The position numbers and the translations under genes are program-made. From positions 52,954 to 116,953 of the forward strand of contig JAUILL010000010.1 in the NCBI GenBank assembly GCA_030433335.1: a stretch of 64,000 bases of DNA, given 5' to 3'. The notes beneath the pieces were generated by a model. The model saw only the letters and a list, made by a program, of their open reading frames with translations. It made no database searches and had not been told where the DNA came from. Below are positions 1 to 64,000 of this stretch, piece by piece; the stretch's first letter is position 1; the number at the start of each line of letters is the position of its first letter. Source of the DNA: Alphaproteobacteria bacterium. Lineage in GTDB: Bacteria; Pseudomonadota; Alphaproteobacteria; Rhodobacterales; Rhodobacteraceae.

Positions 1-459
1 CTTGATGTCGGGCAGCGTTTCCGCCACGCGCTGGAAGGTTTCCTTGGTCTTGCGCCAGTCATAGGCGCTGTCCCCCGGCCCTGCGATCCCCAGCACCGAC
101 AGCTGCGGGATTTCGTTGGCCACCGCGATCACCTTGCGCGCGGCCTGTTCGGGTGTCAGGCGTTCCGAAACCACACCAGGGCGGCTTTCGTTGGCGCAGT
201 CGTATTTGCGGTTACAGTAGTTGCACTGGATGTTGCAGGCGGGCGCGACCGCCACGTGCATCCGTGCGAAATAGTGATGAGCCTCTTCGGAGTAGCAGGG
301 GTGGTCTTTGACCTTTGCCCAAGTTTCCGGATCCATGTCCTCGGGCGCGTCGGACGATCCACAACTGGACGAAGAACACCCCTCGGACTCAAGCGCCTTG
401 GTCAGGCTGTCCTTTGATCCGACCGAAAGGCCGTTAAGTGAAATCACATTGGCGGTCAT
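1..459 (-). CDS. nifB: Nitrogenase cofactor biosynthesis protein NifB, N-terminal part (runs off window start)
   Basis: Minus-strand reading [19 protein letters not shown]...[51 protein letters not shown], with radical-SAM CxxxCxxC motif typical of NifB; downstream of a sigma54 promoter. Confidence 0.95.
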
Positions 460-509
460 TGGCGTTTCCTCGCTGTTGCGTCACTGGTCCTGTCTGTCTG
501 AATTGATCC

Positions 510-526
510 AGCAACGAAGAGGCCAA
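510..526 (-). promoter_or_regulatory. sigma54 -24/-12 promoter of nifB
   Basis: Reverse complement TTGGCCTCTTCGTTGCT; GG-N10-GC spacing. Confidence 0.8.
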
Positions 527-566
527 GCGAGTAACCCCCTGATATCCCGTCTTTTGTCGTTTCCAT

Positions 567-582
567 TGTCCGGTGTCCGACA
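567..582. promoter_or_regulatory. NifA upstream activator sequence (UAS) of nifB
   Basis: Perfect TGT-CCGGTGTCCG-ACA (TGT-N10-ACA), upstream of the -24/-12 element. Confidence 0.8.
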
Positions 583-602
583 ATGCACCTGCAGCATAGG
601 GA

Positions 603-640
603 CAAAAGCAAACGCGCGGGGCCATGGGGCCACCGCGCGC
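603..640 (-). terminator. Rho-independent-like terminator after nifA
   Basis: Minus strand GCGCGCGGTGGCCCCATGGCCCCGCGCGTTTGCTTTTG: GC-rich stem followed by T-rich tract. Confidence 0.7.
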
Positions 641-665
641 TGCTCTGGGGTATTTCTGAGGTGCT

Positions 666-2441
666 TTAGATTTTGCGGACCTCCACGTCGTATTTCTGCA
701 AGGCATAGGCGATCTGGCGGGGTGTCATCCCCAGAAGCCGCGCGGCCTTGGCCTTGACCCAGCCCGCCTCTTCCATTGCGGCGATCAGCTCGTCCCGCTC
801 GGTGTTGGCGGTTTTCTTGCGCACAAGGCCGCTGGCTTCGCGCTCTGGTTCTTCTTCGATCTCGGACTCATCCTCGATAGGTCGTCGCCGGACGCTAGGG
901 GTCAGAACGCTGCCCACGGAGAGGCCCCCGATAGGCGAGGCCCCCTCTTGCAGCCGCCAGAGTTCGGCAGACAGGCACGACCCCTGATTACAGGCCAGTT
1001 CACGCCCCAAGACCACGGCACCGTTGGACAGCGCCGCTGCCCTGTTCACGCAGTTCTCCAGCTCTCGCACGTTGCCTGGAAACTTGCATTTGCAAATGGT
1101 TTCAAAGGCATTCGGGGCAAAGCGCACCTCTGTCCCGTTCGTTTTATTGAACCGATCGAGGAAAAGTTGCGCCAAGGGGCGGATGTCCGAGGGACGCTCT
1201 CTGAGCGGCGGCAAAACGATGGGGACCACGCAAATACGGAAGTAAAGGTCCGCGCGGAACAGCCCCCGCGCAACAGCATCTTCCAGATCGCGGTTGGTGG
1301 CCGCGACGATGCGGGTATCGACCTTAATAGTCTTGGTCCCGCCGACCCGCTCGAATTCCCCTTCCTGCAGGACACGCAGGAGTTTCGTCTGAAAGGTCGG
1401 GCTGATCTCGCCGATCTCGTCTAGGAACAGAGTGCCACCGTCCGCCAACTCGAAACGCCCTTTTTTCAGGGTGTTAGCACCGGTAAAGGCGCCCTTTTCG
1501 TGGCCAAAGAGTTCCGACTCCAGAAGTGTTTCCGACAAGGCCGCACAGTTCACACGCACGAACGGCCCTTTGCTGCGGTTCGACTGACTGTGAACGGCGC
1601 GGGCGAACAACTCTTTGCCCGTCCCGCTTTCCCCGCGCAGCAGAACCGGCGTTCGGGTTGCCGCCACGCGCTTCACCTGCGCAATCACATCGGCAATCGC
1701 GGGGCTGTCGCCAACGATGCCTTCGACCTTGACGCGTACCGGTTTATCCCCGCGCTGCTCGCTGATGCTTTGCAGCAGGCGGCGGGTATCGGCTTGGGCG
1801 CGCTCTCGGTCACGGGCAATCAGGCGGCGGAACCGCAACGCCTGCTCCAGCAACGACGCCACCATGGTGAGCACGCGCACATCCAGATCCGACTGCCCTG
1901 CCCGCGGGCTATCATGGCTGCGGAACGCGGCCAGCACCCCAAGAACAAAGTGGCTCTGATCCGGATCGCGCAAGGGCACGGCGATCATGGTCTGGCCCGT
2001 CCCTCGCAATCGGGGTGGAACGGCGCCCGCGCCGAACTCTTCTTCCAGATCAAAGGACACCAGAGGCACCCCTGATTTGAACATCAGCCGCGCCACTTTG
2101 GTCGGCAAAATCTCTGATGGTTCAGTCCCGACGGACATCGGGAACGTGGTGGCCGCAATCACATAAGGATTTGTTTCCTTTGGCCTATTTGCACTGTCAG
2201 ACCTGCGCTCTGACAACAGTGCCAGAACCCCGTGTTTCAGGTCCAAAAACGATGACAAGACATTCAAAATCTCCGGCACAACCTCGATCGGATCGGGGGC
2301 CGTGGCAAAGGTCTTGGCTATCGCGTAAATCGCGTCCAGCGCCATGCTATTTGTTGCACTGCGTGCGATGTCTGCTGGCTTTGAGGCGCTGTCACCGGTC
2401 ACGGTGGCGGCGTCTTCGGGCTTGCTCTCCAAATCAATCAT
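666..2441 (-). CDS. nifA: Nif-specific transcriptional activator NifA (GAF, AAA+, HTH)
   Basis: [39 protein letters not shown]-terminal [27 protein letters not shown]-terminal GAF-like region. Confidence 0.96.
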
Positions 2442-2671
2442 CCTCGAAGCGTCCTATCTGGCAGCTCCTCCCATTGAATTGCGACGTCTGTGGCCCTCCT
2501 CCAAAGGCCGCCACACGGGCAGAAGTCGCAGTTCCAGACTAGCAGAGGCGCTGTTTCTCGACCCGACGATGTTGCGCAAAAACCCCAAGTTTTGTTGAAC
2601 GAAACTGTGATCGCCCGTTCCCTAAGCAGTCTGATCGCCGAGGAACGACATTCTTGTGGGATCGGGGGGCC

Positions 2672-3964
2672 TCAGGCCTCGGCGGCGATGGCTTTGCGGC
2701 GGCGGTCATAGGATGAGCCGAGTCCCAAAGCGACTCGGTACTTGGCAACGGTGCGGCGTGCGATCCGCAGGCCAGAACTGCGCGCCAGCGTGACGATCTG
2801 GTCGTCGCTCAGCGGATTGGAACGGTCTTCGGCGCCGATCACCTCTTGGACAAAGTTAAGCGCGCGGTCCCGAGACACAGCCGCCCCGCCCCCCGTCGCT
2901 TTGACCGCCCGCGCAAAGAATGCCCGCAGTGGCAGGGCGCGGGTCGGCGTCTGGATCATCCGCCCCGAGAGTGCCCGACTGACCGTCGAGGCATGTAGGC
3001 CAACCTCGGCCGCTACATCCTCTAGGCTCAGGGGCTCTAGATAGGCCGGTCCGCCATCCAGAAACGCGCCCTGCCGCGCGACCAGAACAGCTGCCGAGCG
3101 CAGCAAAGTGTCCCCACGCCGCTCCAACGCCTGCGCGAGTTCGCGTGCTTCGTTCAAGGCGCGGCGACGGTCGGCGGCGGCATCCTCGTCCAAAGTGCCA
3201 TCCTCCATACGTTCATCCCGCACTGTGATCGTGGCAGAGGTCGCACGATTCAACTCGACCACCCAGCCATCGTCCGTTTTGGTGGCGATCAGATCAGGGG
3301 GGAAAACAGGCGCAGGCGTGTGGTCAAAGGCCATCCCCGGTTTCGGCGAGAACGCCCGCAGCTGCGCCACGATTTCTGGCAAGTCGCTCAGATCACAATC
3401 GCACAGATCAGCCAGTTCAGCGTGGCGATTCTGGGTCAGCATGTCCAAGTTGTCGATCAGCGTCTCCAGCTCCCACGTCAGCACATCAGCTTCGCGGGCC
3501 TGAATCCGCATACAATCCGCCAGATCGCGAGCAAACAGGCCCGCGGGTTCGAACTCTTGCAAAACCTTTAGAGTGCTTTCGGCCCGTGCGATGGGCACGC
3601 CCGCCTGCAAAGCAACGGTTTCAACGGTCTGCCCCAGCCACCCCGACGGCTCCAACGCCTCGGCAAAGCGCAGGGCGATCATATGATCTGCGGGCGCGGA
3701 AAAGGCCTGCTCGATCTGGTCAGCCACATGGGCCATCAAACTAGGACGGTCCGAGGCGACACTGGCAAGGGCGTCAAAATCTTCGGCCCCACGCGCGGCC
3801 AGCGCACTTGGGGGGGCGTAGTCGACATAGGGGTTGGCCTGCGCCCGTTCGGCCAGATAATCGGACAGGTCGCTTGATGACATGCCCAGAATGGCCAGTG
3901 ACTGCAGCATCTGCCGACCCATCTGCATCGTCTGGCGTTGCGAGAGCGTCTGAGCAAATTCCAT
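2672..3964 (-). CDS. rpoN: RNA polymerase sigma-54 factor, nif-linked copy
   Basis: MEFAQTLSQRQTMQMGRQMLQSLAILG... and C-terminal RpoN box ARRTVAKYR; start chosen at MEFAQ inside the longer ORF. Confidence 0.95.
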   Translation of the reverse strand: MEFAQTLSQRQTMQMGRQMLQSLAILGMSSSDLSDYLAERAQANPYVDYAPPSALAARGAEDFDALASVASDRPSLMAHVADQIEQAFSAPADHMIALRFAEALEPSGWLGQTVETVALQAGVPIARAESTLKVLQEFEPAGLFARDLADCMRIQAREADVLTWELETLIDNLDMLTQNRHAELADLCDCDLSDLPEIVAQLRAFSPKPGMAFDHTPAPVFPPDLIATKTDDGWVVELNRATSATITVRDERMEDGTLDEDAAADRRRALNEARELAQALERRGDTLLRSAAVLVARQGAFLDGGPAYLEPLSLEDVAAEVGLHASTVSRALSGRMIQTPTRALPLRAFFARAVKATGGGAAVSRDRALNFVQEVIGAEDRSNPLSDDQIVTLARSSGLRIARRTVAKYRVALGLGSSYDRRRKAIAAEA

Positions 3965-4057
3965 GAGTCCTACCCTATCATGCGGCCTTGTTTTCTTGGG
4001 CATCCTGCGGGTCGGCCGCTGCGGAATTTCCGCAGGATGCTGGGAAATGCAGCAGAT

Positions 4058-4756
4058 CTATCTGGCACAGATCACTTGGCCGACCGCAGCCAGCTTTGGC
4101 CCGACGCCGTGCGCCTCGCCTTCGGTGACGGACCGGACCTGCCCGTCTTGCAAGGTCACGACCTGATGGCACAAGCGGCGGATCTCTTCGGGGGCGTGAC
4201 TGATGTAGATCATCGGGATTTGGGTCTGGCGCTGCACCCGTGCGATCAGGTCCAGCGTACGCGCCTTCAAAGCGGGATCGAGCGCCGAGACGGGCTCGTC
4301 CAGCAGCAGAAGTTCAGGTTCCGCCATCAGCGAACGGGCAATGGCAACACGCTGGCGTTCGCCGCCTGACAGCCGTAAAGGGCGGGCGTTCAGCAGGTGG
4401 GTCAGGTCGAGCGCCTCAATCACCTCGTGCCAGAAAACCGTGCCTCGGTTCTGCGAACCATAGGCCAGATTGCGTTCGACGGACATGTGCGGAAACAGAA
4501 GCCCGTCCTGAAACACCACACCGATCCGGCGCTGCGCGGGAGGGACATTCAGGCCAAGGGTGCTGTTGAACAAAGGCCGCCCCGACAGGGAAATGCACCC
4601 CTGCCGCGGTTTCAGATGTCCAGCGAGGCAAGAAAACAGTGTCGACTTCCCCGACCCAGAGCGGCCAATCAACCCCGTGATCCCGACTGCAGGCAGCGAC
4701 AGGTTCACATTCAGATGAAAGTCCCCTTGGCGGTGGTTCAGGCGCAGATCGATCAT
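4058..4756 (-). CDS. modC: Molybdate ABC transporter ATP-binding protein
   Basis: Walker A GRSGSGKST, signature LSGGERQRVAIARSL, Walker B LLLLDEPVSALD; adjacent to modB/modA. Confidence 0.93.
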   Translation of the reverse strand: MIDLRLNHRQGDFHLNVNLSLPAVGITGLIGRSGSGKSTLFSCLAGHLKPRQGCISLSGRPLFNSTLGLNVPPAQRRIGVVFQDGLLFPHMSVERNLAYGSQNRGTVFWHEVIEALDLTHLLNARPLRLSGGERQRVAIARSLMAEPELLLLDEPVSALDPALKARTLDLIARVQRQTQIPMIYISHAPEEIRRLCHQVVTLQDGQVRSVTEGEAHGVGPKLAAVGQVICAR

Positions 4757-5448
4757 GCGGGCACCTCTTGAAGGCTGGTGCGGCGGGCGATGGCCTCGGA
4801 CGCGAGCAGCGCACCACCGGCCAGAACGAGCGACAAGATGCACAGGCGCAGGGCCGCCGCATCGCCGCCGGGGCTCTGGGTCACGGTAAAGAGCGCGAGC
4901 GGCAAAGTCTGGGTCTTGCCCGGAATGTTGCCCGCCAGTGTGATGGTTGCGCCGAATTCACCGACCGCGCGAGCGAAGGCCAAGGTCAGCCCCGTCAGAA
5001 TGCCCGGCGCCATGAGCGGCAATGTAACAGTGAAGAATACCCGCAGTTCCGACGCACCAAGGCTTCGGGCAGCGCGGGCCAAACGGGGGTCAATCGCCTC
5101 GGCCGATTGGCGAATGGCGCGGACCATCAACGGAAAGCCAACTACCGCGCAAGCAATGACAACGGCGCTCTCGGTGAAGGCGATACGCAGGCCAAGCAGA
5201 TCATAGAGCGGCCCACCGATCAGCCCTTTGCGCCCAAGCAAGAGCAGCAACAGATACCCCAGCACCACGGGCGGCAGCACCAAAGGCAAATGGACAAAGG
5301 CATTGAGCAGCCCGTGACCGGGGAAGCGTTTCACCCCCAGTACCCAACCGAGGCCAATCGCGAAAGGCAAAGCCCAGAGCACCGCCAAGGACGACGCCCT
5401 TAGGGACAGGACCAGTGCCGACATTTCGGTGGGGCTTAGGCCGAACAT
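4753..5448 (-). CDS. modB: Molybdate ABC transporter permease
   Basis: MFGLSPTEMSALVLSLRASSLAVLWALPFAIGLGWVL...; EFGATITLAGNIPGKTQTLPLALF typical of ModB; overlaps modA stop. Confidence 0.93.
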   Translation of the reverse strand: MFGLSPTEMSALVLSLRASSLAVLWALPFAIGLGWVLGVKRFPGHGLLNAFVHLPLVLPPVVLGYLLLLLLGRKGLIGGPLYDLLGLRIAFTESAVVIACAVVGFPLMVRAIRQSAEAIDPRLARAARSLGASELRVFFTVTLPLMAPGILTGLTLAFARAVGEFGATITLAGNIPGKTQTLPLALFTVTQSPGGDAAALRLCILSLVLAGGALLASEAIARRTSLQEVPA

Positions 5449-6197
5449 CACATGCCCTCCGGTCCGGTCACGAACCCATAGCCTGCCAGAACGTCCTGCC
5501 CCTCGGGCGACATGAGATAGGCGGTCAGGGCCATCGCGCCAACGGCGTCTTCGCCTTGGGCGACCGGTGCGATCAGGTATTGGATGGGGGGATGACTGTC
5601 CTTGGGTAGGCGGGCGACGATGGAGACGCCCTCGTCCAGCGCGGTATCGCTGGAATAAACCAAGCCATAGGCCGCCTCTCCGGTCGAGACCGCCGTTAGG
5701 GTCGCTAAGGTATTCCTGACGGGGACGAAGCCGTCTTGGATGCCGTCCCACACCCCAAGTGCCTGCAAAGAGGCTTTGCCATAGGCGCCAACAGGGGCGC
5801 TTTCGGGGTCGGCCATGACGAAATTCTCAACGTCTAGCGCTGCGGGCAGGTCGGCAGGCGCGATAGAAGCCGCGCCCTTGGGCCCGATCAGCACCAGAGC
5901 GTTCGACATCAATTCCAGCACCGCGTCTTCTTGCACCAGACCAGCGTCGATCAAGTAGGTCATCCACTTGGGGTTGGCCGAGATGAACAGATCCGCCGGT
6001 GCGCCCTGTTCGATCTGGCGGGCCAACCCGCCCGAAGCGCCATAGCTGGTGACCGCTGCGATGCCCGACTGGCTGATCGCCGCGTCCACCGCCCCGCTGG
6101 TCGAGGCCGCCGCAAGCAGCGTCGGCTCTGCCACAGCGGGGGCCGTGAGCAGCGAACAGATCGCGACCGCGGCGCGCAGCATCACCCCGCGCATCAT
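5448..6197 (-). CDS. modA: Molybdate-binding periplasmic protein
   Basis: Signal peptide then LLAAASTSGAVDAAIS...YGASGGLARQIEQGAPADLFISANPKWM, typical of ModA. Confidence 0.93.
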   Translation of the reverse strand: MMRGVMLRAAVAICSLLTAPAVAEPTLLAAASTSGAVDAAISQSGIAAVTSYGASGGLARQIEQGAPADLFISANPKWMTYLIDAGLVQEDAVLELMSNALVLIGPKGAASIAPADLPAALDVENFVMADPESAPVGAYGKASLQALGVWDGIQDGFVPVRNTLATLTAVSTGEAAYGLVYSSDTALDEGVSIVARLPKDSHPPIQYLIAPVAQGEDAVGAMALTAYLMSPEGQDVLAGYGFVTGPEGM

Positions 6198-6541
6198 TCG
6201 ACCGCCAGTTTCAAGCTGTCGATGCCGACGAATTTTGCCTTCAGTTTGGCTTCTTCGTCTTTGAAAACCTTGAAGACTTTCTCTTTCAGCGGGGTGCTCT
6301 CGATGAAATCGCTGTACGCTTTGGCCAAAAGCGCCCGCGCCTCTAGGAACAGGGCGTCATTGTCTTTGCCCGCTGCATCCAGATCGCGCAGATAGGTGCC
6401 AAAGCGCTTCATGATGTGCAGGCGCGAGACGTTGACGATCTCTTGCTCGTAGGGCAGCAGCAGGTAGGTAAAGATATCTTCGGCCGAAGACAATTTGCCG
6501 ATGTGGTCCAGAACGCCGTTCTCTTCGAAATCCTTGGGCAT
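6194..6541 (-). CDS. nifW: Nitrogenase stabilizing/protective protein NifW
   Basis: 115 aa, LSSAEDIFTYLLLPYEQEIVNVSRLHIMKRF, NifW-like; nif context. Confidence 0.9.
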   Translation of the reverse strand: MPKDFEENGVLDHIGKLSSAEDIFTYLLLPYEQEIVNVSRLHIMKRFGTYLRDLDAAGKDNDALFLEARALLAKAYSDFIESTPLKEKVFKVFKDEEAKLKAKFVGIDSLKLAVE

Positions 6542-6567
6542 GGTCTTAACTCCTGTTGCGTGTGAAA

Positions 6568-7296
6568 TCAGTGGGGCAGTCGATCCTGATGGACCGAGCA
6601 GCTGTCGGTTTTGGTGGTGGGCGCGCTGCGGTCCAGCGCCGCACCAGTGCGGTCGCGGGCGGCCAGTCGCGCCTCTAGGAAGGCGATACGGTCCGTCATC
6701 TGGGCCAAGGCCCGGCCGACGGGATCGGGGATCAGATGGTGGTTCAGGTCGACACGGTAGGTCTGGCTGACAGGGCGGTCGGTTTGCACGATCCGCGCGG
6801 GAATGCCGACTACGGTGGTTTCGGCGGGGACTTCCTCGACCACAACCGAGTTTGCACCCACACGGGCCCCTGCCCGCACGGTGATTGGCCCCAGAATTTT
6901 CGCACCCGCTCCGACCATTACCCCATCTTCAAGCGTGGGATGGCGTTTTCCGGGCGACCAAGACACGCCGCCAAGGGTGACACCGTGATAGAGCGTCACG
7001 TCACGCCCGACTTCGGCGGTTTCCCCGATCACGACGCCAGAGCCGTGGTCGATGAAGAAGCCAGCCGCAATTTTAGCTCCCGGATGGATGTCGATGCCTG
7101 TGGCCGCGCGGGCCAGATAGGACAGCAGTCGCGCGGCGAATTTCCACTTGGCTGTCCAAAGCTTGTGGGCAATCCGGTGGGCGACAATCGCATGCAGGCC
7201 CGGATAGGTCAGCGCGGTTTCGATCCGGCCTCGGGCCGCGGGGTCGCGGTCACGGATGGCGGCAAAATCGCTGGCGACGAGCTGGCGAAAGGTCAT
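6568..7296 (-). CDS. cysE: Serine O-acetyltransferase (nif-associated CysE/NifP)
   Basis: Hexapeptide repeats, [42 protein letters not shown]. Confidence 0.92.
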
Positions 7297-8474
7297 ACTC
7301 GGCGCTCCTCTGGGCTAGCGGCCAGAACGCGGGTCAGTCGGGCGACCATGCGCGCCAAGTCTTCGGGCGTGGCGCTGCGTTTCACTTTGACCGCATGACG
7401 GCGCAGTAATGGCCGCAGGCGTTCGGCGATGTCATCTGTGGCGGGCAGACCCGCTGCCTCCAGAGCGGCGCGCAGGCCCGCGATGCCGGAATGTTTGCCA
7501 ATCACGATCTGACGCTCGCGTCCGAACCGCGCGGGGGCACAGCGGGGGTCCTCATAGGTGTCTGCACATTTCAGGATGGCATCGACGTGGATACCGGCCT
7601 CGTGGGCAAAGACCATCTCGCCGGTGATCGGCTTGGCGGGGGGCAGAGCGCGGCCAGAGGCCATGGCGACAGTCAAAGACAGCGCGGGCAAGGCGCGCAG
7701 GTCGATGCCTGTGGCGATCCCGTTGGCTTCGAGCGCGGCAGCGACTTCTTCCAACGCGGCGTTTCCTGCCCGTTCGCCAAGCCCGTTGACGGTGACGGAG
7801 AGATGGGTCGCCCCTGCATGGGCGGCCATCATGGTGTTGGCCGAGGCCATGCCGAAATCATTGTGGGCGTGAAATTCGATGGGCAGAGGGATGCGCGAAG
7901 TCAGGTCCGCCACCAGACGGTAGGCCGCCATCGGGTCCAGAATGCCCAAGGTATCGGCCAGCCGGAACCGGATCGCGCCCGCGGCGGCGGCCACTTCGGC
8001 CAGTCGGACCAGAAATTCGGGATTGGTGCGGCTGGCATCTTCGGCGCCGATGGACACCTCTAGGCCACGCTCGGTCGCACAATAGACCAGTGCCGCCGTC
8101 TCGGTCAGGATCCAATCGCGGTCGCGGCGCAATTTGCCTTCGAGCTGGCGGTCCGAGGTCGGAACAGCGAAGTGCACGCGGCGGACGCCGGTCTTCTGGG
8201 CCATGTCCAGATCGCTCAGGCGCAGGCGGCACCAGACCACAGGGGTCGCCCGCCGCAGTTCCGTAGCCAAGGCGCGGATTTCGGCCAATTCCTCGTAACC
8301 CATAGCGGCTACACCGAGTTCGATCTCGGCCACGCCCGCGTCGTCCAACGTGCGGGCAATGGCCAGTTTTTCGGCCAGAGAAAAGGCCACGCCCGCCGTT
8401 TGCTCGCCATCCCGCAGGGTGGTGTCGCACAAGGTCACCGGCAGTGGGGTCTGGATCGGAGCAAACAGCGTCAT
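7293..8474 (-). CDS. nifV: Homocitrate synthase NifV
   Basis: [35 protein letters not shown]; start set at MTLFAPIQ, 11 bp after nifS stop. Confidence 0.94.
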
Positions 8475-8484
8475 GGCACTCTCC

Positions 8485-9687
8485 TTAGGCGTAAGCGGGG
8501 GTGAAGCCGCCGGGCTGTGCGCCCTCTTCGGACCAGAACGGGGACATCTGGCGCAGGCTGGCGATGATGCCCGGGACCACTTCGAGCACGCGGTCGATGT
8601 CGGCTTCGGTCGTCTCACTGCTGAGCGAGAACCGGATCGCGCCGTGGGCTGCGGTAAAGGGAATGTCCATCGCCCGCAGCACGTGGCTGGGTTCCAGAGA
8701 GCCCGAGGTGCAGGCCGACCCGGACGAGGCTGCAATCCCCGCTTGGTTCAGCTTCAGCAGGATCGCTTCGCCTTCGATATATTCAAACGCGATGGTCGAA
8801 GTGTTGGGCAGACGGTCCAGCGGATCACCGGTCACAAAGCAGTGGCCGACAGTCTCTAGCAGGCCCTTTTCCAGCTTGTCGCGCAGAGCGATCATGCGGG
8901 CGGTGTCTTCGGCCATCGAGCCTAGGGCCATCTCAGCTGCAACGCCCAAGCCGATGATTGCAGGCGCATTTTCGGTGCCCGCCCGACGACCGCGTTCCTG
9001 GTGGCCACCCCGCAGGAGCGGGCGGAACCGCGTTCCCTTGCGCAGGTAGAGCGCACCCAAGCCTTTGGGCCCGTGGAACTTGTGCGAGGACAGGGATAGC
9101 ATGTCGATGTCGGTGGTTTTCAGGTCAATCGGCAGCTTGCCCACAGCCTGAACCGCGTCCGTGTGGAACAGGGCGCCGACTTCGTGGGCCAGTTCCGCCA
9201 GACCGTCCACGGGGAACACCGTTCCAGTCTCGTTATTGGCCCACATAAAGCTGACCAGAGCGACCTTTTCCGACAGCGCCGCGCGATAGGCATCAATGTC
9301 CAGACGGCCCTGTTTGTCCACGGGGATGCGGTGGACGACCACGCCTTCGTGCTTTTCGAGCCAATCGCAGAGCGACAGGATCGCCGGGTGCTCGACCATC
9401 GAGGTGATGATCTCGTTCCGACCTTGCATCACCTGCAAAGCCGAGCGGATTGCGGTGTTGTTCGACTCCGTCCCGCCCGAGGTAAAGATGATCTCGTGGT
9501 CGAATTCCGCGCCGATCAGAGCCTGCAGGGATTTGCGAGCCTTGCGCAGAGCGCCGCCAACTTCCGCGCCAAAGGCGTGGATCGACGAGGCATTGCCGAA
9601 CTGCTCGGTGAAATAGGGCAGCATGGCGTCCACAACTTCGGGAAAGACGCGTGTGGTGGCGTTGTTGTCCAGATAGACAGGGGTCAT
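8485..9687 (-). CDS. nifS: Cysteine desulfurase NifS
   Basis: [68 protein letters not shown]. Confidence 0.96.
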
Positions 9688-9700
9688 CGCAGGCGTCTCC

Positions 9701-10726
9701 TCAGGTTTTCGCGACGGGCATCACGCGGACCATGCGGCCCAGAGCTTCGGTGATCTTCTTTTGCAGGCCGCCAAGGGTGTGGCTGGCCAGCTGGCAGCCC
9801 GAGCACGCACCGGAAAGGTGGACAAGCACGAGGCTGCCTTCCATATCGACCAGCTCCACATCGCCGCCATCGGCGTTAAAGACAGGGCGCATTTCCTCGA
9901 TAATCTTCGAGACAACGATCGCCTCTTTGGCAGGGCTGTATTTGGTCGGTGCTTCGGCGACCGCGACGGGTGCGGGGGCCGGAGCGGGTGCAGGCGCAGG
10001 CATTGCGATCTGGACCGGCGCAGGCGCGGCAGGGGCTGCTGCGGGCGCGGGCTTCAGGTCAGGGATGACAAAACCGGTGGCTTTCTTTTTCACGGGCTTC
10101 GGAGCCGCGCCAAAGACATAGGCCTCGTCCGCTGCGATCAGCCCTTCGGCAACCATGGCCTTGTTGGTGTCCGCCAGCAGCTCTTCCAGCGGTTCGCGGC
10201 AGGAGTTACAGCCGCCGCCCGCTTTGGTGTAAAATGTCACCATCTCCAGCGTGGTCAGCTTGTTGGTGCGGATGGCGCGTTCGATCATTCCCGCATCGAC
10301 GCCAAAGCATTTGCAGATCAGCGCGCCCTCTTCGTGGTCGTCATCCTCCAGCGTCTCGCCGGTATAGGCGGCGACGGCGGCGGTCAGTGCCTCTTGGCCC
10401 ATGACAGAGCAGTGCATCTTTTCGGGGGGCAGACCGTCAAGGAAATCGGCGATGTCCTGATTGGTCAGCTTGCGGGCTTCGTCGATGGATTTGCCAATGA
10501 TCAACTCGGTCAGTGCCGAGGACGACGCAATCGCCGAGCCGCATCCGAATGTCTGGAATTTGGCATCCTCGATGATGTTCGTCTCGGGGTTCACCTTCAG
10601 CATTAGCTTCAGCGCATCCCCGCACGACAGAGAGCCAACCTCGCCCACAGCGTTGGCGTCTGCCAGCGCGCCCGCATTGCGGGGGTTGAAGAAGTATTCT
10701 TTGACCTTGTCACTATATTCCCACAT
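9701..10726 (-). CDS. nifU: Fe-S scaffold protein NifU (IscU-like N-term, BFD-like 2Fe-2S middle, NFU C-term)
   Basis: [21 protein letters not shown]..., [34 protein letters not shown]. Confidence 0.96.
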
Positions 10727-10741
10727 CGGGCGCGGCTCCTC

Positions 10742-11062
10742 TTAGCAGAACGATTTGCCGCAGCCGCAAGAGCTGGAGGCGTTGGGGTTTTCGAACACGA
10801 AACCGGACCCTTCGAGGCCGGTGACAAAGTCGATGGTGGTGCCCGACAGATGGGCCTGGCTTTCGGGGTCGATCAGGATGGTGACTTCGCCCGCTTGGAC
10901 GATGGCGTCATCGGGCTGTTGCTCTAGTTCCAGAGCCATGCCGTATTTCAGGCCGGCGCAGCCGCCGCCTTGCACCATGACACGCAGACCGGCCACGGGC
11001 TGTCCTGCCCCATCAATGGCGGTCTTGATTGCGCTGCGGGCGGGTTCGGTAATCTCGATCAT
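10742..11062 (-). CDS. nif-associated HesB/IscA Fe-S carrier
   Basis: MIEITEPARSAIKTAI...GGGCAGLKYGMAL...NASSSCGCGKSF, A-type carrier cysteines. Confidence 0.93.
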   Translation of the reverse strand: MIEITEPARSAIKTAIDGAGQPVAGLRVMVQGGGCAGLKYGMALELEQQPDDAIVQAGEVTILIDPESQAHLSGTTIDFVTGLEGSGFVFENPNASSSCGCGKSFC

Positions 11063-11102
11063 AGCACGCTCCTGTTGGATAAAAGGGATTTGCCATAGGT
11101 CC

Positions 11103-11119
11103 AGCAAGGAAGGGGCCAA
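11103..11119 (-). promoter_or_regulatory. sigma54 -24/-12 promoter upstream of iscA-nifUSV
   Basis: Reverse complement TTGGCCCCTTCCTTGCT; GG-N10-GC. Confidence 0.8.
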
Positions 11120-11225
11120 GCGTCAGGGGCACGCAATTTCAACGGGTTAACCGGAAGCCGACAATTGCCATTGGCGACAATGGCGGGTTTGTGACACTTC
11201 TTTTCGAAAGGGATGTTCGGGGGGA

Positions 11226-11675
11226 TCAGTCTTCGTCCGCCGCGTCCAGATGGGACAGCATCCACGCACCGCCAAAGCGGTCTTTGGGATCGAGCGTTGC
11301 AGCGTGGGTCAGGTAGGCCTCGGCCAAGGGACGATCCCCTAGGCGGGCGGCGCAATAGCCTAATGCGACCAGAGCCTGCATATAGAGGCCCGGCGCAAAT
11401 TCCATAGCCGAGAAATCGGCGTCCCCTGCCCTGACCTCGCGCCAGTCCGCTGCGATATTCAGACGGCGGGCGGCGTGGATCAGGACGTGGGCGGCTTGGT
11501 CCTGCGCAGAGGCGTAATCGTGGGTGTAAAAGTAGAACCGGTAAGCGGCGAGCCGCACGTCGGGGTCATCCGGTGCCTGCTCTAGGGCACGGGCAATGGC
11601 CGCCGCGCTTTCCAACGGGCGGGTGCGGGCCGCTTCGGCACCGCTGAGCAAGGTTTGGAAATCAGTCGGGGGCAA
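11226..11675 (-). CDS. Hypothetical TPR-like protein in nif operon
   Basis: Alanine-rich helical sequence with TPR-like periodicity (ESAAAIARALEQAPDDPDVRLAAYRFYFYTHDYASAQDQAAHV...); probable TTG start overlapping the nifQ end. Longest ORF extends to 11801. Confidence 0.6.
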   Translation of the reverse strand: MPPTDFQTLLSGAEAARTRPLESAAAIARALEQAPDDPDVRLAAYRFYFYTHDYASAQDQAAHVLIHAARRLNIAADWREVRAGDADFSAMEFAPGLYMQALVALGYCAARLGDRPLAEAYLTHAATLDPKDRFGGAWMLSHLDAADED

Positions 11676-12213
11676 AACAGTCGGCTCGTTCCGGACAATC
11701 GTCGCAGGTCGGCGACAGGCACAGGCTGAATGCCGCGTCCGAGCAGATCTGGCGGTAAAAGAACTTCTTCCAACGCATATTCGCGTGGTTCGCCGCAGCA
11801 AGGCCCGGCAGATGGCGTCGGATCATCGCGCTCAGGTAGGCACGGTTCGGCAGGCCCAGATCCTCCCACAGGTGGCGGGTCTCCATGGCGCGGCGCGAGA
11901 TGATGGCCGACAGCCAGCGCGCCTCGGGCGTGCCCGCTTCGGATTTCCACAAGATCAGCGTCGCAATGGCCTGCTGGTCCGAGGGGCGGTCTGGCGCGGG
12001 CAAATGCAAATCCGGCAACAAGGCATTGGGCAACCACTTGTCCCGCAGTTCGGTCAGGTCAGCCCCCGACAGGCCAAGCCGGTCGGTCAAAGGGCCCTGC
12101 CCCGCCGCCCGCTCGGCCATGGCGTGCTCGAGGATATACATGATGTCCGCGCCAAACAGCGCACTTCCGGCCAAAGCCGGAGGCGCGACGGGCTGATCAG
12201 TCGACGGCCGCAT
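11662..12213 (-). CDS. nifQ: NifQ, molybdenum donor for FeMo-co synthesis
   Basis: C-terminal cysteine cluster CLSPTCDDCPERADC (C-x4-C-x2-C-x5-C) typical of NifQ. Confidence 0.9.
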   Translation of the reverse strand: MRPSTDQPVAPPALAGSALFGADIMYILEHAMAERAAGQGPLTDRLGLSGADLTELRDKWLPNALLPDLHLPAPDRPSDQQAIATLILWKSEAGTPEARWLSAIISRRAMETRHLWEDLGLPNRAYLSAMIRRHLPGLAAANHANMRWKKFFYRQICSDAAFSLCLSPTCDDCPERADCFAPD

Positions 12214-12502
12214 GGGTCTGACAATCCGAGGGGCAGACACGGGCGCAAGCGCCGCAGCCAATGCAGTTCTCGGGGTGGATCATGGACATGACGCTCTTGA
12301 TGATCTCGTCCTCGACATCGTCGTATTCGTCGGTGCCGGGGCGGACCATTTCTCCGTCCTCGGTCAGACCGTGCAGAGTCATCACATCGCGGCCGCAGAC
12401 CTTGAAACAACGGCCACAACCGATGCACTTCTCGGGGTCAATGTTGGTCAGGAACTCGGGGACGTATTCGGCCCCGCCACGGGTATAGGCAACCATTGGC
12501 AT
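12197..12502 (-). CDS. fdxB: nif-specific ferredoxin III (2x[4Fe-4S])
   Basis: CIGCGRCFKVCGRDVM and CIGCGACARVCPSDC; 101 aa. Confidence 0.93.
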   Translation of the reverse strand: MPMVAYTRGGAEYVPEFLTNIDPEKCIGCGRCFKVCGRDVMTLHGLTEDGEMVRPGTDEYDDVEDEIIKSVMSMIHPENCIGCGACARVCPSDCQTHAAVD

Positions 12503-12506
12503 CGGA

Positions 12507-12716
12507 TCAGGCCTCCGCTGCGGCTTTCTTGGCCGCCTTGAGGGCGCGGCGCGCCTCGGTCAGTTCTTTGAACACCGCGAAAGTGTGCTCGGCCACTTCA
12601 GGGATTTTCTCCCAATCGGTGGGCAGCTCTTCCGACAGGTCATGCAGGGCCATCTTGGCTTCGGTCGAGCGCATGGACAGCTTTTTGACCTTGGTTTGTA
12701 ACTCTTCGACGCTCAT
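12507..12716 (-). CDS. Small nif-operon protein (CCE_0567/DUF683-like)
   Basis: 69 aa coiled-coil-like MSVEELQTKVKKLSMRSTEAKMALHDLSEELPTDWEKIPEVAEHTFAVFKEL between fdxB and nifX. Confidence 0.8.
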   Translation of the reverse strand: MSVEELQTKVKKLSMRSTEAKMALHDLSEELPTDWEKIPEVAEHTFAVFKELTEARRALKAAKKAAAEA

Positions 12717-12859
12717 GACAGCTTCCTTTTAACGGGTTTCTGAGGGGCCGAGCGCAGCCAGCGGGACATGGGTGTCCGCCCTGCAGAGGGCTTGAGCACC
12801 AAGGGGGGCCGCGGCGCGCGGGGCGTTTTGGGGGTGGGCAGAGGCGAAATCTGGATCAT
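12713..12859 (-). CDS. Putative 48-aa Pro/Arg-rich small protein filling the nif-operon gap
   Basis: Manually translated ORF not in the track: MIQISPLPTPKTPRAPRPPLVLKPSAGRTPMSRWLRSAPQKPVKRKLS; stop overlaps the next start (ATGA), start 4 bp after the upstream stop. Confidence 0.4.
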   Translation of the reverse strand: MIQISPLPTPKTPRAPRPPLVLKPSAGRTPMSRWLRSAPQKPVKRKLS

Positions 12860-12862
12860 GAC

Positions 12863-13336
12863 TTAACCCCGCGCCGCTTCTGGATATTTGTCGATGGTGT
12901 CGACCGCGCTGGTCACCATCTTGTCACCCGCCTCGGCCAGTTTGGCCCAGGTTTCAAAGCCGAAACGGTGGATGTCGCGCAGATGTTTGGACACCACCAC
13001 CAGCTTGCCTGCGATCAGGACGATCCGGCCAAAACCCTCGTGGCTCATCTTCTGCATCTGGCTCGCCATGCAGCCGCTGCGCTTTTCGATCAAGAGGCCG
13101 ACGGCGTCATAGAACTTGCCCACGCGCCACATCACATCGGGATCGGGGTCGCCAATGATCGGGATTTCGCGGCGCTCGTCTTTGGTCAGGATGAACTCTG
13201 CCATGATGTCGGCGTCGGTCTTGTCATCCCACTGGCCATAACTGTCCTCGGCGCGGATCACAGCCGCGAGTTGCTTGAGGAAGTCGCTGTCGACCATCTC
13301 GCCCCCGCGGGGCGTATCGAGTGTCTCTGCAGTCAT
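12863..13336 (-). CDS. NifX-associated nitrogen fixation protein (DUF269)
   Basis: FLKQLAAVIRAEDSYGQWDDKTDADIMAEFILTKDERREIPIIGDPDPDVMWRV, typical of DUF269. Confidence 0.9.
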   Translation of the reverse strand: MTAETLDTPRGGEMVDSDFLKQLAAVIRAEDSYGQWDDKTDADIMAEFILTKDERREIPIIGDPDPDVMWRVGKFYDAVGLLIEKRSGCMASQMQKMSHEGFGRIVLIAGKLVVVSKHLRDIHRFGFETWAKLAEAGDKMVTSAVDTIDKYPEAARG

Positions 13337-13818
13337 TATACCGTTTCCTCTTCTTCGAAATCTTCCATGAAATCAGGCTTCTGGTAGGTGCCCAGGATCT
13401 TCCGCAAGAAGGGCGGCGGGGTGCCGTTCAGCATCTCCTGCACCTGAGCCAGCACGTCGGTGATCGGCTCTGCATCCTTGCGTTTGATCGGGTGGATGCC
13501 TGCCTTGACGACCTTGGCCGCCGAGGGCCCGCCAATCGCCAGAGCAAAAAGCAGCGCGCAGCCTTCGAGCGCTTCGACCTTGGGGGTGATCTTGTCATCC
13601 TGATCGTCGTGCTTGCCCTTCTGGGCCGTGACGTTCCCGAATTCATGGACGGACAGAAACCGCGATCCGGTCTTCCAGACCTCGAAGACCGCGAATTTCT
13701 TGGCCGACCCGAAATGGGCGTTCAGGTTTTCCATATCATTCGTGGCGATGGCCACACGCAGCGGCGTCTCGCCGGGTGCGGGACCATCGGTATCAACAAG
13801 ACGCAACGTGCGGGACAT
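13336..13818 (-). CDS. nifX: NifX
   Basis: PLRVAIATNDMENLNAHFGSAKKFAVFEV, dinitrogenase iron-molybdenum cofactor family; start at MSRTLRLV. Confidence 0.92.
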   Translation of the reverse strand: MSRTLRLVDTDGPAPGETPLRVAIATNDMENLNAHFGSAKKFAVFEVWKTGSRFLSVHEFGNVTAQKGKHDDQDDKITPKVEALEGCALLFALAIGGPSAAKVVKAGIHPIKRKDAEPITDVLAQVQEMLNGTPPPFLRKILGTYQKPDFMEDFEEEETV

Positions 13819-15178
13819 GTTCGAACTCCTCTGCGATGGGGGCGGCGCCGAATTCCTCTGGACGCGCGCGATGATGGATGGATTGGACGGTGTTCGCGAT
13901 TTCGTAGAGAAATGCGCGGCTGCCGCGATAGCCGACGCGGCAGGCATCCTGCGCGCCGATACGGTCGAAAACAGGGAAGCCGACGCGGACCAAGGGCACA
14001 TGCAGGCGATGCTCTGCGTGGCGGCCATGGGAGTGGGTCAGCAGAATTTGCGCGCCGTTCTCTTTGGCGCTGCGCTCAAAATCCCCCAGATCGCCAAGGA
14101 TCACCTCGTCCGCAGCGACCCGTTCGATCACGGGGGAATGCTGGGTGGTGGTGACGGCGGTGACAATCTCTGCCCCCATAGAGGTCAGAGCATTTGACAG
14201 AGAAAACAGCAGATCGGGATCGGCCCCGATGGCCACCTTCAGCCCGCCGGTGTGGAAGTGGGCGTCCAGCGCGGCGTCGATCAGGCGCGAGCGATCCCGT
14301 TTGATCGAGGGCGGCGGGTCTTGCATCCCCGACAGCCCCATCAGCGTGCGGACAAAGGCATCGACCGGCTTCAGGCCCGTGACCGATTGGAACACGCGAT
14401 AGGGCACCATGGCGCGATCCTCGATCAGCTTGGCCGCTTTGCGCATCTGCTCGCCAATGGCGAGGGTAAAGGCGCTGCGGGCCACGTCAGGAATCCGCGC
14501 GACAGGCGTGCCCCCCTGCGAGGTGCCGGACCAATCATCGCTGACATGCCCGTCCAGCGAAGTCGAGATGTCGGGCAGCACCAGCGGCTCTAGGCCAAAG
14601 GCGCGGACCATGCGGACCAGTTCCTCGATCTCGGCGGGGGTCAGGTGGCTGCCGCACAGCAAGGTCACTTGCCGCAATTCGGGGTCGCGCTCAGTCGAGG
14701 GCGGAACCATGGCGTCGATAATCGCCTCGACCGCTTTGGCCCATCCGTCCTGCAATCCCCCGTCGAAATCAGGGGTCGAGGCATAGACGATCTGCGTATC
14801 GGCAAAATCGGTTCGGCGGCTGACGATCTCTTTCAGCTCGCCCGGCACATCCTCGCCGCGGGTTTCCGTCAGGGCGGTCGAAGCAATACCTATGAACGCG
14901 GGGTTCGACTTTTTCCGCAGGTTTTCAATGGCCTCTTCGATCTGATCCGCGCCGCCAAGGATGGTCGAAACCTCGTTCATGGCGGTGGTCTGCAGGGGCA
15001 CGGCCTCTTTGAAGTGACGGACCAGATGCACCATGGCAAAGGCGGTGCAGCCTTGGGAGCCGTGGAACAGGGGCACGGACCGCTCGATGCCCAGATAAGC
15101 TAGCGCTGCGCCCAAAGGGGCCGAGCTTTTCAGCGGGTTGGTGGACAGGGCGCGTTTGGGGTGAACCAGTTTGGCCAT
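13793..15178 (-). CDS. nifN: Nitrogenase FeMo-co assembly scaffold NifN
   Basis: MAKLVHPKRALSTNPLKSSAPLGAALAYLGIERSVPLFHGSQGCTAFAMVHLVRHFKEAVPLQTTAMNE. Confidence 0.95.
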   Translation of the reverse strand: MAKLVHPKRALSTNPLKSSAPLGAALAYLGIERSVPLFHGSQGCTAFAMVHLVRHFKEAVPLQTTAMNEVSTILGGADQIEEAIENLRKKSNPAFIGIASTALTETRGEDVPGELKEIVSRRTDFADTQIVYASTPDFDGGLQDGWAKAVEAIIDAMVPPSTERDPELRQVTLLCGSHLTPAEIEELVRMVRAFGLEPLVLPDISTSLDGHVSDDWSGTSQGGTPVARIPDVARSAFTLAIGEQMRKAAKLIEDRAMVPYRVFQSVTGLKPVDAFVRTLMGLSGMQDPPPSIKRDRSRLIDAALDAHFHTGGLKVAIGADPDLLFSLSNALTSMGAEIVTAVTTTQHSPVIERVAADEVILGDLGDFERSAKENGAQILLTHSHGRHAEHRLHVPLVRVGFPVFDRIGAQDACRVGYRGSRAFLYEIANTVQSIHHRARPEEFGAAPIAEEFEHVPHVASC

Positions 15179-15179
15179 C

Positions 15180-16739
15180 TCAGCAATCCTCGAAATCGGT
15201 GGCAGAGGAGACGAAGGCGGTGACCGGCGCGGGCGCGCTGGACGCAGGCGGCATGGGCGGCACGAGGCTAACCGGACGCCCGACGCCCGCAGGCACACCC
15301 GTGACGGGGCAACTGCCGGTGATCGCGGGCAAAACGCGGGTCTCGGTCAGGGGTGTCTCCCACGGCGCAGGCTCGCGCAGCTCTGACCACATGGGGTTGT
15401 TCACGGCGCGGTCGATGGCGCGGACCATATCCACCATGCCCATGTAACCGGCGTAGGCTTCATGCTTTTCCTGGTTTACGTCGACCCAAGGCATCTTGGC
15501 CTTCAGCGCCACGAACTGGCTGCGACCGCCGGACATCAGTACATCCGCGCCTGCGTCCTTGAGCATCCGGTACATGTCCTTGGGCGCCATGTTCTCGAAC
15601 ATGTGCTTGTCGTCGCCCATGATCTTGACCACGCGGCCTTTGTCATCGTCGGTGGCCTTGCGGACCGAGGTGCCGATGACCTCCATCCCCAATTCCTGAA
15701 GGGCCGAAACGACGGACCAAGACTTGTGCCCGCCGGTATAAAGCAGCACGCGCTTGCCAGCGACGCGGGGGCGGTAGGCGTCCAGCTGTTTCCAGACGCG
15801 GGTTTCCTCTTCGGCGATAACCTGTTCGCAGCGGTCCAAGAGATCCGCTTCGGCCCCCTGCTCTACCAACATGGCGCACATAGTCCGCAACGCCTGCGAG
15901 GTGTCAGATATGCCGTAGAACGAGCCCTCGAAATAGGGAATGCCGTAGCGCTCGTCCAATTTGCGGGCCAAGTTGATCAGCGCTTTGGAGCAGACAAGCA
16001 TGGTGACTTTGGCGCGGTGGGCCATCGCAACCTGACGGTAGCGCGCATCACCGGTGATCGAACCCAGCACGCGGATACCAAGCTTGTCGAACAGGGGTTT
16101 GACCTGCCACAGCTCGCCGGACAAGTTGTAGTCGCCAATGATGTTGACGTCATAGGGCGTGCATTCCTCGGGCTCGATGGAGCCTATTACACCGTCCAGC
16201 AGTGCCTCGCCGGCCAGTTTGTTGCCAAGGTTTTTGGACCCCACATAGCCGGGCGCGTTCACGGGCACGCAAGGGGTGCCGAATTTCTGGGTGGCCGCTT
16301 TGCAGACAGCGTTGATGTCGTCGCCGATCAAGGAGGGGACGCAGGTCGAGTAAACAAAGACGGCAGGGGGATTGTGGGCCTCGATCACCTCTTTGATCGC
16401 GCGGAAAAGCTTCTTCTCGCCGTAGCCCATGACGATGTCGAGTTCGCTCAGGTCGGTGGTAAAGCCGGTGCGATAGAGTTCGGAGCCAGAGGACGCAGCG
16501 CCGCGGTTGTCCCAGCCGTTGCCCTCGCAGGCCAAGGGCGCGTGGACCAGATGTGCGACGTCGACGATGGGCTGGAGCGCGATCTTCGCCCCGTCAAAGG
16601 CACAGCCCCCTGCGGCGGCGCCGGGGGTCAGGGGTTTCGCGCAGCCCTTTTTGCGCTGGCGTTCCGACTTTTCAGCGTTGGTCCCGCAGCCGGGTTCGTT
16701 GAAGACATCCTGTATTTTACTTTTCAGTGCATCACTCAT
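15180..16739 (-). CDS. nifE: Nitrogenase FeMo-co assembly scaffold NifE
   Basis: MSDALKSKIQDVFNEPGCGTN...KGCAKPLTPGAAAGGCAFDGAKIALQPIVDVAHLVHAPLACEGNGWDNRGA. Confidence 0.96.
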   Translation of the reverse strand: MSDALKSKIQDVFNEPGCGTNAEKSERQRKKGCAKPLTPGAAAGGCAFDGAKIALQPIVDVAHLVHAPLACEGNGWDNRGAASSGSELYRTGFTTDLSELDIVMGYGEKKLFRAIKEVIEAHNPPAVFVYSTCVPSLIGDDINAVCKAATQKFGTPCVPVNAPGYVGSKNLGNKLAGEALLDGVIGSIEPEECTPYDVNIIGDYNLSGELWQVKPLFDKLGIRVLGSITGDARYRQVAMAHRAKVTMLVCSKALINLARKLDERYGIPYFEGSFYGISDTSQALRTMCAMLVEQGAEADLLDRCEQVIAEEETRVWKQLDAYRPRVAGKRVLLYTGGHKSWSVVSALQELGMEVIGTSVRKATDDDKGRVVKIMGDDKHMFENMAPKDMYRMLKDAGADVLMSGGRSQFVALKAKMPWVDVNQEKHEAYAGYMGMVDMVRAIDRAVNNPMWSELREPAPWETPLTETRVLPAITGSCPVTGVPAGVGRPVSLVPPMPPASSAPAPVTAFVSSATDFEDC

Positions 16740-16770
16740 GTCGCGTCCCCTTCCTGTTCACCAAGGGTCC

Positions 16771-16787
16771 AGCAAGGAAGGGGCCAA
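16771..16787 (-). promoter_or_regulatory. sigma54 -24/-12 promoter of nifENX
   Basis: Reverse complement TTGGCCCCTTCCTTGCT; GG-N10-GC. Confidence 0.8.
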
Positions 16788-16832
16788 GTAGCAAAGACAC
16801 GCGATATCATAGGGTTGCTCTTCTGCCCCATG

Positions 16833-17987
16833 TCACTTTGTCGGAGAGGCGACAATGCGCGCGCCAATGTGGTGGGGACCAAACAGCAGAATAAAACCGG
16901 CAAAGCCGATGATCCACGCGATGCCCGCGAGCACTTGGAACGCAGAAGTTGCGGCGACAAAAGAGGACAAAGGGCGCAAGAGCGCGGCAAGCGCAACCGC
17001 CACATACAGGGTCGCAGTCCCTGCCCCGACCGACAAAACGCCGCCACTATGGCCAAGCGTTGCGCGGGTCATCACCCCAAGCGTCATCAATCCCAGCCCG
17101 CCGATCGTCCAAAGATGAAGGGCCGCCCCTTGAGGCGCGTCTAGCAGGATCGCGCAACCCACCCCCAAAGCGCCAAGGGGCATGAACAGATAGGATAGAT
17201 GCAAGACCCAGATCAGAGGCTCTGACACCGTGTGTAGCCCGCCCCAACGCGAGAGCCGCCAGAAATGCGCCAGCCCTACCGCGATCAGCATGAGCCCAAC
17301 CCACAGGTTATCGGGCAGCACCACCCAGATCAGAAGCACCATGAGAAACCCGCAGTTCATCGCGATGGAGAGCGCTCCGGCCTCTTCGGAAATCGGGGGT
17401 TTGTTATTCTTTTTCAGCCAGTTGCGGGTGAAGTTCGGGACAATCCGCCCTCCGACGACAGTGGTAACGACCAGCGCCCCGACCAGCCCAAGCCGCAAGC
17501 CGTGGCCTTGGGCGTCACCTTGATCAAAGAAGAACAGCGCGTCTCCCAGAACAAGGAGTGCGACCGCACCCAATACCGACAGGTTCCGCCAGTTCCGACC
17601 CGCCACGATCTGTCGACCCGTCTGATAGGCAAGCGCCATGGGCATTGCCAGATCCAACAGAGCCACTAGCCCCACAGGCCACACACCAGCCAACAGCATC
17701 GCACAGCGCCCGATCACCCAGAGCAACGCCAGCCCACCGAGCCTGCGCCCTCTCAAAGGGGTTTGACCGGTCCAACTGGGGGCCGCAGTGAGCAAAAATC
17801 CCGCCAAAGCTGCGTACAGATACCCAAAGACCATTTCGTGTGCGTGCCAAGGCAGTGGGTCCAGCCATGCCGGTAAGACAGGCCACCCGAGAAGCGTGCA
17901 GATCCACAATCCCATTGCCACCACAGCCCAAAGACCGGCTGCTAGGAAAAACGGGCGAAACCCGAGTGTGAGAAAGGGACGGGACAT
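16833..17987 (-). CDS. nnrS: NnrS family protein (polytopic heme/NO-related membrane protein)
   Basis: MSRPFLTLGFRPFFLAAGLWA...PWHAHEMVFGYLYAALAGFLLTA and TRATLGHSGG, NnrS hallmarks. Confidence 0.88.
   Translation of the reverse strand: MSRPFLTLGFRPFFLAAGLWAVVAMGLWICTLLGWPVLPAWLDPLPWHAHEMVFGYLYAALAGFLLTAAPSWTGQTPLRGRRLGGLALLWVIGRCAMLLAGVWPVGLVALLDLAMPMALAYQTGRQIVAGRNWRNLSVLGAVALLVLGDALFFFDQGDAQGHGLRLGLVGALVVTTVVGGRIVPNFTRNWLKKNNKPPISEEAGALSIAMNCGFLMVLLIWVVLPDNLWVGLMLIAVGLAHFWRLSRWGGLHTVSEPLIWVLHLSYLFMPLGALGVGCAILLDAPQGAALHLWTIGGLGLMTLGVMTRATLGHSGGVLSVGAGTATLYVAVALAALLRPLSSFVAATSAFQVLAGIAWIIGFAGFILLFGPHHIGARIVASPTK
16839..16854. promoter_or_regulatory. NifA UAS for nifE
   Basis: Perfect TGT-CGGAGAGGCG-ACA; lies inside the 3' end of nnrS. 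Confidence 0.8.
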
Positions 17988-18006
17988 CTTGCAAACTCCT
18001 GCGGTC

Positions 18007-18047
18007 AAATAAAAAAGGCGGCCGGCGCCTTGCGAGCACCAGCCGCC
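18007..18047 (-). terminator. Terminator-like hairpin between nifK and nnrS
   Basis: Minus strand GGCGGCTGGTGC-TCGCAAG-GCGCCGGCCGCC-TTTTTTATTTG. Confidence 0.8.
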
Positions 18048-18093
18048 GTTTGAGGCCCCTCTCTGCATGGAGAAGGGCCAGAGCTCTGAGAAA

Positions 18094-19632
18094 TCAGCGG
18101 GTCAGATCGAAGCTGTAATCTGTCTCGCCGGGGATGATGGTGTCATCGTCGAGCTTGTCGAAGATGGTATCCAGCAGTTTGACCAGAACCGTCAGCGCAC
18201 CCTGATAGCCCCATGTGGGGAAACGGTGGTGATGGTGGCGGTCAAAAATCGGGAACATCAGACGGATCAGCGGAGTACCGGTGTCACGCTCCAGATATTT
18301 GCCGTAGCTGTTGCCGATCAGCAGATCGCAAGGCTCGGTTGAGAGCAGCGAACGCATGTGCCACAGATCCTTGCCAGCCCAGACCTGACCTTGCTTGCCA
18401 AAGGGCGACGAGGCCAGCAGCTCTTCCATTTTCGCGGCCCATTTCTTGGTGCCGTTGGTCGCGAGACAGTGGACAGGTTCGCCGCCCAATTCCATGACAA
18501 AGCGCGCCATGCCGTAGACGAAGTCGGGATCGCCGTAGATCGCAAAGGTCTTGCCATGCAGCCAAGCTTGGCTGTCTGCAATCGCATCCACCAGACGGCC
18601 ACGCTCTTTGCGCAGGCTTTCGGGGATTTCCTTGCCAGTGATCTGGCTGACGGTCATCAGGAATTCGTCGGTGCCCTGGATCCCCATCGGGTAGTGCAGC
18701 GCGGCGGTTTCCTGACCTTTGCTTGCGGCGTATTCCAGCGTCTTAGGCGTGCAGTATTCCTGCATCGAGATGGTCGCTTTGGCGTTCAGCGCGGTTTTTG
18801 CGTCTTCCAGCTTGGTGCCGCCGTCGTACATGCGGAATTCGCCGTCCGAGGGGGTGTCATAGACATCAGACACATCCGACAGGAAAGTGTATTCCACGCC
18901 CATCGCGTCCAGCATGTTCTTCACTTCGCGGTTGTTGGCGACTGCAAAGCCGTCAAAGCCGGGGATGATGTTAATGCTTTCGGTCTCGGTGCGCTCTTTG
19001 CCATCCCAGAAGTGCTGGAGGATGCCCTTCTGCGCGTTGTCATAGCCGTCAACGTGGCTGCCGACGAATGCAGGGGTGTGGGCGAAGGGCACGTCGAAGT
19101 CTTCGGGGACAGAGCCCTTCTGCTTGGCCTGCTGGATGAACGAGTTCAGGTCGTCACCAATCACTTCGGCCATGCAGGTGGTCGACACTGCGATCATCTT
19201 GGGATCATAGAGCGCCTTGGTATTGGCCAGACCGTCAACCATGTTGACCAGACCGCCGAACACAGCTGCGTCCTCGGTCATCGACGACGATACGCAGGAC
19301 GAAGGCTCTTTGAAGTGGCGCGACAGGTGCGAGCGGTAGTAGGCAACGCAGCCTTGCGAGCCGTGAACAAAGGGCATGGTGGCCTCGTAGCCCTGCGCTG
19401 CGAAAACAGCACCTAGAGGCTGGCACGCTTTGGCCGGGTTCACGGTCAGCGATTTGCGGGCCAGGTTCTTTTCGCGGTATTCCCACGACTTGGTCCAGTC
19501 GCCGATCTCCTGCACCATCTCGTCGGGATGGCCGCACTCGAATTTGACTTTCTTGTTCTCCAGCATTTCCTTGTATTCGGGCTGCTGGAACAGTGGTGCG
19601 TGATCGAACACCTTATCTGCCGATTGGGGCAT
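18094..19632 (-). CDS. nifK: Nitrogenase MoFe protein beta subunit
   Basis: [28 protein letters not shown]...[46 protein letters not shown]. Confidence 0.98.
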
Positions 19633-19763
19633 GTCTGACTTCCTTCTGTTGGCCGTCCACATTCCGAGACGCACCGGTTGAGAGGGGATAAGACGCGCGG
19701 GTCAAAGGGAGCGTTTTGCCCGCGCGGGCTGTGGGAACGGAGCGGACCCCGTCCCCGGGTGCC

Positions 19764-21269
19764 TTATTCGGCAGCGATTGCGGCGGGTTTTTCCCACGGC
19801 GCGTCGTACATGTTCCAGACGGGGCTGTTGATCGCCAGATCCATGTCACGGGCAAAGATCGCAAAGCCGTCATAGCCGTGGTACGGACCCGAGTAGTCCC
19901 AGCTGTGCATCTGACGGAAGGGGATACCCATCTTCTGGACCGGGTACTTTTCCTTGATGCCAGAGCCGACCAGATCGGGGCGGATCTTTTCGATGAACTT
20001 CTCCAACTCGTAGCCGGTGACGTCATCATAGATAAGCGTGCCTTCTTTGACGTAGTGGCCGGTCCGCTTGTAGTCGTCGTTGTGCGCGAACTCGTAGCCT
20101 GTGCCAGCGATGACCATGCCCAGATCGTCATAGGCGGTGACCACGTGGCGGGGGCGCAGGCCACCCACATAGAGCATCACCGACTTGCCTTCGAGGCGGG
20201 GCATATATTTGGCTTTGACCGCGTCGACCATGGGCTGGTACTTGGCGATGACCTTCTCGGCGTTTTCCTGAATGGTCTCGTCAAAGTTCTTGGCGATGGC
20301 ACGCAGGCTGGCCGCGATCTGGGTCGGGCCAAAGAAGTTGTACTCCATCCAGCCGATGCCGTACTTCTCTTCCATGTAGCGGCAGATGTAGTTCATCGAC
20401 CGGTAGCAGTGGATCAGGTTCAGGCGGGCTTTGGGGGCACGCTCGATTTCCGCGAGGGTTGCGTCACCGGACCAGTTGCCGACCACGTTCAGACCCATTT
20501 CTTCCAGCAGGATGCGGCTGGCCCATGCGTCACCACCGATGTTGTAGTCACCGATGACGTTCACGTCATAGGGGCCTGCTTCGTAGCCAGCGCCAGCGCC
20601 TTCGCCCTTTTCAAAGACCCAGTCACGGACTGCGTCGTTGGCGATGTGGTGACCCAGCGACTGGGACACACCGCGGAAACCTTCACAGCGCACGGGCACC
20701 ATGGTTTTGCCGGTTTCCTTGTTCTTTTCCCTTGCAACGGCTTCGATATCGTCACCGATCAGACCAATCGGGCATTCCGACTGGATGGTGACGCCGTTGG
20801 CCAGGGGGAACAGCTCGTTGATTTCGTCGATCGTGCTGCCCAGCTTCTTGTCGCCGCCGAACACGATGTCCTTTTCCTGGAAATCGGTGGTGAACTGCAT
20901 GGTAACAAAGCTGTCTACGCCGGTCTTACCGATGTAGTAGTTGCGGCGCTGGGACCAGCTGTACTGACCGCAGCCCACGGGACCGTGGCTGATATGGACC
21001 ATGTCCTTGACCGGGCCCCAAACAACCCCTTTCGACCCTGCGTAGGCACAGCCACGGATCGTCATAACGCCGGGGATCGACTTGATGTTCGATTTCTGCG
21101 TGTCGCACTTGGAGGCGATACCCGTGGTGGGATCGGGCTCTTCATCAGTTGCCTTCGACACGGTCAGGTGCTTGGCGCGACGTTTCTTGGCTTTCGCAGG
21201 GTAGGCCTCGAGAACTTCCTCAATGAGGCTCTCGTACTCGTCAGGCCCGCTGGTGTGATCTTTGGCCAT
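19764..21269 (-). CDS. nifD: Nitrogenase MoFe protein alpha subunit
   Basis: [43 protein letters not shown]...; [23 protein letters not shown]. Confidence 0.98.
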
Positions 21270-21347
21270 CCTTTTGGCTCCTCTCACAGAATGTCGGGGT
21301 TGGGCGGGCGCATCGTTGCGCCCACCAGCGGTTCAAAAGCGGGGTGC

Positions 21348-22289
<942 letters not shown>

Positions 22290-22302
22290 TCAGCCCCTAT
22301 TC

Positions 22303-22319
22303 AGCAGAGAAAGGGCCAA
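22303..22319 (-). promoter_or_regulatory. sigma54 -24/-12 promoter of nifHDK
   Basis: Reverse complement TTGGCCCTTTCTCTGCT; GG-N10-GC. Confidence 0.85.
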
Positions 22320-22443
22320 GCCTTTGGGCCCGCACGTTTCATTTGATTTCAATGGGTTGCGCGATTGTCCGCTTTGGTCGAAATGCGACAAAACCTGTGT
22401 CGGGTGGTTTTAGGCGGTCTTTGTCCGGCGCAGCGCCGCGCAT

Positions 22444-22474
22444 AAAAAAGGCCCCGCCGAGGGTAGGCAGGGCC
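22444..22474 (-). terminator. Rho-independent terminator after rnfF (apbE-like)
   Basis: Minus strand GGCCCTGCC-TACCCTC-GGCGGGGCC-TTTTTT. Confidence 0.85.
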
Positions 22475-22499
22475 AGTCGGGACCAACTTTGAGATGGAG

Positions 22500-23594
22500 T
22501 CAGTCGTTGAGGCAGTCGAGCACGCGCCCCTCGGGCAGGGGCACGATGTCCAAAAGCGTCGGAAATTCATCGCCCACAGGCTCCAGCCGCGCTGCCATCG
22601 CGGGACTGGCCAGCATGCGGGCGTCGTCTGTGATCATCAGGACCGCGTCGACACCCATATCAGCGGCCACCTGCGGCCATAGATCGGGGCCTGCCACACT
22701 CAGCGCCGTGGCAGCCGCATCGGCGAGCGCCCCGTCACGCCCCAGAACAGAGACCGAGACAATCTCTTGCACCGGCCACCCGCTGCGGGGATCAATGATA
22801 TGGGCAAAGCGCTGCCCATCCTGTTCGAAATATCGCTCATAATTGCCAGAGGTATAAAGCACCTCCCCTGCCCCGAGCTGGATTGACGCCACAGCGCCCC
22901 AGACAAAGGGGTCGCGGATCGCCACCCGCCAAGGGCGGTCACTATGGGTGCCGATGACATTCACATCCCCGCCCGCATTCAGGACTGCATTCTCGATCCC
23001 CCGGGCCTGCAGCATCTCTGCCGCCAGATCGAGCGCCGCGCCTTTGGCGTAGCCTCCTAGATCGAGCTGGACCGCTGTGTTCTGCGACCATGCTTTGAGA
23101 TCCTCGAACCTCAGATCCGAAATGGATGGATGCTTTCCGACAATTTGTGCGATCTGCGCCGGATCAGGGGCCGCGCCGGTTGGCGGCGTATCCGCATGAA
23201 ACCCCCACAAGCCGATCAGCCCGCCAATTGCAGGTTCGAACAGCCCGCCGCTGAGGCAGGCCAGATGCTGACCCTTTTGCAAAACCTCGGACAGGTCTTC
23301 GGGGATCTCGGCCGCCTGCCCCTCGGCAATTGCTGTATTCAGCCCGACCAATGCGCCCCCATCCCACGCGTGCCAATCTCGGTGCACGGTTTGGAAAAAA
23401 TGTCCAGTCTCGGCCATCGCAGCCTGCGTCACCGCCTTGGAGGCGCCTTCGATGGTGATCTCGACCAGCGTGCCGAAAACATAAAGAGTCGTGCGCTCTG
23501 AAGACGGCGTTTCGGCTGCCCGTAGAACGCCAAAGCAGGCTGCGGCCAAAGCCGAGCCTGCCAGAAGCGCCCGCCATGACAGGGAACGGGTCAC
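22500..23594 (-). CDS. rnfF: ApbE-family FAD:protein FMN transferase (RnfF-type)
   Basis: VFGTLVEITIEGAS, LDLGGYAKGAALDLAAEMLQARGIENAVLNAGGDVNVIGTH; GTG start giving VTRSLSWRALLAGSALAAACFG signal; linked to rnf. Confidence 0.88.
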   Translation of the reverse strand: MTRSLSWRALLAGSALAAACFGVLRAAETPSSERTTLYVFGTLVEITIEGASKAVTQAAMAETGHFFQTVHRDWHAWDGGALVGLNTAIAEGQAAEIPEDLSEVLQKGQHLACLSGGLFEPAIGGLIGLWGFHADTPPTGAAPDPAQIAQIVGKHPSISDLRFEDLKAWSQNTAVQLDLGGYAKGAALDLAAEMLQARGIENAVLNAGGDVNVIGTHSDRPWRVAIRDPFVWGAVASIQLGAGEVLYTSGNYERYFEQDGQRFAHIIDPRSGWPVQEIVSVSVLGRDGALADAAATALSVAGPDLWPQVAADMGVDAVLMITDDARMLASPAMAARLEPVGDEFPTLLDIVPLPEGRVLDCLND

Positions 23595-24070
23595 GGCGTG
23601 GCGCCTGTGGGACGTTCGACCGCGATGATCTGAAGGTCTTGGACACCGTTTGAACGCTTTTCTGCGAGGTAAAGCGGGATGAGCGCCAACCCGAGCACCG
23701 GCAGAACGAGGCCAACCATCAGGAATTCCGGAGCTCCGATCTGGTCGAGAATGCCGATCACGCCAGCACTGGCCAGCGGCGGCAAAAAGTAGGCGAGCAA
23801 AGCCAGCCCTGCGAACCGACCCGCAGGCATTGCGACGGTGACTTCGTCGCCCACGCGCAGCGCACCTTGGTCGGGAAGGGTCACGCGCAAGGGCGCCGCA
23901 TTGTTGCCAAGCGCGGCAGTCCCGCACCCTGCTTTGACGGCGCAAGACGCACAGCCGGACAAGCGCGGCGCGACCAATTCCGCGCCCGCCCCAGAGACGC
24001 GGTCAACCCGCATGGTCTGGGTCAGAAACCGCGCTCCAAGATCAGAGGTACAAGCAGATACCGCGCCCAT
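23591..24070 (-). CDS. RseC/MucC-like SoxR-reducing-system protein
   Basis: N-terminal CASCAVKAGCGTAALG cysteine cluster plus two TM segments, RseC-like architecture. Confidence 0.75.
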   Translation of the reverse strand: MGAVSACTSDLGARFLTQTMRVDRVSGAGAELVAPRLSGCASCAVKAGCGTAALGNNAAPLRVTLPDQGALRVGDEVTVAMPAGRFAGLALLAYFLPPLASAGVIGILDQIGAPEFLMVGLVLPVLGLALIPLYLAEKRSNGVQDLQIIAVERPTGATP

Positions 24071-24074
24071 CAGA

Positions 24075-24272
24075 TCACTCCGCTGGAATGATGCAGCCGT
24101 CTTCCATGCAGACGTTCAGGCATTGGGGCATATCGTGGTCAGGCTCGCACTCGGTACAGGTCGAGGCATTGATAAAGAACACGCCCTTCTTGGGGACAAT
24201 CGCGCCGGTGGGGCAGACGGGTTCGCAGTCACCGCAAGAGGTGCAGAGGTCGGCGATAATTTGCATTGCCAT
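24075..24272 (-). CDS. fdxN: 2x[4Fe-4S] ferredoxin I FdxN
   Basis: CTSCGDCEPVCPTGAI and CTECEPDHDMPQCLNVC; 65 aa; nif/rnf context. Confidence 0.92.
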   Translation of the reverse strand: MAMQIIADLCTSCGDCEPVCPTGAIVPKKGVFFINASTCTECEPDHDMPQCLNVCMEDGCIIPAE

Positions 24273-24332
24273 GATAATGGTCCTTTCTGGTTCTGAAATG
24301 GCCCGCCTGCGCGGGCGGGGAGAGTTGTGAGA

Positions 24333-24731
<399 letters not shown>

Positions 24732-24739
24732 CTATCCCC

Positions 24740-24756
24740 AGCAACGAAGGGGCCAA
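24740..24756 (-). promoter_or_regulatory. sigma54 -24/-12 promoter of fdxCN-rnfF
   Basis: Reverse complement TTGGCCCCTTCGTTGCT; GG-N10-GC. Confidence 0.85.
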
Positions 24757-24826
24757 GCCCGATTTCCCCTGCTTTTCCGCACATTCGGGGGTCTGCCGCC
24801 CGTTGTGCGGCCCGTGTCCGACAATT

Positions 24827-24842
24827 TGTCCAAAAGCCGACA
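24827..24842. promoter_or_regulatory. NifA UAS between fdxC and rnfA
   Basis: Perfect TGT-CCAAAAGCCG-ACA. Confidence 0.8.
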
Positions 24843-24894
24843 GCCCACCCCGCCCCTGCCCGCATTCATAAGGACATAGGCCCCGCGTGGACGC

Positions 24895-24911
24895 TTGGCC
24901 CCTTCGTTGCT
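24895..24911 (+). promoter_or_regulatory. sigma54 -24/-12 promoter of rnf operon
   Basis: TTGGCCCCTTCGTTGCT; GG-N10-GC. Confidence 0.85.
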
Positions 24912-24960
24912 GACAGGTTTGGCAGGGGCGATCCCCCGCGACAGATCAGGAGCCCGCACC

Positions 24961-25542
24961 ATGGAAACCATCTTTGTCACCTTGCTCGGCACCGCGCTGG
25001 TCAACAATGTGGTGCTGGTCAAATTTCTGGGGCTCTGCCCATTCATGGGGGTGTCGAAACGGATCGACGCGGCCATCGGCATGGGCATGGCGACCACCTT
25101 TGTGCTGACGCTGGCCTCGGCCGCGAGCTGGCTGGTGACCGAACTCATCCTGACCCCGCTGTCGCTGGGGTTTCTGCAAATCCTCAGCTTTATCCTCGTG
25201 ATCGCGGCCATCGTACAATTCACCGAGACGGTGATGCGCAAGGTCGCCCCCAGCCTCTATCGGGCTTTGGGGATTTACCTGCCGCTGATCACCACGAACT
25301 GCGCCGTCCTTGGTGTCGCGCTCTTGAACATCCAAGAGGGACACAACTTCGCACAGAGCCTGCTTTACGGGTTCGGCTCGGCGCTGGGGTTCAGCCTCGT
25401 GCTCGTTCTCTTTGCGGGGATGCGGGAAAAGCTGGTCCAGCTTGCCGCCCCTGCCCCGTTTGCAGGCGTCCCGATCGCTTTCATTTCTGCCGGTTTGCTG
25501 TCCATGGCGTTCATGGGCTTTGCCGGTCTTGTTCCGAACTGA
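24961..25542 (+). CDS. rnfA: Rnf electron transport complex subunit A
   Basis: [34 protein letters not shown]. Confidence 0.95.
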
Positions 25543-25558
25543 CCACAGGAGTTGCCCG

Positions 25559-26119
25559 ATGTTCACTGCCGCTGCATCCATGTCGGCCCTCGGACTGGGG
25601 CTAGGATTGTTGCTGGGAACGGCCGCCCGCCGCTTCCACGTCGAAATCCCGCCCATCGTTGACGAAATCTCGGAGTGTCTGCCGGGCACGAACTGCGGCC
25701 AGTGCGGCTTTGCGGGCTGCACTTCGGCGGCCGAAGCGATTGCGGACGGCTCTGCGCCTGTGACGCTCTGCCCCCCCGGTGGGCGCGATGTGGCCCTGCA
25801 ACTGGCCGAGATCACAGGCACCGACGCTGACCTGTCCGGCGATACCGAGGAAGCCACGCCCCTCATTGCCTTTATCTTCGAAGATCACTGCACCGGCTGT
25901 ACCAAATGCTTCAAGCGCTGCCCCACGGACGCAATCATCGGCGCAGCCAAGCAAATCCACACGGTCGTCAGCGACGCCTGCATCGGCTGTGACGCCTGTG
26001 TCGAAGTCTGCCCGACCGAAGCAATTGTCCTGCGCGAAAAGACCAAAACCTTGCGCAGCTGGTACTGGGATCGCCCCGACAGCGCAGGCACGCCTGTCCT
26101 GCAAGGAGGCGCGCAATGA
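25559..26119 (+). CDS. rnfB: Rnf complex subunit B (Fe-S)
   Basis: LPGTNCGQCGFAGC, CTGCTKCFKRCPTDAI, CIGCDACVEVCPTEAI. Confidence 0.95.
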   Translation: MFTAAASMSALGLGLGLLLGTAARRFHVEIPPIVDEISECLPGTNCGQCGFAGCTSAAEAIADGSAPVTLCPPGGRDVALQLAEITGTDADLSGDTEEATPLIAFIFEDHCTGCTKCFKRCPTDAIIGAAKQIHTVVSDACIGCDACVEVCPTEAIVLREKTKTLRSWYWDRPDSAGTPVLQGGAQ

Positions 26120-27633
26120 ACCTGTCCTCGATTGCGGCCTTCCTGAATCCGGTGAACCTGTTTTCCATTCGTGGCGGCATCCACCCCGAAACGCGCAAAT
26201 TCCTGACCGCAGAGAGCGCGATCGAGGAAATGCCTCTGCCCAAACTTCTGCGCATTCCCCTGCAGCAGCACATCGGGGCCGAGGCCGCAGCGCTGGTCAA
26301 ACGGGGCGACCGCGTGCTCAAGGGTCAGTTGATCGGCAAAGCGCGGGGGCCTGTTTCGGCCAACATCCACAGCCCGACCTCTGGCACTGTAGTTGCTGTC
26401 GGTGAATTCGCGGCGCCGCATCCGTCGGGCTTGCCGGTGCCCACCGTAACCATTCGCACCGACGGGCTGGATGAATGGGGCCCGCGCCTGCCGCGCCTGC
26501 GCCCCGAAACCGCCAGCCCCGCCGAGATCGCTGCCCAAGTGGCCGAAGCAGGCATTGTCGGCATGGGCGGCGCGACCTTCCCATCGGCGATCAAGCTGAA
26601 CCTGCGGGACCGCTACCCGCTGACCACGCTGATCATCAACGCCGCCGAATGCGAGCCCTACCTGACCTGCGACGACCGCCTGATCCGCGAACACGCCGAG
26701 GAAGTCGCCGATGGCGCCGCGATCATTGCCAAAGCCCTAGGCGTCGACGAGATCATCTTTGCGATCGAGAGCAACAAGCCCCAAGCCGCCGCTGCGATTG
26801 CCCCCTTCAACCACCCGCTCGGCCTGCGTCTGCAGGTCAAGGTGGTGCCGACCCAGTACCCCATGGGCTCGGAAAAGCACTTGGTCCAGATGGTGACCGG
26901 CAAGGAAACTCCTGCCCGCGCCCTGACCGCAGAGCTTGGCGTCGTGGTCCACAACGCCGCCACCGCCCACGCTGTCCACTTGGCCGTGCGCTATGGCGAG
27001 CCTCTGATTTCCCGCCTTCTGACAGTCTCTGGTCGCGCGATCAGCCGACCCGCCAACTTGCGCGTCCGCATCGGGACGCCGGTTCTGGACATCATCAACC
27101 ACTGCGGTGGCCTGACCGAAGACCCCGAACGCCTGCTGTTAGGCGGGCCAATGATGGGCCAGCCGATCGCGACCCAGCGCGTGCCGATTGTCAAAGGCAC
27201 GAACGGCATCCTCGCCCTCAGCGCGTCCGAAGCCCGCAAAGAGGACATGATGCCCTGCATCCGCTGCGGCACCTGCGTGCAGGCCTGCCCCTGCGGTCTG
27301 ACCCCGTTCGAGATGAACGCCCGCATCCAGTCCGGTGACTTGGACGGTGCCGCCCGCGTCGGGCTGATGGACTGCGTGAACTGCGGCTGCTGCTCTTACG
27401 TCTGCCCTTCGAATATCCCGCTGGTCCAAGGCTTCGCCTTTGCCCGCGGCAAGCTGGCCGAAAAGCAAAGCCGCAAGCACCAGCAAGAGGAAACCAAGCG
27501 CCTCGCCGCCGCGCGCATCGCTCGCGAAGAGGCCATCGCCGAAAAGAAACGCGCCGCCATGGCGAAACGCAAAGCCGAAATGGCCGCGAAAAAGGCAGCC
27601 GAAGCCGCCGCAGCACAGGAGGCCGCGAAATGA
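26116..27633 (+). CDS. rnfC: Rnf complex subunit C
   Basis: GGIHPETRK..., CIRCGTCVQACPCGLTP, CVNCGCCSYVCPSNIPLVQ, Lys/Ala-rich C-terminal tail. Confidence 0.95.
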   Translation: MNLSSIAAFLNPVNLFSIRGGIHPETRKFLTAESAIEEMPLPKLLRIPLQQHIGAEAAALVKRGDRVLKGQLIGKARGPVSANIHSPTSGTVVAVGEFAAPHPSGLPVPTVTIRTDGLDEWGPRLPRLRPETASPAEIAAQVAEAGIVGMGGATFPSAIKLNLRDRYPLTTLIINAAECEPYLTCDDRLIREHAEEVADGAAIIAKALGVDEIIFAIESNKPQAAAAIAPFNHPLGLRLQVKVVPTQYPMGSEKHLVQMVTGKETPARALTAELGVVVHNAATAHAVHLAVRYGEPLISRLLTVSGRAISRPANLRVRIGTPVLDIINHCGGLTEDPERLLLGGPMMGQPIATQRVPIVKGTNGILALSASEARKEDMMPCIRCGTCVQACPCGLTPFEMNARIQSGDLDGAARVGLMDCVNCGCCSYVCPSNIPLVQGFAFARGKLAEKQSRKHQQEETKRLAAARIAREEAIAEKKRAAMAKRKAEMAAKKAAEAAAAQEAAK

Positions 27634-28700
27634 CCGCCCCGACAGTCGCCAGTGGCCCGCACACCCACGCGGTTTTCAACGTCACCCGCACGATGGTCGC
27701 AGTGATGATCTGCCTGACGCCCGCGACGGTGTTCGGCTTTGCCCAGTTCGGATTGCCCTCGGTTCTGCTGTTTGCAGTGACGGTGCTATCTGCCCTCGGG
27801 TTCGAGATCGCCTGTCTGGCCGTCACGGGGAAACCCGTGAGCAGGTTCGCAATGGATGGATCTGCATTGCTAACAGGCTGGCTGGTCGCGATGACCCTGC
27901 CCCCGTGGGCCCCGTGGTGGGTCGGCGTGACGGGATCCGGCATCGCCATTGTCATCGCCAAACACGCGTTCGGTGGGCTGGGTCAGAACCTGTTCAACCC
28001 CGCCATGGTCGCTCGAGCGATGCTGCTGGTGGCTCTGCCAGTGCCTTTGACCAGCTGGGTTGCACCGGTCGGACTGGCGGGTGGCCCGGACCTGATGGCC
28101 TCGGTCGCGATCACCTTTGGCGGCGCACCGATCTATGACGCGGTCAGCAGCGCGTCGGTCCTGAGTACCCTGAAAAGCGGGCTGGACGCAGGCACCTCGA
28201 TGGCCGACATCCTGAGCCAGACCGACAGCCTGCGCAGCCAGTTCGTCGGCGTGATGGCGGGCAGTTTGGGGGAAACCAGCGCGATGCTCCTGCTGCTCGG
28301 CGGGGTCTGCCTGATCCTCTTGGGGATCATCACCGTCGCCATCCCCGTGTCGATGATGGGCACCCTGTTCGGACTGGCAGCATTGGCCCATGTGATCGCG
28401 CCCGACCGCTTCCCGCCGCCCCTGTTCCATGTGGTCAGCGGCTCGGCCATGCTCTGCGCGTTCTTCATCGCGACCGACTACGTCACCTCGCCCGTCACGT
28501 CCAAAGGCCGCCTGATCTACGGCGCAGGGATAGGCGGCCTGATCTTTGTGATCCGCAGCTGGGGATCCTTCCCCGAAGGCGTCGCCTTTGCGGTCCTGTT
28601 GATGAACGCCGCCACCCCGCTGATCGACGAATACGTGCGGCCCCGCATCTTTGGCCGCACCCGCGCCGGCAAACCGCTGGAATTGGGAGAAAAGCCATGA
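27630..28700 (+). CDS. rnfD: Rnf complex subunit D
   Basis: Polytopic; DGSALLTGWLVAMTLPPWAPWW, GGLGQNLFNPAMVARAMLL. Confidence 0.94.
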   Translation: MTAPTVASGPHTHAVFNVTRTMVAVMICLTPATVFGFAQFGLPSVLLFAVTVLSALGFEIACLAVTGKPVSRFAMDGSALLTGWLVAMTLPPWAPWWVGVTGSGIAIVIAKHAFGGLGQNLFNPAMVARAMLLVALPVPLTSWVAPVGLAGGPDLMASVAITFGGAPIYDAVSSASVLSTLKSGLDAGTSMADILSQTDSLRSQFVGVMAGSLGETSAMLLLLGGVCLILLGIITVAIPVSMMGTLFGLAALAHVIAPDRFPPPLFHVVSGSAMLCAFFIATDYVTSPVTSKGRLIYGAGIGGLIFVIRSWGSFPEGVAFAVLLMNAATPLIDEYVRPRIFGRTRAGKPLELGEKP

Positions 28701-29344
28701 CCCATTGCGGCATCCCTGCCCCCACTGGCAAGCCCCAGAATCCGCCGATCAAACACGGGCTGATATTGGCGGCATTTGCCCTTGGGACCGCTGTGATCCT
28801 GTCTGCTTCGGCCGATCTGACGCGCCAAGCCATCGCCGACCGCGCGACAGAGGACCTTTATGCCTCGCTCGCCCAAGTGATTTCCGAAGACAGCCACGAC
28901 AACGACCTGACCGCCGATCTGATTACGGTCGAGGACAGCGTCGAAGGCAGCGTGCCCGTTTACATCGCCGCCCAAGGTCCCGAGGTCACGGGCGTTGCCT
29001 TTGTCCTGTCCGGTTTCGGCTATGGCGGGGAAATCCGCGTGCTGGCAGGGATCGACGCCAGCGGCACACTGACCGGCGTGCGCGTTCTGTCCCACGCGGA
29101 AACCCCCGGCCTTGGCGACAAAATCGAAACCGCCAAAAGCCCTTGGATCGAAGGGTTTACCGGCCACTCTCTGACCGACCCCGGTCCCGAAGGCTGGAAG
29201 ATCCAGAAAGACGGCGGCGTCTTTGACCAGTTCTCTGGCGCGACGATCACCCCGCGCGCTGTCGTGGGCACCGTCCAACGCGCCCTCGCGCTCTTTGACC
29301 GCAACCGTGACACCCTGCTTGCCCCAAAGGAGGCCCGCTCATGA
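28697..29344 (+). CDS. rnfG: Rnf complex subunit G
   Basis: FMN-binding domain, VLSHAETPGLGDKIE, DQFSGATITPRAVV. Confidence 0.94.
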   Translation: MTHCGIPAPTGKPQNPPIKHGLILAAFALGTAVILSASADLTRQAIADRATEDLYASLAQVISEDSHDNDLTADLITVEDSVEGSVPVYIAAQGPEVTGVAFVLSGFGYGGEIRVLAGIDASGTLTGVRVLSHAETPGLGDKIETAKSPWIEGFTGHSLTDPGPEGWKIQKDGGVFDQFSGATITPRAVVGTVQRALALFDRNRDTLLAPKEARS

Positions 29345-30066
29345 CCGATTACACAAAGATCATAAAAGACGGCCTCTGGCAGAATAACGTGGTTTTCGGC
29401 CAGCTACTGGCCCTCTGCCCGCTGCTGGCAGTGACCGGCACGGCGACGAACGGGCTTGGGATGGGGCTGGCAACGACCGCCGTTCTGGTGGCGTCGAACC
29501 TCGCGGTGTCCCTGCTGCGCAAGACGATCACGCCGGAAATCCGCATTCCGGTCTTTGTTTTGATCATCGCCTGCATCGTCACCGTGGTCGATATGGCCCT
29601 GAACGCGTGGCTTCACGATCTGCACAAAGTTCTGGGCCTGTTCATTCCGCTCATCGTCACCAACTGCGCCATCCTTGGGAGGGCCGAGGCGTTTGCCTCG
29701 AAAAACGGCCCCGCGGCCTCTGCGCTTGACGGGCTGATGATGGGCGTGGGCTTTACAGCTGCACTGACGCTCCTTGGGGCCCTGCGCGAAGTGTTCGGAT
29801 CTGGCACCCTGTTTGCCAATGCAGCACTGCTTCTTGGGCCGAAAATGGGCTTCCTCGAAGTGACGGTATTCCCTGACTACCAAGGGTTTTTGCTGCTGAT
29901 CCTGCCCCCCGGCGGCTTCATCGCTTTGGGTGCTTTGCTCGCCCTCAAGGCAGCCTTCGACCAGCACAAAGCTGCCCCCGCAAGCGGAAGCGCAACCCGC
30001 GAAGGCCGTATTTTCACCGCCGTCGGTGCCCTGCCCCAACCTGTCGAAACCGGAGAGAACTCATGA
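29341..30066 (+). CDS. rnfE: Rnf complex subunit E
   Basis: IIKDGLWQNNVVFGQLLALCPLLAVTGTATNGLGMGLATT. Confidence 0.94.
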   Translation: MTDYTKIIKDGLWQNNVVFGQLLALCPLLAVTGTATNGLGMGLATTAVLVASNLAVSLLRKTITPEIRIPVFVLIIACIVTVVDMALNAWLHDLHKVLGLFIPLIVTNCAILGRAEAFASKNGPAASALDGLMMGVGFTAALTLLGALREVFGSGTLFANAALLLGPKMGFLEVTVFPDYQGFLLLILPPGGFIALGALLALKAAFDQHKAAPASGSATREGRIFTAVGALPQPVETGENS

Positions 30067-30320
30067 ACGTTGGCGTCGCCTTTGCCAAAGCAGGCTCGCA
30101 GGTCTGGCTGAACATCGATGTCCCCGAAGGCTCAACCGTCGGCCAAGTGATCGAATTGTCGGGCCTGCTGGACCGCTTTCCCGAGATTGACCTGTCGGTG
30201 AACAAAGTCGGGATCTTTGGCGCCATGGCCAAGCTCGACAAACCCGTGAGCGCCGGGGATCGCGTCGAGATTTATCGCCCGATCCACCCCGAAGCCGAAC
30301 TGCTTGAAAAGAAGAAGTAA
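30063..30320 (+). CDS. rnfH: RnfH family protein
   Basis: MNVGVAFAKAGSQVWLNIDVPEGSTVGQVIE...VGIFGAMAKLDKPVSAGDRVEIYRPI. Confidence 0.9.
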   Translation: MNVGVAFAKAGSQVWLNIDVPEGSTVGQVIELSGLLDRFPEIDLSVNKVGIFGAMAKLDKPVSAGDRVEIYRPIHPEAELLEKKK

Positions 30321-30349
30321 CCCCAGTCTTCCTGTCCGGAGTATCCGCA

Positions 30350-31330
30350 ATGACCCGACTGACCAGACGCCACTTCACCCGCACCCTGATCGCCGGAGCG
30401 GCCGCGGGCCTTGCCGGTTTCAGCACCGAGTTCGCAGCCCGCGCGGCCCCCGTCGCCGTCATCGGAGGCGGCCCTGCAGGAGCCACCGCTGCACTGGAGC
30501 TGAAACGCAATCGCCCCGATCTGCGTGTCACGTTGATTGAACGCGACCCAAACGGACTGCGGCGTTCGGTGCAAAATGGCCCCTTTGCCAAACCGAGTGC
30601 GGGCCCTGCGTGGGACGCACTGTCTGCCGCAGGCGTCGAGATCGTACTGGACGAGGTGATCGGCATCGACTGGAGCGCTGCCCGCATCGACTTGTTCCGA
30701 GGCGAGCGGTTGGCCTTTGATCGCGTCTTATTGGCCCCTGGCACACAAATCCGTCCCGAAGCTATCGAAGGCTACGACGCACGGGCCCAGCATTTCTGGC
30801 CCGCTGCGTGGGGCAGCGCCCGCGAGGCGCAGCGTCTGACTGCGATGATCATGGCGATGCCCGAAACGGGGCATTTGGTTCTGCGCTTGCCCTCCGACCT
30901 GAGCCATCCGCAGGTCGCAAAGGACCGCGTTTTAATGTTGTCCAATTTGCTTGCGGCGTGGAAACCGGAGGCGCGGATGACCGTTTTGAGCGCGGCCGGT
31001 TTTGAGGGTTTTGATGCGCACGAATTTGGCGTGGACGTTACATGGCAGAGCGCTGAAGTGTTCTCAGTCGATGTTGTCGCCGGACGAATTGAGACCAGCA
31101 AGGGTGGGCTCTCGGCGGACGTGGTAAACTTTGTCACGCCGCAGGTGGCGGGCGCCATCGCTGGTCATGCGGGGTTGGTTGACAGCACAGGCTGGTGCCC
31201 TGCGTCGGACGCGGGCGTGTCGTTGATCCGGCCCGAAGCAATCGTTCTTGGCGATGCTCGCGCGGGCGCCGAGCGGACGATGTCTGCGGCGATTGATGGA
31301 GCGCGGCGGATTGGCTTGGTTCGTGTCTAG
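30350..31330 (+). CDS. Tat-exported FAD-dependent oxidoreductase resembling sulfide dehydrogenase (FCSD/SoxF) flavoprotein
   Basis: TRRHFTRTL Tat-like motif; VAVIGGGPAGATAALEL FAD fold; C-terminal DSTGWCPASDAG resembling FCSD. Confidence 0.75.
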   Translation: MTRLTRRHFTRTLIAGAAAGLAGFSTEFAARAAPVAVIGGGPAGATAALELKRNRPDLRVTLIERDPNGLRRSVQNGPFAKPSAGPAWDALSAAGVEIVLDEVIGIDWSAARIDLFRGERLAFDRVLLAPGTQIRPEAIEGYDARAQHFWPAAWGSAREAQRLTAMIMAMPETGHLVLRLPSDLSHPQVAKDRVLMLSNLLAAWKPEARMTVLSAAGFEGFDAHEFGVDVTWQSAEVFSVDVVAGRIETSKGGLSADVVNFVTPQVAGAIAGHAGLVDSTGWCPASDAGVSLIRPEAIVLGDARAGAERTMSAAIDGARRIGLVRV

Positions 31331-31414
31331 CGCTGCCTCCGCTTAGGCTTTTGGCTTCTGTTGCGATGTGAGTATTTTTCGCAAAAAGAAGCCATTAGCC
31401 ATGCGCATTGATGT

Positions 31415-32413
31415 TTAGCAGTAGCGCTCTGGGCCGAGGTTTTGAGCTTCGGAATAGCGGTCGCCTGCGGCCCAACCGACGGGCAAGACTTCTTCGATGC
31501 GGGCGAAATCGCTGTCGGTCAGGGTCATGTGCGCGCCTTCAACTAGTTGGCGGAGGTGCGTGGTTGAGCGTGTTCCGGGGATCGACAGGATATGCGGGCC
31601 TTGGGCCAGAACCCAGCCATTTGCGAGGCCTGCGGTGCTGACGCCCATTTCGGCAGCGAGTTTGGCGAAAGCCTCGGCGTGTTCGAGATTGCGGGTCAGG
31701 TTTTTGCCGGTAAAGCGCGGGTTCACCCCGAGGAAGGGATTGCCCGCAGCACGCTCTGCATCTGGGGGTGTGTCGGTCAGCAAACCCCGCCCGACAGGCG
31801 AGAACGCGACCATCGATGTTCCCAGACGCGCGCATTCCTGGTTCATTCCCATTTCCGGCAGGCGCGTGGACAGCGAATATTCATTCTGCACTGCATCCAC
31901 AGGGTGGATTTCCGCAGCATCGCGCAAGGAATAGGGCGCGATTTCGGAAAAGCCGAAGCCGCCGATTTTGCCCTCTTGTTTCAGAGCAACGAGAGTCTCG
32001 GTCACTTCTTCGATCGGAATGCTGTGCTGCCGGCGATGCACGTAGAAAAGATCAACCTGCTCGAGCCCGAGCCGTTTCAGGCTGCCCTCGAGTTGCGAAC
32101 GCAGGTGCTGCGCCGAGTTGTCGAAGCACCGCTCGCCCGTTTCTGGATCGCTGGAGATGCCCGCCTTGGTCGCGATGACAAACGGGCTTTCGCCGCCATG
32201 GGCCTTCAGGAATTCGCCGATCACCGTTTCGGAGCGGCCCATGCCGTAGATGTTCGACGTGTCGATATGGTTGATCCCCAGTTCCAGCGCCAGTTCCATG
32301 ACTTCGAAGGATTCAGCCTGATCGGTCGGGCCATAGAAATCAGAAAAGCTCATGCCTCCGAGACCGATAGACGACACCGATTTACCCGTGTGACCCAAGG
32401 GGCGCTGTTCCAT
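31415..32413 (-). CDS. Aldo/keto reductase
   Basis: LGHTGKSVSSIGLGGMSFSDFYG, NHIDTSNIYGMGRSETVIGEFL, VDLFYVHR. Confidence 0.92.
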   Translation of the reverse strand: MEQRPLGHTGKSVSSIGLGGMSFSDFYGPTDQAESFEVMELALELGINHIDTSNIYGMGRSETVIGEFLKAHGGESPFVIATKAGISSDPETGERCFDNSAQHLRSQLEGSLKRLGLEQVDLFYVHRRQHSIPIEEVTETLVALKQEGKIGGFGFSEIAPYSLRDAAEIHPVDAVQNEYSLSTRLPEMGMNQECARLGTSMVAFSPVGRGLLTDTPPDAERAAGNPFLGVNPRFTGKNLTRNLEHAEAFAKLAAEMGVSTAGLANGWVLAQGPHILSIPGTRSTTHLRQLVEGAHMTLTDSDFARIEEVLPVGWAAGDRYSEAQNLGPERYC

Positions 32414-32483
32414 GGAGACCTCCGTTCAATAATTTTGGGTATCGAACACCGGAATGCAGTTCGAGGCAAAGGCAAAAAGGCTT

Positions 32484-33695
32484 TTATCGCAGCGGAATAA
32501 CAGGCACGTGACGCGCCGATGCCGCAAGTTCAGACAGGACTAGCGACACCGCCCCTGCCAGCAGAAGCCCGAGTGCCAACGGCATCACTGTTTCCGTCCC
32601 AAACGCGGCGATCCCCAAAGCGAAAAACGTCGCGATCAGACTGGAGACAGAGGCAATCACTGAAGACGCGATGCCAGCCATCTGGCCCAGATCTACAAGC
32701 GCCATAGCATTCAGGTTGCCGAACAGAATACCGATCGAGAAAAACGCGCCGATGCTCAGCGAGATGAAGAGCACAATGTGCGGAGCGCCGTCGGTGATCA
32801 GCGCGGCAAGTGTCAGCGCGCAGCCGGTCAAGCTAAGCCCCCAGAAACCTGCACGCGCCAAAGACGCGCTTCCAAAATGCGCGACGGCCCGTCCATTCAG
32901 AAAAGACGCCAGCCCGATCCCTCCGGCGAGAAGCGCGAAGATGTAGGGCAAGCCTGTGGTTATTCCGTAGACCGACGCGAGCACCTCGGCCGAGAGGCTG
33001 AGGTACGTGAGCTGTGCTCCGAAAACCAACCCCGTGGCGATAATCAACAGCGCGACCCGACGGTTCGAGAGAATACGGAGGGTGTTGCCAAAGATGCGCC
33101 TCGGTGAAAACGGAATGCGCCGGTCGTGAGGCAGCGTTTCCGGTTGCCGCCAGAGCAGCCACGCAGCCAGCCCGATCGCCGCGACAAGATAGGCATAAAA
33201 GATCGCAGGCCAGCCCCCGAGGAGCATCAGCCCCTGCCCCAGCGCAGGAGCGATCATCGGCACAATGATAAAGAGCGAAAACAGAAAAGACATCACGCGG
33301 GCCATCGCGTCTCCGGCGAACTGATCGCGGATCATGGCGCGGGTGGCGATCTTGGGGCCTGCCACGCCGATCCCCTGCACAATGCGGCCTGCCACCAGCA
33401 TCTCTAGCGATGGGGCCAAGAGGCACATCACCGTGCCCGCCACATATACCACGAGGCCCCAGAACAGCGCCCTTTTGCGGCCTATAGCATCTGACAGCGG
33501 TCCGGCAAAAAGCTCTCCGATCACCATGCCCGCGATAAACAGCGAAACCAGGTGATGCGGCGCAAGGTGCTGAGAGGATGGCAACCGATCTCCGATCACC
33601 AGCAGCGCAGGCATCAAAGCATCAATGCTGAACGCCGTAAGCGATGTCAGAAGAGCGTAGAAGATGATGCGCGACGGGCCGATTTGAGTGTCCAT
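32484..33695 (-). CDS. MFS multidrug transporter, Bcr/CflA-like
   Basis: 12-TM-like; GELFAGPLSDAIGRKRALFWGLVVY; FSIDALMPALLVIG. Confidence 0.88.
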   Translation of the reverse strand: MDTQIGPSRIIFYALLTSLTAFSIDALMPALLVIGDRLPSSQHLAPHHLVSLFIAGMVIGELFAGPLSDAIGRKRALFWGLVVYVAGTVMCLLAPSLEMLVAGRIVQGIGVAGPKIATRAMIRDQFAGDAMARVMSFLFSLFIIVPMIAPALGQGLMLLGGWPAIFYAYLVAAIGLAAWLLWRQPETLPHDRRIPFSPRRIFGNTLRILSNRRVALLIIATGLVFGAQLTYLSLSAEVLASVYGITTGLPYIFALLAGGIGLASFLNGRAVAHFGSASLARAGFWGLSLTGCALTLAALITDGAPHIVLFISLSIGAFFSIGILFGNLNAMALVDLGQMAGIASSVIASVSSLIATFFALGIAAFGTETVMPLALGLLLAGAVSLVLSELAASARHVPVIPLR

Positions 33696-33759
33696 GTGCC
33701 GTCTTAGATCACAAGCCTCGCTCGATCCAAACTGCAAACACCCGAGCAGATCGCCAAGC

Positions 33760-34554
33760 CTACTCTTGCGGCGTTGCAGGCAGTTCGGGCATCGCTTCGG
33801 GCAGCGGCTCTGGTTCGGCAGGAAGCAGGCCATTCGTGGTATCCGGGGTCGCTGTCTCGGGCTGCGCAATGACAAAGCCCAGATCGCCGATCCGCGTGTC
33901 ACGGCCAAAATCCTTGTACCGCAACTGGCCGTTCACCACATACAGGCGCGAGGCGCGGTACGAGGTCCACGCCATCGGATCACCATGGGTGTTCCATTCC
34001 TTGGCAATCTTCAGCAGATGCGTTTCTTTGAGGTCGAGGTCTTTCGCCGTGACCGAAGGATCGAGTTGATCTGCCGGGATGGTCAGATCCACCAAGCGCA
34101 AAAAATCAGGATCCGCGTTGTCTCCAAGGTTTTGCAGAATGGGCAAAACCTCTTCGGGGTCGGTTTTCCGGTCATCAACCGCGTAGTAGCAATAGCCCTC
34201 GTAGAGCAAGCCGCCGCCCCCGACGACCGCTGCGCCGATGATTGTCGCAGGAGCTGTCAGGACCGCTGCAACTGACCCGACACTGCCAAGAAGGCCCGTG
34301 GTGCCCGTCGCAGCAGCACCGGCGCTGGCCGCGCCCGCAGCGGACACCGAACCGCCCGTCACAACTTGGGTCAATGTGTAGAACCCTGCGGCCTTGGCTG
34401 CGCTACCGGCGGTTTGGACCGCAGCGCCCGAATGCTCTTTGGCCGCAGTCGCCCCGGCGCCCATCAGCACACTGGGCCGATAATCACAGAGTTCCGCCGC
34501 CGCGCAGGTTCCAAAGCCTGCAAGGGCAAGCCCTACGAATATGGCGATCTTCAT
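33760..34554 (-). CDS. Hypothetical secreted/membrane protein with Gly/Ala-rich helix region
   Basis: Signal-peptide-like N-terminus MKIAIFVGLALAGFGTCAAAE; no family recognised. Confidence 0.65.
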   Translation of the reverse strand: MKIAIFVGLALAGFGTCAAAELCDYRPSVLMGAGATAAKEHSGAAVQTAGSAAKAAGFYTLTQVVTGGSVSAAGAASAGAAATGTTGLLGSVGSVAAVLTAPATIIGAAVVGGGGLLYEGYCYYAVDDRKTDPEEVLPILQNLGDNADPDFLRLVDLTIPADQLDPSVTAKDLDLKETHLLKIAKEWNTHGDPMAWTSYRASRLYVVNGQLRYKDFGRDTRIGDLGFVIAQPETATPDTTNGLLPAEPEPLPEAMPELPATPQE

Positions 34555-34706
34555 GGGTCTCTCTGAACTTTGTTTGCCGAATGAAATAGGAATCAGCGTG
34601 CATGCTGCCCGTTAGTCTCATCCAGAGAGGGAAATGACGGGACAGTCCAATCACAGCCCCGTCATCTATCCGTCGTGGTCCTGCGGGCAGAGCCGCAATC
34701 GCGTTC

Positions 34707-36077
34707 TTAGCCCAGAACTTTCGCCACAGCTTTGGCGGTTTTCTCGGCCACTTCGTCGGCTTCGGCCTGTGTCAGGCAGAACGGCGGCGCAAAGCCAAGG
34801 ATATCACCCTGCGGCATCGCGCGGCCAATCACGCCCTGCTCCAGCAAGGATGCTGCGACGCTGGGGCCAACCTTCTCGGACGCGTCAAAGAAAGTACGGC
34901 TGTCGCGGTCTGCCACGAACTCAATGGCGGCCATCATGCCTTCGCCGCGGATTTCGCCGACATTTGCATGCTCGGACAGAGCATTCCGCAGCGCCGCTTG
35001 GAAGTAGGCACCATTTTCGCCCGCCGCCTGAACGAGGTTCAGTTCGTCGATCAACTTCAGGTTGGCAACGCCCGCCGCCGCGCCGATGGGGTGCGCCGAA
35101 TAGGTCCAGCCGTGACCGATGGGGCCGTTTTCGTCGGTGCCCTGCTCCAGCACTTTCCACACCTTGTCGCTGACGATCGAGCCGGACAGCGGCGCATAGG
35201 CCGAAGTCAGGCCCTTGGCGATGGTGATCAGGTCAGGCTTCAGATCGTAGTGAAGCGAACCGAACATGCTGCCCAAACGACCGAAGCCAGTGACGACCTC
35301 GTCTGCGATCAGCAGGATGTCATGCTTCTGCAGGATCGGCTGGATCGCTTCCCAATAGCCTGCGGGCGGGGGCACGATGCCGCCTGTGCCCAGAACAGGC
35401 TCGCCGATAAAGGCCGCGATGGTGTCCGCGCCCTCGCGTTCGATCAGAGCTTCCAGCTCCGCAGCGCAATGGGCCACGAACTGCTCTTCGGTCATCGAGA
35501 CGTCGTCACGGCGGAAGTAGTACGGCGCCTCGGTGTGGATGACTTGGGTCAGCGGCAGGTCGAACTTCTTGTGGAAGAGCTCAAGGCCGGTCAGCGAGCC
35601 GGTCATCAGACCCGACCCGTGGTAGCCGCGCCAGCGCGAGATGATCTTCTTCTTTTCCGGGCGGCCAAGGATGTTGTTGTAGTACCAGACCAGCTTGATG
35701 TTGGTCTCGTTCGCATCCGAACCGGACATGCCGAAGTACACCTTGGACATGTGGTCTGGTGCGCGGTCCAGAACCATTTTCGCCAGAGTGATGCTGGCCT
35801 CGGTGCCGTGACCCACGTAGGAATGGTAATAGGCCAGTTCACGCGCCTGATCGGCGATCGCATCAGCGATATCGGTGCGGCCATAGCCCACGTTCACGCA
35901 GTAGAGGCCCGCGAAAGCGTCCAGCAGTTTGGTGCCGTCACGGTCCTCGATATGGCAGCCGGTCGCGGTTTTGATCACGCGCTGGGGTGCCTCGCCGCGG
36001 GCAAATTGGCCCAGATGGGTCGAGGGATGGAAGAAGTTCTCGCGATCCCACTGTTCGAGCATATCGTTTCTTAGCAT
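34707..36077 (-). CDS. Class III aminotransferase (DoeD-like, ectoine catabolism candidate)
   Basis: DGTKLLDAFAGLYCVNVGYG, ISRWRGYHGS, LLIADEVVTGFGRLGSMFGS, PDLITIAKGLTSAYAPLSG. Confidence 0.85.
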   Translation of the reverse strand: MLRNDMLEQWDRENFFHPSTHLGQFARGEAPQRVIKTATGCHIEDRDGTKLLDAFAGLYCVNVGYGRTDIADAIADQARELAYYHSYVGHGTEASITLAKMVLDRAPDHMSKVYFGMSGSDANETNIKLVWYYNNILGRPEKKKIISRWRGYHGSGLMTGSLTGLELFHKKFDLPLTQVIHTEAPYYFRRDDVSMTEEQFVAHCAAELEALIEREGADTIAAFIGEPVLGTGGIVPPPAGYWEAIQPILQKHDILLIADEVVTGFGRLGSMFGSLHYDLKPDLITIAKGLTSAYAPLSGSIVSDKVWKVLEQGTDENGPIGHGWTYSAHPIGAAAGVANLKLIDELNLVQAAGENGAYFQAALRNALSEHANVGEIRGEGMMAAIEFVADRDSRTFFDASEKVGPSVAASLLEQGVIGRAMPQGDILGFAPPFCLTQAEADEVAEKTAKAVAKVLG

Positions 36078-36090
36078 AGGTCCTCTCCTG

Positions 36091-37548
36091 TCAGCCCCAA
36101 TCGCGGCAGACGTATTTAATGTCAGTGAATGCTTCGAGGCCTTGGCGCGCACCTTCGCGTCCCAGACCGGATTGTTTGACCCCGCCAAAGGGGATCGGCG
36201 CGCCCGTCACCTTGGTCCGGTTGACCGCCACCATGCCGAATTGCAGGGCGCGGGTCAGACGGTAGATGCGGCGCGGGTCCAGACTGTGCACATAGGCGAC
36301 CAGTCCGTATTCTGTGGCATTGGCGCGCTGGATCACCTCTTCTTCGGTGTCAAAGGGGGTGACGGGCGCGACGGGGCCAAAGTTCTCTTCGCTCATAATC
36401 GCGGCCGTGTCGGGCACATCGGCCAGAACCGTCGGCTGAAAGAAGAGCGGGCCAAGGGTCTGATCGATATCGCCGCCAGTCAGGAGCTTGGCCCCATTTG
36501 CGAGCGCATCGGTGACCTGCTCGACCTGCTTCTGGATCGCCTTTTCGTTGATCAGAGGGCCGATGTCGGGGTCGTTCTGCCCTCTGTCCATGGTCAGCGC
36601 CTGAACGGCCTGCGTGAACCGCGCGCAGAATTCAGCGTAGACGCCCCGCTGCACGTAGATGCGGTTCGCACCAAGGCAATCTTGTCCCGAGGTCGCGAAT
36701 TTAGCTTTGACCGCTTCGGTCACGGCACGGTCCAGATCAGCGTCGTCAAAGACGATGAACGGCGCGTGGCCCCCAAGTTCCAACACCAGACGTTTCACCG
36801 TGTCGGCGGACTGGCGATAGAGCAGTTTGCCCACCTCGGTCGAGCCAGTGAACGACAGCGCCCGCACACGCGCATCGGCGGTCCACTCGCCCACGATGGT
36901 GGCGGCGTCCCCGACCACAGTGCTCATCACACCCTCGGGGAAGCCTGCGCGGCGGGCCAGTTCGGCCAGAGCCAGCGCCGAAAGCGGCGTTTCTGCAGAG
37001 GGATGGATGATGACCGTGCAGCCAGCGGCCAGAGCGGCGGCAGCTTTGCGTGTGATCATCGCGCTGGGGAAATTCCAAGGGGTGATCAGCGCCGCCACGC
37101 CCACGGGTTCCCGCCACAGCTCCATCTCTGCGTCAGGCAGATGGCTGGTGACGCCCTCGATGTTCGGGCGCAGGGCCTCTTCGGCGTAAAACCGGACAAA
37201 GCTGGCGGCGTAGTCAATCTCGCCCCGCGCTTCGCTGATCGGTTTGCCCTGCTCGGCAACCATGATCTGGGCCAGATCCTCTTTGGCATCGAGGATCAGG
37301 TCGTGCCAACGGTGCAGCAGGCTTGCACGGTCCTGAGGCAGCATGCCTGCCCAATCGGCAAAGGCCCCATCGGCGGCGTCCACGGCAGCGCGGGCCCCGG
37401 TGGCATCGCTCAGGGCCACCTGCGCCACCAGATCACCGGTGGCGGGGTCGCGGACGGCAAGCCGCCCCTGCCCTGCGAAATCTCCGTTCCCGCGCAGGAG
37501 GGCCGCGTCAGTGATCCATGGCGTCAAACGCTTCGACATCTCGATCAT
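36091..37548 (-). CDS. NAD(P)-dependent semialdehyde dehydrogenase (SSADH family; DoeC-like candidate)
   Basis: PWNFPSAMITRKAAAALAAGCTVIIHPS, VLELGGHAPFIVFDDADLD, ATSGQDCLGANRIYVQ. Confidence 0.88.
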   Translation of the reverse strand: MIEMSKRLTPWITDAALLRGNGDFAGQGRLAVRDPATGDLVAQVALSDATGARAAVDAADGAFADWAGMLPQDRASLLHRWHDLILDAKEDLAQIMVAEQGKPISEARGEIDYAASFVRFYAEEALRPNIEGVTSHLPDAEMELWREPVGVAALITPWNFPSAMITRKAAAALAAGCTVIIHPSAETPLSALALAELARRAGFPEGVMSTVVGDAATIVGEWTADARVRALSFTGSTEVGKLLYRQSADTVKRLVLELGGHAPFIVFDDADLDRAVTEAVKAKFATSGQDCLGANRIYVQRGVYAEFCARFTQAVQALTMDRGQNDPDIGPLINEKAIQKQVEQVTDALANGAKLLTGGDIDQTLGPLFFQPTVLADVPDTAAIMSEENFGPVAPVTPFDTEEEVIQRANATEYGLVAYVHSLDPRRIYRLTRALQFGMVAVNRTKVTGAPIPFGGVKQSGLGREGARQGLEAFTDIKYVCRDWG

Positions 37549-37663
37549 GGCTGTGGTCTCCTTTCACAGACACCCTAGCCCCGACCAAGCGGAGGTTTTC
37601 CCTGTTGTGGGTCGCCGCGCCAGAGAAGTTCTCTTTTCGCAGCTGTGATGGCAGAGACTTTCT

Positions 37664-38146
37664 CTAGACCCCGCGCAAGAGGCCCATGGCTGGCGGATCA
37701 GCCTTGATCGGCTTGGTCACGATATAGCTGTAGTAGCGGCGCACCCCTGCGCGGCTCTCCAGCAGACCATCCATAAGCTCTTGAAAAGTCGCCACATCTG
37801 TCGTGACCAGCTGCATCAGGTAGTCATATCCGCCGCCAATAGCCCAACAGCCCGTCACCGCATCCATCCGGCCCACGGTCCTTTCGAACAGCTGAAAACT
37901 CTCTGCTTTGTGGCTTTCCAGCTCGACCGTGACAAAGACCTGCACGTGGGGGCCCAACGCCTCTAAGTCGATCTCGGCGCGGTAGCCGCGGATCAGGCCT
38001 GCCTTTTCCAGTCGCTTCATCCGTTCCCAGCAAGGCGTCGGAGACAGGTTCACCCGCGCCGCCAATTCGGTCTTGGCGATCCGACCCTCTCGGCTCAGGG
38101 TGGCAAGAATGGCGATATCACGGTCATCAAGGCGGGTGCAATCCAT
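37664..38146 (-). CDS. Lrp/AsnC family regulator (DoeX-like candidate)
   Basis: LDDRDIAILATLSREGRIAKTELAARVNLSPTPCWERMKRLEKAGLIRGY; start at MDCTRLDD. Confidence 0.9.
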   Translation of the reverse strand: MDCTRLDDRDIAILATLSREGRIAKTELAARVNLSPTPCWERMKRLEKAGLIRGYRAEIDLEALGPHVQVFVTVELESHKAESFQLFERTVGRMDAVTGCWAIGGGYDYLMQLVTTDVATFQELMDGLLESRAGVRRYYSYIVTKPIKADPPAMGLLRGV

Positions 38147-38433
38147 GCAGAGGTTGTTCCGCGAGGCGCAAGGATTTGTCAATCCAAGAGATAATCTGTC
38201 CTGTCGTGTGGGGTAACAGCGAAATTTCATCTCCCCCACTTGCCGAGCGTCCAAACCGTTGACAGGATCGCCCCATCGCATGACCGGCGGACCGATTTGG
38301 TCCCGACCGAGACCAAGAGGCACCGTTGCCCCGCGCAGGCAAGGCCACCTTGGGACACCTCTGGCGCGATGCCGCCGTTCTGTCTTTGGCCCCGCCAAAG
38401 CGCAGATCGGCACGACTGGAATGAAAGGCCCAC

Positions 38434-39630
38434 ATGAACAAACTGCAACGAACACCAGAGCGGTACACCACCGAGGAATACCGCGCGCGGCTGGTCAAAA
38501 TCCGCGCCAAGATGGAAAAGCAAGGGCTCGACATGCTGATTATCAGCGACCCTTCGAACATGTCTTGGGTGTCTGGCTACGGCGGCTGGTCCTTTTACGT
38601 GCACCAATGCGTTGTCGTCGGGCCCACGGGCGATCCGGTATGGTTCGGGCGCTCTCAGGACGCCCAAGGCGCCTATCGCACAGTCTGGGTCGGCCGCGAC
38701 AACGTCATCGGCTATCCTGACCATTACGTGCAGTCGACGGAAATCCACCCGATGGAATACTTGTGCGACCGCCTGACCGACATGGGCTGGGACAAAGGCA
38801 TCATCGGCGTTGAGATGGACAACTACTGGTTCTCGGCCCGTGCCTTTGAGCGTCTGCAAAACGGCCTGCCTAACGCGAAGTTCAAGGACGCGACCGGCTT
38901 CATCAATTGGGAGCGCGCGGTCAAATCCGAGAAAGAGCTGGAATACATGCGCCAAGCCGCCCGCATCGTCGAGCGGATGCATCACCGCATCGCGGACAAG
39001 ATCGAGGTTGGCGTGCGCAAGTGCGATCTGGTGGCGGAAATCTATGACGCGGGTCTGCGCTATGACGAGTGGTACGGCCACGGCGGCGACTACCCCGCCA
39101 TCGTGCCCCTGCTGCCGTCGGGTCCTGACGCCGCCGCCCCGCACCTGACGTGGGACGACCTGCCGATGAAAGAGAACGAAGGCACGTTCTTTGAGATCGC
39201 GGGCTGCTATCAGCGCTACCACGTGCCTCTGTCGCGGACGATTTTCCTTGGCAAACCGCCGCAGGAAATTCTGGACGCGGAAAAGGCCGTTCTCGAAGGC
39301 ATGGATGCGGGCCTAGAGGCCGCGCGGGCGGGCAACACCTGTCATGACATCGCAGATGCGTTCTTTAAGTCCTTGGAAAAGCGCGGGATCGTCAAAGACA
39401 ACCGCTGCGGTTACTCCATCGGTCTGAGCTACCCGCCCGATTGGGGCGAACGCACCATGTCCCTGCGCCGCGGCGACATGACCGAATTGCAGCCGGGGAT
39501 GACCTTCCACTTCATGACCGGCCTCTGGATGGAAACGTGGGGCTACGAAACCACGGAATCTATCGCCATCACTGACGGCGCGCCCGAAGTCTTTTGTGAC
39601 ATGCCCCGTAAGATGCTGGTCAAGAACTGA
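38434..39630 (+). CDS. doeA: Ectoine hydrolase-like M24 family protein
   Basis: ERYTTEEYRARLVKIRAKMEKQGLDMLIISDPSNMSWVSGYGGWSFYVHQCVVV...; metallopeptidase M24 fold; neighbouring aminotransferase/SSADH/AsnC. Confidence 0.85.
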   Translation: MNKLQRTPERYTTEEYRARLVKIRAKMEKQGLDMLIISDPSNMSWVSGYGGWSFYVHQCVVVGPTGDPVWFGRSQDAQGAYRTVWVGRDNVIGYPDHYVQSTEIHPMEYLCDRLTDMGWDKGIIGVEMDNYWFSARAFERLQNGLPNAKFKDATGFINWERAVKSEKELEYMRQAARIVERMHHRIADKIEVGVRKCDLVAEIYDAGLRYDEWYGHGGDYPAIVPLLPSGPDAAAPHLTWDDLPMKENEGTFFEIAGCYQRYHVPLSRTIFLGKPPQEILDAEKAVLEGMDAGLEAARAGNTCHDIADAFFKSLEKRGIVKDNRCGYSIGLSYPPDWGERTMSLRRGDMTELQPGMTFHFMTGLWMETWGYETTESIAITDGAPEVFCDMPRKMLVKN

Positions 39631-39638
39631 TCTCGCTC

Positions 39639-39664
39639 GGAGTAGCGGGCAGTCCCGCTACTCC
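39639..39664. terminator. Perfect hairpin between convergent doeA and the protease operon
   Basis: GGAGTAGCGGG-CAGT-CCCGCTACTCC, 11-bp perfect stem, followed by GTTTCG on +. Confidence 0.65.
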
Positions 39665-40767
39665 GTTTCGTCCTGAGGGCCAGTGTTCAGCCAGTCGGCG
39701 ATCAGATCAACGTGGACAGCCCGATTGCTGTCCCAGGCGTCACCGTCCTGAAATCCGAAATGGTGCAGCCCCACAAGCCGCCCTTGCCTGTCAAACACAG
39801 GCGCACCGGACGACCCGCCAGAGGTGTCGCAGGTGTGGGTGAAATCGGTCGCATCCCCCCGCCCCGCGACGCGTATCTCGCCTGCAGCGCAATCCAGTAC
39901 AGAGATTTGCTTGGGCTGCGATCCGGGGTGCTGCACGACGACAATCGGCATCTCTGGCTCTGTGTCCGTGGGCAGGATTTCGACCTGCCCGTAAACGTCA
40001 TCCATCGGCCGATCCAGCGACACAACGCTGACATCCAGCGCTTCGTTAATCCGTAGGGTTTCCACCCCTGCACAACTGGCCTGCGCCCCGATCCCAAGCC
40101 GACCATTCTGATCATATTCGTAGCCAAACACCGCCGTCATGCTCGCGCAGGTTTCCTGATCACGGATGCAATGCTCGTTTGTCATCAACTGGTCCGGTTC
40201 GATCAGAAAACCTGAACAGGTCCGTGCAAAGCCCCCCTCGACAAACGAGAGCAAAGCTACCGGAGGGCCAAGGGCCTGAAGTTCTGCGGGCACCTCTGGG
40301 TTGTTGATCGGCGTGAGTTGGTTCTCGCCATAGGTGGAATAGCGGGCCAGTTTGGTGCTCTGGATCGCAATGCTTTCGATCACCAAGGCGCCAGTGTCGG
40401 GCAGCGTGCTGTCCGAAACCAAAGCAAGCCGCGCCCGACCGAATGGCAAAAGCGGAGTCCATTGGCCGGCTTCTGGAAGGGTCGCCAACCCGATCTCAAG
40501 GCTCTGATCCATGGCCCCGAAAATCACCAAACGCGCATCATCGGGAAAAGGGGCGCCTTCGGTCCGCAGCAGCAACCGGATGTAGTCAGCGCCTGCCAGA
40601 CTGATCTCGTCGAACCAGACGGAGCCGCGATCGCCCAACCACTGGCTTTTGTCGATCCAGATGTTCCGATCTTCAATCCGCCCATCCACGAATGCCTCCA
40701 GCACCGGTGCTTCCTGCGCTATCGCCGCGCCTGCTGCACACAAAAAGAGAGCCCAGAGCCGCCTCAT
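39658..40767 (-). CDS. Secreted trypsin-like serine protease (S1 family) with N-terminal accessory domain
   Basis: Signal peptide MRRLWALFLCAAGAAIAQE; LMTNEHCIRD, LDVSVVSLD, CDTSGGSSGAPVFD catalytic triad motifs. Confidence 0.85.
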   Translation of the reverse strand: MRRLWALFLCAAGAAIAQEAPVLEAFVDGRIEDRNIWIDKSQWLGDRGSVWFDEISLAGADYIRLLLRTEGAPFPDDARLVIFGAMDQSLEIGLATLPEAGQWTPLLPFGRARLALVSDSTLPDTGALVIESIAIQSTKLARYSTYGENQLTPINNPEVPAELQALGPPVALLSFVEGGFARTCSGFLIEPDQLMTNEHCIRDQETCASMTAVFGYEYDQNGRLGIGAQASCAGVETLRINEALDVSVVSLDRPMDDVYGQVEILPTDTEPEMPIVVVQHPGSQPKQISVLDCAAGEIRVAGRGDATDFTHTCDTSGGSSGAPVFDRQGRLVGLHHFGFQDGDAWDSNRAVHVDLIADWLNTGPQDETE

Positions 40768-42944
40768 TCGTCGAACAGCGGTGAGGTGTAGTCGCGGATA
40801 TCACGGAAGGCGAAGGTGACCTCCTCGGGGCGGTCCTCTGCGTCCCGTGTCAGGACCGTGATTTTCGCCGAGAGTGTTCGCACCAAACAAGACGGGTCGC
40901 GTTCAAGTGGGCCATAGCGCCCGCCCAACTCGCCGCCTGTGTGTTTGAAGATGAAATGCCGTTTTTTGGCGTCGTTCCAGCCGAGCCTGCGGACGTTGTA
41001 CCAGTTCTGGTAGCCTTGGTCCTCATGGGGGCTCTTGCAGACGAAGCCAGCGGGGGCCTCGATCACCTGCCCTGTGATAGTCCGCCCGTCAAACAGTTCA
41101 AACTGCGCCTCGTGCAGATGGATCGCCCGCGACACATTCAGCCGCCCGTCCCGCAAGGCCCCCGCCAACTGAGGGAAGAAATCCGCCGTATAGCTGAGCC
41201 GGTCCTTGACGATCTTTGGCGAGAGTTGTCCCCCGCCCTCGCCCAGTTCGTCGCCATAAATGAATTCGCCAGACGCAAAGATCAAAGAGGCGACCGCCGA
41301 CACCTGCGGCGCGGCGAAAGAGGTACCCTTTTGCACAGCGAAACGGTTGCCCGTGACCGTGGTCAGTATGTTCACCGCGGGTGCGCCAATGTCAAAACGC
41401 GGATTGCGGTTGGAACCAGCGGTCTGGCTGCTCCAGACATTCTGGCCATCCAATCCGACCACGGTGATCACGTTGTCCAGATCGTTCAAACAGGCGGGCA
41501 GGATTGGGCAGTTTTCCTTGGTCATGTCGCGGTTTTCATTGCCCGCAGCGGCAACGATCAGCATGCGGCTGCCGTGGATGGCCAAAGCGGCTCTGACCTC
41601 TTCGCGCCCAGTGAATTCTGGCTGCATTCCGAAGCTCAGGTTCGCGACCCGCGCGTCCTTTGGGATGCCGATCAAGAGTTGCTGGATTAACGCGAAAATC
41701 CCTTGGTCCGCAGGAACATTCTGATCCAGCCCCAACATCCAGAGACGCGCATGTGGATTGATCCCAAGCGTCCCACGCTGGTTGGCAGGCGCGGCAATTA
41801 CCCCTGCCACGGCCGCCGCATGATCTGCATCCGACAACGCCGCAGGATTGAGTTGATCGCAGGTTTCCTCTGCGCCCATTTCAGCGCGGGGAAGAACCTC
41901 TCCCTCCGGCGTCAAGAGATCGGGCAGATCGCAATGACCCATCGACAGTGGCGCATCAATCACGACGATATCCACAGGGCGCTGGAAGCTGGGGCCCAGA
42001 TCCTCGCGTTTGGCAAAAGGATGGTGGATCACCTCGAACAGATCGATCTGCTCTTCCATCAAGGGCTCGTCCCCTGCCCATTTCAGATCGACAGACCCGA
42101 GCGGGCGCAGGTTATTGCGCACGCCTTGCAAGGTCAGATCAGCGGGCGACTGCTTCAACAGGTTCGAGTTCCAACTCGGCGAAAAGTTGGAGGCTGGCGC
42201 AAAGGTCTTTTCCGTCGTTTTCGGCGCGACAGTCTCTGCGCTTGGCGCATCCTGCTCTTCACGCAGCTTCATCAAACTGCTCAGAAGTTCAGAGGACTCG
42301 TCCGGCTGGAGCCATAAATTCGTCTCGTACTGCTGGCGGGGAATGGTGATCGTTGTCCCCGCACTCAAGGACTTCAAAAGGCGCGGGTTGAAAGTGGCTA
42401 CGACCTCTTCACAGCTCATCTTCCATGCAGAACAATCAAGGCCGGGCTCGGGCACGTAGCTCGTGACACTCCATCCTTCGGGGGCGGGAATGCGGACCAA
42501 GGTGGTGACAGGGCGGAAGGAATAGTCAGGGATTTTCACACGGTCCCCCGCACTCAGCCGCCAGTTTCCGCGACTTGGGGCAAACCCGCCGACATGCCCT
42601 ACGGGGTTCGACAACTGCCGATCCGATACAGGTGTGCGCGTCCGCCGACACAGGCCAGGATTGATGTCGCACATCATCGCATCAAGGGATTCCGGAAAAT
42701 ACGCCCCGTGCATCACGCCTTGGTTCCGGAGCAGAACTTCGACAAAAGCGGGCGTGCCAATGACCTCTTCGCGCAGGGTCAGGTTGCCCGAGTTATAGAG
42801 CGTCAGAAAGAGTTGCTCGATCTCGATCGCCAGGGCAGCGTCGTTGTTTGCGCGCGACCGCCAGACCACCGCGGTTTCTGGCACCATCGCAGGCGCGGCA
42901 CCAGCCAGCGCGAGGAAAAGAACAAGCGCGGATTTCAGTCCCAT
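40764..42944 (-). CDS. Secreted subtilisin-like serine protease (S8) with long N-terminal region
   Basis: Signal peptide MGLKSALVLFLALAGAAPAM; VVIDAPL (Asp), DADHAAAVAGVI (His), GTSFAAPQVSAVASLIF (Ser). Confidence 0.85.
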   Translation of the reverse strand: MGLKSALVLFLALAGAAPAMVPETAVVWRSRANNDAALAIEIEQLFLTLYNSGNLTLREEVIGTPAFVEVLLRNQGVMHGAYFPESLDAMMCDINPGLCRRTRTPVSDRQLSNPVGHVGGFAPSRGNWRLSAGDRVKIPDYSFRPVTTLVRIPAPEGWSVTSYVPEPGLDCSAWKMSCEEVVATFNPRLLKSLSAGTTITIPRQQYETNLWLQPDESSELLSSLMKLREEQDAPSAETVAPKTTEKTFAPASNFSPSWNSNLLKQSPADLTLQGVRNNLRPLGSVDLKWAGDEPLMEEQIDLFEVIHHPFAKREDLGPSFQRPVDIVVIDAPLSMGHCDLPDLLTPEGEVLPRAEMGAEETCDQLNPAALSDADHAAAVAGVIAAPANQRGTLGINPHARLWMLGLDQNVPADQGIFALIQQLLIGIPKDARVANLSFGMQPEFTGREEVRAALAIHGSRMLIVAAAGNENRDMTKENCPILPACLNDLDNVITVVGLDGQNVWSSQTAGSNRNPRFDIGAPAVNILTTVTGNRFAVQKGTSFAAPQVSAVASLIFASGEFIYGDELGEGGGQLSPKIVKDRLSYTADFFPQLAGALRDGRLNVSRAIHLHEAQFELFDGRTITGQVIEAPAGFVCKSPHEDQGYQNWYNVRRLGWNDAKKRHFIFKHTGGELGGRYGPLERDPSCLVRTLSAKITVLTRDAEDRPEEVTFAFRDIRDYTSPLFDE

Positions 42945-42970
42945 GACGTTTCCTTTCTCTGCCGGGCCAC

Positions 42971-44191
42971 TCAGGGTTGCGGCGTGTCAATCACCACATT
43001 GAATGTCGCGGCCTCGTAGCCATGCACCGCGACCGAAACGAGCGTTTTGCCTTCTGGCACATCGAATTCGCAGACTTCGTCCGCGCCCGTATTGTAGGGG
43101 CGGCAATCGTAGCTAGAGACCAACGCGGCCCCGTCGAACTTCACGTAGAGATCAGGATCACCGGTGCCTGTCATTTCTGCCCGAAAGGGTTCTCCTGCCA
43201 TGACGGGGCCCTGCCAGACCATCTGAAGCGCGCCTTGTGCAAGATCGAAAGGCCCGAAATCCTGCAGGCTCGAGACCTGATTTGGCGGCGTACAGACAGT
43301 CGGGTCGATTTGGAACCCCGCAGCCGGACCATAGAGGCATGCGACACCGCTTTTGTCCTGATCCGTGAGCGTCAAAGACCAGTCTCCACGCCCGTTGCAC
43401 TGAGGGTAATGCATCACCGAGAACGCATCGTAGTCCGTCACGCCGCGCCAATCGCTGTCCTCGAAACAGGCCCCCGCATCAGGGCGGGTGTGTTCATGGC
43501 GTCCGCCGATTACATGCCCCAACTCGTGCCGCAGCACGCCGCGCAATGTCAGATTGTCATTAGGATCAAGCGCAAAGGACGAGGGATCGATCACAACGCT
43601 TCGGTCACTTCGGGGATCATTTGGGAAAAAGGCAGCGGCCAGAAAATCCCCGCCTGCATCCACAGGCCTGACGTCAAACAGCACATTGCTGTTGGTTTGC
43701 GTGCAATTGCCGTCCTCTGCGGGCAGGTGGGTGAAATCCAGATCGGCCACGGCCTCCCACGAGGCCGCCGCCGCCAGCATGTCTCCGACAACCAGCGGGT
43801 GGCGCGGGCCAAATTCAGTGCTGACGCAGAAGGTCAGGGCTTTCCGCGTCCCCGCATCCCAAATCTGGTCTAGACCGCCGACATGGATCACCGTGAATTC
43901 CGGCACCGGACCATCGCTGGGTTCTGGCAGAGCACGAACATTCTGCATCCAGAACTCGCGCAACAGTTTCTCGTTGCGGATAGGCGTGTCCCCGTTGACG
44001 TAGAATTTGCCCGTTTCCGGCAGGTAGAGGGTCTGGTCCTTGAAGCTTGCGAAGTCCATCGTGGCACGGGACTCCCGCGCAGCGTCTGCCAGTTCCCCGA
44101 GCGCCGCTTGTCCTTCCTCTGGGCTTAGGGATTGCGCGCCGACCGGTCCGGCGAGTATGGCCAAAAGAAGTGCAGTCGCATGGGATTTCAT
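42971..44191 (-). CDS. Secreted zinc metalloprotease (astacin/matrixin-like metzincin) with C-terminal PPC-like domain
   Basis: Signal peptide; HELGHVIGGRHEHTRPD (HExxHxxGxxHExxRxD) plus Met-turn SVMHYP; C-terminal DPDLYVKFDGAALVSSYDCRPY. Confidence 0.87.
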   Translation of the reverse strand: MKSHATALLLAILAGPVGAQSLSPEEGQAALGELADAARESRATMDFASFKDQTLYLPETGKFYVNGDTPIRNEKLLREFWMQNVRALPEPSDGPVPEFTVIHVGGLDQIWDAGTRKALTFCVSTEFGPRHPLVVGDMLAAAASWEAVADLDFTHLPAEDGNCTQTNSNVLFDVRPVDAGGDFLAAAFFPNDPRSDRSVVIDPSSFALDPNDNLTLRGVLRHELGHVIGGRHEHTRPDAGACFEDSDWRGVTDYDAFSVMHYPQCNGRGDWSLTLTDQDKSGVACLYGPAAGFQIDPTVCTPPNQVSSLQDFGPFDLAQGALQMVWQGPVMAGEPFRAEMTGTGDPDLYVKFDGAALVSSYDCRPYNTGADEVCEFDVPEGKTLVSVAVHGYEAATFNVVIDTPQP

Positions 44192-44221
44192 GTCTCTCTT
44201 CCTTTTGATGGCGGGAATGGA

Positions 44222-45886
44222 TCAGGTGAATACCGACTTGTACACAGGGTGATCGGCATAGACCTTTTGCAGCCTGCCTCGGGGCGGACCCGGATGATCA
44301 AGCCCAAGGTATCGCGCCGCATTTCCCCCCATGACCCGCTGTGTTTGCGTGTCTGTCAGGGAGAGTTGCTCAAGAACGCCCAGAACTTGGGCAAGGTATT
44401 CTGGATGGGAGGGTTCTTTGCCGATCATGGACCAGTCAGATCCGTACATCATCCGGTTGACCATCTCTGGATGGCGCTCAAGCAGATCAGAGGTCAGCGT
44501 CAACACCCGCTCTTGCGAGGCAGCATCTCCTTCGGCCACTTCGTTCCAATAGCCGAGGTCGAAATAGACGTTGGGAAACTCCTCGACCATCTCGACCAGC
44601 GTCTCTTCCCAATTGCCACCAGAGGTGAAGGCGCGCGTGGTGTCGGTCTCGTCGAAACCACCAAAATGCGCAAGGTTCAGGCGCAGATCGCTAAAGCGCT
44701 TGTCCCGCATCAAAACTTGCCAACCCGCCGGATCAGCAAAGCGCCCGGTATCGGGGCCAGCAGCAATGGAATTGGTCGCGTGGGCCTTGATCGCGACCTC
44801 GTTCTCGACACACCAGACGAACAGGTCGTCCAACTCGCGGTCCAGCGCCGCGCCGCCTTTGACAGGTTTGCGCGGTACCCAGCTTAGATCGCTGTCGTTG
44901 TCGACGGGCCGAAAACCCATGGGCGGGTAGAGTTTCACCCCCAGAAAACCGCGTTCCAGCACAGCGTGTTTGACATTGCGCAGCGGATCAATGTCCGGGT
45001 CGTCCTCTCGCTCGAGCGCCGCACGCAGCGGACAAAACGGAGCAAAGGGCAGGATCAGTGCACCCTCATAGACCTGAGCGATCCGCGCGACCACTTCGAT
45101 CTGGTCTTCGACCGGCGTCACGCTCTCTTCGGTAAAGAACCAAGCAGTGAAATCCACGAGCGAAGGCGAGAATATCCTGATCCCCCCTTCCTGGCCGTAC
45201 AGCCTGTCCAACTCGGCCAGAATATCCAGCCGACTGCGCGTTAGCAGACCGGCCCAGCGAATGGTTTGCATCAGCGACGAGCGGTGAACGTACTCCCGTT
45301 CTTGCCCTGCGGTCAGCGATTTGGCCTCTGTGCTAGTGTCTTTGGCGTAGATGCGAGAGGCCAGCGAAGTGGTCTGCGCCCGCTGGGTCTGAAGTCCTTT
45401 GCGCATGGGGGTTGCGCCAACCTCGGCGGCGATCCGGTCCAGAATAGCCTCTTCGGCAGACCGAGAGGTGCGCAGGCCTGCCGTTGACTGGCCCGCCGAG
45501 CGCGAGAAGCGTTCTAGCGCCTCTGCGACTTTGGCCTCATCCTGTGCCTCGACCGCAGCGGGGGACATCGGCGCCGCCCCGTTTTCCAGCGTTGCCAGTT
45601 CTTCGGCGGCTGTCGGAGTTTTGGCCAGCAGGATCGCTTTGAGCAGTTTCAGAAAGGCGTCCGACCGCATTTGCGGGTCCACGGGCGCATGGGCATCCCG
45701 AAGCTGGGTCTGCTGCAAAAAGCCGACGATAGGCACATCGCGGCCGTTAAAGAAATGCGCGTGGATGTCGATGGCAGTGCGCGACACCTCGGGCTGGAAG
45801 AAACGTCTCCACTGACCGCAACCAGACAGAGCCATTGCTGAAATCGACCCCATGAGCGCGGTCAACAGAGTGCGTCGTGTGACCAT
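44222..45886 (-). CDS. Lipoprotein amidohydrolase (amidohydrolase_2-like)
   Basis: N-term MVTRRTLLTALMGSISAMALSGCG lipobox; IDIHAHFF (HxH), IKAHATNS, LNLAHFGG, MYGSDW. Confidence 0.8.
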   Translation of the reverse strand: MVTRRTLLTALMGSISAMALSGCGQWRRFFQPEVSRTAIDIHAHFFNGRDVPIVGFLQQTQLRDAHAPVDPQMRSDAFLKLLKAILLAKTPTAAEELATLENGAAPMSPAAVEAQDEAKVAEALERFSRSAGQSTAGLRTSRSAEEAILDRIAAEVGATPMRKGLQTQRAQTTSLASRIYAKDTSTEAKSLTAGQEREYVHRSSLMQTIRWAGLLTRSRLDILAELDRLYGQEGGIRIFSPSLVDFTAWFFTEESVTPVEDQIEVVARIAQVYEGALILPFAPFCPLRAALEREDDPDIDPLRNVKHAVLERGFLGVKLYPPMGFRPVDNDSDLSWVPRKPVKGGAALDRELDDLFVWCVENEVAIKAHATNSIAAGPDTGRFADPAGWQVLMRDKRFSDLRLNLAHFGGFDETDTTRAFTSGGNWEETLVEMVEEFPNVYFDLGYWNEVAEGDAASQERVLTLTSDLLERHPEMVNRMMYGSDWSMIGKEPSHPEYLAQVLGVLEQLSLTDTQTQRVMGGNAARYLGLDHPGPPRGRLQKVYADHPVYKSVFT

Positions 45887-45955
45887 CTGATCTCCTTCGG
45901 ATCAGGTGAATAAGGGAGGCCGGCACCGATGGCGGACGGTGCCGGCCCACGGCGG

Positions 45956-47761
45956 TCAACCCTCTAGGACCAAAGCGAATTTCATCCACTTTTCCAAAGA
46001 GTTGACCGGCGTTCCGTCGGGCATGCGCAGCGGACTGTGCGCAGGCTCGAAATCGGTAGACAGAGCGGAGTCCGGATCAGACAGGAGCGTTCCGACAAAG
46101 GTGCTCGCGACAATCCAGCTGCCGACTTCGCCCAGGTGATCGCCCCCCGCAGCCTCGGCTTCTGCCAGCAGATAGAACCAGAGCGGAGTCCGTTCATGCA
46201 GCTTGGCCTCACTGCACCGCATGAAGTCAGAAAGTTCCGGCTTATTATCCAGCACGGCGCTCACATCGCTGATCGGGTCCGAGGTGACAGCGCCGATCGC
46301 CTTGAGATGCGCGTGCAGCGCCTGCCCTGTGGGCAAACGCAGGCTCAACCCCCGCCGCAAATTGCGTTTGGCCAGATGCTTGAACAAGGCTTTGACGTCC
46401 GCATTCGTCTCTTCGTTGGCCTCGTTCGACATGCTGCCCAAGGGCGGCGCGATCATGGTGTCGATCCGGCGCGCGACCCGCGCAGGACCGCCATCCGTCG
46501 TATCCCCGTCCGCCGTCAGGAACCGCGTCCAGTCGATGATCCAGTTGTCCGGCAGCGTCGGTGCGCCCGCAAATTGTCCCTTGCCCGTGAATAGGAACAT
46601 CAACTGGAAAGGTGCCGTGCCCGTGGGCCGCCCGAAGATACGGTTGTAGTCATAGATATCCCGCACCATCGAATGGCCAAACCGGTAGGCCGCCACCGAA
46701 AATTCCAGCGGGATCGCATCGCCGAGCGTCTTCTCGGCTTTGCGGGCGTCGGTGCCATAGTAGTCCCGTCGGAAGTCAAAGAAGTGCTTGGCTTTGTCCG
46801 AGAGCACGCGCTCTAGAACGGTCTGGTCGCACATCCCCTTGAGGTAACCATTCACGATCAGCCATTGGTAGTGCAGTTTGGTTAGGGCCTGCGCAGAATG
46901 GAAATCCGCAATCCAGCCGGTGTCATTGGCCTCTAGGAAATCCACGGTGCGATTGTGAAACCGCAAGAAGCTGACGTGGAACTGCGCCACAATCAGGTTT
47001 TCGTCATTGCGCATGTCACCGATCAAAGCTCGCCTGTCCAGATCGGCCTCGAACGCGGCACGCCCCTCTGCCCCCATGCGGGATTCAATGATCGACAGAA
47101 AGGCCTCTTTGACCTCGGGCTCGACCTGACCAAAACGCGGCAGATCGCGCACTTCGTCCAGACCGTCGGGCCGCTGCGCGCCCCCATCCACCAAAGTACA
47201 GGTCCCGACCCGCATCTTCGCAGGCATCGCGGGGTGGCGCATACCATTGATGACCTTCGCGACATTGGCTTTGGTCGCGTCGTCCGCCGCATTCTCGAGC
47301 CCGATCGGGAAGCCGCCATAGACGCTATCCAGATCGAACCGCGGGCTCCGCGCGTTCTTGAGGTCGTTTTCTATCTCTTCCGCGGTCTTAATCGGCGTAG
47401 GCGCGTCGATCTTGGAAATCTCGGTCTCTCGATCCGTCCGAGCGGTCAGTTCGTGGTCCAGAAACTGCCCCCAATAGGTCATGACAGCCGGCATGCCAGA
47501 GTCCGGCTGCGGCAAGCCTGTGCCTTCGACCTCCTCAAGGACCATCTTCTCGCCCAGAGTGTCCAACTCGGCCAAAGCATCGTCCGAAATAAAATCTACT
47601 GGTGACGCGGATGTGTAAGGGAAAATGAACCCGAAATCCGCGGCTTCGTCGACGGCGATGTCGCCCGAGTCTGGAACCAGGGCTTCTCGCCTCAGTGCCG
47701 TTTTCGTTTTGGTGATTTGTTGTCGATCGTTCCCGCTGTGGGACTGGAAAAATAGCGCCAT
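45956..47761 (-). CDS. Animal-type heme peroxidase family protein
   Basis: TYWGQFLDHELTARTD, VAQFHVSFLRFHNRTVDFL, YQWLIVNGYL, EFSVAAYRFGHSMVRDIYDYN; start at MALFFQSHSG. Confidence 0.88.
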   Translation of the reverse strand: MALFFQSHSGNDRQQITKTKTALRREALVPDSGDIAVDEAADFGFIFPYTSASPVDFISDDALAELDTLGEKMVLEEVEGTGLPQPDSGMPAVMTYWGQFLDHELTARTDRETEISKIDAPTPIKTAEEIENDLKNARSPRFDLDSVYGGFPIGLENAADDATKANVAKVINGMRHPAMPAKMRVGTCTLVDGGAQRPDGLDEVRDLPRFGQVEPEVKEAFLSIIESRMGAEGRAAFEADLDRRALIGDMRNDENLIVAQFHVSFLRFHNRTVDFLEANDTGWIADFHSAQALTKLHYQWLIVNGYLKGMCDQTVLERVLSDKAKHFFDFRRDYYGTDARKAEKTLGDAIPLEFSVAAYRFGHSMVRDIYDYNRIFGRPTGTAPFQLMFLFTGKGQFAGAPTLPDNWIIDWTRFLTADGDTTDGGPARVARRIDTMIAPPLGSMSNEANEETNADVKALFKHLAKRNLRRGLSLRLPTGQALHAHLKAIGAVTSDPISDVSAVLDNKPELSDFMRCSEAKLHERTPLWFYLLAEAEAAGGDHLGEVGSWIVASTFVGTLLSDPDSALSTDFEPAHSPLRMPDGTPVNSLEKWMKFALVLEG

Positions 47762-48140
47762 AGCTCTACTCCTGGCTGCAACAAAACTAAACTTTCTACG
47801 GTACTTGAGCAATTTATAGCATGACGATCTGTTTCTACGTACAACTTTAACGAAAGTGCAGTCGCAAAAAACCCTGAAATAACTAGGGGATTTTGATTTA
47901 TTTCGGCATCCCAACCAGTTATTGCCTACAACTTTTTCAAGAATTTTAACCGATGACCCCGAGTGTGCCGCTCATCAGCCGTGTTCACGCAGGTGTGTTC
48001 TGTGTGTCAGCCCGATCCGGCAGCGGAGCGCAGGAATGGAATCCTAACTGTCGGAGCGGAAAAGGAATCAAAACCTAATGGCCTTGCGCATCAGCGAAGG
48101 CTTTGGGTTTGCTCAATTTGATAGTTTTAGGTCGTCTATC

Positions 48141-49430
48141 TCACACAGCGGGCCGGGCGGGCGCACGTCGCCGGACGCTATCGGGGCGCCCTGGGATGGT
48201 CAGCGCAGCGTCGCCTCTAGGGCTACGAGAGATTACCTTGCCTTTGGACACAACCGCCAGACGGGCTGGCCGGAGGCGCAGCGCATCCACAGGTCCCGCC
48301 GCATCCAACACCACGAGCGAGGCCAGCGCGCCTTTGCGCAGTCCCAAATCGCTCAGTCCCATGATCTGCGCGTTTGTTTCTGTGACCATGGTAAAGCACC
48401 GCGCCATCTCGGCCGGATGGGTCATCTGGGCCACGTGCATTCCCATGAACGCCACGTCCAGCATGTCCGCCGTCCCCAGCGAATACCACGGGTCCAGAAC
48501 ACAGTCCTGCCCCCAGCCGACAGTTATGCCTGCGGCCTGCATCTCCTTGACCCGCGTCAAGCCACGGCGTTTGGGATAGGTGTCATGGCGCCCTTGGAGC
48601 ACGATGTTGATCAAAGGGTTCGGGATCGCGGCGATCTCTGCCTCGGCAATCAAGGGCAGCAGTTTCGACACATAGTAATTGTCCATCGAGTGCATCGAGG
48701 TCAGGTGCGATCCGGCCACCCTACCCTGCAGGCCCAAACGCTGCGTCTCGTAGGCGAGCGTCTCGATATGGCGGCTGAGGGGGTCGTCGGTTTCATCACA
48801 GTGGATATCTACGCGCAGTCCGCGGTCTGCCGCGATCTGGCAGAGGTCGGTCAGACTGTCCGCTCCCGCCTGCATGGTCCGCTCGAAATGCGGAATGCCG
48901 CCGACAATCTCGATCCCCATATCCAGCGCTCGGATCAGGTTTTCGCGCCCGTTCGGCGCGCGATACAGGCCATCTTGGGGAAAGGCGACCAACTGCAGGT
49001 CGATGTAATCCTTTACCTTCTCGCGCACCTCCAGCATCGCGGTCGCGGTGTTCAGATGATCCGGCGTCGTGTCCACATGGCTACGGATCGCCAAGAGGCC
49101 CATCGAGGCCGCCCAATCGCAATATGTCAGCGCCCTCTCGACCATCTCGTCCACAGTCGCGATGTCCCGCAACTCGCCCCACAAGGAAATCCCCTCCAGC
49201 AGCGTGCCAGAGGCGTTCACCCTCGGCAGCCCGTAGCTGAGCGTTGCGTCCAGATGGAAATGGGGATCGCAAAACGGCTGGGACACCAGATCACCGGTTG
49301 CGTCGATAATTTCTGCCGCCTCGCCCTCGATCTTGGGGGCAATCTCGGCGATCCGGTCGCCTGAAATCGCGATATCCATGACAGAGCCGTCGGGCAGTGT
49401 GCCGCCTTTGACCAAGAGATCGAACATCAT
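48141..49430 (-). CDS. Cytosine deaminase-like amidohydrolase
   Basis: PFCDPHFHLDATLSYG, RSHVDTTP, VDIHCDETDDP, VAGSHLTSM, GQDCVLDPWYSLG. Confidence 0.88.
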   Translation of the reverse strand: MMFDLLVKGGTLPDGSVMDIAISGDRIAEIAPKIEGEAAEIIDATGDLVSQPFCDPHFHLDATLSYGLPRVNASGTLLEGISLWGELRDIATVDEMVERALTYCDWAASMGLLAIRSHVDTTPDHLNTATAMLEVREKVKDYIDLQLVAFPQDGLYRAPNGRENLIRALDMGIEIVGGIPHFERTMQAGADSLTDLCQIAADRGLRVDIHCDETDDPLSRHIETLAYETQRLGLQGRVAGSHLTSMHSMDNYYVSKLLPLIAEAEIAAIPNPLINIVLQGRHDTYPKRRGLTRVKEMQAAGITVGWGQDCVLDPWYSLGTADMLDVAFMGMHVAQMTHPAEMARCFTMVTETNAQIMGLSDLGLRKGALASLVVLDAAGPVDALRLRPARLAVVSKGKVISRSPRGDAALTIPGRPDSVRRRAPARPAV

Positions 49431-50371
49431 CGTGTTCCTTTATTAAAGGGCACCATCAGGGCCGCGGGCACCTGCGCGCTCCGCGACATCAGAACCAGCG
49501 CCAGAATGGACAGCACATAGGGCATCATCAAGAAAATCTGGTAGGGAATGACCGTGCCAAGGCTGGCCTGCTGCACGCGAATTTGTAGCGCATCGAACGC
49601 GGCAAACAGGATCGCGCCTAGCAAAGCTTTGCCCGGTCGCCACGCGCCAAACACCACCAGAGCAATGCAGATCCAGCCGCGCCCGCCGACCATATCAAAG
49701 AAGAAGCTGTCGAAGGCCGACATCGTCAGGAACGCGCCCCCGACCGCCATCAAACCGCTGCCGACGATCACCGCGCCCATGCGGATCGCGGTGACGGACA
49801 GCCCTTGGGCCGCAACGGCCGAGGGGTTCTCGCCTGCAGCGCGCACGGCGAGCCCCAGTGGTGTCCGGAACAGGACAAATGCCGTCAGGCCCGCCATCAC
49901 GAACGCTGCATAAGTCAACGGCGTCTGGGAAAAGAGCGCCGGTCCCAGAAGCGGAATGTCCGAAAAGAGCGGAATTTCGAAGGGCTGGAAAGCCTCGATC
50001 TTTGGCGGGGAGGAGACTTCGGGCAGTACCACGCGGTAGGTGTAGAAGGTGACAGAGGTCGCCAACAGCGTGATCCCCACGCCAACCACGTGTTGAGACA
50101 AGCCAAACGGCACAGACAGCACCGAGTGCAGCAAGCCGAACGCCATCCCGACAATCAGCGCCACCGCGACGCCGCCCCACAAGGGCAGCCCCGCCCAAAC
50201 CGAAATCCATCCGGCAAAGGCACCCGCGACCATGATCCCTTCGATCCCGAGGTTCAGCACCCCCGCCCTTTCGCAAATCAACTCGCCGATGGTCGCGAAA
50301 ATCAGGGGGCTGGCGATGCGGATTGCCGCAGCCCAGAAGGACGCCGAGAGCAGGATATCAAGCAGCTCCAT
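49427..50371 (-). CDS. Nucleoside/BMP-type ABC transporter permease
   Basis: IGELICERAGVLNLGIEGIMVAGAFAG, BPD_transp_2-like. Confidence 0.9.
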   Translation of the reverse strand: MELLDILLSASFWAAAIRIASPLIFATIGELICERAGVLNLGIEGIMVAGAFAGWISVWAGLPLWGGVAVALIVGMAFGLLHSVLSVPFGLSQHVVGVGITLLATSVTFYTYRVVLPEVSSPPKIEAFQPFEIPLFSDIPLLGPALFSQTPLTYAAFVMAGLTAFVLFRTPLGLAVRAAGENPSAVAAQGLSVTAIRMGAVIVGSGLMAVGGAFLTMSAFDSFFFDMVGGRGWICIALVVFGAWRPGKALLGAILFAAFDALQIRVQQASLGTVIPYQIFLMMPYVLSILALVLMSRSAQVPAALMVPFNKGTR

Positions 50372-51420
50372 CAGTCCCTCCTGACACGGAATTTGGTGAA
50401 GAGGATCGCCAGAACCATGAGCAAAAGCGCCGAGGCCAGCATGATATCCGCCAGATAGGTGGGCACGCCGATGGCGCGGCTCATGCTGTCTGCGCCGACG
50501 AAAATGATCGCTACGAACAGCGCAGCCGCCACGACCCCCAGCGGGTTCAGCAAGGCCAGCATCGCGACCACGATCCCCGTGTAGCCAAACCCCGGTGACA
50601 GATCGAGCGTCAGAGATCCCTTCAGGCCCGCAACCTCGGAAAACCCGCCCATAGCCGCCAGACCGCCGGACAGCAGCGCCGTTTTCAGGATGACTTTGGC
50701 CACGGGGATACCGGCAAAGGCGGCGGCTTCGGGGTTCTGACCGACCGCCCGCATCTCGAAACCCAGCGTGGTCTTACGGTCGATAACCCAGACCACAACC
50801 GCACAGATCAGCGCCAGCGCAAAGCCCCAGTGCAGGCGCAGCCCTTCGACGATGCGGGGCAAGCGAGCCTCTGGAATCAGGCGAGCGGACTTGGGCCAAC
50901 CCATGCCCATGGGGTCTTTCAGAGGGCCTTCGAGCAGGTAGGAGACAAAGAGCAGAAAGATGAAGTTGAAGAGCAGTGTGGTGACGACCTCGTCCACGCC
51001 GAAACGGGTTTTCAGCATGGCGGGGATCAGCAGAACGATCGCGCCCGCCAAAGCCGCCCCGATCGCGAGCGTGGGCAGCAGGACCGGCGCAGGCCATGCC
51101 AGCGCGCCCGTCCCCAGAACGACTGTGATGACCGCGCCTGCATAGAGCTGCGCCTCGGCGCCGATGTTCCAGAGCTTCGCGCGAAAGGCGACTGCGACCG
51201 CGAGGCCCGTGAAGATCAGCGGGGTCGCGCGGTTCAGGGTTTCGAGCAGCGCGAATTTGGAGCCCAAAGCGCCTTTGAAGATCAGGTCAAAGACCGCGAA
51301 CGGATTGCCTCCGGCGATCTGCGCGAGCAGTGCGGCGATCGCGAATGACGCGAGGATCGCGAGGGTCGGTGGTAGAAGACGGCGCTGCAGGCTGGGTTGG
51401 GAAATGGGTTCAAGACGCAT
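50371..51420 (-). CDS. Nucleoside/BMP-type ABC transporter permease
   Basis: TGLAVAVAFRAKLWNIGAEAQLYAGAV; start MRLEPISQPS overlaps ATPase end. Confidence 0.9.
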   Translation of the reverse strand: MRLEPISQPSLQRRLLPPTLAILASFAIAALLAQIAGGNPFAVFDLIFKGALGSKFALLETLNRATPLIFTGLAVAVAFRAKLWNIGAEAQLYAGAVITVVLGTGALAWPAPVLLPTLAIGAALAGAIVLLIPAMLKTRFGVDEVVTTLLFNFIFLLFVSYLLEGPLKDPMGMGWPKSARLIPEARLPRIVEGLRLHWGFALALICAVVVWVIDRKTTLGFEMRAVGQNPEAAAFAGIPVAKVILKTALLSGGLAAMGGFSEVAGLKGSLTLDLSPGFGYTGIVVAMLALLNPLGVVAAALFVAIIFVGADSMSRAIGVPTYLADIMLASALLLMVLAILFTKFRVRRD

Positions 51421-52936
51421 GGGCAAACCCTTGTCCTGCCATCCATTTCCCGATTTCTGCGACGGACAATGCGCCACGCAGGAAGGCAGGGCTGAGCCGC
51501 CCTTCGGAGATGACATGGATTTTGTCGGATAGCTTCATGATCTCGTCCAAATCCTCGGAGATCAGCAAGATGGCCGATCCGCTTTCCCGCGCTGCCGCGA
51601 GCCGTGAATGGACATAATTCACCGCCCCGATATCGAGGCCCCTGACCGGCTGGTTCGCCACGATGATCTGCGGGTTTTCCTCGAGCACGCGGCCGAGGAT
51701 CAGCTTCTGCATATTGCCCCCGGACAACAGACGGATGGGGGTATCAGGGCCCGGACAGCGGACGTCGTAGGTCTGGATCAGATGCTCGGTGTGGCGTCGG
51801 GCTTTGGTCCAGTCCATCCATCCAGCGCGGGAAAAATCTGTCTGGTAGGTTTCGAGGATCGCGTTCTCGGTCAGATCGAAATCAGCAATGGTGCCGGCTT
51901 TATGTCGATCTTCGGGGATGCGGCCGACGCCATGGGCAATGGCCGTGCGGGCATCCCAATGGGTCGGAGTCTGGCCTGCGATCTGCATCTCGCCGGACTG
52001 CAGGGTTAAGACACCACTGATCAGGTCCGACAAAGCCCCCTGCCCGTTGCCAGAGACCCCCGCGATGCCAGTGATCTGGCCTGCGTTCAGGGTCAGGTCC
52101 ACATCCTGCAGCACTCCAGCCGTGGCCCCAGTCAGCGTCAGCAGCGCGGGGCCCGCGGGCAAGGCTGGCACTTCGGGCGCTCGGACTTCACCGCCAACCA
52201 TGATGCTGGCCAGTTCTTCGGCGTTGGTGTCCCCGATCTCGCGCTCGGCCACCAATCGCCCATGACGCAGGACCAAGACGCGGTGGGCGATTGCCATGAC
52301 CTCGTGGAGTTTGTGCGAGATAAAAACGATGGACAGCCCCATGCTGATCGCCTCGCGTAGGGTCGCGAACAGGGCGTCGGTCTCTTGGGGCGTCAGAACG
52401 GCGGTTGGCTCGTCGAGGATGAGCACCTTGGCCTCGCGATAGAGCGCCTTGAGGATTTCGACCCGCTGGCGTTCGCCGACGGTCAGCGCGCCAACCCGCG
52501 CGTCTGGATCAACGGTCAGGTGGAACCGCGCGGACAGATCGCGGGTCTTGGCCTTGACCCGCGCGGGGCGCAGGCTAAAGGCCCCGAGCTCCTGCGTGCC
52601 AAGGGCGATATTCTCCCAAACAGTCAGGTTGTCGGCCAGCGTGAAGTGCTGGTGTACCATCCCCACACCCGCGTCCAACGCCGCACGGGGAGCGCCTGCG
52701 GGCAAAGGTGTACCAAACGCCTCGACCACCCCTTTGTCCGCCGAATACTGGCCGAAAAGGATGTTCATCAGGGTGGTCTTGCCTGCCCCGTTTTCACCAA
52801 GCAGGGCGATGACCTCTCCTTTGTGCAAGGAAAAGCTGATGTCTTCATTCGCGGTGACGGAGCCGAACCGCTTGGTGATGCCTTGCATGCGCAGAACGGG
52901 ATCAGCCCGTTCCGCGCCTGTTTCCAATGCGCTCAT
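51410..52936 (-). CDS. ABC transporter ATP-binding protein, tandem ATPase domains (BMP/nucleoside uptake)
   Basis: ITKRFGSVTANEDISFSLHKGEVIALLGENGAGKTTLMNILFG, VGERQRVEILKALYR, second domain LLSGGNMQKLILGR. Confidence 0.92.
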   Translation of the reverse strand: MSALETGAERADPVLRMQGITKRFGSVTANEDISFSLHKGEVIALLGENGAGKTTLMNILFGQYSADKGVVEAFGTPLPAGAPRAALDAGVGMVHQHFTLADNLTVWENIALGTQELGAFSLRPARVKAKTRDLSARFHLTVDPDARVGALTVGERQRVEILKALYREAKVLILDEPTAVLTPQETDALFATLREAISMGLSIVFISHKLHEVMAIAHRVLVLRHGRLVAEREIGDTNAEELASIMVGGEVRAPEVPALPAGPALLTLTGATAGVLQDVDLTLNAGQITGIAGVSGNGQGALSDLISGVLTLQSGEMQIAGQTPTHWDARTAIAHGVGRIPEDRHKAGTIADFDLTENAILETYQTDFSRAGWMDWTKARRHTEHLIQTYDVRCPGPDTPIRLLSGGNMQKLILGRVLEENPQIIVANQPVRGLDIGAVNYVHSRLAAARESGSAILLISEDLDEIMKLSDKIHVISEGRLSPAFLRGALSVAEIGKWMAGQGFAHAS

Positions 52937-53983
52937 TTACGAGGATTTCGGCTCTTCGTCGTTGATCTCGACCACGAATTCGCCGGACTTGATCGCGGCT
53001 TCGCGCGCGGCCACCAGATCCAACGCCTCTTGGGGGATTTTGCCCTCGAAGGTGCCGTAGGGTGCCAGCGACGCGCCACCCTCTTTCATAAAAGAAAAGA
53101 GGCCGTAGTCTTCGGCGGTGAAGGTGCCTGCTTTGACCTTGGCGATGGCCGCATCCAATGTCGGCTCGAAATGCCAGATGGCCGAGGCAACGACCGTTTC
53201 GGGATAGTCGGGCTGGGTGTCGATCACGTTACCGATGGCCAGAATGCCCTTTTCCTTGGCCGCATCGGACACACCGAACCGCTCTGCATATAGCAGGTCC
53301 GCGCCGTTTTCGATCATGGCATAGGCGGTCTCTTTGGCCTTGGGCGGGTCGAACCAGCTGCCGATGAAGGAGACTTGGAACTCCATGTCAGGCTTCATCT
53401 CTTTGGCACCGGCCATGAAGGCGTGCATCAGGCGGTTCACCTCGGGAATGGGGAAGCCGCCGACCATGCCGATCTTGCCGGTTTCGGACATGGCGCCCGC
53501 GATGATGCCAGACAGGTAGGACGCGTCCTGAATGTAGTTGTCGAAGACCGACAGGTTCGGGACCGAGGGGTCCTCTTTGAACGACGACCCCATAAGGAAG
53601 GCGACATCGGGGTAATCGGCGGCCACTTCGCGGGCCTCTTGTTCGACGCCGAAAATCTCGCCCACGATCAGGTCATAGCCCTGTTCAGCGTATTCACGCA
53701 TCACGCGGGGGTAATCGGTGTTCGCGGTGTTTTCCGAGTAGGTGTATTCGATGTCACCGCGATCTTGTGCCGCGAGAGCCGCGATGTGGATGCGGCTGAC
53801 CCATTGCTGTTCGACAGGCACGGTGTAGATGCCCGCGACTTTCAGCACCTTGTCCTCCTGCGCAAAAGCGCCTGCGGGCAAAGCCACCGCCACGGCAGCG
53901 CCCGCGATCGAGGATTTCAGAAAGGATCGGCGCGACGGGGTCTGGAACGACGGTTTGATCAAGATTGGGCTCCCAATTGGCAA
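52937..53983 (-). CDS. BMP family ABC substrate-binding protein, Tat signal (start uncertain)
   Basis: SRRSFLKSSIAGAAVAVALPAGAFA Tat signal; VAGIYTVPVEQQWVSRIHIAA, GKIGMVGGFPIPEVNRLMHAFMAGAKE. Confidence 0.88.
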   Translation of the reverse strand: MPIGSPILIKPSFQTPSRRSFLKSSIAGAAVAVALPAGAFAQEDKVLKVAGIYTVPVEQQWVSRIHIAALAAQDRGDIEYTYSENTANTDYPRVMREYAEQGYDLIVGEIFGVEQEAREVAADYPDVAFLMGSSFKEDPSVPNLSVFDNYIQDASYLSGIIAGAMSETGKIGMVGGFPIPEVNRLMHAFMAGAKEMKPDMEFQVSFIGSWFDPPKAKETAYAMIENGADLLYAERFGVSDAAKEKGILAIGNVIDTQPDYPETVVASAIWHFEPTLDAAIAKVKAGTFTAEDYGLFSFMKEGGASLAPYGTFEGKIPQEALDLVAAREAAIKSGEFVVEINDEEPKSS

Positions 53984-54175
53984 TCACATTATAAGTTTTA
54001 CCAATTGGTGCATTTTTGGCGCGCGCGCTGTCAAAACTTTCCCAACCACATGGTAAAAAGCAGGCAGCCCAACCCCCTGCGTCGCTCAAAAAATGATCAA
54101 AAGCTATTGGGAAAGCAATGCACGTCCAACACGCGAGTTGCTGAAATTCAAAACCTCAGAGCAGAGAGACTTAAT

Positions 54176-54646
54176 TCAGAGGCTGCGCAAAATGCTCTGC
54201 AATTCAGGTTCATCGACCAGTTCAGCGGCGTCCTCGGGGCGAAACCATCTCCGTTTGCGCTGCCCTGCTTCCGGGAAATCGTCAGAAAGTTTTTTCACAG
54301 GGAAAAGAAAGACCAAAACCTCGACGTCGAGAGTCGAGCCGTCATCCTTGATTTTCTTATAGGCATAGTTGCCAATCGGGTCTTCGATCTGGCCCGAAGA
54401 TTTCACGCCCGCCTCTTCCCACGCTTCGATCAGGGCCGCCTCGCCTGCTGTTTTGCCTCGGATCAACCAGCCTTTGGGGATGATCCAGCGTCCTGTGCCT
54501 CGGCTCGTGATCAAGAGAACCTCTCGCTCTCCATCTTTTTGCCTGACGCATAGCGCCGCAGTTTGCTGATGCTCTGGTGTTTCTGAAGAGGACAGCATCC
54601 CTTTGATCCGGGAGTGCATGTTCCGCGAGGCGATACGCCCTTTCAT
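54176..54646 (-). CDS. NUDIX hydrolase
   Basis: GWLIRGKTAGEAALIEAWEEAGV NUDIX box; start MKGRIAS preceded by AGGGCAGAG. Confidence 0.85.
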   Translation of the reverse strand: MKGRIASRNMHSRIKGMLSSSETPEHQQTAALCVRQKDGEREVLLITSRGTGRWIIPKGWLIRGKTAGEAALIEAWEEAGVKSSGQIEDPIGNYAYKKIKDDGSTLDVEVLVFLFPVKKLSDDFPEAGQRKRRWFRPEDAAELVDEPELQSILRSL

Positions 54647-54919
54647 TTCTCTGCCCTTATTATTGTTTTTCTGCCTGATTTGAGGGGGTGATGGATTATT
54701 CATCACGTATCTTCGTATGAAAAGACCAAAATGGGCAAATTCACTGAATTTAAGCGATTTGCACAACGTCTCATCGCGCATTGCGCAGTTTTACCGCGCT
54801 TGACGCAAGAAACTTCGAAAGCGAGGGCGAATGCACAGCCCAAAAGCCAACTCTCGGCCTGCATTTAGCACGCAGCAGTAAAGCCGTTCCCGCTCCAAAA
54901 TGTCCTAAACTTCAATTTG

Positions 54920-54951
54920 AATAACGGGAGGAGGACATCGCCACCTCCCGC
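54920..54951 (-). terminator. Hairpin after TRAP binding protein
   Basis: Minus strand CGGGAGG-TGGCGATGTCCT-CCTCCCG followed by TTATTC. Confidence 0.5.
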
Positions 54952-54961
54952 AATTTTCAGC

Positions 54962-56014
54962 TCAGGATTGCTGGCCAGCGTCCAGCAGCTCGTTTGCACG
55001 GGCCAGAATGGCCGCGCCATCCAGACCACGGTCGTTCAGCTTCTGGACCCACTCGTCGTGGACCGGTGCAGCCTGTGCACGCCAGCTCTCGATCTCTTCG
55101 GCTGCGATCTCGCCGATGGTGTTGCCATTGTTGACCACAACCTCTTTGCCCTTGGCTTCAAAGGCGTCGAACTGCTTGCCGATCCGCTCGGACAGGCCGA
55201 TGCCCGAGTGATCGTCGATCACTTTGCGCAGATCGTCGGACATGCCTTCGTAGGCGCGCTCGTTCATCAACAGCGAGAAGGTGTTGGCATAAAGGCCGCG
55301 ACCCGCAGGCGCCGGTGCCGAGGTGAACTTGGTTAGTTCCTGCAGTTTGAACGCAGGCACAACCTCGTAGGGCAGGCAGCATCCATCGATCACGCCGTTT
55401 GAAAGGCCGACCACCATCTCTGTGACGGGGAAGAACACGGTCTCTGCCCCCATGCCTTCGAGCATTTTGCCAGTCGCCTGGTTCGGCGCACGCAGCTTCA
55501 GGCCCTTCAGGTCATCAGCGGTCTTGATCAGACCTTCGCGGGTGTGGATCTTGCCGCCGTCATGGGTGTGGAAGGCCAGCGTCTTGGTGCCCTTGTATTC
55601 GTCCTGACCGAACTCATCCATCAGCTTGTGCATGACGACCGAGGTCTTTTCGGCGTTGGTGACCATGTAGGGCAGCGCCAGCGTTTCCGCTACGGGGAAG
55701 CGGTCGGGTGTGTACACGGGCAGCGTCCAGGTGATGTCGCAGATGCCCTGACGGACCTGATCGGCCAGCTGCGGGGGTTTGCCACCCAACTGCATCGACG
55801 GATACAGGTCGATCTTGATCGCGCCTTCGGACGCGGTCTCGATATCGCTGATCCACTGGGCAAAGAACACCGAGTTCATCGGTGCGGGTGCGGGCAACAT
55901 GCAGTGCAGCTTGAGCGTGACTTCGGCAGCGTTGGCGCGGCGCACGAAAGCGGGCGCCGCAAGCGCAGCGCCCAAGCTCGCCAGAGCGGTCCGGCGGGTC
56001 ATGTTCATGGTCAT
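54962..56014 (-). CDS. TRAP transporter solute-binding protein (DctP family)
   Basis: Tat-like MTRRTALASLGAALAAPAFVRRANA; DLYPSMQLGGKPPQLADQVRQGICDITWTLP, DDLKGLKLRAPNQATGKMLEGMGAE. Confidence 0.9.
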   Translation of the reverse strand: MTMNMTRRTALASLGAALAAPAFVRRANAAEVTLKLHCMLPAPAPMNSVFFAQWISDIETASEGAIKIDLYPSMQLGGKPPQLADQVRQGICDITWTLPVYTPDRFPVAETLALPYMVTNAEKTSVVMHKLMDEFGQDEYKGTKTLAFHTHDGGKIHTREGLIKTADDLKGLKLRAPNQATGKMLEGMGAETVFFPVTEMVVGLSNGVIDGCCLPYEVVPAFKLQELTKFTSAPAPAGRGLYANTFSLLMNERAYEGMSDDLRKVIDDHSGIGLSERIGKQFDAFEAKGKEVVVNNGNTIGEIAAEEIESWRAQAAPVHDEWVQKLNDRGLDGAAILARANELLDAGQQS

Positions 56015-56348
56015 TGTTCTCCTCCTTGGTGCGCCTGCTCTCCTCTGCGGGCGCGTATGATGGGCTTGGCACCCTATGGCCGCACCAGTCAGACCGGCGC
56101 GGGTCGTCCTTCCTTTTGTGGCGGGAACCAGCCCCGCTGTGTGATCCCGCGCGCTCCTCTGCGCATGGGGGTCATTGTGTCAGAGCACCTTTGCGATGCC
56201 CCTCCCGAAAGCACCGCGCGTCTCCGACCGGCTTAGTGTCCACTGCATCCAAAAGATCAGCAAGCCCTGCATTCGCAAGTTTGCATTTATTCTGAATCCA
56301 GCAGACTAATGCGAAGATCGAATGACGTTCAGGCGCATCTGGCAAAAA

Positions 56349-56663
56349 TCACTCCTCGGGGACTGGCAGGTGCACGACCAACCCATCAAGCGCTTCGGTC
56401 ACTTTGATCTGACAACTCAACCGCGAGGAAGGGCGCACCTCGTCCTCGGCGCAATCCAGCATATCGAGTTCGGTCTCGCTCGCCTCTCCGGTCCGATCAT
56501 CATCGATATAGCAGTGACAGGTCGCACACATCATGGCGCCACCGCATTCGGCGAAAATACCGTCGATGCTATAGGCGAGCGCGGTCTGCATGATGCTGTC
56601 GCCTTCGCGCGCCTCGACGGTTTGAGATGCCCCGTCGGGCTGGACGAACGTAATCTTCGTCAT
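56349..56663 (-). CDS. [2Fe-2S] ferredoxin (adrenodoxin-type)
   Basis: CGGAMMCATCHCYID and DMLDCAEDEVRPSSRLSCQIKV. Confidence 0.92.
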   Translation of the reverse strand: MTKITFVQPDGASQTVEAREGDSIMQTALAYSIDGIFAECGGAMMCATCHCYIDDDRTGEASETELDMLDCAEDEVRPSSRLSCQIKVTEALDGLVVHLPVPEE

Positions 56664-56703
56664 GGTGTCCTCCTCGGAAATAGTGGTCGTGCCGGAACTG
56701 CGC

Positions 56704-57882
56704 TCAGCGCAGGGTGACCGGCAGATTCAACGGGCCTCGGAACCCAAAGCCGCTCCAGATCACCGCAGAGGGGTCGCTGAGCGTCATGTTCGGGAACCGG
56801 TCGAATAGAAGCGGCAGCATGATCTGCCCCAAGGTCCGCCGCGCGACCTGCGCACCTGCGCAATGGTGCGGACCGCTGCCAAAGGCTTGATGCGGGTGCT
56901 TTTCGCGGAACACGTCAAACGCTTCGCCGGTCCCGCCATAGATGGACTCGTCGCGGTTGGCAGAGGCTTGGATGGTCAGAACCCGCTCGTCTTTGGCGAC
57001 CGCGACATCCCCGATCTCGACATCCTGCGTGACGCGTCGGCCCGAGACCTGAATGGGGGCCACCCAGCGCACACCTTCCTCGAAAGCATCGTCCCACAGT
57101 TCTTGTTTCTTGACCTCTTCAAACTGGTCCGGATTGGTCAAAAGCCCGTAGACGATGGTCGCCAAGGCATCCCGAGGCTCGTTGATCCCGCCTCCGATCG
57201 CGATCTTTACGTTGGCGTACATCTGGCTCAGCGGGATCGGATTGCGGGCGTTCAGCATCACCGAAAACGCTGAATTATTCGGTTCCGACTGATGCCGCGG
57301 GATGATGCGTTCGAACAGGGCGTTCATTTCCGCGTTGGCCGCGTCCGACACTTCGAACAGCTTGGGATCATAGCCAAAGTTCCCTGCTCCGTCGATCAAA
57401 GCTTGGGACCAGCGGATCATCTCGGCGTCAGTGGCCTCTTCCAGCCCCAGCATATGCGCCAGAATGCGCGCCGCCACGGGGGCACAGAGATCGGTGAATA
57501 GGTCAACCGTCTCGCCACGCGGCAGACGCGAGACATAGTCTTCGGCGATCCGCGCATAAAGAGCGGCCCAATCGGAGCGGATCACCTTGGGCGAAAAGGC
57601 AGGCTGCATGGCCATGCGTTCCGCCCTATGCTCCGCTCCGTCCTTGCGCATCAGGGTATGCGCCTGAAAGGCCGGTTTCATTGGCGTGGTCGGATCGTCA
57701 GAGCTAAAGATCTCGGGATTTTCCTTGATCCACTTGGTGTGCTCTGCCCGCGTCACCAGAATGCGGCCTGTCTGCGCCATGCGCACAACTGGCGTTTCGG
57801 CGCGCATTCGCTTGTAAATCGGGTAAGGGTCGCGTGTCAGGTCGGCCAAAGTGACCGCCTCGTTCAAAGGCACATCGAGCAT
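56704..57882 (-). CDS. Cytochrome P450
   Basis: Heme motif FGSGPHHCAGAQVARRTL; VSGRRVTQDVEIGD; I-helix region KIAIGGGINEPRDAL. Confidence 0.94.
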   Translation of the reverse strand: MLDVPLNEAVTLADLTRDPYPIYKRMRAETPVVRMAQTGRILVTRAEHTKWIKENPEIFSSDDPTTPMKPAFQAHTLMRKDGAEHRAERMAMQPAFSPKVIRSDWAALYARIAEDYVSRLPRGETVDLFTDLCAPVAARILAHMLGLEEATDAEMIRWSQALIDGAGNFGYDPKLFEVSDAANAEMNALFERIIPRHQSEPNNSAFSVMLNARNPIPLSQMYANVKIAIGGGINEPRDALATIVYGLLTNPDQFEEVKKQELWDDAFEEGVRWVAPIQVSGRRVTQDVEIGDVAVAKDERVLTIQASANRDESIYGGTGEAFDVFREKHPHQAFGSGPHHCAGAQVARRTLGQIMLPLLFDRFPNMTLSDPSAVIWSGFGFRGPLNLPVTLR

Positions 57883-57928
57883 CTACAGGTCTCCTCCCAA
57901 AGCTGTAGCTTTGACAGAGAACCAGACC

Positions 57929-57949
57929 TCGCATTATCAATCAATGCGA
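57929..57949. promoter_or_regulatory. Inverted repeat operator, LysR-type box between P450 and lysR
   Basis: TCGCATT-ATCAATC-AATGCGA, perfect 7-bp arms; contains T-N11-A. Confidence 0.65.
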
Positions 57950-58001
57950 TGAACTAGATTTCTGTGATTTAAAATTTCGATAATATGAGTCTAGCGAAAA
58001 G

Positions 58002-58907
58002 ATGAAAAAACCCGTCGACATCCTGGCCACGGACTTCCGCGCCCTCGAGGTCTTGGTGCGTGTCTATCATCTGGGGTCCTTCACACGCACCGCCGAAGAG
58101 CTGGACATGAACCAGTCCGTCGTCAGCTACACGATCGAGAAGCTGCGAGGTGTCTTCAATGATCCGCTCTTTGTCCGGGAGGCACGTCGCCTGATCCCGA
58201 CCCCCCGCTGCGAAGAGGTTGTGGCCGCTGCGGGCGATCTCTTGGCGCGCTTTGCGCAGATCACGGACGCACGGGATTTCGAGCCTGCACAAAGCACCGA
58301 AACCATCACGATTGCCTGCAATTACTATGAACGCACTCTGATCATCCCGCACTTGGTCCATGCGATGCGGGCCGAAGCGCCCAAGATCAAGATCGAGATC
58401 GTCGATGCGTCGTATCTGGGCCACGACAAGCTGATGCGGATGGAGGCAGACCTACTGATCGGCCCTTTCCTACAGTTGGGGGCCGCGTTCTACAGCCGGA
58501 CACTCTACGAAGACCCCTATGTCTGCATCATGGACCCCACAAACCCTGCAGCCCAGTGCGCGTTGGATATGAAGAGGTATCTGGCGCTCGACCACGTCTA
58601 CATCACCTATGGCGGCAACTGGAAATCGCGGTACATGCAGGTTCTAGAGGCCCAAGGTCATGCTCTGTCCATTGCGATGAAAACCCCCAGTCCTGCCGGC
58701 ATTCGCAACCTGATCGCGGGTACTGAACTGGTGGTCACTGTGGGCGAAAGGCTGTCGCGGCACCTTGGCGAGGGGCTTCATATTACGCCCTGCCCCGTCG
58801 ATGCGCCCGTCGCGATCCAGATGGTCTGGACGGCCCGGACCCACGACTCTCCGATGCACAAGTGGGTCCGTAATCACGTTGTCCAAACGATCCGCGCGAC
58901 CGCCTGA
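58002..58907 (+). CDS. LysR family transcriptional regulator
   Basis: DFRALEVLVRVYHLGSFTRTAEELDMNQSVVSYTIEKLRGVFNDPLFVR HTH. Confidence 0.93.
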   Translation: MKKPVDILATDFRALEVLVRVYHLGSFTRTAEELDMNQSVVSYTIEKLRGVFNDPLFVREARRLIPTPRCEEVVAAAGDLLARFAQITDARDFEPAQSTETITIACNYYERTLIIPHLVHAMRAEAPKIKIEIVDASYLGHDKLMRMEADLLIGPFLQLGAAFYSRTLYEDPYVCIMDPTNPAAQCALDMKRYLALDHVYITYGGNWKSRYMQVLEAQGHALSIAMKTPSPAGIRNLIAGTELVVTVGERLSRHLGEGLHITPCPVDAPVAIQMVWTARTHDSPMHKWVRNHVVQTIRATA

Positions 58908-58914
58908 TCCGGTT

Positions 58915-60351
58915 TCAGGCATGGGCCGGTTCAGGGCTAATCACACCCCGTGGGTCAGCCCCGTTTGGTGGAACAGCCGAAGCTGTACGCGTCAGGTTCG
59001 TGTCCCGCCAGTTGCCCCAACGGTGATAGGCGAACGCAAGAAGCATGGTCGACACAAACGCCACGGGAAAGCTGATCCAGATCGCGTCTGCACCAAGGGT
59101 TGGCCGCAGCGCATAGATCACACCTAGCCGCACCGGATAGAGCGAGACGGCCAGAATGAGCAGCGGGACCATGACCGCTCCGGCCGCGCGCACAGTGCCG
59201 AACAGAACCTGACTGACGCCAAAGGCAAGAAAGCCCCAAGTCGCTACCTTCAGAATATGTTCGGCGATCCCGATGGCATCCGCGGCATCGCTCAGGAACA
59301 CCCGAAGCGCCAAACGGTCTGCGATCAGCAGCAAAACAACCAAACCTCCGGTCAGGACAAAGTTGAACAGGATGCCCGCGCGCGTTATTTGCGAGACACG
59401 ATCGAAACGCCCTGCCCCGATGTTCTGCGCGGCCATGGCAGAGACGGCACCTCCCAGCGCCATCGCGGGCATCTGCACATAGGTCCAGATTTGTTGGGTC
59501 GCGCCATAGGCAGCAGTGGTATCGACCCCTTCGGAGTTGATCAGACGCAGCACCGTCAGCGCGGCAGAGGTCACAACAATCATCTGCAGCCCGATGGGCA
59601 GGCCTTTGGCCACGACTGTCTTCAGGATCGCGGGATCGGGGCGCAGATAGGCCAGTTCCTTGCCGCGCAGTCGCAGGGGCAGATCCTTGGCGTAAATGTA
59701 CCCGATCATCGCTGCCAGTGTGATGTAGTTCGCCGCGCCCAAAGACAGGGCAGACCCCGAAATCCCGAACGCAGGCAACGGCCCGACCCCAAGGATCAGC
59801 AAAGGGTTCAAAGCGGCCCCCAGCACCACGGCCATCACCATAAACCGGAGCGGCGTAGTCGCATCACCGGACCCGCGCAGGGTCATCATGAGCATCGTCT
59901 GCAAAAGAAGAGCGGGAGTGGCCACAAAAATGATCTGCAGGTAAGCGCGGGCCAATTCCAGAATCTCCGGCGCTGTGCCGAGGAGATTCAGCAAATGCGG
60001 CGCCAGAAAATACCCGCCAATCGCGAAAACCGTGACCAAAGGCAAAAAGGCCCCGACTGCGGTGCCCACCACCTTGCGGGCGCGGTCGATGTTTCCGGCA
60101 CCAATAGCCTGCCCGACGAGAATGGTCGCGGCCATCCCGAAACCAAAGACGAAACTGGTCAGAAGGAACATGATCAGGTTGCCGTTTGTGGTCGCCGCCA
60201 ATGCGGCCTCTCCCAACAAATTCCCCACCCAAGCGCTGTCGATAGAGCCATTCGCGGATTGCAGGACAGAACTGCCAAGGGTCGGAAGTGCGAAAAGCAA
60301 AAGTTGGCGACCGATCGGTCCGTCGGTGAGTGTTGCCTGTCCTGCCGCCAT
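58915..60351 (-). CDS. MATE family efflux transporter
   Basis: QLLLFALPTLGSSVLQSANGSIDSAWVGNLLGEAALAA...; start MAAGQATLTDG. Confidence 0.92.
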   Translation of the reverse strand: MAAGQATLTDGPIGRQLLLFALPTLGSSVLQSANGSIDSAWVGNLLGEAALAATTNGNLIMFLLTSFVFGFGMAATILVGQAIGAGNIDRARKVVGTAVGAFLPLVTVFAIGGYFLAPHLLNLLGTAPEILELARAYLQIIFVATPALLLQTMLMMTLRGSGDATTPLRFMVMAVVLGAALNPLLILGVGPLPAFGISGSALSLGAANYITLAAMIGYIYAKDLPLRLRGKELAYLRPDPAILKTVVAKGLPIGLQMIVVTSAALTVLRLINSEGVDTTAAYGATQQIWTYVQMPAMALGGAVSAMAAQNIGAGRFDRVSQITRAGILFNFVLTGGLVVLLLIADRLALRVFLSDAADAIGIAEHILKVATWGFLAFGVSQVLFGTVRAAGAVMVPLLILAVSLYPVRLGVIYALRPTLGADAIWISFPVAFVSTMLLAFAYHRWGNWRDTNLTRTASAVPPNGADPRGVISPEPAHA

Positions 60352-60598
60352 TGTTCTTTCTCCTTCAGCGTCTGGTCCCGGATGGACCTGAAGGAAATGT
60401 GTGACCAACGACTTCTGTTTCAACATGAACAGAAGTACCCAAACCGCACAGCGCATATGCGGAATTTCGCACAATCCTGTTCGGAACCTTTCCAGACCAA
60501 TCACAGCGGTTGTGGCATTCCTTCGGAAACGCGGGTTTCCGTCCGCCCTCAGTTCTTCTAGCAGGTGGGCCAAGGATATTTCTTGAAAGGAGCCCTCC

Positions 60599-60994
60599 AT
60601 GGCCAAAGCCATCCACTCCATGATCCGTGTGACCGACGAAGCCCGTTCGGTTGCCTTTTACGAAACCGCGTTTGGTCTGACCGTTGCGGATCGTCTGGAT
60701 TTCGCAGAGTTCACTCTGGTCTATCTGAGCAATCCCGAAAGCGACTTTGAGTTGGAACTGACGATCAACAAGGGCCAAACCGAAGCCTATGATCTGGGCA
60801 ATGGCTACGGACATTTCGCGGTTTCGGTGGACGATGTGACGGCCGAGCACGCCCGCTTCGAAGCGGCTGGCCTGAACCCGCGAAAACTCGTCGATTTCGC
60901 ACCGGGCGGAGAGGTGATCGCGCGGTTCTTTTTCGTCAAAGACCCCGACGGCTACGAGATCGAAGTGCTTCAGCGCGGTGGCCGCTATAAATAA
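60599..60994 (+). CDS. Glyoxalase I family (lactoylglutathione lyase-like)
   Basis: MIRVTDEARSVAFYETAFGLTV, GYGHFAVSVDD, FVKDPDGYEIEVLQR. Confidence 0.9.
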   Translation: MAKAIHSMIRVTDEARSVAFYETAFGLTVADRLDFAEFTLVYLSNPESDFELELTINKGQTEAYDLGNGYGHFAVSVDDVTAEHARFEAAGLNPRKLVDFAPGGEVIARFFFVKDPDGYEIEVLQRGGRYK

Positions 60995-61010
60995 CCCGCA
61001 ATTTTAGCGA

Positions 61011-61041
61011 GCCCCCTCCTTTGCTCTGTGAAGGCGGGGGC
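61011..61041. terminator. Hairpin between convergent glyoxalase and DUF1194-like gene
   Basis: GCCCCCTCCTT-TGCTCTGTG-AAGGCGGGGGC, one mismatch in stem. Confidence 0.55.
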
Positions 61042-61848
61042 CTAAGGCTCGGTCCACAGCAACCTGCGCTGCTGCCAGATCTTCTCGCCAATCATGCAGT
61101 CGCGTGGATCGCGATCCAGCGCCTGAACCTTCTGAATGATCTCTGGCGCCTGCTGCGGCATCGGAAGCGCCGCGATCTCAAGCACCAGCTTGCGGCGCAC
61201 CGCCTCGGCGAAGTCTTCCCATGCCGTAACCGGCACGACAAAAGCACCCGGACCACCGACGACACAGGTTTGATAGTAGATATCCAGATCGTCCAGATGC
61301 CAGCGATTGCCCTGTCCCTCTCCGGTCATCAAAGGCAAGCCGTTCACGATCACCCCTGCGCCGACAGCCGCATCCCGTGCTGCGGTCACGCGCCGGCCCA
61401 GATTGTTCGGCCCATCGCCTGAGATATCAATGACCTTGCGCAGCCCCTCGAACCCGTTCTGGCCGATTGACCGCACGCCATAATCCAACGCGCCAGAAAT
61501 CGATGTATGACGCCTACCCGGTGTCATGCGCTGCCTCAATGTCTCGGCAAATGCATCCAGATCAGCGCGGTTCTCGACCAACGTCCAGTCGATCACTGTA
61601 TCCTGAGCCCCCGCCCATTCCACATAGGTGATCGCAACCCGTTGCAGCATCCCGGACTGAACGGCATCGAACACCACATCTGACTGCAATGCCTCCGCAT
61701 ATCCTTTGCGCTGGATGTCCAGTTCCTGCTCGGTCATGGAACGCGAGACATCGACCATCAACGCAAGCTCGAGGTCAACCTCAATCGGCGCGGCCCAAGC
61801 AGGCCAAGCCAGAAACAGTGAAGCAAGAATAAGGACGCGGCGCAGCAT
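61042..61848 (-). CDS. DUF1194-like secreted VWA protein
   Basis: Signal peptide; ELALMVDVSRSMTEQELDIQRKGYAEAL MIDAS-like; VIDISGDGPNN. Confidence 0.82.
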   Translation of the reverse strand: MLRRVLILASLFLAWPAWAAPIEVDLELALMVDVSRSMTEQELDIQRKGYAEALQSDVVFDAVQSGMLQRVAITYVEWAGAQDTVIDWTLVENRADLDAFAETLRQRMTPGRRHTSISGALDYGVRSIGQNGFEGLRKVIDISGDGPNNLGRRVTAARDAAVGAGVIVNGLPLMTGEGQGNRWHLDDLDIYYQTCVVGGPGAFVVPVTAWEDFAEAVRRKLVLEIAALPMPQQAPEIIQKVQALDRDPRDCMIGEKIWQQRRLLWTEP

Positions 61849-61993
61849 ACACGCAGGGTCCGCTAGGGACCCGCTCCCCGTCAAATCACAAAAAGAGATT
61901 TCTGGACCATTGGCCTTGGTCAGCGCTTCAATCCGCCATCAATGCCAATGGTTCCAGCAATATGCTCAGTCGCACGAGTGGTGAACTTGGCGT

Positions 61994-62782
61994 TTAGCCA
62001 AGCCCCAAGCGGCCCTCGATAAATTCGAAAGAGCGGCGCGCCTTGTCTATTCCATCAGAACCAAAGCGTCCCTCGGCTGTGCATTCAAACGAGAATGCGC
62101 CCGCATATCCCGCCTCAAGGAACCGCGAGATCTGCTCTAGATTTCCACAGCGGTCACCTGCATCGACCCAGACACGGTGCTTGTCCTGCTCATCATCCAG
62201 AGCAACATCGGGATCCGAAATACCAGAGATGTGTACCATCTTGGTCAACTCCGGAAACAGATCCACGTCCCCAGCGATACAGTGCTGGAAGGTGTCATGG
62301 ACAATCCCGAACATGTCGACATCCACAGCCTCGATGGCGCGCGCCAACTCTGCTTTGCGCGGGATAGATGACGTGGCAAAGCCAATCGGCTCAATCAAAG
62401 GCATCACAGACCGACCACGGAACATCGGAACCAGTTCGCGCAGAACATCCACCAGCGGTGTCACTTGCCGGTCATCCACACAGGCAATCAGACTGATGGT
62501 TTCCGCCCCGCTCGCCTCGGCTGCATCCGCCAGCGCCGCGATGTCGGCCGCCCGCGTGTCATCCCAGACATTGAAGCCGTAGACTTCGGAAAGCCCAAGA
62601 AAGCGCAACCCGCGCTCTTGGGCCATGGCCTGTGCTGCATCCGGCGCAATTCCATCAAAGAAAGGACGCCCCAGATCGTTGCGCGGCTCGACCCCGACAC
62701 ATCCCAGAGCCTGCGCCGTGTCCAAATACGCCTCAAAGGGCAGCTCGGCACAGGTCTTCTGGTTGAGCGCGCGTTTGATCAA
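61994..62782 (-). CDS. Sugar phosphate isomerase/epimerase-like TIM barrel (IolI/IolE-like)
   Basis: VGVEPRNDLG, MFGIVHDTFQHCIAGD, VHISGISDP; adjacent to iolB; probable TTG start overlapping the iolB stop. Confidence 0.8.
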   Translation of the reverse strand: MIKRALNQKTCAELPFEAYLDTAQALGCVGVEPRNDLGRPFFDGIAPDAAQAMAQERGLRFLGLSEVYGFNVWDDTRAADIAALADAAEASGAETISLIACVDDRQVTPLVDVLRELVPMFRGRSVMPLIEPIGFATSSIPRKAELARAIEAVDVDMFGIVHDTFQHCIAGDVDLFPELTKMVHISGISDPDVALDDEQDKHRVWVDAGDRCGNLEQISRFLEAGYAGAFSFECTAEGRFGSDGIDKARRSFEFIEGRLGLG

Positions 62783-63573
62783 AACAGATGTTCCACTTCG
62801 GGCGCAGGCACAAAGCGCCATTTGCGCAGGGGGCCTGCCATGACGTTCAGATAGTACATCTCGAACCCGTAGGGCGCGCCGCAGGGGTGGTGACCACGGG
62901 GCACACAGACCACATCGCCGTCTTTCACGGCCATGGTTTCATCAAGTTGACCATCGTCAGTATAAACGCGCTGGATGCCGAACCCGTCACCGGGGTTCAG
63001 ACGGTGATAGTAGGTTTCTTCCAGATAGGTGATACGCGGGAAGTCGTCTTCGTCATGGCGATGGCTGGGAAAGGACGACCAGTGGCCCGCCGGGGTGAAC
63101 ACTTCGGTCACCAGCAGGCTGTCGCAATAGTCCTCGTTTTCCATCGCGATGTTGTTGATGTAGCGGGTGTTCACGCCCTCGCCACGCTGGGTCAGTTCGA
63201 TGCCATCGGGTCCGATGCGGCGCGCTTCGTGACCGCCCATGCCGGGGGCAGAGCACACCGCAATGGTGCACTCGGTGGTCGCGGTCGCTTCCCATGTGTC
63301 GTCATTGGGAACGTAAAGGCAGTGTGGCGGCGTCTTTTCAAAGACATTCATCCGCTCGCCAAGCTCGCCCCAGTCTTTTCCTGCTGCGGTGAAGGTTGCT
63401 TTACCCTCGACCATCACCAGAATGACCTCACGATCACCCGTGACTTCAGACACGCTCTCACCTTCGCGCAGACGGTAGAGCGAAAAGCCAACATAGCGCC
63501 AGCCTGCAGATTCAGGTGTGATCTGGTGCACTTTGCCATGATCGCCAAAGGGTTTCTTCAAAAGATCAGCCAT
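62779..63573 (-). CDS. iolB: 5-deoxy-glucuronate isomerase
   Basis: FSLYRLREGESVSE, HWSSFPSHRHDEDDFPRITYLEETYYHRLNPGDGFGIQRVYT. Confidence 0.93.
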   Translation of the reverse strand: MADLLKKPFGDHGKVHQITPESAGWRYVGFSLYRLREGESVSEVTGDREVILVMVEGKATFTAAGKDWGELGERMNVFEKTPPHCLYVPNDDTWEATATTECTIAVCSAPGMGGHEARRIGPDGIELTQRGEGVNTRYINNIAMENEDYCDSLLVTEVFTPAGHWSSFPSHRHDEDDFPRITYLEETYYHRLNPGDGFGIQRVYTDDGQLDETMAVKDGDVVCVPRGHHPCGAPYGFEMYYLNVMAGPLRKWRFVPAPEVEHLF

Positions 63574-63642
63574 TTAGATGTCCTTCCTTCGGGCCAAATC
63601 GCGCCCGAGACTATTGTGGGGATCAAGGGCCGCCAAAGGGCC

Positions 63643-63668
63643 AAAAGGGGCAGTCCCCTGCCCCTTTG
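63643..63668 (-). terminator. Hairpin between iolD and iolB
   Basis: AAAGGGGCAG-TCCC-CTGCCCCTTT, perfect stem; minus strand followed by T-tract. Confidence 0.7.
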
Positions 63669-63680
63669 TCTCGTCCGAAA

Positions 63681-64000
63681 TCAGTTCATACCGGTCTGTT
63701 TAGCGATCTGGGTGATGTACTGGGCATAGCGGTTGCGCTGCTTTTCCCGCTCGCTGGTCTGCGGTACGGCCACGTCCCAGAAGTACCCATGCTCGCCTGC
63801 GGAGGTCTCAAGGCCGGTGCCGGGGAAGTCCTTGGCGATGGTGTCGATCACGATCACCGTGGGGATGTTCCGTTCGCGGGCGGCTTTGATCTCGGCTTCC
63901 AGCGCGTCGGTGCCAGATGCCTTGACCGCATGGGCGCCCATGGAGGCCGCGTGGGCCACATAGTCGATCTCGGGCTGAACCTCGATGTTGCAATCCACGT
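63681..64000 (-). CDS. iolD: 3D-(3,5/4)-trihydroxycyclohexane-1,2-dione hydrolase, C-terminal part (runs off window end)
   Basis: C-terminal ThDP-enzyme segment NIEVQPEIDYVAHAASMGAHAVKASGTDALEAEIKAARERNIPTVIVIDTIAKDFPGTG...; iol context. Confidence 0.85.
   Translation of the reverse strand, partial: VDCNIEVQPEIDYVAHAASMGAHAVKASGTDALEAEIKAARERNIPTVIVIDTIAKDFPGTGLETSAGEHGYFWDVAVPQTSEREKQRNRYAQYITQIAKQTGMN

What the first reader, a model, noticed from the sequence alone, without database searches (positions are those of the whole stretch)
39658..47761. Candidate undescribed system: trypsin + subtilisin + astacin-like protease + lipoprotein amidohydrolase + animal heme peroxidase operon
Five tightly packed minus-strand genes (gaps of about -4 to 70 bp) encode three mechanistically distinct proteases, each with a signal peptide, a lipobox amidohydrolase and a peroxidase of the animal heme family. 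I know of no described system with this composition. Possible functions: a proteolytic activation cascade controlling an extracellular peroxidase, a secreted oxidative/antimicrobial weapon, or matrix/polymer remodelling. No transporter or immunity gene is apparent.
Basis: partly seen in the sequence, partly recalled or inferred. Interest (0 to 1): 0.8.

Follow-up and report, generated by a model that had tools for sequence, protein, structure and literature searches.

The report
Mobile secreted-protease cassette with optional peroxidase
A rare block of genes in marine Rhodobacteraceae, apparently passed on as a unit, encodes three different exported proteases and a membrane-anchored hydrolase, sometimes with a relative of our white-cell peroxidase; it is real, conserved and, as far as I could find, undescribed, but what it attacks or processes is unknown.

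Summary
In detail: five packed minus-strand genes with intact catalytic motifs. The unit itself is different. The conserved core is four genes, AMH-AST-SUB-TRY: a Tat lipoprotein amidohydrolase, an astacin/matrixin-like metalloprotease, a subtilase, and a V8-like ("trypsin") protease. This order holds in six intact loci of different Rhodobacteraceae genera, always with a 4-bp SUB/TRY overlap, in unlike surroundings. AMH and AST occur in the same genomes (8 and 7 of 397). The peroxidase precedes AMH in only four loci, where it is monophyletic, and is absent genome-wide from five other cassette genomes. It has no export signal, so the proposed protease-activated extracellular peroxidase is unlikely. 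Yet the link is not chance: relatives of this peroxidase sit beside subtilase, trypsin-like, papain-like, lipase and NucA-trypsin genes in 26 of 42 loci, versus 0 of 50 in a sister clade. Best reading: a proteolytic relay acting outside the cytoplasm, with an optional peroxidase from a lineage that repeatedly partners peptidase clusters. No paper I found describes either.

The parts
45956..47761 (-). POX: animal-type haem peroxidase (peroxidase-cyclooxygenase superfamily), 601 aa, no signal peptide, disordered N-terminus starting with a conserved MxLFFQSHGG-like motif; optional member
   Evidence: Pfam An_peroxidase 3e-14; AF2 pLDDT 87, pTM 0.90 with residues 1-38 under 50; Foldseek best match Cyanobacterium TDX16 peroxidase 8s6c, then myelo- and lactoperoxidase; Q99, D102, H103, R251, E254, H363 and N467 invariant in 46 relatives
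47769..47773 (-). ribosome-binding-site-like AGGAG of POX
   Evidence: read directly from the sequence
44222..45886 (-). AMH: Tat lipoprotein amidohydrolase (Amidohydro_2), core member
   Evidence: Pfam 9.3e-18; twin Arg plus lipobox in all 8 orthologues; invariant R4R5, G22C23, H42xH44, K318, H369, H407, D484
42971..44191 (-). AST: metzincin protease, signal peptide, conserved prosegment with VxGD, HELGHxxGxRHEH site, SVMHYP Met-turn, C-terminal PPC domain; core member
   Evidence: Pfam Matrixin, Astacin and PPC; invariant columns in 7 orthologues; PDB relatives tolloid-like 1, BMP1 and MMPs
40764..42944 (-). SUB: subtilase, signal peptide, about 300 aa N-terminal region of no known family, conserved C-terminal tail DYTSPLFD; core member
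   Evidence: Pfam S8 4.9e-22; PDB subtilisins; alignment; N-terminal region without a family
39658..40767 (-). TRY: V8/glutamyl-endopeptidase-like serine protease, signal peptide, about 150 aa N-terminal domain of no known family; overlaps SUB by 4 bp; core member
   Evidence: Trypsin_2 5.9e-19; PDB glutamyl endopeptidase 1p3c 4e-8; 4-bp overlap in all six intact loci

Best explanation
A horizontally spread, co-inherited Rhodobacteraceae cassette that exports three protease precursors plus an outer-membrane-type Tat lipoprotein amidohydrolase, working as a proteolytic relay in the periplasm or outside the cell. Inferred steps: SUB, TRY and AST leave by Sec and AMH by Tat; SUB matures itself; SUB and/or TRY remove the prosegment of AST (an aspartate-switch-like TGKxYVNGDxxIRNEKLLREF stretch), and SUB removes the N-terminal domain of TRY; the mature subtilisin-type, Glu-type and metzincin cuts together act on one class of extracellular or envelope protein; AMH hydrolyses a small amide or lactone connected with that process. 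POX is an optional, probably cytoplasmic H2O2-using enzyme that joined in front of AMH, from a peroxidase lineage that repeatedly sits in peptidase/lipase/nuclease clusters. Shown: composition, catalytic residues, export signals, conserved order and overlap, co-occurrence, optional POX. Inferred: the relay and its order, localisation, the roles of AMH and POX, the target.
For: Same order in window, L036, L056 (with POX) and L140, L142, L143 (without). SUB-TRY overlap is -4 bp in all six. AMH in 8/397 and AST in 7/397 sampled family genomes, all seven shared; hypergeometric chance about 3e-14, ignoring phylogeny (my arithmetic). The four proteins' distance matrices correlate (r 0.58-0.94, exact Mantel 1 to 35 of 720) and the AMH and TRY trees agree. 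Surroundings differ from locus to locus, and the sampled same-genus genome G039 lacks the cassette. Signals. AST prosegment columns T60 G61 K62 V65 G67 D68 and I71 to F80 invariant. TRY nearest to glutamyl endopeptidases. POX optional, monophyletic in cassettes (SH-aLRT 95); its relatives lie near proteases in 26/42 loci.
Against: No biochemical or transcript data. The zymogen relay is inferred from motifs and family behaviour; the prosegment could be removed by autolysis. L143 has Glu where the catalytic Asp of SUB is expected, so SUB may be weaker there. The AMH substrate is unknown and its model failed (pLDDT 35). One locus (L144) is decayed, so the cassette is dispensable.
Confidence: 0.42

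Rival explanations
1. Nutritional protease set: the three exported proteases simply degrade extracellular protein (algal or animal detritus) for amino acids, with AMH trimming a product; there is no activation order and no special target.
For: Three endoproteases of different class, all exported; PPC domains occur on secreted proteases, and the PPC of AST matches a solved metalloprotease PPC domain (2luw); the named hosts are Rhodobacteraceae, largely a marine group.
Against: No peptide or amino-acid transporter, exopeptidase or regulator is conserved next to the cassette; the rarity (about 2% of sampled genera), strict order and a lipoprotein amidohydrolase are unusual for a scavenging set.
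Confidence: 0.3
2. Conflict or defence cassette: an exported proteolytic cascade aimed at competitors, predators or phage, an extracytoplasmic cousin of the peptidase-cascade systems of Kaur et al. 2020; the peroxidase adds an oxidative effector.
For: Relatives of POX lie near trypsin-NucA(-subtilase) fusions (L058, L040), matching 'System 3' of PMC7159879, and beside lipase-trypsin, papain-like and PAP2 proteins; patchy spread and one decayed copy.
Against: The window cassette has no nuclease, STAND or EAD module found; its proteases are exported, unlike the mostly signal-less partners of the other POX relatives; PADLOC finds only generic protease matches; no immunity gene.
Confidence: 0.2
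3. One reading: the proteases activate or control an extracellular peroxidase.
For: POX is directly upstream at 34-88 bp in four loci and has the complete active site of myeloperoxidase-type enzymes.
Against: POX has no signal peptide, and only 1 of 96 relatives has a comparably hydrophobic N-terminus; five cassette genomes have no POX at all.
Confidence: 0.06

Closest known systems
Kaur et al. 2020 'System 3', NucA-trypsin(-subtilisin) conflict systems of alphaproteobacteria (PMC7159879)
   Same: Multiple peptidases (trypsin-like plus subtilisin) in one operon and a proposed proteolytic cascade; two POX relatives (L058, L040) lie near genes with this domain set.
   Different: The window cassette has no NucA nuclease, and no EAD or STAND module was found; its proteases are exported; it adds a metzincin, a Tat lipoprotein amidohydrolase and sometimes a peroxidase. 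The words 'peroxidase' and 'BTAD' do not occur in that paper.
Staphylococcal proteolytic cascade (aureolysin - V8/SspA - staphopain B) and Bacillus Bpr-Mpr activation (from my own knowledge)
   Same: Secreted proteases of different classes, one V8-like, activating each other as zymogens.
   Different: No thermolysin or staphopain here; a metzincin and a subtilase instead; all encoded in one fixed-order operon with a lipoprotein amidohydrolase; activation not shown.
Bacterial peroxidase-cyclooxygenase superfamily members (peroxicins, peroxidockerins; PMC4420034) and Cyanobacterium TDX16 peroxidase 8s6c
   Same: Fold and active-site residues.
   Different: No hemolysin-type repeat family found in POX, no signal peptide, and a genomic linkage to peptidases that I did not find reported.
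Nuclease-protease pairs in antiviral immunity (PMC12799240)
   Same: A trypsin-like protease paired with a second enzyme.
   Different: That partner is an MBL-type nuclease with demonstrated defence; no such partner here.

Membership tests
Peroxidase-cyclooxygenase superfamily (POX) | distal Gln/His, catalytic Arg, proximal His/Asn, Asp and Glu that can esterify haem | tested here: met
   Q99, D102, H103, R251, E254, H363 and N467 invariant in 46 sequences; fold match to 8s6c, MPO and LPO. Residue roles assigned from my knowledge of myeloperoxidase
Secreted animal-type peroxidase | signal peptide or RTX-type export signal | tested here: not met
   hydropathy of the N-terminus; start codon with RBS; no calcium-repeat family in Pfam
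V8/glutamyl endopeptidase (TRY) | S1-fold triad and closest sequence similarity to GSEs | tested here: met
   His in NEHC, Asp in LDxSV, Ser in GGSSG (alignment); best PDB hits 1p3c, SplE and other GSEs
V8/glutamyl endopeptidase (TRY) | cleavage after Glu | not testable with these tools
   CDT..GGSSG and GxHHFGF are conserved, compatible with Thr190/His213 of GSEs; inference only
Astacin M12A (AST) | HExxHxxGxxHE zinc site and Met-turn | tested here: met
   HELGHxxGxRHEH and SVMHYP invariant in 7
Astacin M12A (AST) | family-level match above the Pfam cut-off | tested here: inconclusive
   Astacin 20.9 bits against cut-off 22.5; Matrixin 28.8 over 24: a metzincin, M12A or M10 undecided
Subtilase S8 (SUB) | Asp-His-Ser triad | tested here: met
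   VID, ADHAA and GTSFAAP conserved, except Asp to Glu in L143; Pfam S8
Amidohydro_2 lipoprotein (AMH) | HxH, Lys, two His and Asp metal-site residues; Tat plus lipobox | tested here: met
   H42/H44, K318, H369, H407, D484, RR and GC invariant
Kaur 2020 System 3 | NucA (Endonuclease_NS) nuclease with trypsin-like peptidase | tested here: not met
   no Endonuclease_NS in the five proteins
Known anti-phage system | system-level model match | tested here: not met
   PADLOC gives only generic trypsin/subtilase matches
Zymogen cascade | one protease matures another | not testable with these tools
   conserved prosegment of AST and N-terminal domains only

The most novel reading that the evidence does not exclude
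The animal-type haem peroxidase lineage seen here is the hub of an undescribed class of alphaproteobacterial peptidase-cascade conflict systems (subtilase, lipase-trypsin, papain-lipase, SGNH-trypsin, NucA-trypsin, PAP2/haloperoxidase-like and BTAD-like-TPR partners), and the window cassette is an exported branch in which proteolysis and H2O2 chemistry together kill or defend.
Probability: 0.15. Interest if true: 0.85.

Novelty: new variant of a known kind. Interest (0 to 1): 0.56.

Why it matters
If the relay is real, this is a compact bacterial operon in which three mechanistically different exported proteases and a lipoprotein hydrolase are inherited as one unit, easy to test by deletion and purification. 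Separately, relatives of myeloperoxidase-type enzymes in bacteria have almost no known physiology; their repeated linkage to protease, lipase and nuclease clusters gives a testable context for them.

Tried and rejected
LysM-like repeats in the SUB N-terminus: suspected by eye, no Pfam match even at E 10. AMH structure from two sequences: failed (pLDDT 35), not used. Viral contigs: no POX. Own-genus genome G039 as an empty-site comparison: too divergent, flank gene only 57% and the other flank absent. RNA families in the window: none. Promoter/terminator scan: no more sites than shuffles. Literature: no paper found on such a cassette or on peroxidase-peptidase clusters. AMH relative in R. etli p42a beside a ubiquitin-like/TIR/caspase locus: not repeated in a second plasmid, so not used.

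Full report
Observation. Pfam: TRY Trypsin_2, SUB Peptidase_S8, AST Matrixin/Astacin plus PPC, AMH Amidohydro_2, POX An_peroxidase. NCBIfam gives no equivalog over its cut-off; PADLOC only generic protease matches. POX starts at ATG 47761 behind AGGAG, so the longer TTG frame is not needed.

The proteins. TRY is closest among solved proteins to glutamyl endopeptidases (1p3c, SplE, V8), with conserved catalytic residues, HTCDTxGGSSG and GxHHFGF (L143 has a small deviation, AKGTSG). SUB matches subtilisins; its first 300 residues have no known family, and its tail DYTSPLFD is kept in all six complete orthologues. AST has HELGHxxGxRHEH, the Met-turn SVMHYP and a strongly conserved prosegment TGKxYVNGDxxIRNEKLLREF, which I read by analogy with the astacin aspartate switch (own knowledge). 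Its C-terminal PPC resembles 2luw. AMH has twin arginine plus lipobox in all 8 orthologues and an invariant metal-site set; it has no solved relative by sequence. POX folds with confidence (pLDDT 87, pTM 0.90), matches 8s6c, myeloperoxidase and lactoperoxidase, and keeps the active-site residues in 46 relatives. Its first 38 residues are disordered in the model but begin with a conserved MxLFFQSHGG-like motif and carry no signal peptide.

The conserved unit. Searching relatives showed the full five-gene block in Pseudooceanicola atlanticus (L056) and G055 (L036), and POX plus a truncated AMH near a contig end in Tropicimonas (L037/L057). Searching with AMH (397 family genomes) added L140, L142, L143 (intact, no POX), L141 (contig end) and L144 (decayed, with stops). 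AST, searched separately, occurs in seven genomes, all of them AMH genomes. The five POX-less cassette genomes have no POX anywhere at E 0.001. Order is constant, and SUB and TRY overlap by 4 bp in all six intact loci. Protein distances correlate among the four genes, while flanking genes differ. Thus a four-gene cassette is inherited together and moves between contexts. Cassette POX genes are one clade (SH-aLRT 95, quick tree), so POX probably joined once and was lost in some lines; this order of events is inference.

Beyond the family, AMH relatives at about 30% identity exist without the proteases. The cassette itself was seen only in the window's own family; the class-wide sample was 385 genomes.

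The wider peroxidase lineage. Neighbours of POX relatives recur as families: a regulator with TPRs and, in one case, a weak Trans_reg_C match; PAP2 proteins with simple-repeat N-termini; 690-780 aa subtilases; lipase-trypsin, papain-like and SGNH-trypsin proteins. Protease ORFs lie within 5 kb of POX in 26 of 42 loci of the two upper clades and in 0 of 50 of the third. Caveat: the HMMs were built from neighbours of the first two clades, so the contrast is biased to some degree, and many loci are close relatives; the Fisher value of 3e-12 overstates the independence. Two loci (L058, L040) carry trypsin-Endonuclease_NS proteins (L058 also with a subtilase domain), as in 'System 3' of Kaur et al. 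(PMC7159879). These partners mostly lack signal peptides, unlike the window's proteases.

Mechanism. I propose a proteolytic relay of exported precursors with an outer-membrane-type amidohydrolase, and POX as an optional cytoplasmic partner. Composition, motifs, signals, order and co-occurrence are shown; maturation order, location, AMH chemistry and target are inferred. A nutrition reading (0.3) and a conflict reading (0.2) remain open.

Novelty. No paper found describes the cassette or the peroxidase-peptidase linkage; only open-licence PMC was searched. The parts are of known kinds and secreted protease cascades are known, so I rate it a new variant of a known kind.

Noticed in passing
L066 5015-14401; also L071, L072, L074, L077, L079, L083: Recurrent cluster around clade A/B peroxidases: BTAD-like/TPR regulator, PAP2 protein, large subtilase, POX, and in some lipase-trypsin; apparently undescribed.
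   Followed up: partly
L066 6701-7819, L072 15868-17073, L074 6272-7435, L046 2166-3287, L048 13251-14513: PAP2/vanadium-haloperoxidase-like proteins whose N-termini are simple repeats differing per genome (GFG, GAT, QG, GRS, GNA).
   Followed up: no
L058 11933-15724 and L040 3550-5616: Trypsin-Endonuclease_NS(-subtilase) fusion proteins near a haem peroxidase, like Kaur 2020 System 3.
   Followed up: partly
L045 7110-9242: SGNH-like plus trypsin protein next to POX matches the PADLOC 'nacht' model at 5e-28 over its trypsin half.
   Followed up: no
L144 9175-14260: Decayed copy of the cassette: AMH, SUB and TRY broken by stops or frameshifts.
   Followed up: partly
L162 6106-13410: Distant Tat-lipoprotein amidohydrolase in Rhizobium etli p42a beside a ubiquitin-like, E2, JAB, TIR and caspase gene set; not repeated in pRetIE4771a.
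   Followed up: partly
L065 3007-7260: Large SMC-like ATPase resembling Wadjet JetC (by eye) near a peroxidase in Granulosicoccus.
   Followed up: no
window 34707-39630: Class III aminotransferase, aldehyde dehydrogenase, Lrp-type regulator and M24 creatinase-like gene; looks like an ectoine-degradation cluster (domains, identity from memory).
   Followed up: no
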